Positions 1 to 32,107 of a DNA stretch of 32,107 bases are shown piece after piece (positions within the stretch are counted from its first letter, which is position 1; each line of letters opens with the position of its first letter). The position numbers and the translations under genes are program-made. The stretch is from a virus. The notes below the pieces were generated by a model. It was not told the origin of the DNA. It saw nothing but the letters and a program-made list of their open reading frames with translations, and did no database searches. The stretch is taken from IMG/VR virus record IMGVR_UViG_3300044910_000278, positions 1 to 32,107 of that record; one strand, 5' to 3'.

Positions 1-772
1 ATGTATTACTATCAATCCAAACTTTAGATTTTTCACGGGTTGCAATTTGTTTAGTTAATTCATTAGTAGTCTGGCATTCAACAGTTGTTGAATATTGATA
101 TCTTAGTCGTCTATCAACTATGATGGTAGGATCATTAGATTCTAAATCTGTTGAAATAAGGGTTTGAAATCTAGTATGTTCTAATTTGTGTACATCGTAC
201 ATATCTTTAAAATCTTGTTTATCCCATAGTCTAATTGTGTTGTAGTAATCTCGTAACTCTGGTTCAACTTCAAACTTATAAGGATCTAATAGTTGTATAA
301 TAGTTACAAGATTAGATTCAGTAAAATCTGCATAGTATAACGATCCGGATTTAACTTGCCACAAAACATCAGACAGCGGTTTTAATTCATTACGAATCGT
401 ACTTGAAAACGTAAAATCAATTGCAATTACACCAGTATAGTTTTCTTTTAACACGTTAATGTTAATTTGGTTAGATCCGGCAGGGATATGATATATTCGT
501 TTTACCTCTGGTAATATACGAAATGATTTCTTCCATACTGGGTTATTGATATAATCTGCATAGTGTTCATTAGCTAACAGCATAAATGGCGCGTAAATTT
601 CATTGCTTATTATTTGAAGTAATAAATTACCTTGTTTTTCGGTAATGTATGTATCGGTTTGCATTGCAGTATGTAAACTTTGCAATGTACGGCTATCTCT
701 TGATGAGAACGGAAGAGGGGTTGTCATAGCTTCAAGGAATACAAAATGAAGAAGACTATCTATTGTTTTCAT
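1..772 (-). CDS. Partial N-terminal part of a probable UvsW-type DNA helicase
   Basis: The minus-strand frame is open from an ATG at 772 to the left edge with no stop, giving about 257 residues of a longer protein. It starts MKTIDSLLHF, and an AGGTG ribosome site lies 8 bases before the ATG. Residues about 17-50 (PLPFSSRDSRTLQ, then TEKQGNLLLQII) and the following alternating beta-rich stretch resemble the non-catalytic N-terminal region of phage SNF2/DEAD-type helicases. The Walker motifs would lie beyond the window. In T4, uvsW lies next to uvsY, and the gene immediately upstream here is a uvsY homologue, which supports a branch-migration helicase acting on recombination and replication forks. 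The assignment rests on synteny and a weak N-terminal pattern, so another helicase or an unrelated protein remains possible. A hairpin terminator separates it from uvsY. Confidence 0.5.
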   Translation of the reverse strand, partial: MKTIDSLLHFVFLEAMTTPLPFSSRDSRTLQSLHTAMQTDTYITEKQGNLLLQIISNEIYAPFMLLANEHYADYINNPVWKKSFRILPEVKRIYHIPAGSNQININVLKENYTGVIAIDFTFSSTIRNELKPLSDVLWQVKSGSLYYADFTESNLVTIIQLLDPYKFEVEPELRDYYNTIRLWDKQDFKDMYDVHKLEHTRFQTLISTDLESNDPTIIVDRRLRYQYSTTVECQTTNELTKQIATREKSKVWIDSNT

Positions 773-784
773 GTGTTATACACC

Positions 785-813
785 TATAAAAGTGACGGGC
801 ACTAAGCCCGTCA
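785..813 (-). terminator. Rho-independent terminator after uvsY
   Basis: A perfect 8-bp stem (TGACGGGC at 793-800 with GCCCGTCA at 806-813) has a 5-base loop. On the minus strand it is followed by CTTTTATA. It begins 7 bases beyond the uvsY stop and sits in the leader of the next gene, so it should end or attenuate transcription between uvsY and the helicase-like gene. Confidence 0.75.
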
Positions 814-819
814 TAATAA

Positions 820-1275
820 TTAAAGAGTTGCGTCTTCCATGCCTGCACATCTTAATCGTATAATGTTACTTAACGCATACGACTTTTGATCTAAGGCTTT
901 TGTAATACCCAACCATTGGTTTCTTAATAAAGCAAATTCGTTTATAATTTTTTCATATTCAATTACATCGTCCTCGCCTTCAACAAATTTTTCACAATCG
1001 CGACTGCTTAATGCCCTTGCGTATGTTTCTAAATATTTTCTAAAGTGATAACTTTTTAATCGTTTAAATTCAATGTTAAGAAACTCTAGGATAGCTTCAA
1101 TTTCTTGAAGCTGTCCATATCTGTGTTCTACAATGCCGGGCATTGCTGCAGATGCTTTTTCTACGTTTCCTGCTATTTTACATTCTTTTCTGGCATCTGT
1201 CAACTCTGCTTCGAAATGCAGAATACCATCAGGCAATCTTGTAATATCTCTAGTAATTGTAGAATACCAGGTCAT
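820..1275 (-). CDS. uvsY: UvsY-like recombination mediator protein
   Basis: This 151-residue, mostly helical, charged protein is close in length to T4 UvsY (137). UvsY loads the UvsX recombinase onto single-stranded DNA coated with gp32, acting in the cytoplasm during recombination-dependent replication. The central and C-terminal pattern fits UvsY relatives in environmental T4-like phages as I remember them: a YARALSSRD-like helix near residues 86-94, then an acidic EGEDDVIEYE, then RNQWLGITKAL and a C-terminal LRCAGMED. The ATG overlaps the stop of the 77-residue gene as TAATG, so translation is probably coupled. Having gp32, UvsX and UvsY in one block supports the call. I did not compute an alignment. 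Confidence 0.75.
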   Translation of the reverse strand: MTWYSTITRDITRLPDGILHFEAELTDARKECKIAGNVEKASAAMPGIVEHRYGQLQEIEAILEFLNIEFKRLKSYHFRKYLETYARALSSRDCEKFVEGEDDVIEYEKIINEFALLRNQWLGITKALDQKSYALSNIIRLRCAGMEDATL

Positions 1276-1508
1276 TAAAATTCCAAATCAGTGTAGCCAT
1301 CGTCTTCGTCTTCGTTGTCTTCTAAATAATAATTAATTGCTTGGTCTAATGTTGGGTCAATCCCAGTTGCACCTAAAAAAGTGCGATCAGTAGCTCCAAA
1401 GTCTGCAAGTAATTCAATAAATCGTTCAGCAGCAATTTCTGCTTGTTTTTTATCGATGTAATCTGCAAACAATAACCATACATCAGCAATTTGTGTTTCA
1501 TTCAACAT
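1275..1508 (-). CDS. Small conserved acidic protein between uvsX and uvsY
   Basis: This 77-residue protein starts MLNETQIADVW and ends in a very acidic tail (about residues 60-77, LEDNEDEDDG and following). I chose the ATG at 1508 over an in-frame upstream ATG at 1553 because a strong GGAGGA lies 5 bases before it, inside the last codons of uvsX. The longer start would begin deep inside uvsX. The pattern of two helices (DYIDKKQ, then AAERFIELLADFG) followed by LDQAINYYL matches a small protein I have seen repeatedly in cyanophage-like genomes without a known function. Its position, overlapping uvsX by 11 bases and uvsY by one base, suggests an accessory to recombination, but that is inference only. 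Confidence 0.8.
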   Translation of the reverse strand: MLNETQIADVWLLFADYIDKKQAEIAAERFIELLADFGATDRTFLGATGIDPTLDQAINYYLEDNEDEDDGYTDLEF

Positions 1509-2586
1509 TGTCGTCCTCCGTAACGTAATCGTTGATATCATCTGCATCATCAAGTATATCTAATAATACAGGTTCGTCGGTAAATTCGGCCATTGCTCTT
1601 TCAAGAGCACCGTTGGCATTACTTTCCCACTCTTTACGGTATTGTTTAATTTCAGTACCGTCTGTAGCCACGTATTTAAGTCTATTACCATCTTTTTTCA
1701 AGATGTTCTTTTTTTCAAATAAGTCAACTAATCCACTAAATGGATTCATACCAGTAGTGTATGGGATTTTAATTTGTAAAGTTTCAAATGGTTTAGCATA
1801 ACGTGTTTTCATAATTTTACAAGAGGCACGAATACCGTTTACTTCGCTAACTTTGTTACCATCTTCGTCTTCTTTTAGTTTAAGTTTTTTCATTGCTACT
1901 ACAATACTTGACGCATACACAAATCCTTGACCACCTGATATTTTGTCATCAGGGTCAAACATGTCTTGACTTGCATACGTGTGATTAGTACACACTAATC
2001 CAACATTGTGACTGCCAAACATATTAACACAGTTACGAACAAGTGCAGTAAGTGCTTTAGGTTTACGACCCATATCACCTTTTAAATCACCTGCTTCAAA
2101 TTGATTAATATCAGTCGGAGTTAGTAACATACCTAATGAATCAACCACAAACAATACTTTTGGTTTGTCTTCCATCGCTTTGTATTCTTTCATAAACTCA
2201 CTAATAGTTTTAGCTACGTCATCAATCATAGCCATATTAAGTTTAAGAAGTTTTTCTTCGCTAGTGTCTACACCTAACGCATGTAACCACGATTCGTCAA
2301 GTGCATTTTCTGAATCAATTAATACTACATATATCCCTTGTTCTTGTGCATTCTTAACAATGTTACCTGAACAAATATAACTTTTACCTGCGCCTGACTC
2401 GCCTGCAAACACAGTTACTTTACCTAATGGAATGCCTTTATGAAAGTCTGAACTAATAAGATAGTTAAGCGCATAGTTGCCTGTGCCGACCCAATCTGTA
2501 GGATCGTTAAAGCCTACACCTAGGCCGTCAATGCTTTTTGTTAGAGTTTTTCTGAATTTGGTAAGATCAAACGGTTTTGTTGCCAT
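1498..2586 (-). CDS. uvsX: UvsX RecA-like recombinase
   Basis: This 362-residue RecA/Rad51-family strand-exchange ATPase is close to T4 UvsX in length (about 390). It forms filaments on single-stranded DNA and drives homologous pairing for repair and recombination-dependent replication. Walker A is GESGAGKS at residues 62-69. Walker B is VLFVVDS at about 144-150. The glycine pair in KISGGQGF near 216-222 lies where the DNA-binding loop L2 is expected. The C-terminal 25 residues are acidic. I chose the ATG at 2586 (MATKPFD) because AGGAG lies 7 bases upstream. The longer in-frame start at 2616 falls inside a hairpin. It is followed by the overlapping 77-residue gene and preceded by gp32. Confidence 0.95.
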   Translation of the reverse strand: MATKPFDLTKFRKTLTKSIDGLGVGFNDPTDWVGTGNYALNYLISSDFHKGIPLGKVTVFAGESGAGKSYICSGNIVKNAQEQGIYVVLIDSENALDESWLHALGVDTSEEKLLKLNMAMIDDVAKTISEFMKEYKAMEDKPKVLFVVDSLGMLLTPTDINQFEAGDLKGDMGRKPKALTALVRNCVNMFGSHNVGLVCTNHTYASQDMFDPDDKISGGQGFVYASSIVVAMKKLKLKEDEDGNKVSEVNGIRASCKIMKTRYAKPFETLQIKIPYTTGMNPFSGLVDLFEKKNILKKDGNRLKYVATDGTEIKQYRKEWESNANGALERAMAEFTDEPVLLDILDDADDINDYVTEDDNVE

Positions 2587-2606
2587 GAGTATACTCCTAA
2601 TAATGT

Positions 2607-2632
2607 AACGTAGCAAGACCCCTTGCTACGTT
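2607..2632 (-). terminator. Hairpin between gp32 and uvsX, possible attenuator
   Basis: A perfect 11-bp inverted repeat (AACGTAGCAAG at 2607-2617, partner at 2622-2632) with a 4-base loop fills most of the gap between the gp32 stop (2646) and the uvsX ribosome site. The minus-strand sequence after it (ACATTATT) is only moderately T-rich, so partial termination, or an RNA stability element separating gp32 from uvsX output, seems as likely as full termination. Confidence 0.6.
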
Positions 2633-2645
2633 TATCATTTTATTG

Positions 2646-3650
2646 TTAAGCGCCGCGGTTTCTAATTTTTGCTAAGATATCAGCAGCTCTTGAATCACTT
2701 GCAGGTGCTGCTTCAGCTACTGCAGGTGGTGGAGTATATGCGTTAACAATACCGGCTGGTTCGTCCCATGGTAGGTCTTCTTCAACTGTATGTACTACTG
2801 GTGCTGCAGTAACAACAGGAGCTACTGTAGCAGTAGGTGCTGCAGGTGCATCGCTTTCTGAAATACCATATGGTCTAAAGTATTTGCCCCAACGTTCAAC
2901 GTCGTATGCTTCACCGTTAACTGAAGCTTCAAACATTTCTACCATAACTTTAAGTTCAACATCGTTAGGTTTTTTAGGTAAGTAATCTGATAAATCAGGT
3001 AAACCATATTTGTCAATTGCTGCGCGTTCTTCTTCACCAAGTGGACGTGTACGTCTGCTCCAAGTAGAAGTAGAATAATCTGCATAACCACCTTTAGAAC
3101 CAACTTTTAAACGGAAATCAAAACCGTTTACATAGTCTGTAGGTAATTCTGTAAATTCATCATCAAGCAATGCTGCATGGATTAATTTATAAATTTGTGG
3201 TCCAATAACAAATCTGCGGATTGGATTTTCTGGTTTTTCTTTTTCGTCTAAGCCATCTTCAGGAACAAAGCCGTGGAAGATATATGATTTCTTTTTCCAG
3301 TATTTACGACCCATTTCTTCTAAAGAAGGATCTTTAAACCAAGGACGTACTTCTGAAAGAATTGGACATACTGAACCGTCGTTGTACATTTCAACGCATG
3401 GAACATTTACTACTACTGGTTTGCTATCTGTACGACCTTTGATACCTGCGAAAGGTAATTTGATTACAGAACGTTCAGCCCAGAAAAAAGTATTGTTTGG
3501 GTTGCCGTCTGGTAGGAATCTAAAAACTGCTTCACCACCATTTTTAATAGTCCAGAATGGATAAATTGATTTATCACCGCCTGAATTACTATCTGTACTA
3601 CGTGTTTCTGCCGCTTTTAGTTTTGCTCTGATTTCTGCTAGTGTTGCCAT
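2646..3650 (-). CDS. 32: gp32-like single-stranded DNA-binding protein
   Basis: This 334-residue protein would coat single-stranded DNA during replication and recombination. The N-terminal LAEIRAKLKAA basic helix is followed by an OB-fold-like core with FWTIKNGGEAVFRFLP (32-47), KKSYIFHGFVP (120-130), RRFVIGPQIYKLI (145-157) and DFRLKV (178-183), the order seen in T4-like gp32 proteins. The zinc site is poor: only C85 and C95 lie near the position where T4 uses three cysteines and a histidine. An acidic EEDLPWDEP (290-298) sits in the low-complexity Ala/Pro tail, but the protein ends in a basic helix (ILAKIRNRGA) rather than an acidic tip. The ribosome site is AGGA before ATATTAAAATG. It is first in the recombination block. 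Confidence 0.88.
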   Translation of the reverse strand: MATLAEIRAKLKAAETRSTDSNSGGDKSIYPFWTIKNGGEAVFRFLPDGNPNNTFFWAERSVIKLPFAGIKGRTDSKPVVVNVPCVEMYNDGSVCPILSEVRPWFKDPSLEEMGRKYWKKKSYIFHGFVPEDGLDEKEKPENPIRRFVIGPQIYKLIHAALLDDEFTELPTDYVNGFDFRLKVGSKGGYADYSTSTWSRRTRPLGEEERAAIDKYGLPDLSDYLPKKPNDVELKVMVEMFEASVNGEAYDVERWGKYFRPYGISESDAPAAPTATVAPVVTAAPVVHTVEEDLPWDEPAGIVNAYTPPPAVAEAAPASDSRAADILAKIRNRGA

Positions 3651-3675
3651 TTTAATATCCTATTGTGTTTTGAGT

Positions 3676-3703
3676 TAACACACAGATGTTACTCTGTGTG
3701 TTA
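3676..3703 (-). promoter_or_regulatory. Hairpin in the gp32 mRNA leader
   Basis: A perfect 11-bp inverted repeat (TAACACACAGA at 3676-3686, TCTGTGTGTTA at 3693-3703) has a 6-base loop. On the mRNA it is followed by an A-rich, apparently unstructured stretch that carries the AGGA ribosome site. No T-run follows, so it does not look like a terminator. T4 gp32 represses its own translation by binding a leader with a folded element upstream of an A/U-rich unstructured ribosome site. This layout is similar, and an autoregulatory operator is my inference. Confidence 0.55.
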
Positions 3704-3774
3704 TATATGTTTTTTGTGTTTTGTAATTGTTTTATACTAATATATAAGTTGCCTTACTTTTAAAGTATGTGCTT

Positions 3775-3803
3775 ATTATATACTCTATTATTTATATGAG
3801 CAA
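3775..3803 (-). promoter_or_regulatory. Sigma70-like promoter for gp32
   Basis: The minus strand carries TTGCTC (3803-3798), a 17-base spacer and a perfect TATAAT (3780-3775). The -10 is consensus and the -35 matches at three of six positions. It lies about 125 bases upstream of the gp32 start and overlaps the late-type box at 3789-3796, which suggests that gp32 is transcribed both early and late. Confidence 0.5.
3789..3796 (-). promoter_or_regulatory. T4-type late promoter box upstream of gp32
   Basis: An exact TATAAATA on the minus strand matches the T4 late promoter -10 element used by the phage sigma factor gp55. It lies in the spacer of the sigma70-like promoter, in the intergenic region before gp32. 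Confidence 0.55.
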
Positions 3804-3819
3804 GTGAAATCTTTCACTT
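3802..3819 (-). terminator. Weak hairpin after the 427-residue protein
   Basis: An 8-bp inverted repeat (AAGTGAAA / TTTCACTT) with a 2-base centre lies 13 bases beyond the stop at 3833. The T-run is on the plus-strand side (TTTTTC), not the minus-strand side, so its role as a terminator for the minus-strand gene is doubtful. Confidence 0.3.
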
Positions 3820-3832
3820 TTTCATATTCTTT

Positions 3833-5116
3833 TTACCATTTTGCTAATTGTACTATTCTAGCTAAACTGTCTTCATTTTTAAACGAAACTGATTCATGCA
3901 TACCTGGCTCACCTGGGAGAGGATTGCGGAACATAGCTGGAGTATTTGGATCGTTTTGATCCCATCCACCAGACGGTTGTGCTGCAGATGCTGCTGTTTG
4001 TTGTGTTACTGTTCCTGGAAACACTGTTACACCTTCTGGTTTTTCCGGAGGTGCTGTTTGAATTGATTGTCCAGCTTCTTGTTGTTGAAGAGCCCGTTGC
4101 ATCTGTCCCAGTGCAGAGCTACTATACGCTGATTGTTGGGCGGTAGGTGCCGGCGTAGGTGCTTGTTGGCTTTGGAATGCAGGAGTAATTGCTGCAGCAC
4201 CTGCTGGAACTGCTGCTGGAGCTGCTGCTGGTGCTGCTGGTGCTGCTGCAGGTTGCATAGACGCATTCATTGAATCAGTTTTAAACTGTGCCTGGTATGC
4301 TTGCTCAGTGTTAGGTCCCATTATACCATCGGGTTTAAGTGGCCATCCTTGAGCAATTAATTTTTTCTGCAATTCAACTACTTTAGGATCTGATACTTTG
4401 CCTTGTGATGCTTGACCTGGTGTTGCTGGTTTAGCTGCAGCACCTGATGCAGGAGCAGTAGGTTGTTTAGAATTTGCCATTTTAAATCCAGCTGGCGGTT
4501 GTTTATATCCTGATTTTGCTAATGATTGCATAGTCTGTGGGCCAATTAACCCATCTACTTTTAACGGTTGGCCATCTAACCCTTTATGCGCTTGTTGAAA
4601 TGCTTTAATTTCTTCAGGAGTTTCTGGCCATTTAGCTTGGGCAGGTGCACTTGGTTTAGGTGCAGCACCACCGGGTGCAGCAGCACCTGGCGCAGCGCGA
4701 GGTCCTGATCCTTTATTCTCTGGATTAGCAAGTGTACTAAGTGGTGGTATACCGGGAGTAGGTGTAGTAGATTTACCGTAATTTTCTATCGGTGCAGGTT
4801 TATACGTAGCAGTAGACGGTGCTTGTTGACCAGAAACTGCCTGGTCAACAACGCCGCCCGGAATACCTGATCCGCTAGTAACTGGCGTTGTGCTAGTAAC
4901 TGGCTTTGCAGCACCTGTTTGTGCTGCAGTCCACGCAGCATTTTTATCCATTCCTGCTGCTAAATTTGCATTATACGCCTGCAGTGTTGTTTGTTGCGTT
5001 GCAGGCGGTTGTTGTTCAGCCGCCTGGGCACCGGTTGCTCTGCCTTCAATCATTGCCATTTTTTCTTTTAATTGGTTAACTCTAAATAAGAGTGCGTTTT
5101 CTGTAATTTTTTTCAT
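3833..5116 (-). CDS. Ala/Pro-rich protein with two peptidoglycan-binding domains
   Basis: This 427-residue protein starts MKKITENALL. I chose the ATG at 5116 because GGAG lies just upstream and the paralogue next door starts the same way; the in-frame ATG at 5134 overlaps that gene. Residues 22-26 are MIEGR, a candidate prohead-protease site (cut after E24). Two PG_binding_1-like repeats are visible at about 165-204 (LKVDGLIGPQTMQSL) and 242-278 (LKPDGIMGPNTEQAY). Long Ala/Pro/Gln linkers of low complexity connect them. The C-terminus, ESVSFKNEDSLARI then QLAKW, is shared with the paralogue. No catalytic lysozyme, amidase or peptidase motif is present. It may bind cell-wall peptidoglycan as a virion-borne protein; location and role are inferred. 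Confidence 0.85.
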   Translation of the reverse strand: MKKITENALLFRVNQLKEKMAMIEGRATGAQAAEQQPPATQQTTLQAYNANLAAGMDKNAAWTAAQTGAAKPVTSTTPVTSGSGIPGGVVDQAVSGQQAPSTATYKPAPIENYGKSTTPTPGIPPLSTLANPENKGSGPRAAPGAAAPGGAAPKPSAPAQAKWPETPEEIKAFQQAHKGLDGQPLKVDGLIGPQTMQSLAKSGYKQPPAGFKMANSKQPTAPASGAAAKPATPGQASQGKVSDPKVVELQKKLIAQGWPLKPDGIMGPNTEQAYQAQFKTDSMNASMQPAAAPAAPAAAPAAVPAGAAAITPAFQSQQAPTPAPTAQQSAYSSSALGQMQRALQQQEAGQSIQTAPPEKPEGVTVFPGTVTQQTAASAAQPSGGWDQNDPNTPAMFRNPLPGEPGMHESVSFKNEDSLARIVQLAKW

Positions 5117-5117
5117 A

Positions 5118-6104
5118 TTATCTCCAATTTGCAATTTGCATGATTCTAGCTAAACTGTCATCTTGTTTAAATGATACATGTTCTGCAATTCTTTTATTTG
5201 GGTCATCTGGAATATTTGGCATTGATCGGTCTGACGAATCATCAAAATCGTCATAATCAGGTGTTTGATAATCAAGCTCAGAATAATCGTTAGCGTCGTC
5301 TATTTCTTCTGGATGACGGTCAAAATCGCCTTGTGTGTTACCAGTACTTTTATTTTCCCAATCTAATGCAGCTTGTGTTTTAGGTCCTAATATACCATCA
5401 GCTTTAACTGGGTAACCTTTAGCTTGTAATTCATATTGCAATTTTTGAACAGCTGGATCAAATTTAGCACCCGGTGCAGTAGGTCGACCTGCAGGGTGTT
5501 GAGTTGGTTTAGCTGCAGTGCCTTTAGGCGCAGGGCCGGTTTTACCACCAAGTGGAGCTTTATCTAAATCCGATGGTCCACCTAAATCGTCAACGGGTGG
5601 ATGGTCTTGTGCATAGCTAGTATCAGCCGGATTAAATTGATGTTGTGGTTGTGGTTGAAATAAGTTAAACTTTTGTGGGGGATTTAATAAATGATCAGCA
5701 GAATTTGCAGATTGTTGATCGTAATTTGGCCCAACAGCAGTTGGTTTAGCTGAAGTTCCTTTTGGTTGTGGTGTAAACCCACCTCTGCCACCGCCATGTG
5801 TTGGTGCTTCTGCAGGTGGAACATATCCACGACCGTGACCATATGATGTACGTCCGTTGCCTGCATCTTGTCCACCAAATGCACGTTTCATCTGATCTAC
5901 GATAGTTGCATTATTATCCTGAGCAAATTGAGTTGCATTGCTAAATGGATGTTGGATCATTGGATCGTTTTGAAAATTAGGTGGCGGAAAAGATGACGAG
6001 GTATCCGCCGGATGTGTAACTGTGCCGCGTCCTTCAATAATGGCTAATTGCTGTCTTAACGATTTAATTGATTCTAGAAGCGTGTTTTCTGTAATTTTTT
6101 TCAT
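5118..6104 (-). CDS. Paralogous protein with one peptidoglycan-binding domain
   Basis: This 328-residue protein is a paralogue of its downstream neighbour. The N-terminus (MKKITENTLLESIKSL) and the IIEGR at residues 22-26 align with the neighbour at the same positions, and the C-terminal HVSFKQDDSLARI then QIANWR corresponds. A single PG_binding_1-like repeat lies at about 216-250 (VKADGILGPKTQAAL). The middle is rich in Pro, Gly, Gln and Asp and looks disordered. The start at 6104 lies inside the end of the 874-residue gene (41-base overlap), with a GAGAAA ribosome site. A one-base gap separates its stop from the next start, so the pair is surely co-translated. Likely a virion-associated cell-wall-binding protein; no enzyme domain is visible. 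Confidence 0.85.
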   Translation of the reverse strand: MKKITENTLLESIKSLRQQLAIIEGRGTVTHPADTSSSFPPPNFQNDPMIQHPFSNATQFAQDNNATIVDQMKRAFGGQDAGNGRTSYGHGRGYVPPAEAPTHGGGRGGFTPQPKGTSAKPTAVGPNYDQQSANSADHLLNPPQKFNLFQPQPQHQFNPADTSYAQDHPPVDDLGGPSDLDKAPLGGKTGPAPKGTAAKPTQHPAGRPTAPGAKFDPAVQKLQYELQAKGYPVKADGILGPKTQAALDWENKSTGNTQGDFDRHPEEIDDANDYSELDYQTPDYDDFDDSSDRSMPNIPDDPNKRIAEHVSFKQDDSLARIMQIANWR

Positions 6105-8688
6105 AGTTATTTCTCATAATTTTACGTGCTTTAATTTTAGCTAACGTATTTCTTGTTTCGTTTATTGATTGCATTTCATGGATCATCATACCTAAATCGT
6201 TAGACTGCTGATCGGTTGACATTGCAGGTTCTTCTTGGTGTGGCACACCTGCTAATCGTAATACATCATGTTGTTCACGATCGCCGTCACTCGGATCTAA
6301 CTCATTGACTCGCGATATAACTTGTTTAACATCATCCGGGGTAGCATTTGAAAATTCCCCATCTTTAAAACCTTTTACGATTTTAGTTTTAACTCTAGTA
6401 CCACCGATTGTAAAATTGCGAGCTTCTTTATTCCAAAAACCTGCAATTGATTTTAAAATTTGGTGTATACCTGAATCGTGTTCACTTTCAGGAGCTTCCT
6501 CCTCCATGTCACCTTCACCAAACCCTGCTTCGTACGGAGTTAATCCACTTTCTCTAAGTGCATCACGGATAGTCATTCCTTCAGCAAACATTGTTTCTAA
6601 TGTTGCACCAGATGCTTTAGCTTTGATAAACTTGGCTTTAAGTTTAGCTTTCTTATGGTTGATACCTTCGTTTTCATGAAGTTTTTCAGTAGATGCTTGA
6701 TACATACGTTCTTGCTGATCTAAATCTGCTGCATGTCCACCAGATAACGCAATAAACTCTTTTTCGTACTTTGCAATTTGTGCAGGTGTTGCCCCGCTTG
6801 TTCTTGCATCTTGTAACCGAGCTCTTGCATTTGCAACTTCCGTTGAATGTGGATCTCTAATATAGCGTAGCTGGTCTGGTGTGTATGCTTCTTTGCCATC
6901 AACGTTATATTTCCAGGTGTCGTCTTCTGCTTCATCTTCATGTAACCCAGACAACTTACGAAGTTGTTGCAATTCTTCAGATACTGGCGCTGGTGGCACT
7001 TCGCCTTCTGGAGCTGGTGGCACCTCGCCTTCTGGAGCTGGGGGCATTTCACCTTCTGGAGCTGGTGGCAGTTCACCGCCTAAGTCTGTTGGCAGTTCAC
7101 CGCCTAAGTCTGGTGGCATGCCGCCGCCCATGCCGCCGCCTAAATCTGCAGGTGGTGTACTTTCCGGTGCAGGTGGTGTTGATGCAGCAGGCGCGGGTGT
7201 TGCACCGTTAGCATTAGGTGCTAGATCAGTTCCGCCTGTTTTGCCATCACCAAATACTAATTGAATTGCGACTCCAGGATCTTGTTGAGTTACATATTGT
7301 TGTATTAGTGGTCGTACATCTAAATCCGGATCAATATCTTTCAGCGAATCTAAAAATTCAGAATCATCAATTAAACCGGCTAAACTTTGAATAGCATTAA
7401 TACCATCCGGTCCGCCTCGTAATTCTTTTTCTAAAATTTTGTTTAATTTGTCAATTGCAACTTTTTGTGCATCTTTATTTGAACTAAACACTTCATCTTG
7501 ATCTTCAAGCATAATACGATTAATAAATGATTCAAATGCAACTTCTGGATCATAACTTTCTTTTTTATGGCTTGTATAACCTTTGTTCTTCATTGAATGT
7601 GCTAATGCCCAAGGATTATCAATTTCCTTGTGTTTCTTCATTGCCTTAACAGTGCCTTCCCAACCTTTAGGAGCAGCTTCATCCATAAAGTAATCTGCAG
7701 ATAATTCACAAACTGGTAATTCACTTTCATCTACAATGTTGTATAAGAACGGAAATACTGATTTCATTTCTTCATTAAAAGTACGTACAGTTAATCGATC
7801 AATCCAATCATTCATAACTGTTTCTGGAATTACCCGATCTTCTTGAACATTAAACGATTCTGCAAATTGTTGATAGTAAGCAGGGCGTTGTAAGCTATTA
7901 ATTTCTTTTTTAACTGCTTCAATTCGTTCAATTACACGAGATGTAACTGTTCCCATCGCTTCTGATAATTGAGATTGGCGACTAACATATCCTTTAAATT
8001 TACGTAAACTTGCTAATTCTTCGCTAAGTTTTGTAATGTGTTTACCGATGTTGTCGTACGGAATCCCACCGTGTTTAATATGTTCTGCTAATGCACGCGC
8101 ACCCGGTAAATGTTTATACGGGTATTTAAATCGCTCGCCGTCTGCATTTTCTACATAAATGCATTCGATATGCATTGTACGGCCTGCGGCTAACTCTGGA
8201 TTAATAGGTTGAGTATGTTTAACTATTAAACGAGCCTCACCTAGGTCTTGGTAACTTATTCTAGAAGTACCAAACATTTTACTTTCCATCATTGGTTGTT
8301 CCTTGGGTTTTGCTTGAAACTGATAGTCTCGTTTGTCTAAATTGCTCTTTCCAATGTTTTGCACATCAAAATTTAATAAGCGATTTTTAGCAAATTTTCT
8401 AAATGATCTTATAAATTTGTATGCATTGTGATGTGTGGTATTTGAATCGTCATCTACTAGATCACCACTAACTTGTACTACAACACCATCATCTATATCT
8501 AAAGTAATTGTAATAGTGCCAAGCGGTTCGCCATCTTCAGTATATTCAAACTCAAAGAATCTAGCACGTGGTATATCAGCTTTTTTACTTAGTACTGCTG
8601 CATTTTCGTCTCCCATTTTAATATCAGTGAAACGAGTTTGTATTTTGCCATAAAGGTCTAAAGCAATTTTATCTAAGTTGTTATCCAT
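6064..8688 (-). CDS. Large conserved phage protein of unknown function, probably virion-associated
   Basis: This 874-residue protein belongs to a family I recognise from large T4-like environmental phages, but its function is not known to me. An N-terminal domain (1-130) contains FFEFEYTEDGEPLGTITITL. Next comes a helical region containing LGEARLIVKH (about 150-160) and HLPGARALAEHIKHGGIPYD. A KAMKKHKEIDNPWALAHSMK segment near 355-375 recurs in other phage virion proteins. Residues about 523-571 are an eight-residue tandem repeat, PPAPEGEV-like. The C-terminal third is charged and helical and includes ELQQLRKLSGLHE and VLRLAGVPHQEE. A GAGGA ribosome site precedes the ATG. The position between gp17 and the peptidoglycan-binding pair suggests a head or tail-associated role, which is inferred. 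Confidence 0.85.
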   Translation of the reverse strand: MDNNLDKIALDLYGKIQTRFTDIKMGDENAAVLSKKADIPRARFFEFEYTEDGEPLGTITITLDIDDGVVVQVSGDLVDDDSNTTHHNAYKFIRSFRKFAKNRLLNFDVQNIGKSNLDKRDYQFQAKPKEQPMMESKMFGTSRISYQDLGEARLIVKHTQPINPELAAGRTMHIECIYVENADGERFKYPYKHLPGARALAEHIKHGGIPYDNIGKHITKLSEELASLRKFKGYVSRQSQLSEAMGTVTSRVIERIEAVKKEINSLQRPAYYQQFAESFNVQEDRVIPETVMNDWIDRLTVRTFNEEMKSVFPFLYNIVDESELPVCELSADYFMDEAAPKGWEGTVKAMKKHKEIDNPWALAHSMKNKGYTSHKKESYDPEVAFESFINRIMLEDQDEVFSSNKDAQKVAIDKLNKILEKELRGGPDGINAIQSLAGLIDDSEFLDSLKDIDPDLDVRPLIQQYVTQQDPGVAIQLVFGDGKTGGTDLAPNANGATPAPAASTPPAPESTPPADLGGGMGGGMPPDLGGELPTDLGGELPPAPEGEMPPAPEGEVPPAPEGEVPPAPVSEELQQLRKLSGLHEDEAEDDTWKYNVDGKEAYTPDQLRYIRDPHSTEVANARARLQDARTSGATPAQIAKYEKEFIALSGGHAADLDQQERMYQASTEKLHENEGINHKKAKLKAKFIKAKASGATLETMFAEGMTIRDALRESGLTPYEAGFGEGDMEEEAPESEHDSGIHQILKSIAGFWNKEARNFTIGGTRVKTKIVKGFKDGEFSNATPDDVKQVISRVNELDPSDGDREQHDVLRLAGVPHQEEPAMSTDQQSNDLGMMIHEMQSINETRNTLAKIKARKIMRNNYEKNYRKHASRIN
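6974..7117 (-). repeat. Six imperfect 24-bp tandem repeats
   Basis: Inside the 874-residue gene, six consecutive eight-codon units encode PPDLGGEL, PTDLGGEL, PPAPEGEM, PPAPEGEV, PPAPEGEV and PPAPVSEE. The three central units are nearly identical at DNA level, which points to recent slippage or unequal recombination. The product is a flexible acidic Pro-rich linker. Outer limits are good to a few bases. Confidence 0.8.
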
Positions 8689-8707
8689 TATGTATTCCTC
8701 ATAGTTA

Positions 8708-8715
8708 TATTTATT
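8708..8715 (-). promoter_or_regulatory. Late-promoter-like box upstream of the 874-residue gene
   Basis: AATAAATA on the minus strand, about 20 bases upstream of the ATG at 8688, matches the T4 late -10 element at seven of eight positions. The same variant occurs before other structural genes in this window. Confidence 0.4.
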
Positions 8716-8757
8716 TCAATGTGTGGTTAATTTCGAGTATTGCTAGAAGATTTTTGA

Positions 8758-10353
8758 TTAATGAGTAGATATAAAAATTGGTAATGGAGTTTCCCAGTCT
8801 TCGTCATATTCTCCTTCGATCCGCATTCTATCAAATACTTTTGGATCCCACTCTGCTAAAATAACAGTCATTCGTACTATAAGCAATAATGCCGATACTA
8901 AATCGTCATGTTGACCTGTTTTACCTTTAAAACTAATGCCATGTGCAATAAATGTTTTTAATTCACTAAGTAACGGTCTGCTGTTGATTGTCATTTTATC
9001 TTCTTCGATAAAGTATTTTAATCTAGAGCATGCTGATATTTTACTATTAAATGTAGTATTAAATCCTTTGCGGAATTTACGAACATGGCCTTTTCTACCT
9101 GGCTCACTTACAAATAATCCCGGAAACGATTCTTCCCCTAAATTCTCTATTACTACTAACGCGCTTTCGCCCACTGTATTATTTTCTACTGACCAATAAA
9201 TTGAATTGTATTGATCTTGTCCAATTTCATCTTGTATATATTTTAATATATCTCTAAATAACTTAACCTGGCTTTGTATAGGAGTGATGTTATGATGCCA
9301 CTCAGCAACTTGTGTCATTGATGGCAATTCAAATACTTCGATTGCTGCATAGTCTCCGCCTGTGCCTAAACTAGGATCTAACGCTACTAGATATAAGTTT
9401 TCCGAAGTTGGTTTTTTATACCATCTCACTTGCCCCATTTTTAATATTGGTTCTTTGCCTACCATATCTGCTAGCTTAATACTGTTAACAAGTGTTTCTT
9501 CGAATACTAAAAATTCGCACCCATACTCACGTCTAAACTTTTCTTCACCTATACGTCCAAGTTCGTTCTTTTTCCATTCTTCATCTCGATCCGGGTGTTC
9601 CCACCAGTTGGCTTTAAAACCACAGAATCCGTTGATACCAATTTTATCTAGCTTTTCATTACCGTACTCATCAAAAAAGTTTTGGCTTTCTTTCCAGAGT
9701 ATAGCAAATTGATCTTCATCACTATTAGGAGTAGATGTAATAATGCATCGACCACCTGTTGCTAGTGTAGGCGAAATAGATGTCCAAAATTCAGTAGCAA
9801 TATTTGGTTGTAAAAACGCAAACTCATCGCAGTATAGTAACGAAATACTCATACCTCGACCAGTAGTACCGGTAGTTGTTTGACTTACAATACGTGATCC
9901 GTTATCAAATTCCATCGATCCTTTATTATAACTAACAACCCCTGCTCGTAAAAAATCCGGACATAATTCGTATCCGTATCGTATACGTTGCATAATCTCT
10001 TGAGCGCCGGTATATTTATGAGCTGCGATTAATATAGTTTGATCTGGATGAAACATTGCATACCATAATAAGTATGCAGATGCACATGTTGTTTTTCCAC
10101 TTTGTCGTGGTAACATATTAATATTAAATCGATACGAATGATAACAATTTAATAATCGATTCTGATAATCAAATGGTTCAAATAAAAGTTTGCCTTGTAC
10201 CGGATGTTGAATATAAAAGAAATGTTTTGCAAAGTATATATAACCATTATCTGGTTGTGAACACATCTGCAAATCGGTGATTTGTTGTTCTGCAAATTTT
10301 TCAGTCTTGTGTGCCTTCTTAGTAAGCACCCCGTCTAACGATTTAGCTGCCAT
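8758..10353 (-). CDS. 17: Terminase large subunit gp17
   Basis: This 531-residue DNA-packaging motor protein has both expected domains. The ATPase shows Walker A PRQSGKTT (82-89), Walker B LLYCDE (172-177) and the coupling motif STPN (207-210). The RNase H-like nuclease shows acidic residues D326 (in VALDPSLG), E390 (in WSVENN) and D483/D484 (in GQHDDLVSA). It docks on the portal, pumps DNA into the prohead and cuts concatemers. T4 gp17 is 610 residues, so this is a slightly shorter form. The ribosome site is AAAGGA, 6 bases before the ATG. A strong terminator lies just upstream, so the gene probably has its own promoter. It is uninterrupted, with no intein or intron visible. Confidence 0.96.
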   Translation of the reverse strand: MAAKSLDGVLTKKAHKTEKFAEQQITDLQMCSQPDNGYIYFAKHFFYIQHPVQGKLLFEPFDYQNRLLNCYHSYRFNINMLPRQSGKTTCASAYLLWYAMFHPDQTILIAAHKYTGAQEIMQRIRYGYELCPDFLRAGVVSYNKGSMEFDNGSRIVSQTTTGTTGRGMSISLLYCDEFAFLQPNIATEFWTSISPTLATGGRCIITSTPNSDEDQFAILWKESQNFFDEYGNEKLDKIGINGFCGFKANWWEHPDRDEEWKKNELGRIGEEKFRREYGCEFLVFEETLVNSIKLADMVGKEPILKMGQVRWYKKPTSENLYLVALDPSLGTGGDYAAIEVFELPSMTQVAEWHHNITPIQSQVKLFRDILKYIQDEIGQDQYNSIYWSVENNTVGESALVVIENLGEESFPGLFVSEPGRKGHVRKFRKGFNTTFNSKISACSRLKYFIEEDKMTINSRPLLSELKTFIAHGISFKGKTGQHDDLVSALLLIVRMTVILAEWDPKVFDRMRIEGEYDEDWETPLPIFISTH

Positions 10354-10384
10354 AAATTATCCTTTTTTGTCATAATCGTATTTA

Positions 10385-10412
10385 CAAGAAAAAGCGGACA
10401 TGATGTCCGCTT
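10385..10412 (-). terminator. Strong rho-independent terminator before gp17
   Basis: A perfect 9-bp GC-rich stem (AAGCGGACA at 10392-10400, TGTCCGCTT at 10404-10412) with a 3-base loop is followed on the minus strand by a TTTTTCTTG tail. It lies about 30 bases beyond the stop of the 196-residue gene, ending the gp4-gp16-internal-protein unit. Confidence 0.88.
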
Positions 10413-10442
10413 TATGAATGCAGTATACAACAGGTAAACGTA

Positions 10443-11033
10443 TTATCTACTTCTTTTTTGATAAGGGTTACCTTGATCAATTGTTTTAGAAGATTCTTGC
10501 AATTTACGAGTTTTAATATCGTTATACAATGACGATAAGTTATGTACTAATGATTCGTTACGCATATTCCATGGATTACCACCGCCTGCTTGTTTAGGAG
10601 CTTCGTCACCTTTGCTAAACATGTCATCGCCTGTCGTAGTAACTGCGTCAATACCGAATGTAGTTGGGCCTGCGTCGCCATGTGCTGAATTTTTATAACT
10701 ATCGTCAATTACCGTTTCAATATCGTCAGAACCAAACAACGCATGTCCATCGTCATCATCTGGCATACCAGGTTTCATATCACCATGATGATCATCGTGA
10801 CTGTGATCATCGATACCTTTTAAGATATCCATTAAATCACGAATTCCACCAGCGCCTTTACTATTAATAGTAACGTTCATCGTTAACGATTCTTCAGGAT
10901 GTGACTGATTAGTTATTCCCATAATTGCCGCAGGAAGTCCCATGCCGTCATCGCCGCATTCGCCCATTGCGCATTCTACATCTCGACCTTCTTGAATATT
11001 TTGTAATTTGTGTGCTAACTCTTTAAAGTTCAT
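10443..11033 (-). CDS. Putative internal head protein with His/Asp-rich cluster
   Basis: This 196-residue protein has no enzyme domain I recognise. It starts MNFKELAHKLQNIQEGR. The IQEGR at 13-17 resembles the (L/I)-x-E prohead-protease site and the IxEGR of the two peptidoglycan-binding proteins. C21 and C26 follow. Residues about 50-73 (SLTMNVTINSKGAGGIRDL and on) form a segment I have met in other large phage proteins. Residues 75-104 are packed with His and Asp and could bind divalent metal. The C-terminus is basic (KTRKLQ...KRSR). The start overlaps the stop of the upstream gene as TAATG. It sits between the terminase subunits, so a head-core or packaging-related role is plausible but inferred. 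Confidence 0.8.
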   Translation of the reverse strand: MNFKELAHKLQNIQEGRDVECAMGECGDDGMGLPAAIMGITNQSHPEESLTMNVTINSKGAGGIRDLMDILKGIDDHSHDDHHGDMKPGMPDDDDGHALFGSDDIETVIDDSYKNSAHGDAGPTTFGIDAVTTTGDDMFSKGDEAPKQAGGGNPWNMRNESLVHNLSSLYNDIKTRKLQESSKTIDQGNPYQKRSR

Positions 11034-11659
11034 TATTTTTTCCCTGTAGTAGCAGTTGGCAGTATAACTTGTTTAGAGCCAATTGGACTAATTATTCCCA
11101 TCTTTTTATCAGATTTTGCAACTGCTGCTGTTTTTTCAACAGGTGCTTTTTTTGCTAACAATTTTTCATTAACGCCTTTATACTGTTCGCCTTGGTGTTT
11201 AACTTTTCCTAATTCTTTTAATAATGACATTGAATGTGCATCACCTACTAGATTTTGATTATTCTCTTTATCATAATCTTTACCTAGGAATGATTCGCCA
11301 GTTTTTTCATCATGTTCGTGATTAATTTCAGTTTCTTGTTGTTCTTTACGGTTACGTACTTTTACACAGCATTGTGATATACCTAATGATTCAGTAGCAA
11401 TATCTCGAAGTTGGTGACTAGTTGCTGGATAAGTTAATACTACATCGTACACTGTGACATTAATATTTTTATGTTCAGGAAAGTCAAATTGCGTTTCTTG
11501 AATTGGAGTACGCACACCTTCCGAAAAAGATTCAACAGTGAATCGGCCTAATGCAGTTTTAAGTTTATCAATATCACAATCTGTAGGTTCACCTGCAATT
11601 TTAATTTTAAATTCGTAAACCTGAGTTGATTCTAATAAGTGTTGTCTAAATGATTTCAT
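11033..11659 (-). CDS. Putative internal head protein with capsid-targeting-like N-terminus
   Basis: This 208-residue protein starts MKSFRQHLLES. T4 internal head proteins start with a very similar short peptide (MKTYQEFIAEA) that targets them to the scaffold core and is removed by the gp21 protease after Glu. Here LLE at 8-10 fits the (L/I)-x-E rule. Residues about 15-100 form an alpha/beta domain (VYEFKIKIAGEPTDCD, NVTVYDVVLTYPA). The C-terminal half is charged and Lys-rich (LLAKKAPVEKTAAVAK), consistent with a DNA-contacting protein. The ribosome site AGGA precedes the ATG, and a late-type box lies at 11678-11685. Packaging inside the head is inference. Confidence 0.82.
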   Translation of the reverse strand: MKSFRQHLLESTQVYEFKIKIAGEPTDCDIDKLKTALGRFTVESFSEGVRTPIQETQFDFPEHKNINVTVYDVVLTYPATSHQLRDIATESLGISQCCVKVRNRKEQQETEINHEHDEKTGESFLGKDYDKENNQNLVGDAHSMSLLKELGKVKHQGEQYKGVNEKLLAKKAPVEKTAAVAKSDKKMGIISPIGSKQVILPTATTGKK

Positions 11660-11677
11660 AATGTGTTCCTGATAGTA

Positions 11678-11685
11678 TATTTATT
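11678..11685 (-). promoter_or_regulatory. Late-promoter-like box upstream of the 208-residue gene
   Basis: AATAAATA on the minus strand lies about 19 bases upstream of the start at 11659 and overlaps the stop of gp16. The flanking bases (GAAATAAATATA) are the same as those of the box at 8708-8715. Confidence 0.4.
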
Positions 11686-12160
11686 TCATATTCTTTAATT
11701 TTTCGATAAGACTATTTCTGTCCGTAACGATAAAGCCGTCACCTGGAATATTAATACCACTATCTTCTTGATGTAAATCGTTATCTAATTTTTGTTTTTT
11801 AAGTTGCAACTCGATCATTTTAAGTTTTTTATCAATCTTTGCTGATTTAGCATCGATTGCATTCTTAAGCATACTTGCTGCTACCTCAAAAACTCGTCCG
11901 CTATATCTTGCTTCGACGTTCATTCCTAAATCCATTAAGTCGTCATATGCATCAGTAGCGCGTTGTGCTAGCGCATCAAATTCAGAATCACTAATATCAC
12001 CTAAGCCTTTTACATGAGGCAATGCTGCTGAAATTTTATCAAATTCTGACATTTCTCTAAATAACGGAACTGTATCAACTGGTACAGGTGTTTTTATTTT
12101 TTCTTCTGCTATAATAACTTTACTTTCTGGAAGATTTAGAAGTTCTTCAAGTTTCTTCAT
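11681..12160 (-). CDS. 16: Terminase small subunit gp16
   Basis: This 159-residue protein has almost the length of T4 gp16 (164). It starts MKKLEELLNLP. A helix-rich centre (ISDSEFDALAQRATDAYDDL, about 56-75) is followed by ARYSGRVFEVAASMLKNAID and a long Lys-rich coiled coil (AKSAKIDKKLKMIELQLKKQK, about 104-124). This order is typical of T4-type small terminases, which form rings that regulate the gp17 motor and select DNA for packaging. The C-terminus (FIVTDRNSLIEKLK) also fits the end of the family. AGGAT precedes the ATG. It lies directly after gp4 and in the same block as gp17. Confidence 0.75.
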   Translation of the reverse strand: MKKLEELLNLPESKVIIAEEKIKTPVPVDTVPLFREMSEFDKISAALPHVKGLGDISDSEFDALAQRATDAYDDLMDLGMNVEARYSGRVFEVAASMLKNAIDAKSAKIDKKLKMIELQLKKQKLDNDLHQEDSGINIPGDGFIVTDRNSLIEKLKNMK

Positions 12161-12213
12161 GGGTTATCCTATATAATACCGAATTGATAACATACTTGTT
12201 ACCTTGTAAACTG

Positions 12214-12221
12214 TATTTATT
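12214..12221 (-). promoter_or_regulatory. Late-promoter-like box upstream of gp16
   Basis: AATAAATA on the minus strand overlaps the stop codon of gp4 and lies about 54 bases before the gp16 start. It continues as ACAGTT, the same six bases that follow the TATAAATA before the sheath gene. Confidence 0.4.
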
Positions 12222-12660
12222 TACCTTTCCCATTCCAGAAGAGATCATTTTCGTTAATAACTCTAAACACAATGCTGTGTTGTTTACAGTAAGCAGTTGC
12301 AGCTGCCCATTTTGCTTGATTCTTAACAAATTGAGATTGGTTGTATTTGTTTTTACCGACGCGTTCTAAGATATGCTGGCTTGCAGGTTTAATTTCAATT
12401 AATTCATTATGAAGCTTATTATGTTTATCTATATATTGAATAAAAAAATCAGGTAAGTAAATAGTATTTCGATTAGTTAATGGATCTCTATACGGAATAG
12501 TAATTGCTTCACTTGCCCATTTAATTACGCTCGCATTTGAATCACAAAAGTTCATAAAACTCCATTCCCAAGAACTTCGATAGTATGGTATTTTAGTACC
12601 AACATACTTATCTGGATTAGATGTAGTAAATTTTCCTTTTGCAAATTTACGACTGCTCAT
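12217..12660 (-). CDS. 4: Head completion protein gp4, TnsA/PD-(D/E)xK-nuclease-like
   Basis: This 147-residue protein matches T4 gp4 (150 residues) along its length: KGKFTTSNPDKYVG at 8-21, YYRSSWEWSFM at 26-36, WASEAITIPYRDPLT at 48-62, YLPDFFIQY at 68-76, ELIEIKP at 86-92. gp4 acts on the filled head before tail joining. The residues E32, D71 and E89-x-K91 form a complete TnsA-like nuclease pattern, so a DNA-trimming activity at the head vertex is possible. Translation is coupled to the upstream 122-residue gene by an ATGA overlap. The gene lies directly before gp16. Confidence 0.93.
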   Translation of the reverse strand: MSSRKFAKGKFTTSNPDKYVGTKIPYYRSSWEWSFMNFCDSNASVIKWASEAITIPYRDPLTNRNTIYLPDFFIQYIDKHNKLHNELIEIKPASQHILERVGKNKYNQSQFVKNQAKWAAATAYCKQHSIVFRVINENDLFWNGKGK

Positions 12661-13025
12661 AATAGTATATTTCTTGATTCAAATGTATTTTCTAAAAACT
12701 TAATCCTGTACCCTAGCAGACTAGTAGGTTCTCTATATGAATTTAAAATTTGTGCAACTACTTGATTTAACTGTAACGTCGGTAATGATTTAAGTGATTC
12801 AAGTAATGTAAATACAGGTACATTATCAGTGCGTGCTTGATTTAAAAATACAATGCCAGTTGCCCTTGCACTGTCTGTATCAAAATTACGTCGTTGGAAG
12901 AACCCGATCACCGCGTCAATTTCCTCACTAGGGAAGGTTACTTCAGTTTTATGGAACTTGTCAAAGAACGATTTAACTTCAGTTAAACTGCTAGTAGTGG
13001 TATCGCTTGGTAAATTAGTAGTCAT
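12657..13025 (-). CDS. Conserved small phage protein, tail/baseplate block
   Basis: This 122-residue, mainly helical protein resembles a family common in cyanophage-like genomes: a Ser/Thr-rich start, then SFFDKFHKTEVTFPSEEIDA, a segment like FFQRRNFDTDSARATGIVFL (about 48-67), ARTDNVPVFTLLESLK and QLNQVVAQILNSYR. I know of no assigned function. AAGGA lies 7 bases before the ATG. It overlaps gp4 by four bases (ATGA) and follows the tube-like protein by 11 bases, so it is expressed with tail and head-completion genes. A small assembly factor or a minor structural protein are both possible. Confidence 0.82.
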   Translation of the reverse strand: MTTNLPSDTTTSSLTEVKSFFDKFHKTEVTFPSEEIDAVIGFFQRRNFDTDSARATGIVFLNQARTDNVPVFTLLESLKSLPTLQLNQVVAQILNSYREPTSLLGYRIKFLENTFESRNILL

Positions 13026-13036
13026 TTTGTATCCTT

Positions 13037-14041
13037 TTATACATTGTTAGCGTACTTTGCAGTGATAGGTGTAGTTGTAGTAGCCGGAGCAGCAGTAGAA
13101 ATTGTTGACACCGGAGATGCAGTAGTAGTTGATGTTGCAGTTGATGCAATAGCAATACCTGAACCATTATCAACTGCAGCAGTGCTTAACGAGGTTGCCG
13201 ACGGTGATTGCTTAATAACTTGTTTAATAATAGAGGTTGGAATAGAATCTCTTGCACCGACCGAAGACGCAAATGACGGATATGATGCAGTATTAGCAGG
13301 AAATTTACTAGATAACGGAGATGGCATCCAATCGTAATGCACTGCACCGAAACCCTCCATTTGGCCGTCATCAACAAATCCTGTATTATACGACACTGAC
13401 TCATATGCTAATTTCATATCAATTGAATGCGATTCGCCTAAATGATAGCCAACTCCCCCGCCGGTCCACGATGTGATAACCGGATTAATTAACTTATAAC
13501 TTACATATTCATGGCGTGCCATTTGATATACTGTTATGTAATTAAAGAACGGTGCTACTGGACCTTTATAACCATACGGTGTTGTTATAAACGACGATGG
13601 TCTAGTTGCAGTTTTATTATATGTACCGTTTTTACCTGATACAGTCGGATCTTGATAATAATATTTGTAATATGCTTGCCATAGTTGATTAATTAATCCC
13701 ATGTTGTCGTCATGAAATGTGATATCAATGTCACCATACTTATGCTGATATTGTACTACTTTTTTTCGATTATATTGGTTTAATGTTTCAGTTGAAACTG
13801 TATATGCAGGTAACGTAGAGTTTTTAACTAGTAGGTTAATTTCATATTTAAGAGTTTCTAATAATTTTGCATTAACATTAGTTAATACTTTCCAATTAAC
13901 ATTAAATGCAACGTGAAATAGAAATTTGTTTTTAGGTAATAATCTAAATTGATCGTCGACAAATGTTCTTGCAGCGTGTTGTTTGCAACGAAGATGTTCA
14001 ACTGGATCAGAGATTAAATATTCATTAGGTGTAAATGCCAT
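13037..14041 (-). CDS. Tail-tube-like structural protein, probable baseplate/tube adaptor
   Basis: This 334-residue protein resembles a structural family common in T4-like environmental phages. It reads LFHVAFNVN near residues 41-49, then LPAYTVSTETLNQYNRKKVV near 98-117 and YGDIDITFHDD near 123-133. The tube-type pattern (an LP-x-Y/F strand, an 'NQYNRK' turn and a short strand before 'FHDD') is also what gp19, gp48 and gp54 share, so I infer a tube fold and a position where the tube meets the baseplate. The last 70 residues are Ser/Thr/Ala/Pro-rich and probably flexible. AAGGA lies close to the ATG. It follows gp19 after a terminator. Which T4 protein it replaces (gp54 or gp48) cannot be decided here. 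Confidence 0.75.
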   Translation of the reverse strand: MAFTPNEYLISDPVEHLRCKQHAARTFVDDQFRLLPKNKFLFHVAFNVNWKVLTNVNAKLLETLKYEINLLVKNSTLPAYTVSTETLNQYNRKKVVQYQHKYGDIDITFHDDNMGLINQLWQAYYKYYYQDPTVSGKNGTYNKTATRPSSFITTPYGYKGPVAPFFNYITVYQMARHEYVSYKLINPVITSWTGGGVGYHLGESHSIDMKLAYESVSYNTGFVDDGQMEGFGAVHYDWMPSPLSSKFPANTASYPSFASSVGARDSIPTSIIKQVIKQSPSATSLSTAAVDNGSGIAIASTATSTTTASPVSTISTAAPATTTTPITAKYANNV

Positions 14042-14046
14042 ATATA

Positions 14047-14054
14047 TATTTATC
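14047..14054 (-). promoter_or_regulatory. GATAAATA box at the start of the tube-like gene
   Basis: GATAAATA on the minus strand overlaps the AAGGA ribosome site and lies six bases before the ATG at 14041. A strong terminator follows gp19, so a promoter is needed near here. If this box is used as in T4, the transcript would start almost at the ATG, which makes its function uncertain. Confidence 0.3.
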
Positions 14055-14087
14055 CTTTTAATAAACTGGGTAGTTAATAATAGCTCA

Positions 14088-14110
14088 ATAAAAAGCCCGC
14101 AATGCGGGCT
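14088..14110 (-). terminator. Rho-independent terminator after gp19
   Basis: A perfect 7-bp GC-rich stem (AGCCCGC at 14094-14100, GCGGGCT at 14104-14110) with a 3-base loop is followed on the minus strand by TTTTATT. It lies 19 bases beyond the gp19 stop and should end the sheath-tube transcript. Confidence 0.88.
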
Positions 14111-14128
14111 CTTTATAGTAGTGTAATA

Positions 14129-14785
14129 TTACACGGTTGTACCGACGCCGCCTACTACAGTAACAACGTCAAGTGTTCTATCGGTAGTTCCACCAATAGC
14201 TCCACCTGCTCCACCTTGTGTTACTACTTGTACACAGTTATCAGGTTGAACTGAAATATCAATTGTCATTGCATCTGCAGATTTGTAATCTAATCCGCCG
14301 TATGTAGTTGACACAATATAACAACCATAACATTCCCAACTTTCTAAGATGCTAGATTCTGTATGGAAGTTACCGCTGTTTCCGCCATCTAAAACGTCAA
14401 TTGTCATTTTAAACTTATATGAACCAGCTGCAGCAGCCGAACTTTGTTCAAAGAAATCGAATTGTTTCTGATTCTGCTGACCAATTAATGTATTAACTGT
14501 GTTAGATGAATCATCACGAATTTTAATAGTAATCGGATCCCATGTAGGTTTACCTGCATAATTAATTTTACTATTATAAACGTCGATTGTTTTAGCTTCA
14601 AACTTCACGTTGGGACGTGATGCTTCTGATATTTGTTTTGTTATTTCAGTTACATCAGAACCGGCAACTCCTAAACCATCAAAAAGTACCCTAAACCGAT
14701 ATTTTAGTTTAGGCATTAATAATGCAGTATTAGTTGGTTCTGAAGTAGTTGGAACTGAAAAATTATTTAATGATGCAGCTGACAT
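14129..14785 (-). CDS. 19: Tail tube protein gp19
   Basis: This 218-residue protein belongs to the T4 gp19 family, whose hexamers stack into the inner tube that guides DNA through the contracted sheath. The expected order is seen: LKYRFRVLFDGLG (27-39), a RPNVKFEAKTIDVYNSKINY segment (53-72), WDPITIKIRDD (77-87), LESWECYGCYIVSTTYGGLDY (about 147-167), and a final strand TIDISVQPDNC (about 173-183). T4 gp19 is 163 residues; the extra C-terminal 30 residues are Gly/Thr-rich. A strong AGGAGG lies in the last codons of the sheath gene, one base separates the two genes, and a terminator follows. Confidence 0.93.
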   Translation of the reverse strand: MSAASLNNFSVPTTSEPTNTALLMPKLKYRFRVLFDGLGVAGSDVTEITKQISEASRPNVKFEAKTIDVYNSKINYAGKPTWDPITIKIRDDSSNTVNTLIGQQNQKQFDFFEQSSAAAAGSYKFKMTIDVLDGGNSGNFHTESSILESWECYGCYIVSTTYGGLDYKSADAMTIDISVQPDNCVQVVTQGGAGGAIGGTTDRTLDVVTVVGGVGTTV

Positions 14786-14786
14786 T

Positions 14787-17700
14787 TTATTTTCCTCCTA
14801 ATGCTTTGATTTCACCGGTGTTTTTCAAACGCAACGGAATGTAAATAAATTCTACAGCTTTAGTTGGTTCGATTGCAACATCGAGATATAGTTCACTGCG
14901 ATCAATTCTGGCCGGAGTATTATTTGTTGTATCACATACTACTACATAATCGTATAATGCACGTTGACCCATTAATTCCATTAACAGTTGTTCAGCTGCA
15001 TGTTTTACTTGATTACGAGTTGCAATATCATTCGGTTGGAATAAATATGGTCTTGTAAGTGCTGCAAATTGTTTGCGCAATTGAACAACTAATCTAGCAA
15101 CATTAATACGATCTAATGAAGATGCTGCAGAAGCACGAGTATATTGACCCATATTAACTAATCCAGAACCAGCAATAAATGTAATTGGATTTACTTTAAT
15201 GCTTGCAAGTGTATCACGTTGGCCATTGTTTAGTGAAATTTCTTGAATTTCGCCAGTTGATTTAACATAAACAGCACCAGTTGCGTTATTAATAACACCT
15301 CTTGAAGTTCCAGCAGGTGCATACCATGGATGACTTGCATTATCACTTAATGCAATTGTACGTAACATCATATAGCTAGGTGGCACAACGATGTTATTTC
15401 CTAGGTTGTCACTTGTGTAACCCCATGGGTAGAAAAATGCAAGATATTCATCGCTAGTAGTTAATCCAAGATCATTGTCTTCAACTGCGCCAGCTTGATT
15501 ATTACCCCAATTACTTAATGATGTTGCATCAGGTGCTAAACGTGCAGGAGTGTCGCCGATAACAAACGCAGTAATTCCGCGATCATAATTTAAAATTTTC
15601 ATTTCGCCGACTAGTTCTGGATATCCAGGACACGCAATTAAATTAAATACTCTAGCTTCTTCGTCACGAATTTGTTGATTTGTATTTGCAACGGCTTGCA
15701 ATGCTTGTACTACCACACCACGTTGTGCATGGCGACCAAACGCACCTGCTCCGGTTGCTAAATTAGCAGATTCACTTACCCAACGATCTGGATAATACGA
15801 AGTCATAGGTTCATTACCGAATCTTAAATTACGTTGTAGTACATTGACATAGTTTTTATGTAAACGTTTAACGTTAAATCCACTTCTGCGTAAATTCCAC
15901 AACATTGTACCTTTTGGGTATAATTCAGGTTCTGGTGCATCAAAGTCTACAAAGTCAGCCATTATTCGTTGTTCTGCGGTTAATTCAGCTTCTAATCGTC
16001 CACCTAATAACTCTACAATTGAACTGCTTTCACTTGACATACCGTTGTTATTCCAACGTGCGTCAGCAAATACAATACCATTTTCAGATGTTTGATCAGT
16101 AATATCAACTTTTTCCCATTTTTTAGTAAAGTTAATATATTTGTACAATGCTGGATAATTTTCAACGTCTGACATATCAATCCACAAATCACCTTCTACT
16201 AATGGAGAAATACCATCACTTTGTGTAGTTGGTTTAGTTGGAGTAACTAGCGGACCATTAACATCAGTTGCACCCGGACCACCACCGTGATCTACGTTAC
16301 GATATGCACGCCATTTGGTGCCATCATTATACATAATGTCAACTTCTTCAAATTTAGGATCGTACCATAATAATCCATCAACTGCTGCGCCTGTTAACAC
16401 GGTATTGCTAGGTGTAATAAACGAATGAATTCTATCATTTGAATATTCAGTCCATAATGTAGCAATATACTTATCTGCGTTCAATGGATCACCATTTCCA
16501 AAACTTGCATGACGATAGAAATTAGCAGTAGTAGTTGGCGAGAATAATTTTGATAGTGGCGTACCGCCGCCATCATTAAACTCAATGTCACCACCACGAC
16601 GATGTGATATTACAATTCGATTTCCTGTTTGTACTGCATGTACTGACGAAGTAGTATTTCGTGAATCATTAATAGCAAACAAAATACGATCAATCACACC
16701 AGTAACTATTTCAGATTCAACATATTGTGATGGTAACGCAGGAATAGTAAAATCTACTGTTCTTGTAACAAGAGTTGCAGAACCAGGAACACTTTCACTA
16801 ATATCAAATGAGTAACCACCGCTATTAAACGTATCATATTTTATTAATGCTGATGTAATGTTAGTAGCAGTTACATCGGTACGACGATAAATCTTAAAGT
16901 TAGCAGCCGGTGTTTCAAATTCAGCATCATTATACTTAACATATAATGTATTGCCTGCTAAATTAATGCCGCCGCCGGTTGGATCAAGAGCTGCTAATGC
17001 TGCTGCACCATTTTTATGCACAGGTGCTTTTACGCTAATCCATGATTTTGCTGCAGTATTATAACGTTGAACTATCCAGTCAGCACCTCGATTAACTGCA
17101 GATGTTTTAATCCACACAGATCCGGTTGGTTTACCAGTTACTGAAGTTGGAATATCTTTACGTTTAAATTGTGGAATTAATGTATGTGCAGATATTGCTA
17201 AAGCAGGTGCGTTGTATGTACCGAGCGTAACTCCAAGTTTTGTTGCAGTTTGCGAACCATCTGATAAAATAATATCAACACCGGTTGAATATAACTCTAA
17301 TTTGTTATTAACGATCGATGCAGAAACCCCATCAATATCACGGGTAGTAATAAGAGTAACTAACGCGTCTAGTGAAGTAAATCCTTCAAATAATTCAGCA
17401 TTAATTGTAATAGTATCAGCATCTTCAGTTGCAGATGGTGTGTCAACTAACGTAAAGCTATATTCAGAGTTTGCACATTGTACGGTTGGGCGACTGTTTA
17501 CCCAATCTACCGAACCAAGTTGTGCCCATTGTCCATTACGTGGTGATTTAAACCACATAGTAGCAAGACTAGAAACTAGCACTACTGCATAAGTACCAGA
17601 CGCACCGTAACTCGGTTTTGGTCTATAATCACCGCCTGCAAAATCAACTACTAATTTAGTATCAGTGATTGTAGTCGGTACTACATTTGAAAACGTTTGT

Positions 17701-18182
17701 CCAAGTTTAGTTGATGCAGAATCCGAGTCCCATTCAAATAAACCCCAATGTGACGTAGCTGTATCTAACCAAAATGTGCCGTTTTCAGGAACTCCTGCAG
17801 GTACTGCTGCTGATGGTGAAATTTGTTCTAAATCAATATCTGCACGAACTACAAATGCACGGTTGCTTATGCCTAAATAACTATAAGCAGCTTGTAAACC
17901 ATATTCATTTTGTTCACCAGCATGTACTGGACTGTTATTACTATCAGTTTTAAATACAGGTGTACCAAATGTGTCTAATAAATCTTTTTGTCCGGTAAGT
18001 AAATATACTTTTCCGTTATTTGTTGATGTTGTTCCTGGAGCAATTCCAGTCTTGGCGCTGTTTAATTTGTTTGCTGCAGTGGCAACAAAAATTAAAGGTA
18101 CAGTGCCAGGGGCTGCTGAGGTATAAAAACTTTCGTCTGAAAGTTCTACACTCACGCCTGGTGAACTAAGTTGTTGAGCCAT
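14787..18182 (-). CDS. 18: Tail sheath protein gp18 with a large internal insertion
   Basis: This 1131-residue contractile sheath subunit is far longer than T4 gp18 (659). The N-terminus (SPGVSVELSDES, 7-18) and C-terminal domain (QVKHAAEQLLMELMGQRALYDY and DVAIEPTKAVEFIYIPLRL) are typical sheath sequence. Residues about 125-700 are inserted beta-rich material with recurring short modules: GTFWLD at 135, GSVWIKT at 354, GLLWYDP at 603 and GDLWIDM at 664, each followed within 10-30 residues by an aromatic/Trp strand (for example KWRAY, KWEKVD). These probably decorate the outside of the sheath. GGAGA precedes the ATG and an exact TATAAATA lies at 18215-18222. It is cotranscribed with gp19. Confidence 0.95.
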   Translation of the reverse strand: MAQQLSSPGVSVELSDESFYTSAAPGTVPLIFVATAANKLNSAKTGIAPGTTSTNNGKVYLLTGQKDLLDTFGTPVFKTDSNNSPVHAGEQNEYGLQAAYSYLGISNRAFVVRADIDLEQISPSAAVPAGVPENGTFWLDTATSHWGLFEWDSDSASTKLGQTFSNVVPTTITDTKLVVDFAGGDYRPKPSYGASGTYAVVLVSSLATMWFKSPRNGQWAQLGSVDWVNSRPTVQCANSEYSFTLVDTPSATEDADTITINAELFEGFTSLDALVTLITTRDIDGVSASIVNNKLELYSTGVDIILSDGSQTATKLGVTLGTYNAPALAISAHTLIPQFKRKDIPTSVTGKPTGSVWIKTSAVNRGADWIVQRYNTAAKSWISVKAPVHKNGAAALAALDPTGGGINLAGNTLYVKYNDAEFETPAANFKIYRRTDVTATNITSALIKYDTFNSGGYSFDISESVPGSATLVTRTVDFTIPALPSQYVESEIVTGVIDRILFAINDSRNTTSSVHAVQTGNRIVISHRRGGDIEFNDGGGTPLSKLFSPTTTANFYRHASFGNGDPLNADKYIATLWTEYSNDRIHSFITPSNTVLTGAAVDGLLWYDPKFEEVDIMYNDGTKWRAYRNVDHGGGPGATDVNGPLVTPTKPTTQSDGISPLVEGDLWIDMSDVENYPALYKYINFTKKWEKVDITDQTSENGIVFADARWNNNGMSSESSSIVELLGGRLEAELTAEQRIMADFVDFDAPEPELYPKGTMLWNLRRSGFNVKRLHKNYVNVLQRNLRFGNEPMTSYYPDRWVSESANLATGAGAFGRHAQRGVVVQALQAVANTNQQIRDEEARVFNLIACPGYPELVGEMKILNYDRGITAFVIGDTPARLAPDATSLSNWGNNQAGAVEDNDLGLTTSDEYLAFFYPWGYTSDNLGNNIVVPPSYMMLRTIALSDNASHPWYAPAGTSRGVINNATGAVYVKSTGEIQEISLNNGQRDTLASIKVNPITFIAGSGLVNMGQYTRASAASSLDRINVARLVVQLRKQFAALTRPYLFQPNDIATRNQVKHAAEQLLMELMGQRALYDYVVVCDTTNNTPARIDRSELYLDVAIEPTKAVEFIYIPLRLKNTGEIKALGGK

Positions 18183-18214
18183 ATTATAATCTCCATTTAT
18201 ACAAGTTCTAACTG

Positions 18215-18222
18215 TATTTATA
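18215..18222 (-). promoter_or_regulatory. T4-type late promoter box for the sheath-tube operon
   Basis: An exact TATAAATA on the minus strand lies 33 bases before the gp18 start and within the gap after the dNMP kinase stop, a good position for late expression of gp18-gp19. Confidence 0.65.
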
Positions 18223-18243
18223 GGAAATTACAATTTTATACCA

Positions 18244-18861
18244 TTATATCTTAACTATTTTAGCTACTTTAACATATAACTCGTCAATTGTAGAATTGTT
18301 ATCAATTATATGATCAACAGATAAACCGTACCATGCCCACTCACTTTCGTGAATCCCACAATGTTGTAACATTAAAATATCATCAATATTACCAGCTATT
18401 GCACCGTTAACATATTGATGCCATTCTGGTTCTAGTCCTCTGGTTACCCGAATAATAATGCCGCCTGCATTTTTAATAGCAGTAAACTCATTTGGAAATC
18501 TACAATCACTAATAACAACATCAGTTGTTATAGTTCGTAATTTGTTTTCTAAACTAGCAATCCAAATATCACCATGAAAACTTTTTCTGCAAACTTCTGT
18601 GCCCCATTGTTGTAATACATATCGAGGAGTTAAGTTTGACATTGATAATCTATCGGCCCACCATTGATCAACTGTTTCGCGCCATGCTCTTGATTCAGCA
18701 GTTTGTCCTTCAAGTAATATCCTATCCCACCCAAAAACTGCAGCGACTGCATCTTTTAATGTACCTGCAAAACTTTCACGTTTAAAGTTATGTTGATTAA
18801 CTAAATATTCTGCAACAGTGTCTTTACCTTCGCCTATATTTCCTACGATTCCGATAATCAT
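18244..18861 (-). CDS. 1: Deoxynucleoside monophosphate kinase (T4 gp1-like)
   Basis: This 205-residue P-loop kinase starts MIIGIVGNIGEGKDT; GNIGEGKDT at 7-15 is a Walker A of the dNMP-kinase type, with Asp after the Lys. Residues such as FKRESFAGTLKDAVAAVFG (26-44), RYVLQQWGTEVCR (80-92) and a VISDCRFPNEF strand (about 116-126) match the T4 gp1 pattern. T4 gp1 (241 residues) phosphorylates dTMP, dGMP and modified dCMP to feed phage DNA synthesis. The gene sits among late structural genes, but its promoter is a perfect sigma70 sequence at 18882-18910, so early expression from host polymerase is likely. AGGAG lies just before the ATG. Confidence 0.92.
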   Translation of the reverse strand: MIIGIVGNIGEGKDTVAEYLVNQHNFKRESFAGTLKDAVAAVFGWDRILLEGQTAESRAWRETVDQWWADRLSMSNLTPRYVLQQWGTEVCRKSFHGDIWIASLENKLRTITTDVVISDCRFPNEFTAIKNAGGIIIRVTRGLEPEWHQYVNGAIAGNIDDILMLQHCGIHESEWAWYGLSVDHIIDNNSTIDELYVKVAKIVKI

Positions 18862-18881
18862 ATTATTCTCCTAAAATAAGT

Positions 18882-18910
18882 ATTATACACTCATTTTAGT
18901 TAAATGTCAA
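18882..18910 (-). promoter_or_regulatory. Perfect sigma70 promoter for the dNMP kinase
   Basis: On the minus strand TTGACA (18910-18905) and TATAAT (18887-18882) are separated by exactly 17 bases, which is the full consensus for both boxes and the spacer. It lies about 20 bases upstream of the dNMP kinase ATG, between that gene and the stop of the gp13-like gene, with the -35 box just beyond the stop at 18912. Confidence 0.85.
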
Positions 18911-18911
18911 A

Positions 18912-19682
18912 TTATCCTACTACGAAATAATACCCAGTTCCGCCAGATATTAGTGTTTCAAGTTCTTTATCAAGTTTTTCTAATTCTTCTTTACCTGCAG
19001 ATTTCATATCATTACCGTTTAATGACATACTGCCACTTGGTCCAGCAATACTTTGAAATAAACTACGTGCTTCACCTAGCATAATTTTACAACTCGCAAG
19101 CGTATAATCTCGCAGCCATTGTTTAGCATAGATATCAGTTAACAATACAAAGTCAGGTCGAAAGTTATGCGATTTAATAAGAATCTGCTCACCTTGTGCA
19201 AACGGACGTTGCAAAATAGTTAATACGTGACTAGTCGGTTTCCATTTAAACTCAATGTAGCTACCAAACATTTTACCGACTAATTTTTGGTAACCGGCAA
19301 ATAATTCGTATGTTGCTAATCCACCCATCATACTACCGCTCATTAAATAAGTGTTAGTGTATGCTAAGTTAAATGGTTCAAATAATGTACCACCTGCGCC
19401 TAGACCAGTACGTGATCCAATTGCACGTCTAAATACACTCTGTACTTCTATAATTTCGTCAGGTAATCTGTAATCATTTTGATCTTGTACTAATTCTAAA
19501 AAACTATAGCTTTCTTCTACGGCATTTGGACTACGTTGTCTAAAGCGATTTAATGCTCTATCTAATGCAATTTCGTAATGAATTGGATCTAAATCTATGT
19601 CAATCATACCTTCACCAAGAAGAGTTCTAACATATTCAAATACTTTATTTCGTTCTATTAATGAGGATGTGTCATCAGACAT
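18912..19682 (-). CDS. gp13-like neck protein
   Basis: This 256-residue protein has the pattern of the gp13-type head-to-tail connector proteins of T4-like phages: an N-terminal VFEYVRTLLGEGMIDIDL (14-31), then HYEIALDRALNRFRQRSP (35-52), a short beta segment ending DYRLPDEIIEV, and later a TDIYAKQWLRDYTLASCKI helix (about 182-200). A Gly-rich stretch (GSMMGGLATYE) lies in the middle. T4 gp13 is 309 residues and works with gp14 at the portal to close the filled head and accept the tail. GGAG precedes the ATG. It is transcribed divergently from the gp14-like gene. I am confident it is structural and less sure of the exact gp13 match. Confidence 0.68.
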   Translation of the reverse strand: MSDDTSSLIERNKVFEYVRTLLGEGMIDIDLDPIHYEIALDRALNRFRQRSPNAVEESYSFLELVQDQNDYRLPDEIIEVQSVFRRAIGSRTGLGAGGTLFEPFNLAYTNTYLMSGSMMGGLATYELFAGYQKLVGKMFGSYIEFKWKPTSHVLTILQRPFAQGEQILIKSHNFRPDFVLLTDIYAKQWLRDYTLASCKIMLGEARSLFQSIAGPSGSMSLNGNDMKSAGKEELEKLDKELETLISGGTGYYFVVG

Positions 19683-19771
19683 AATGTTGCTCCGTTTTGT
19701 GTAATGAAAATGTAGTTCACGGAACGAAAATTCCTAACTACCTTGACATCAAATAATAACATCAACAATGA

Positions 19772-19779
19772 TATTTATC
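19772..19779 (-). promoter_or_regulatory. GATAAATA late-type box for the gp13-like gene
   Basis: GATAAATA on the minus strand lies about 90 bases upstream of the gp13-like start, in the 175-base divergent intergenic region. With the plus-strand copy at 19826 it would form a divergent late promoter pair. Confidence 0.4.
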
Positions 19780-19825
19780 AATAACAAATACACCTACTAT
19801 GGTAACGCTCGTAGCTCTATTGTAA

Positions 19826-19833
19826 GATAAATA
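19826..19833 (+). promoter_or_regulatory. GATAAATA late-type box for the gp14-gp15-Nudix unit
   Basis: GATAAATA on the plus strand lies 25 bases upstream of the gp14-like ATG, just before its AAGGAG ribosome site. Its presence on the strand of the only rightward genes supports it as the promoter of this block. Confidence 0.5.
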
Positions 19834-19857
19834 TGATAATATCTAAGGAGAACATAC

Positions 19858-21291
19858 ATGCCTAAACTTTCACTTTACAAACCCGAGAAAGGCAACAATT
19901 ATAGATTTATCGATCGCCAAATATCAAGGATGTTTCAAGTTGGAGGAACAGATGTTCACTTTCATAAATATTTAGGTCCTAAAATCCAGGATGACGGTAC
20001 TGCTGATCAACCAATATATGATGTAATAAAAGAAACAAATATTCAAGATTTGTTATTTTTAGAAAATCGAGATCGCAAATACGAACCAGAAATATATAAA
20101 CTTAGAGGGCATTATCAAATACAAAATATTGACTTTAGTCTAAGTCAATTTGGATTGTTTATTGATAATGATACAGTGTTTATGACTGTACACATGAATG
20201 ACTTTATATTAACAATAGGTCGTAAACCATTAAGTGGTGACGTTATCGAGTTACCGCATTTAAAAGATGATTTTGCGTTAAATGATTTTGATTTAAGTTT
20301 GCCTAGATTCTTTGTTATTGAAGATGTTAGTCGAGCTAGCGAAGGTTTTAGTGTTACATGGTTTCCTCATTTATATAGATTAAAACTTAAAAAGATTACC
20401 GACAATCAACAATTTTCGGATATTCTTGATCAGCCTATGAGTGACGATATTCCAAATGCATTGCGCGAACTGTTAAGTACTCGTAATAAAGAATTAGAAA
20501 TTAATGATGCAATCGTTAGGCAAGCAGAGGCTGATTTACCAAAATCCGGATTTGAAACTCGACAATTTTATACTTTAGCATTTGATTCGTTAACTGGTAC
20601 ATCCACGTTAGTTACTGTTGATTCATCTGAGTTAGATGCTAGTTATTGTAGTCAAATAATAGACGGGCAGTCAAATGTTAATGCAAGTAATATTAATGGG
20701 GTACCATTTAGATCTGGTTATTCTGGTTTCTTAGTAGGTGACGGATATCCAGTTAACGGTTATGTATTTGGTAAAGGAATTCAATTTCCTACAGATGTTG
20801 CAATTGACGATTTCTTTTTAAGACTCGACTTTATGCCTAATCGATTATTTAGATGGGATGGAGAGAAATGGATGAAAATAGAAGATGCAGTTAGAATGAC
20901 ATTAACAAATACAGATACTCGATTTACAAGAAGAATTAGTTTCATTAATAACAGTAACTTTACTTATAATGAAGAACTTGCAAATGATTACGTTAGATTA
21001 TCAGTTGGAGATATAGCATTTAACACATCTATATTATTTAATGTAACCGGATTATACCTTGTGTTAAAACTTGATGAACATCGATTAGAATTTGTAGTTG
21101 CAGATCTTGAAAATTTACTAGAAGCATATAATGATAACGGAGTTGATAAAATTAGGGTTAATTTACCAATAGTAAATAATAATCAAACTGTTATACCTCA
21201 TGCAGGTGCGTGGCGAGTTAGCTTATTTAATTATCGAGAAGCAGAACGTCAGTCAATATCAAAAGTACTTAGACCAAAAGCAGATTTATAA
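19858..21291 (+). CDS. gp14-like neck protein with C-terminal extension
   Basis: This 477-residue protein starts MPKLSLYKPEKGNNYRFIDR. Its first 190 residues match a conserved structural family of large T4-like phages: FQVGGTDVHFHKYLGP at 26-41, LLFLENRDRKYEP at 65-77, FGLFIDNDTVFMTVHMNDF at 98-116, GDVIELPHL at 127-135, RFFVIEDV then YRLKLKKITD. The order 'oxidation of a strand / ELPHL / FVIEDV / YRLKL' parallels T4 gp14 (256 residues), which with gp13 completes the head for tail attachment. The remaining 280 residues are an extension that includes a Trp module, FRWDGEKWMKIED at 331-343. AAGGAG precedes the ATG. It is followed by gp15, which binds the neck in T4. The gp14 call is moderately confident. 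Confidence 0.65.
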   Translation: MPKLSLYKPEKGNNYRFIDRQISRMFQVGGTDVHFHKYLGPKIQDDGTADQPIYDVIKETNIQDLLFLENRDRKYEPEIYKLRGHYQIQNIDFSLSQFGLFIDNDTVFMTVHMNDFILTIGRKPLSGDVIELPHLKDDFALNDFDLSLPRFFVIEDVSRASEGFSVTWFPHLYRLKLKKITDNQQFSDILDQPMSDDIPNALRELLSTRNKELEINDAIVRQAEADLPKSGFETRQFYTLAFDSLTGTSTLVTVDSSELDASYCSQIIDGQSNVNASNINGVPFRSGYSGFLVGDGYPVNGYVFGKGIQFPTDVAIDDFFLRLDFMPNRLFRWDGEKWMKIEDAVRMTLTNTDTRFTRRISFINNSNFTYNEELANDYVRLSVGDIAFNTSILFNVTGLYLVLKLDEHRLEFVVADLENLLEAYNDNGVDKIRVNLPIVNNNQTVIPHAGAWRVSLFNYREAERQSISKVLRPKADL

Positions 21292-21309
21292 TTCCAGTAT
21301 TTAGATAAT

Positions 21310-21317
21310 AATAAATA
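21310..21317 (+). promoter_or_regulatory. Late-promoter-like box upstream of gp15
   Basis: AATAAATA on the plus strand lies in the 44-base gap between the gp14-like gene and gp15, 18 bases before the gp15 ATG, followed by ATAGGAGA as ribosome site. Confidence 0.4.
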
Positions 21318-21335
21318 TTACTATAGGAGAACACA

Positions 21336-22823
21336 ATGCAACATTTTTATGACGGTGCTATACGAAGATATGTCACCCAGACAATTAGGATTCTTAGTGA
21401 ATTTACAGTTAGATACGGCGACGGATCGTTACATCGTATACCAGTATTATACGGAGATGCTGATAGACAAGCTGCTAGTATCCTAAGACAGAATTCAGAA
21501 AATGCAATTAATTCAGTTCCTCGCATAAGTGTCTATATTTACGGATTAGATTTAGATCGAGACAGACTAGCTGATTCAACGTTTGTTAGTAAATTGCATG
21601 TTAGAGAACGTGATATTACTAATGGTGCATACACCGGAAATCGAGGTAGAAATTATACAATTGAACGATTAATGCCAACTCCATTTAAATTAACAATGAA
21701 AGTTGACATATGGTCTGCAAATACTGATCAAAAATTACAAATTTTAGAACAACTGTTAATGTTGTTTAATCCTAGCTTAGAAATTCAAACAACTGATAAT
21801 TATGCAGATTGGACAAGCCTATCGGTATTGAACTTAGATTCAGTTAATTGGTCTAGTAGATCAGTACCTGTTGGAACAGACACTCCGATTGACATAGCAA
21901 CATTAACATTGTCAAGTCCAATATGGATTAGTCCTCCAGTAAAAATTAAACAACTTGGTGTAATTACTAAAATTGTTACTGGTTTATTTGATGGAAGTTC
22001 TACTTATGCTACTCCGTTGTTCGGTGCTGATTATTTAGATCCAACTACTAAATTTGCCGAAGCAGGTACTGCATTTTTAGCAGAAGTTATTACAGTTGTT
22101 GAACAGTACAGTATTGAAGTATATGAAAATCAAATTACATTATTAAGTCCTAGTTATAGTAATGAACATGATACATCGCAATACAGCATGCCTGATGTTG
22201 AACGAGCAGTAACACCATGGGAACAAATATTATCAAAATATCCTGAAAAATTTATACCTCATTTTAGTAGATTATTTATAAAACAACGAAATGGTACTGA
22301 GATAAATGGTACTATTTCATTAAACAGTCAAGACGAATCAATTATGGATATTGACTGGGATATGGATACGTTAAATCGTAATACAGGAATAGACAGTTCA
22401 GGAAATTTAGACACTGATACTAATTATCATCTTACTAATCGAGCAAACAGTCCAGGTACGTTTGATGCAATTATTAACCCACTTGAGTTTAACCCACATC
22501 GACCATTAAAACAGTCAACTGATCAACCTATTGCAATAGGTTTACGATATTTGTTAATTGAAAGTATTGGTTCAGATACAAACAGCGAAGGTGCAGTTGC
22601 ATGGCGATCAACCGATGATATTGATTTAATTGCACACGAAAATGATATTATTGAGTGGACTGGAACTCGATGGAATGTTATATTTGATTCAGTATACGAA
22701 ATCGATACAATGATTTGGCAGACTAATACATATACAGGTATTCAATTTGTTTGGAACGGTGTTGCATGGGCTAAAAGTTTTGAAGGTTTATATAGGGCAG
22801 GTACATGGCGGCTGGAACTGTAG
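21336..22823 (+). CDS. 15: Tail sheath stabiliser gp15 with Trp-module extension
   Basis: This 495-residue protein aligns over its first 210 residues with T4 gp15 (272 residues), the hexameric cap that stabilises the head-proximal end of the sheath and joins it to the neck: HFYDGAIRRYVTQTIRILSE at 3-22, IPVLYGDADRQ at 35-45, NSVPRISVYIYGLDLD at 59-74, MPTPFKLTMKVDIW at 111-124, QILEQLLMLFNPSLEI at 133-148 and IWISPPVKI at about 195-203. The C-terminal 280 residues are additional. They include two WxGxxW modules (W441/W446 and W473/W478) like those in the sheath and the gp14-like protein. AGGAG precedes the ATG. The stop overlaps the Nudix gene by 19 bases. Confidence 0.88.
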   Translation: MQHFYDGAIRRYVTQTIRILSEFTVRYGDGSLHRIPVLYGDADRQAASILRQNSENAINSVPRISVYIYGLDLDRDRLADSTFVSKLHVRERDITNGAYTGNRGRNYTIERLMPTPFKLTMKVDIWSANTDQKLQILEQLLMLFNPSLEIQTTDNYADWTSLSVLNLDSVNWSSRSVPVGTDTPIDIATLTLSSPIWISPPVKIKQLGVITKIVTGLFDGSSTYATPLFGADYLDPTTKFAEAGTAFLAEVITVVEQYSIEVYENQITLLSPSYSNEHDTSQYSMPDVERAVTPWEQILSKYPEKFIPHFSRLFIKQRNGTEINGTISLNSQDESIMDIDWDMDTLNRNTGIDSSGNLDTDTNYHLTNRANSPGTFDAIINPLEFNPHRPLKQSTDQPIAIGLRYLLIESIGSDTNSEGAVAWRSTDDIDLIAHENDIIEWTGTRWNVIFDSVYEIDTMIWQTNTYTGIQFVWNGVAWAKSFEGLYRAGTWRLEL

Positions 22824-23254
22824 TAGAAAATATAATTTGTAGCGGGGCATTAATATATGCACGATCAACTCATCGATTTTTGTTAATTCAAAAATCGTCA
22901 GGTAAACACCAAGGTACCTGGGGATTAGTTGGCGGTACTAATTTAATTAATGAGAATCCGTGGCAAGGTCTTACTCGAGAAATTGAAGAAGAAATTGGAT
23001 TTATACCAGATATTATAAAAACACTACCGTTAGAAAAATTTGTGTCTAACGATAGTGTTTTCAATTTTCATACATATTTTTGTTTAGTTGACTCTGAATT
23101 TGTACCAATATTAAGTGATGAACATATTGCATGGGGTTGGTTTAGCTTAGTAGCATTACCAAAACCTGTACATCGAGGATTAAATCTTAGTTTGCGTAAT
23201 AAAGTTATTCAAACTAAAATTCAAACTGTTATTGATATTATTGATAGCTTATAA
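22805..23254 (+). CDS. Nudix hydrolase
   Basis: This 149-residue protein has a complete Nudix box at residues 44-66: G44, E50, REIEEEIGF at 58-66, exactly the G-x5-E-x7-REU-x-EE-x-G-U spacing. The core is otherwise typical: YARSTHRFLLIQKSSGKHQG before the box and WGWFSLVALP after it. Nudix enzymes split nucleoside diphosphates linked to another group. In T4 such an enzyme (NudE) hydrolyses ADP-ribose and dinucleoside polyphosphates. The substrate here cannot be told. The start lies inside the last codons of gp15 in another frame, so the gene is co-translated with a late structural protein. It is the last gene of the rightward block. Confidence 0.92.
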   Translation: MAAGTVVENIICSGALIYARSTHRFLLIQKSSGKHQGTWGLVGGTNLINENPWQGLTREIEEEIGFIPDIIKTLPLEKFVSNDSVFNFHTYFCLVDSEFVPILSDEHIAWGWFSLVALPKPVHRGLNLSLRNKVIQTKIQTVIDIIDSL

Positions 23255-23351
23255 CTTTTTATTAGTTTCTAAAAAGGAGTTTGTTTTTTAAGAGTGTTGC
23301 CATTATATTATCCAATTGTAAGCTGGTTGATACAATCTGCATTTTTGACCG

Positions 23352-23393
23352 ATACCCAACTATATTGTAGTATTTATACAATCAGTTGAGTAT
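23352..23393. terminator. Imperfect hairpin at the convergent gene junction
   Basis: In the 150-base gap between Nudix (plus strand, ends 23254) and the kinase-like gene (minus strand, ends 23405), three nested complementary segments form one long stem with small bulges: 23352-23355 with 23390-23393, 23357-23361 with 23384-23388 and 23364-23369 with 23377-23382. Neither side has a T-run, so a bidirectional terminator is possible but not certain. A TATAAATA (minus strand, 23371-23378) lies in the loop and arm. The rest of the gap holds no convincing gene. Confidence 0.4.
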
Positions 23394-23404
23394 GGTTGTG
23401 AGAT

Positions 23405-23806
23405 TTATTTTAAAATGTTTTTTATTTGATTAGCCCAATAAATTGCATGTTTACTGTCTACTCTAATATTATAACTTTGAGGTTTTTCAAATAATTTGTT
23501 AGTATCATCATACTTACTACTATCTTGAGTATCAACAAATACTAAAAAATCAGCATTAAACTGTTCTCTAATAGCATTAGTTGGTGCAATAAAATCGCAT
23601 ATAACATAATCAGCATTTGAAGTATTTGCTAATGTCTTCATTCTTTCACACTGGCGAAGTCTTCCACCGACACTAAAATCCCAATCATTATATTGTTGCC
23701 TAATTGTATCAGCATTAAACCATTCTGAGTTAGGTAATAATTTAATTAATTCTTTTGCTAAGGTAGTTTTACCTGAACCAGGTAAACCCATAATTAAAAT
23801 TTTCAT
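23405..23806 (-). CDS. APS-kinase-like P-loop kinase
   Basis: This 133-residue P-loop protein has Walker A GLPGSGKTT at 7-15. NADTIRQQYNDWDFSVGGRL at 31-50 then RQ-x2-R matches the 'DGDNVR...FS..DR..N..R' order of adenylylsulfate (APS) kinases, and CDFIAPTNAIREQF at 70-83 matches their 'FISP...R' segment. FVDT (90-93) is the usual next strand. APS kinase makes PAPS, the sulfate donor for sulfotransferases, and one lies two genes upstream. The protein is short against typical APS kinases (about 170-200), lacking part of the lid, so a different small-molecule or polynucleotide kinase is possible. Its ATG overlaps the previous stop as ATGA and has no clear ribosome site of its own, suggesting dependence on coupled translation. 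Confidence 0.75.
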   Translation of the reverse strand: MKILIMGLPGSGKTTLAKELIKLLPNSEWFNADTIRQQYNDWDFSVGGRLRQCERMKTLANTSNADYVICDFIAPTNAIREQFNADFLVFVDTQDSSKYDDTNKLFEKPQSYNIRVDSKHAIYWANQIKNILK

Positions 23807-24333
23807 ACTGGGTTATTTTTAATATATTCCGCAACTGCGTATTCTCTAACAATAGGAGATGGCTCAAGTAGAGAGGCAGCAGGATAACCAAGATTAGTAT
23901 ACGCTTCGTGTCTAATACCAGCATCGGGATTAGCAAATGCAGATTCTAAAAATCCAAAAATTCTATAACATTCTAGCCTTATAGGCAAATACGTATCTGT
24001 CAGTCCGGCTTCGGTATAACCATAAATTTGAGAAGCTTCATGTCTTACCCAATCAATAGGACTATTTACTTGATCTTTTGAATAACCAACCATTCGGTAA
24101 TAGTTTTGTAAGTAGTACAGCGAGGTATCTTCAAGATTAAAATCATTAAAATAAACACTTGCATTCCATCTAATAATGGCCGAATCATCAGTTAGCGCAT
24201 CGGTAGTATAACCAAGATTATAATATGCAGCAATTCGAACCCGATAATCTATATCAGACAATGCATCAGTAGTAAACCCATTTGTTCTATAATATTTTAA
24301 TCGTTCTAAAGCTGATAAATTGTTAAAATCCAT
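23803..24333 (-). CDS. 22-residue HEAT-like repeat protein
   Basis: This 176-residue protein is built from about seven helical repeats, of which four are exactly 22 residues: residues 25-46, 89-110, 111-132 and 133-154. Their consensus is L-x-[DN]-x4-[IV]-R-x2-[AC]-Y-x2-[LF]-G-[YF]-x3-A. The positions resemble HEAT or variant leucine-rich repeats, which are longer (about 30 and 24 residues). Such solenoids bind protein partners; no catalytic residues are evident. A strong GGAG lies before the ATG inside the end of the sulfotransferase (11-base overlap), and its stop overlaps the kinase start. I do not recognise a named family. A scaffold for the two enzymes is a hypothesis. Confidence 0.85.
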   Translation of the reverse strand: MDFNNLSALERLKYYRTNGFTTDALSDIDYRVRIAAYYNLGYTTDALTDDSAIIRWNASVYFNDFNLEDTSLYYLQNYYRMVGYSKDQVNSPIDWVRHEASQIYGYTEAGLTDTYLPIRLECYRIFGFLESAFANPDAGIRHEAYTNLGYPAASLLEPSPIVREYAVAEYIKNNPV

Positions 24334-25108
24334 GTTGTCTCCAGTATTCTAAATTGCTGTATTGACGTATTAAATCATCTGGTAGCAATTGATAACGGTT
24401 AATTGCACCTACAGTTGGCTGCACATCATGTAAACCAACTAAGTTAAGTTGCGCATCGCAATCTTTAATATTTTTAAAATTTTCTATCTTAGTAAAATCA
24501 TGTTCAAAATTATCCATTCCTAAAAACTCATAAATATTTTGCATTTCGGAGTTTGGATTTGCTACTAACGAGTCGTATTCTAATATGTAAATACGATCTG
24601 CAAACGTAGAATGTATTGCACTTTTTAATGAAGCTAAATGCCGTCCAACACTTCCATCCCATTTCATTAAATTCTCACATCTAAAATATACATTTTGCGT
24701 GCTGTTTAGATATACAGGAGAATTGTATTGATATATATTGTCTCGATAAACTCTCTCAAACGAATTTAATATAGAAGGAATATCACGAACACAGCAAATA
24801 ATTTTTAAATCATCTACTACTTCGTTTAATAGTTCAACAAGGTTAGTCCATGATCGGTTTGTGTCAAAAATTATAGGTTTATCTATATCACTATATGCAA
24901 CATCAAAAACTGATTTAATCATTAACTTTATTTTGTCATTAGTTAGTAATTGATTAGTTCCAATCTGATCAATCTCCGTCATATGCTGTGTAACTAGTTG
25001 CACTGGTGATGAAATACTAGCATAACACATTGGATTTTGAACTAATATTGCCGAGAGCAGGGTTGACCCTGCTCTCGGCAACCCTGAAATAAAATAAAAC
25101 TTTTTCAT
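24323..25108 (-). CDS. Sulfotransferase family protein
   Basis: This 261-residue protein carries the PAPS-dependent sulfotransferase signature. GLPRAGSTLL at 9-18 is the 5'-phosphosulfate-binding loop. CVRDIPSILNSFERV at 106-120 is the 3'-phosphate-binding segment (R108, S112 and S116 in typical positions). Such enzymes transfer sulfate from PAPS to hydroxyl or amino groups of sugars, lipids or proteins; the acceptor here is unknown. Similar 'FISGLPRAGSTLL' proteins occur in cyanobacteria and aquatic phages, as I recall. It opens a three-gene overlapping operon with a TATAAATA box at 25127-25134 and a GAGGTG ribosome site. The codons of the cofactor loop form a 16-bp perfect inverted repeat. 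It lies just downstream of the fibre genes. Confidence 0.9.
   Translation of the reverse strand: MKKFYFISGLPRAGSTLLSAILVQNPMCYASISSPVQLVTQHMTEIDQIGTNQLLTNDKIKLMIKSVFDVAYSDIDKPIIFDTNRSWTNLVELLNEVVDDLKIICCVRDIPSILNSFERVYRDNIYQYNSPVYLNSTQNVYFRCENLMKWDGSVGRHLASLKSAIHSTFADRIYILEYDSLVANPNSEMQNIYEFLGMDNFEHDFTKIENFKNIKDCDAQLNLVGLHDVQPTVGAINRYQLLPDDLIRQYSNLEYWRQHGF
25048..25081. repeat. 34-base perfect inverted repeat inside the sulfotransferase gene
   Basis: Sixteen bases (TTGCCGAGAGCAGGGT, 25048-25063) are followed by two central bases and an exact reverse complement (25066-25081). In mRNA this is a 15-bp GC-rich stem with a four-base loop, starting about 28 bases after the start codon. It covers the codons for residues 10-20, the cofactor-binding loop. 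It is much more GC-rich than its surroundings and has no T-run on either side. Confidence 0.95.
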
Positions 25109-25126
25109 TTACACCTCTTTTTTAAG

Positions 25127-25134
25127 TATTTATA
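25127..25134 (-). promoter_or_regulatory. T4-type late promoter box for the sulfotransferase operon
   Basis: An exact TATAAATA on the minus strand lies 19 bases before the sulfotransferase ATG, in the 50-base gap after the glycine-rich fibre gene. It suggests late expression, with the structural genes. Confidence 0.65.
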
Positions 25135-25158
25135 AAATTGAAAATCTTTAAAAATATT

Positions 25159-27153
25159 TTAAGCAAGAGCTCCACCTACAGTGCCACCATTTGACCAAGT
25201 AGTAATTTTTGAAAAATTTCGTATTGCATACCCGCCAGTACCGCCGGTACCGCCGCCTGTACTATATCCAGAGTTCCCGCCAGCACCGCCTGCGCCTCCC
25301 GGGCCACCACCACCACCACCACCACCGCCTGGTAATCCACCTGATGCTTGATATCCTGCGCCACCACCGCCGCCACCGCTTCCGCAGCCTGCTGCACCGC
25401 CACTTCCGTTGCTAGCAGCTCGTGAAAAGGTACCAGAAGAGTCGCCGGTGCCGCCGGTGCCACCACTACCGCCGTTATTGTAACCACCTGCACTGCCTGC
25501 GCCCCCGGCGGAACTACCAGCATAATTTCCTGAAGTACTATATGCAGATCCACCGCCACCACCACCACCGCGATATGTAGTAGTTGGACTATAGGTGGCG
25601 CCGCCACCACCACCACCACCACCACCGTGCCAGCCACCGCCACCGCCACCACCACCACCACCGCCGGCAATTACTCCTCCGTTATAGAAGTATTCAACGG
25701 TTGTTCCTGTATCTATGTTTACTGCATCAGCGCCAGGATTGCCGTTATTTCCATTACTCAAACCAGAAGCGCCGGCACCACCACCACCACTGCCGGCCCA
25801 AATTGTAGCGTAGTTATATATTCTTATTCTAGGAACACTAGAGCCATAAATATGTACGGCGCCTGAACTACCGGCTGTTGACCAATTTCCAGTTAATGAA
25901 TATGTATTTGAAACCGGAGTTGGTGTCATATTATAACTAACAGCTCCAGAGTTGCCAAAGTTGGTATACAGAGTTCCATTAACAATTGGTGTTCCTTGAT
26001 AGTTAGAAACTCCAGAAAGCCACGCGCAGGCAGCACTAGTCCCTTCTGCACTTTCACCGTTTGCGCTAACTGCTCTAACGCTAATTAGATATGCTGTATT
26101 ATTCGAAGACCCGGCTATATTTCCGGAAGGAACTGTAATACTTACTCCGCTAATACTAAGAGATGTTACATTATAAGTGGTAAACGTTGAACTTCCGTAA
26201 TAATATCTAGCAACTACGGTATACGACGTTGCTCCGGCAGACGCTGAGTTTAAATATACTTGTATAGTGCTACTTGAAGTTAGAATCGCATAGTTAATTG
26301 ACGGTGCAGCAGGTGCTGTAGTTTTAATAACAGAACTAGTTGAAATACCAAACGTATTAGTTGCTTTTACATAATACGTATATTGAGTGTTTGCAGTTAA
26401 GCTAGTATTAGTGTAAGTATTAGTTCCGGATGCAGTGGTCCAACCAGAAAGTTGGGTAGTATTTCTCCATAAAGTAAATGTATACCCAGAAGTATTAGTC
26501 CATGATACTGTAATCTGCGTATCATTTACTACAGTAGCCGTTATTGGGTGTGCTAATGGTGTAGTTACCGAAAGGACAGTTGATGATATTAGTACTCCAG
26601 TTGAGTTAGAGGTTTTTACATAAAAACTATAACCAGTACTAGGAGTTAAATTTGTAATAATAGTATTAGTTGGATCAATTGTAGAAACTGTTCCAGTAGG
26701 TGATGGTGTACTTGATGTAATTTGTGTAGAATTATTCCATACAGTGTATGTAAATCCTGCAACATTTGTCCATGTTAGTTTAAACTGAGTTTCGGCCCAG
26801 GTGCCGTTAACTGCAGTAAGACCTGTTGGAGCAGCTGGGTTAGTAAACACTGATAATACCTTTGAAAATACAGTACCCGAAACATTAGCTGCCTTTACAA
26901 AATAATCGTAACTAGTATTTGCAGTAAATGATGAATTATTAATAACCGCACTACGAGTTGATCCAGTTAACGAAATAGTAAGTCCGGAAAATACAGTTTT
27001 AGTTGGTCCGTAATGTACAGTGTATGTTGTTATTGCAGGATCGTTATCCCACGATAACGTAAAACCAGTAGTAGTGTAAGCACTAGCTGTTACGTTTTTT
27101 GGTGGTGCCAGTCCGCCGGCTGCAACTATTAATGTTGATAAAATTCCACTCAT
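25159..27153 (-). CDS. FN3-repeat tail fibre protein with polyglycine adhesin domain
   Basis: This 664-residue fibre protein starts MSGILSTLIVAAGG. I chose the ATG at 27153 because AAGGA lies just before it; the longer in-frame start at 27207 would overlap the previous gene. Four fibronectin-type-III-like domains lie at about 14-100, 101-195, 196-277 and a more diverged 278-375. From about 430 on, short strands (VHIYGSSVPRIRIYNYATIW) lead into long Gly runs broken by Tyr, Ser, Trp and Pro, up to 11 Gly in a row. This resembles the polyglycine-II layers of gp38-type receptor-binding tips of T-even phages. It is probably the receptor-binding end of a fibre. It is the last gene of the fibre array. 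Confidence 0.85.
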   Translation of the reverse strand: MSGILSTLIVAAGGLAPPKNVTASAYTTTGFTLSWDNDPAITTYTVHYGPTKTVFSGLTISLTGSTRSAVINNSSFTANTSYDYFVKAANVSGTVFSKVLSVFTNPAAPTGLTAVNGTWAETQFKLTWTNVAGFTYTVWNNSTQITSSTPSPTGTVSTIDPTNTIITNLTPSTGYSFYVKTSNSTGVLISSTVLSVTTPLAHPITATVVNDTQITVSWTNTSGYTFTLWRNTTQLSGWTTASGTNTYTNTSLTANTQYTYYVKATNTFGISTSSVIKTTAPAAPSINYAILTSSSTIQVYLNSASAGATSYTVVARYYYGSSTFTTYNVTSLSISGVSITVPSGNIAGSSNNTAYLISVRAVSANGESAEGTSAACAWLSGVSNYQGTPIVNGTLYTNFGNSGAVSYNMTPTPVSNTYSLTGNWSTAGSSGAVHIYGSSVPRIRIYNYATIWAGSGGGGAGASGLSNGNNGNPGADAVNIDTGTTVEYFYNGGVIAGGGGGGGGGGGWHGGGGGGGGGATYSPTTTYRGGGGGGGSAYSTSGNYAGSSAGGAGSAGGYNNGGSGGTGGTGDSSGTFSRAASNGSGGAAGCGSGGGGGGAGYQASGGLPGGGGGGGGGPGGAGGAGGNSGYSTGGGTGGTGGYAIRNFSKITTWSNGGTVGGALA
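25301..25662 (-). repeat. GGT/GGC triplet tracts encoding polyglycine
   Basis: Several runs of CCA/CCG triplets on the plus strand (25306-25329, 25553-25570, 25601-25626, 25630-25665) encode Gly runs on the minus strand. Triplet runs can gain or lose units without frameshift, so the length of the polyglycine layers could vary between virions or strains. The limits given are approximate. Confidence 0.7.
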
Positions 27154-27163
27154 ATATAAATCC

Positions 27164-27694
27164 TTATGACACGCCTGCGCCTGATATAAACCATTTTGTT
27201 GATGCAATTTTAATTGCAGTTGCCATACCTCCTGCAGCTAATGTTCGCGTTGCAGTAGTATCACCTGATGGAATCCATACCATTGTATCAGTAGTAATAG
27301 TAATTGATAAAACACCCGAACCAGTATCATTAATAAATGTTAGTACTGTACCAATCGGAAATGCAACAGACGAGTTTGCTGGTATAGTATATGTATGAGC
27401 AGTTGCACTACTATGAAATATATGTTTTCCTGAATCTGTTAGTACAACAGGATAAGACACGGCTTGTGAGTTTTGAGGAACAGTAATATAACCAACACTT
27501 ACAGTACCATCAACTGTACATGCTGATAATGTTCCAGAAGCTGGAGTACCTAATACCGGAGTTACTAATGTCGGACTAGTTGAAAGAACTAAATTTCCAG
27601 TTCCGGTTGATGTTGAGACACCAGTTCCGCCGTTTGTAACTTTAAGTACACCCGACGAAACTCCTAAAAGTATATCGGACAAGTTTTTAGCCAT
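27164..27694 (-). CDS. Short tail fibre protein with GGTG motif
   Basis: This 176-residue structural protein starts MAKNLSDILLGVSSG. The NGGTGVSTSTGTGN segment (21-34), then SPTLVTPVLGTPASGTLSAC, is a pattern I associate with phage tail fibre proteins. The C-terminal 100 residues look beta-rich (HTYTIPANSSVAFPIGTVLTF, then a WF-containing end) and resemble a compact trimerising or tip domain. AAAGG precedes the ATG, and a GATAAATA lies at 27722-27729. Ten bases separate its stop from the FN3-polyglycine gene, so the two are probably made together. It may be an adaptor between a fibre shaft and the tip protein, which is inferred. Confidence 0.75.
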   Translation of the reverse strand: MAKNLSDILLGVSSGVLKVTNGGTGVSTSTGTGNLVLSTSPTLVTPVLGTPASGTLSACTVDGTVSVGYITVPQNSQAVSYPVVLTDSGKHIFHSSATAHTYTIPANSSVAFPIGTVLTFINDTGSGVLSITITTDTMVWIPSGDTTATRTLAAGGMATAIKIASTKWFISGAGVS

Positions 27695-27721
27695 AATTTA
27701 TTTCCTTTAAAATGTTATTCA

Positions 27722-27729
27722 TATTTATC
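27722..27729 (-). promoter_or_regulatory. GATAAATA late-type box in the fibre array
   Basis: GATAAATA on the minus strand lies 28 bases before the ATG at 27694, in the 39-base gap between two fibre genes. It is the same variant as in the gp13/gp14 divergent region. Confidence 0.4.
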
Positions 27730-27733
27730 GTAG

Positions 27734-29458
27734 TTACTGAGTTGGACATGCCGGTGGTAAACTGGTATTAAATGCAGCAGTATATCTTGCAACCCCTTTA
27801 GTAATACGAAAATCATCCATCCATCCGTTAAATCTGTAACCGCCTTGAATATAACTACCAATTTCTAAATTTGATCCACCGTCATAAATTGCACGAGAAT
27901 CTGTAAAACTTGATATACTAATGCCGTCTATGTACATAGTAAATACAGATCCAGATCTAACAAATGCTAAATGATGCCAAACATTATTAGTAACTGTTGC
28001 AGTTGATGTTCCAACGTAAGACCCAGCACTAGTACCAAATGCACAACTACAACTGATTCCAGTTCCATTGCCGTCGTATCCAATTGCCCATGAACTTCTT
28101 GAACCGTATCCAGCATCCATATAATTACCACAAAACCCTACCCATGATCCTTGAACTCCATTTGGCAAAAACCAAAATTCAATTGTAAAATTATTAGATA
28201 ATCCAATTGTAGTTGTTGACGTTGGCGTCATAGTTAAGTATCCTGTACCTGTGGTTATACTACCGGATCCGTATCTTACATTTGCTGTACTTACAGTTAC
28301 TGAAGATGATCCAACATTATTAGTAACTGTCCGTCCATTGCTACTTGAGTCGTAAAAGGTTGTACTTCCGTTAGCTCCTGTATTAGCATTTATTAATACT
28401 GTAACTGAACTAAAGTATGGATCATAAGTTGGAATTGTAATTAACGATGAAACACCACCTGCACTATCTCCCATAGTATTAGTAGCAATTACTGTAAATG
28501 TATACGAGGATCCGTTAGTTAACCCTGTAACAGTAATTGGAGATCCAGAACCAGTATTAAATTGTCCGCCTGACGATGTTACTTTGTATGAAGTAATTGG
28601 CACTAATGGATCTGATGTAGAGGTAAATGATACAGTTGCTTGTCCAGACGCTGTAACTACAGAAATTCCAGATGGTGTAGTAGGAACAGATAACGTAGTT
28701 TTTGCCAAAGATGCAATACTTGCAAGGCTAGTACCAAATGCATTAGCTGATGTTACTGTAAATGTGTACGAAGTCCCTGGTAGTAAATTAGATATTATAA
28801 TCGAAGTAGATGGATGAATTGTAGTTCCAATTAATCCGCCAGGTGAACTTGTTGCAGTATAACCTGTTATCGGGCTTCCGCCGTCAAATGTTGGTGATGT
28901 AAATGAAATAGTTGCAGTTTTAAGAGATATTGAAGCCGAAACATTAGTTGGAGGATTTGGAGCAGAAATTGCTATTAACGACGATTTATTACCTAACACC
29001 CAATTAGTAGTAGACAGTTCGTAAACAAATGTAACACACGCATAAGAAATATTTAAAATTACAGAATTATCACTTTCAATTGTTTTGCCGTTTGGAGAAA
29101 TTGTTACTGGATTTGAACTAAACAATCCTCCAACATCTAACACTGTGATAACATCACCGTCATTTGGAGTTAATGGAAATGTAATAGTAAATGAACTTGT
29201 ACTGTTACACCTTACTAAATCGTACGATGCTGCAGTATAATTACCTGAAATAACAGGAGTTGGCATTATGCATTTAATAGATATATTTCCAGATCCTAAT
29301 AAACTAGTGTTATTAATAGGTTTTATATTAGTACCGGAAGTTAGCGTAGGTTGTGCTTTTAACGCAGTCACTGCTGCGGCTGCTGATGTTACACCAGTGC
29401 CTCCAACTGATACTGGTAATACATCGTTATATAATTTTGATGAAAGTGTAGCTGGCAT
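27734..29458 (-). CDS. Tail fibre protein with FN3 and LamG-like lectin domains
   Basis: This 574-residue fibre protein has an N-terminal attachment-type module at 1-155 with SVGGTGVTSAAAAV, SLLGSGNISI and SPNGKTIESD. The module is paralogous to residues 1-155 of the next gene upstream (29497-30948). Two FN3 domains follow (about 166-255 and 258-345). Residues about 355-570 are a concanavalin-A/LamG-like lectin domain: FTIEFWF, WHHLAFVRSGSVFTMYIDG and FNGWMDDFRITKGVARYT are hallmark segments. LamG-type domains bind sugars, so host surface polysaccharide is a likely target. AGGA precedes the ATG, and an exact TATAAATA lies at 29480-29487. Confidence 0.88.
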   Translation of the reverse strand: MPATLSSKLYNDVLPVSVGGTGVTSAAAAVTALKAQPTLTSGTNIKPINNTSLLGSGNISIKCIMPTPVISGNYTAASYDLVRCNSTSSFTITFPLTPNDGDVITVLDVGGLFSSNPVTISPNGKTIESDNSVILNISYACVTFVYELSTTNWVLGNKSSLIAISAPNPPTNVSASISLKTATISFTSPTFDGGSPITGYTATSSPGGLIGTTIHPSTSIIISNLLPGTSYTFTVTSANAFGTSLASIASLAKTTLSVPTTPSGISVVTASGQATVSFTSTSDPLVPITSYKVTSSGGQFNTGSGSPITVTGLTNGSSYTFTVIATNTMGDSAGGVSSLITIPTYDPYFSSVTVLINANTGANGSTTFYDSSSNGRTVTNNVGSSSVTVSTANVRYGSGSITTGTGYLTMTPTSTTTIGLSNNFTIEFWFLPNGVQGSWVGFCGNYMDAGYGSRSSWAIGYDGNGTGISCSCAFGTSAGSYVGTSTATVTNNVWHHLAFVRSGSVFTMYIDGISISSFTDSRAIYDGGSNLEIGSYIQGGYRFNGWMDDFRITKGVARYTAAFNTSLPPACPTQ

Positions 29459-29479
29459 ACGATTTCCTGGTTAGTTGTA

Positions 29480-29487
29480 TATTTATA
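29480..29487 (-). promoter_or_regulatory. T4-type late promoter box before the lectin-type fibre gene
   Basis: An exact TATAAATA on the minus strand lies 22 bases before the ATG at 29458, between two fibre genes. Confidence 0.6.
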
Positions 29488-29496
29488 GGTTGCTTA

Positions 29497-30948
29497 TTAC
29501 TTACGGATTGCCATGTAGATGTAGGTTGAACTAGATTCATTTGTAAGTTGATGGTTAAACTTTATGGAAAACCCTGTTGCTGTAAAATCGAGCGTATCAT
29601 TAAGTGCGAACGTATTGTTTTCTGCAGCCGTTGAATTTGCGTCAAGCTCAGCATCATTTCCATTTGTAAAAACTCCACGCATAGCATCAAACACAAACCA
29701 ATTCGCATTTGTCATGGTACCTGTTACTTTTTTTATTAAAACATACTGAGGTTCCCATCCAAGCGACACTGATGGAGGAGAAGTAGTACCGTTTCCTGTA
29801 TAACTTCCACACTGAATAATTCCAGTTGAAGACGTGTCGTGGGCGAAAACATAAGCTACGTATGTTACTCCAGAAGCATTAGGTAGCAGTCCACCAACAT
29901 TAAAACTGCTAGCACTAATATCTGCACCAATATTATATGAGCCGCTTTGCGTAGCAGCAAGATTCAGCTGCAACCAGGGCCACGCAGTATCTGTTGCGCG
30001 ACACAACACCTGCCAATCACCGGATACGCTAGTTGATTTTACTGTAACAAAACCTGGACGGATACCGAGTGAATGCGGTATAGCTCTACTAGCATTTCCA
30101 TCACCTGTATAAGTCACCACATCAAAAAACTTTGGTGCTTTGCGGAATGTCCATGAAACGTAGGTATAACCAGAGCCGTTTACGTTTCCATTTGTACCTA
30201 ATGTAAAACCATTTGAATTAAAAGCAGTAACACGCTGATTGTTTGCAGGGTTAGGAGCAGCCGTAGTTGCAGTATTTAATGGTCCGATTCCAACTCCATT
30301 TACTGTATCATATAAAGTGTGGTCCCAAGATAAATTACGACCTTTAACCCAAACCAATCCACCTTTACCAGCCAAGTCGATGCCGTTATTGATGGTCTGC
30401 GTTGAGCCGTTGCCGATATATAGAGTAGTACTAAATACACTAAATACAGGTACAGGTGGTGATATCCATATAGTTGGAGCAATATCTAACAATTTCCAAT
30501 TATTATTAATATACATAATAGATATATTAGCGTTATTTACATCTAAAATTAATGATGTATCATTTTCAATTGTTTTTCCGTTTGGGGATACTGTTAACGC
30601 ATTTGTACCAAACTTACCTACTACATCAACAATCTTAATGATATCACCGTCAACAGGAGATAACGGTAATGTAACTGTAAATGTGCCGCTTGCAGTGTTG
30701 CATTTAACTAACTGATTTGCTGATGCAGTGTATGCACTGGTTTGTACAGTAGTTGAAGTGTCTTCAGTAATTGCTATATTAGTAGAACCTAGTACTGAAT
30801 TTCCATTAACTGTGCCAACATTTGCGCCAGATACTAATAACGATTGTCCTCCTAATGCATTAAGTGATTTATCTAATGTAGTTGTTCCGGTACCGCCGGA
30901 CGATACTGCTAATATACCGTTATATATGTTAGTTGATAATGTTGTCAT
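29497..30948 (-). CDS. Tail fibre protein with paralogous N-terminal module
   Basis: This 483-residue protein has SGGTGTTTLDKSLNALGGQ at about 17-35, NSVLGSTNIAI and SPNGKTIENDTSLILDV, matching the N-terminal module of the neighbouring lectin-type fibre. The C-terminal 320 residues are beta-rich with repeated YTGNG or YTGDG units (VVTYTGDGNASRAIPHSLG and, later, CGSYTGNGTTSPPSVSLGW), each followed by a strand with 'PGFVTVKS' or 'PQYVLIKK'. I recognise this pattern from marine phage tail proteins but not as a named enzyme. It ends YIYMAIRK. A GGAAA ribosome site precedes the ATG, which overlaps the 89-residue gene by 20 bases. Confidence 0.85.
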   Translation of the reverse strand: MTTLSTNIYNGILAVSSGGTGTTTLDKSLNALGGQSLLVSGANVGTVNGNSVLGSTNIAITEDTSTTVQTSAYTASANQLVKCNTASGTFTVTLPLSPVDGDIIKIVDVVGKFGTNALTVSPNGKTIENDTSLILDVNNANISIMYINNNWKLLDIAPTIWISPPVPVFSVFSTTLYIGNGSTQTINNGIDLAGKGGLVWVKGRNLSWDHTLYDTVNGVGIGPLNTATTAAPNPANNQRVTAFNSNGFTLGTNGNVNGSGYTYVSWTFRKAPKFFDVVTYTGDGNASRAIPHSLGIRPGFVTVKSTSVSGDWQVLCRATDTAWPWLQLNLAATQSGSYNIGADISASSFNVGGLLPNASGVTYVAYVFAHDTSSTGIIQCGSYTGNGTTSPPSVSLGWEPQYVLIKKVTGTMTNANWFVFDAMRGVFTNGNDAELDANSTAAENNTFALNDTLDFTATGFSIKFNHQLTNESSSTYIYMAIRK

Positions 30949-31198
30949 TTATTATTTCCGGATGTTTAAATTCGTCTAATACTGGATCATATACTGCTCC
31001 GGGCCCTGCAAAAGCATTACGAAATGAATGGTTAAAACTTGTTTGCACCCATTTAGTATTTTCTCCAAATATACTTTGGCAAAATGCTATACCTTTAGCT
31101 TCGACTTCTTCGTTATTTTCGTTTAAAAGTTCATTATTGTGTACTACGATTACTCGTAATACTATATTATTGTCGTCTAATTCTGCAAAATGCGCCAT
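30929..31198 (-). CDS. Small 'MAHFAELD' tail-associated protein, C-terminally short
   Basis: This 89-residue protein starts MAHFAELDDNNIVLRVIVV, a start common to small virion or fibre-associated proteins of cyanophages and pelagic phages, followed by the expected IAFCQSIFGENTKWVQTS (37-54) and AGPGAVYDPVLDEF (64-77). Family members I remember continue with a 'PPQPYPSW' segment and a Trp-rich tail. Here the frame stops soon after FKHPE, inside the start of the next gene (20-base overlap). It may be a truncated copy or a short form. The function of the family is unknown; its position suggests a fibre accessory role. GAGGAAA precedes the ATG. Confidence 0.8.
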   Translation of the reverse strand: MAHFAELDDNNIVLRVIVVHNNELLNENNEEVEAKGIAFCQSIFGENTKWVQTSFNHSFRNAFAGPGAVYDPVLDEFKHPEIINDNIIN

Positions 31199-31207
31199 AA
31201 TTTCCTC

Positions 31208-32107
31208 TTAAAATGTTATTGAACCTGATCCGGTAAAAATATACGTACGAGTAGTACCGTCATTAGATACAGTTGGTGACCCTGAAGGTGTTGCAGGTCT
31301 GTAAGTACTTGGATATGTAATAATTACAATACCTGATCCGCCTGCGCCGCCGTATTGGTCTGAACCTTCTCGTTCGGATCCACCGCCACCGCCACCTCTA
31401 TTTACTGTTGCGGCAGAACCAGCTCCGCCTGCTGGTGATTGAGATCCGGATCCGGCACCTGGTCCGCCTGAACCACCTGTTGCAGTATACGCCGAACCGC
31501 CACCGCCTGATGCTACCCAACCAACTTCGTTTGTATACATACCATAACCACCGGCACCACCCGATGTAGATCCTCCAGTGCCGCCTGTGCCGCTAAAGCC
31601 GCCGCCGCCACCTGCTCCATAGTACGGGGATGAGTTTGATCCTTCGCCGCCGTCGTAACCTTGACGAGGTGGGCCAGCTACCCCAGTTCCTTTTTTAGGA
31701 GTACCGCTATTACCAGGAGCACCGCCTCCAGATCCGCCATAACCACCAGTACCTGGTTGTGTTGCTCCGGCGCCTCCGCCGGTGGTACTGATAGTATGAA
31801 ACCCTGATCCAGATCCTGAGTAACTGCCTGAACTTGATCTGTTGTTTCCGCCAGCACCAACTGCTACACCGTATCCTGTTCCTCCACTAACCGAGAGTGT
31901 TCCTGTTAACACGCCACCACCGCCACCACCACCGCCGTGATAATTTCCGTATCCACCTTGTCCACCACCTCCGACTACTATGTAAGTAACAGATGAAACT
32001 GCCGGTAATGACGGTGTTACTGAATTACTTGCACTACTTGCATCACTTGTACCAGCTGCATTTGTAGCAGTTACTGTAAAAGTATAGGCAGTATTAATCT
32101 GTGTTTC
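31208..32107 (-). CDS. Glycine-rich tail fibre protein, partial at the right edge
   Basis: The reading frame stays open to the right edge without a stop, giving 299 residues of the C-terminal end; the true start lies outside. An FN3-like end (AYTFTVTATNAAGTSDASSA) covers the first 30 visible residues. It runs into a glycine-rich domain that starts VTYIVVGGGGQGG and ends GGSGIVIITYP, a widespread phage fibre domain. The last residues, YIFTGSGSITF, are the usual closing strand. A GTG at 31912 could be mistaken for a start, but the upstream frame is clearly coding. Probably a distal fibre or adhesin tip. Nine bases separate its stop from the next ATG. Confidence 0.87.
   Translation of the reverse strand, partial: ETQINTAYTFTVTATNAAGTSDASSASNSVTPSLPAVSSVTYIVVGGGGQGGYGNYHGGGGGGGGVLTGTLSVSGGTGYGVAVGAGGNNRSSSGSYSGSGSGFHTISTTGGGAGATQPGTGGYGGSGGGAPGNSGTPKKGTGVAGPPRQGYDGGEGSNSSPYYGAGGGGGFSGTGGTGGSTSGGAGGYGMYTNEVGWVASGGGGSAYTATGGSGGPGAGSGSQSPAGGAGSAATVNRGGGGGGSEREGSDQYGGAGGSGIVIITYPSTYRPATPSGSPTVSNDGTTRTYIFTGSGSITF

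Follow-up and report, generated by a model that had tools for sequence, protein, structure and literature searches.

A putative phage sulfation module: a sulfotransferase, a repeat protein and a shortened APS-kinase-like protein encoded in one operon of a T4-like virus

Results and Discussion

The operon of three overlapping genes described here is probably a phage sulfation module, and this reading is well supported by the genomic evidence. At the level of sequence and predicted structure the sulfotransferase family, the APS-kinase-like fold and pocket homology, the operon and the joint gain and loss of the genes are established. According to the mechanism we propose, the kinase would phosphorylate the 3'-OH of host-supplied adenosine 5'-phosphosulfate (APS), which would give PAPS, and the sulfotransferase would move the sulfuryl group from PAPS to an acceptor. 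The repeat protein would most likely present the acceptor or hold the complex together. As acceptor one may think of a fibre of the virion or of a surface glycan, which presumed late transcription beside the fibre genes would suggest.

The operon and its neighborhood

The window, that is the whole stretch of DNA analysed, is a complete IMG/VR virus record of 32,107 bases. It contains the gene set of a T4-like myovirus, including terminase, tail sheath, tube, UvsX, a gp32-type SSB, baseplate, fibres and the gp15 tail-sheath stabiliser. Two contigs of 372 kb are among its relatives, so the window may represent only part of a jumbo-phage genome.

Three minus-strand ORFs are located at 23405-25108, and their coordinates reproduce the overlaps of 11 and 4 nt which had been described in a first-pass annotation of this DNA. 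They encode a sulfotransferase (Sulfotransfer_3) of 261 aa (24323..25108; PF13469 2e-18, phrog_27463 1.1e-52), a HEAT-like alpha-helical repeat protein of 176 aa (23803..24333; profile match to alphaRep) and a lid-less APS-kinase-like P-loop kinase of 133 aa (23405..23806; PF01583 2e-7, phrog_10255 1.9e-24). The same two overlaps are present in a relative with proteins 69-74% identical, and dN/dS values of ~0.19, 0.28 and 0.30 for the three genes against their nearest homologues indicate purifying selection; the three ORFs are therefore real, co-inherited genes. For gp15 the dN/dS value is 0.08 as compared to 0.19-0.30 for the operon genes, and in the same comparison identity is 94% for gp15 but 69-74% for the module. 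The module appears to be maintained but fast-changing or exchanged.

Directly upstream of the operon lies a minus-strand gene for an fn3-containing, glycine-rich fibre-like protein (25159..27207; PF00041 fn3 3.7e-17), which is a conserved neighbour in the closest relatives (cluster 28, L002-L007). The convergent neighbour on the plus strand encodes a NUDIX hydrolase (22805..23254; PF00293 2.7e-15). This gene starts 19 nt inside the gp15 gene, is kept beside the module in seven loci (cluster 11, L002-L004 and L020-L023), and its product might act on a nucleotide by-product. Further neighbours in relatives include genes for methyltransferases, for a carbamoyltransferase and for a glycosyltransferase of family GT9, which are typical of glycan decoration. 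In another lineage (L009 and L014) a gene of cluster 12 (3495-4001, 168 aa, no known family) is situated between fibre and kinase (4001-4468), and the sulfotransferase is found 6-7 kb away.

The octamer TATAAATA, a T4-type late-promoter-like box, occurs at 25127..25134 on the minus strand and precedes the ATG of the sulfotransferase gene, the first of the operon, by 18 nt. Six copies were found in the window versus 5.8 expected, so the octamer itself is not enriched. Its position is nevertheless informative, because three of the six copies precede a start on their own strand by no more than 40 nt (p = 1.4e-4). Two further boxes, at 18215-18222 (minus strand, 32 nt upstream of the tail-sheath gene) and 29480-29487 (minus strand, 21 nt upstream of a fibre/baseplate gene), are consistent with T4-type late promoters. 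A further minus-strand copy at 23371-23378 is intergenic, past the kinase gene, and is not closely followed by a gene on its strand. The late box assigned to the operon by the first-pass annotation is in place in this phage, but in the nearest relative it differs by one base (CATAAATA), and in others no box was found in the 70 nt preceding the sulfotransferase. Late expression of the operon is plausible for this phage, with a box that is not conserved in relatives.

The sulfotransferase

By sequence, the first gene encodes a clear Sulfotransfer_3 enzyme which is nearest to the tyrosylprotein sulfotransferases (TPSTs). Its PF13469 match scores 67.9 bits with a cut-off of 27, and PF00685 (Sulfotransfer_1) is matched as well (1.6e-11). 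The PAPS-binding 5'-PSB loop GLPRAGSTLL, by which the gene had been recognized before, is present, so that motif and both Pfam families bear out the earlier assignment. P11, R12, G14 and T16 of the LPRxGxT loop as well as the 3'-phosphate-binding residues R108 and S116 are invariant across ten relatives.

A profile of these relatives, compared with the PDB, matched TPST1 best (2.6e-14), followed by CurM-type and then by SULT enzymes. TPST1/2 and CurM, which belong to Sulfotransfer_3, are therefore the best solved relatives by profile, and their PAPS-binding motifs are the same as those of the phage enzyme. The catalytic Glu of TPST, which we take to be the Glu in the GEETR segment, has no counterpart in the phage sulfotransferase, as the residues aligned to it are Ser or Thr in the phage profile. 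For this reason TPST was rejected as the class of the window enzyme.

Homologues 24-35% identical to the window enzyme are encoded by the cyanophages S-SKS1 and S-SRM01 and by OM43 phages. In the two annotated cyanophage records the annotation shows no APS kinase gene up to 6 kb from the sulfotransferase, so a phage sulfotransferase may work without one. PF13469 genes have already been described in phages, with their function stated as unclear (PMC10580990).

The kinase and its departures from CysC

The P-loop, FS..GR..Q..R and FIAP segments which had been quoted for the last gene are all found, as GLPGSGKT, FSVGGRLRQCER and DFIAP. PF01583 (APS_kinase) is the best match among 40 P-loop families, with 31.6 bits and a cut-off of 21.1. 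The apsK equivalog TIGR00455 reaches 25.1 bits, below its cut-off of 138.7. When the profile of the kinase family was compared with the PDB, the top 16 matches were APS kinases or PAPS synthases (2yvu, 2.4e-11); the best match of another kind was adenylate kinase 9 (1.2e-6) and the weakest was nicotinamide riboside (NR) kinase (6e-4). The AF2 model has a pLDDT of 97. In a Foldseek search with this model ranks 1-41 are all APS kinases or their domains (TMq 0.72-0.88), APS- and PAPS-bound structures among them, with shikimate kinase next. Polynucleotide and nucleoside kinases, which as best match would have refuted the reading of the first-pass annotation, score lower than APS kinases in Pfam, PDB profile and fold. 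They were rejected, as was NR kinase on the same grounds.

An hhalign comparison with E. coli CysC gave 97.1% probability over 114 columns (residues 5-118), interrupted at the lid by a gap of 18 residues. Common to both are NADxxR, FSxxxR, FIxP and an aromatic residue plus TN..FExP. In 48 kinase relatives G7, L8, G12 and K13 are invariant; D33 is conserved in at least 90%, and R36, F44 and R49 are invariant, these positions being aligned to DGDNVR and FSDADR of CysC. Y99-DDTN..FEKP is aligned to FTGID..YExP of CysC, where the aromatic F/Y, T102, F106 and P109 are conserved but GID is not. Other features differ. The lid with KGLYKKAR is deleted in the window kinase and its phage relatives, an invariant Q52 is found in the phage family where CysC has the pocket Asn (ENIRR, after FSxxxR), and the Ser preceding FISP in CysC is replaced by Asp in the window kinase. 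In comparison to the CysC/PAPS-synthase kinase domain (PF01583) the fold is thus the same and the P-loop, NxDxxR, FSxxxR, xFIxP and (F/Y)xxTN..FExP blocks can be aligned from end to end. CysC, however, comprises ~180-200 aa with an 18-residue lid, the pocket Asn and an SFISP-type segment, whereas the window kinase has 133 aa, Gln, DFIAP and no lid.

The proposal of a donor-making kinase is therefore upheld as far as the best match is concerned, which is to APS kinases in Pfam, PDB profile, fold and full-length CysC alignment; with respect to lid, pocket Asn and apsK cut-off it is not. As far as sequence can tell, the protein works like an APS kinase and yet lacks defining features of the CysC family, for which reason we call it APS-kinase-like. 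It is a shortened, atypical enzyme and not a standard APS kinase. Because the lid is absent, the pocket Asn is changed to Gln and the apsK score is far below the cut-off, we only infer that APS is the substrate.

ATP sulfurylase (PF01747) did not reach the cut-off in any of 50 kinase-bearing phage records. A phage-encoded ATP sulfurylase was thereby ruled out for these records, and if APS is the substrate the host must supply it, as the first-pass annotation had supposed. In the portion of the window ORFs that was scanned no other sulfate-assimilation gene was found.

The repeat protein

The middle gene product has no significant match in Pfam, PHROG or NCBIfam, the Pfam family HEAT_2 reaching only 0.26. 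Its profile extends to the alphaRep (designed HEAT) proteins with 3.6e-5. The AF2 model (pLDDT 78), for which Foldseek returned nothing significant, shows a row of paired helices and is poor in its C-terminal third. The protein was found solely together with kinase and sulfotransferase genes, and no homologue was found among isolated phages. It is possibly a HEAT-like repeat protein serving as scaffold or adaptor, and as such it would hold or present the substrate.

Joint occurrence of kinase and sulfotransferase

At least 418 relatives of the kinase are present in viral contigs. Co-occurrence was counted in 43 phage records which were chosen by a gp15-like protein and not by the kinase. Both genes are found in 18 of them and neither in 24; the kinase occurs alone in one record, a 5.8-kb fragment, and the sulfotransferase alone in none (Fisher p = 3e-11, uncorrected for relatedness). 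For records of at least 18 kb, joint presence was 12/12 versus 0/9. On the gp15 tree kinase and sulfotransferase each change five times, and four independent pairs agree, a number too small for significance alone. Adjacency alone does not explain this co-occurrence, because in three records (G005, G052 and G075) the two genes are ~4-7 kb apart and still occur together. The question raised by the first-pass annotation, whether the genes go together in other phages or are found apart, is thus answered in favour of the former for kinase and sulfotransferase. In the kinase tree the window sequence falls into a clade of stand-alone kinases, 25 of whose 31 members are accompanied by a sulfotransferase or by the sulfotransferase-like cluster 7; branch support is moderate, and most alphaproteobacterial, SAR86 and gammaproteobacterial cellular sequences were lost in the motif filter.

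The proteins of cluster 7 (160-250 aa) are encoded beside the kinase and 2OG-oxygenases in several loci (L026, L029, L045, L049, L054, L076; e.g. L046:3324-4004). They exhibit a PSB-like SHCGSTLL loop and 75% hhalign probability over 36 residues, with no Pfam or PHROG match, and are likely, but not certainly, a third sulfotransferase family.

Sister kinases and cellular relatives

The remaining half of the kinase tree consists of kinases associated, by fusion or adjacency, with a small nucleotidyltransferase that has the motifs GRWQPWHxGH...ISATKIR and is nearest to NMN adenylyltransferases (2qjt, 2.1e-7). Fusions are encoded in L027 (4001-4786), L034, L051, L058 and L075, and in L053 (4413-4823) and L061 (1896-2261) the nucleotidyltransferase follows the kinase directly. 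The family phrog_10255, annotated as 'kinase' and no more, is such a fusion, to whose N-terminal half the window kinase corresponds. PF13469 is found in 22 of 50 kinase-bearing phage records and the nucleotidyltransferase in 13 of 50 (a set differing by one record), both together in only two. In the larger kinase family the partner is often a nucleotidyltransferase and not a sulfotransferase, which counts against the module. The window-type clade, including the 372-kb contig G075, has no nucleotidyltransferase partner; in G012 a different ORF, of 313 aa, gives no more than a weak match. In one fused lineage a Sulfotransfer_2 gene overlaps by 4 nt. A fusion-sized homologue from Stenotrophomonas phage Bhz60 (L100) has genes for NADAR, a MazG-like protein and a DNA methyltransferase as neighbours, a setting unlike that in the window. 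A DNA-hypermodification kinase, which the methyltransferase gene brought to mind, was rejected; the window-type genes adjoin fibres and sulfotransferases.

Genes for kinase and nucleotidyltransferase are likewise paired in cells, namely in marine proteobacteria such as SAR11 and SAR86. The cellular sample consists of 30 kinase-bearing marine genomes, most of them incomplete single-cell or metagenome assemblies, and includes no kinase-free genomes. A PF13469 match, in many cases weak or partial, is present in 25 of these. Sat was found in two and CysD in two others, which leaves 26 of the 30 without a recognised ATP sulfurylase; apsK is over the cut-off in two, with five weaker candidates in addition. 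In three gammaproteobacteria a sulfotransferase ORF is located 1-3 kb from the kinase. In SAR11 loci (L181, L203, L209 and others) the pair lies amid genes for DMSP-demethylase-like, methanethiol-oxidase-like and enoyl-CoA hydratase proteins. CysQ, kinase and nucleotidyltransferase stand in a row in marine Alphaproteobacteria (L183:4198-4989 and next genes; G099-G108), with CysQ (TIGR01331, over cut-off) directly upstream of the kinase in 10/10 sampled alphaproteobacterial genomes of one group and Xsc nearby in many of the CysQ-kinase loci. CysQ strips the 3'-phosphate from PAP and PAPS, and therefore this context supports a 3'-phosphoadenylyl product.

The arrangement is similar to that of bifunctional PAPS synthase, where adenylyl transfer is followed by 3'-phosphorylation and the kinase is likewise fused or coupled to a nucleotidyltransferase. 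The partner domain is PF01747 in PAPS synthase and NMNAT-like in the sister kinases, whereas the window kinase has neither. The nucleotidyltransferase of the sister kinases and ATP sulfurylase presumably belong to one broad superfamily. Kinase and NMNAT-like protein are thus suggestive of an alternative, as yet unproven PAPS-making pair. Tentatively, and with considerable doubt, one may go further and suppose that lid-less kinases which form PAPS make up a family not recognised before. In many phages and in marine bacteria, SAR11 and SAR86 among them, the NMNAT-like partner would replace ATP sulfurylase, and phages like this one would have borrowed the kinase for their own sulfotransferase. 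SAR11 genomes were noted earlier to encode sulfotransferases (PMC2217521).

Alternative explanations

The CTP_transf-like/NMNAT-like nucleotidyltransferase of the sister kinases is of a type able to make a nucleotide conjugate other than APS, and the changes in lid and pocket fit a changed substrate. The main rival reading, which we regard as unlikely, is therefore that the kinase 3'-phosphorylates such a conjugate and that the enzyme with the sulfotransferase fold transfers that group and not sulfate. The model would be Cj1415, the cytidine diphosphoramidate kinase of Campylobacter jejuni and presumably a member of the APS-kinase-type family, which is likened to the window kinase by description and not by sequence, as a 3'-kinase feeding a surface-glycan transferase. 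APS-kinase-like chemistry on another substrate is indeed known, as Cj1415-Cj1418 make CDP-phosphoramidate 3'-phosphate in Campylobacter (PMC11800397). However, Cj1415 acts on CDP-phosphoramidate, and its nucleotidyltransferase and amidotransferase partners were not seen in the window. No nucleotidyltransferase accompanies the window-type clade even in the 372-kb G075, CysQ and Xsc (sulfonate metabolism) beside the cellular kin point to sulfur, and the sulfotransferase has ordinary PAPS-binding motifs. The NMNAT-like nature of the sister nucleotidyltransferase (2qjt, 2.1e-7), together with the NADAR gene adjoining the Bhz60 homologue, which is annotated only as kinase, could also be taken as a hint of nicotinamide riboside/NAD salvage, with a NadR-like kinase plus NMN adenylyltransferase and a sulfotransferase that is nearby by chance. 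This is very improbable, since NR kinase comes last among the PDB profile matches (6e-4 versus 2.4e-11 for APS kinase), Foldseek puts APS kinases first, no nucleotidyltransferase goes with the window-type genes, and it would be left unexplained why kinase and sulfotransferase are gained and lost together.

The idea of a phage-carried APS kinase has already been published from metagenomes, where viral cysC was read as an auxiliary metabolic gene (AMG) for assimilatory sulfate reduction and listed as not validated (PMC12713726). In the literature on viral cysC that we searched no link to a sulfotransferase operon was found, and a literature search on phage sulfation gave nothing relevant. If the window kinase were likewise to feed PAPS to host sulfate assimilation, the sulfotransferase would act independently of it. 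We give this little credence: the two genes belong to one overlapping operon and are gained and lost together, the genes nearby in relatives code for glycosyltransferase, carbamoyltransferase and methyltransferase, and no other assimilation gene was seen among the window ORFs scanned. Finally, fibre regions often turn over cargo genes and the kinase has other neighbours in many of 80 loci, so the parts might all be ordinary, unrelated cargo of the fibre region. The 18/18 concordance in phages picked by another gene, non-adjacent cases included, makes this hardly credible.

Target and significance of the module

For the sulfation module, the clues to the target diverge. The genomic context points rather to a glycan or fibre, whereas the solved enzymes closest to the sulfotransferase sulfate protein tyrosines. 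A fibre or a host glycan as sulfation target is our guess. For the bacteria the study raises the question how kinase-bearing marine genomes without a recognised ATP sulfurylase make PAPS, if at all. For the phages, a linked donor-making kinase offers a concrete and testable reason for the presence of sulfotransferases in their genomes, and those that install sulfate on a fibre or on the host surface could thereby alter adsorption, prevent superinfection or mask their virions.
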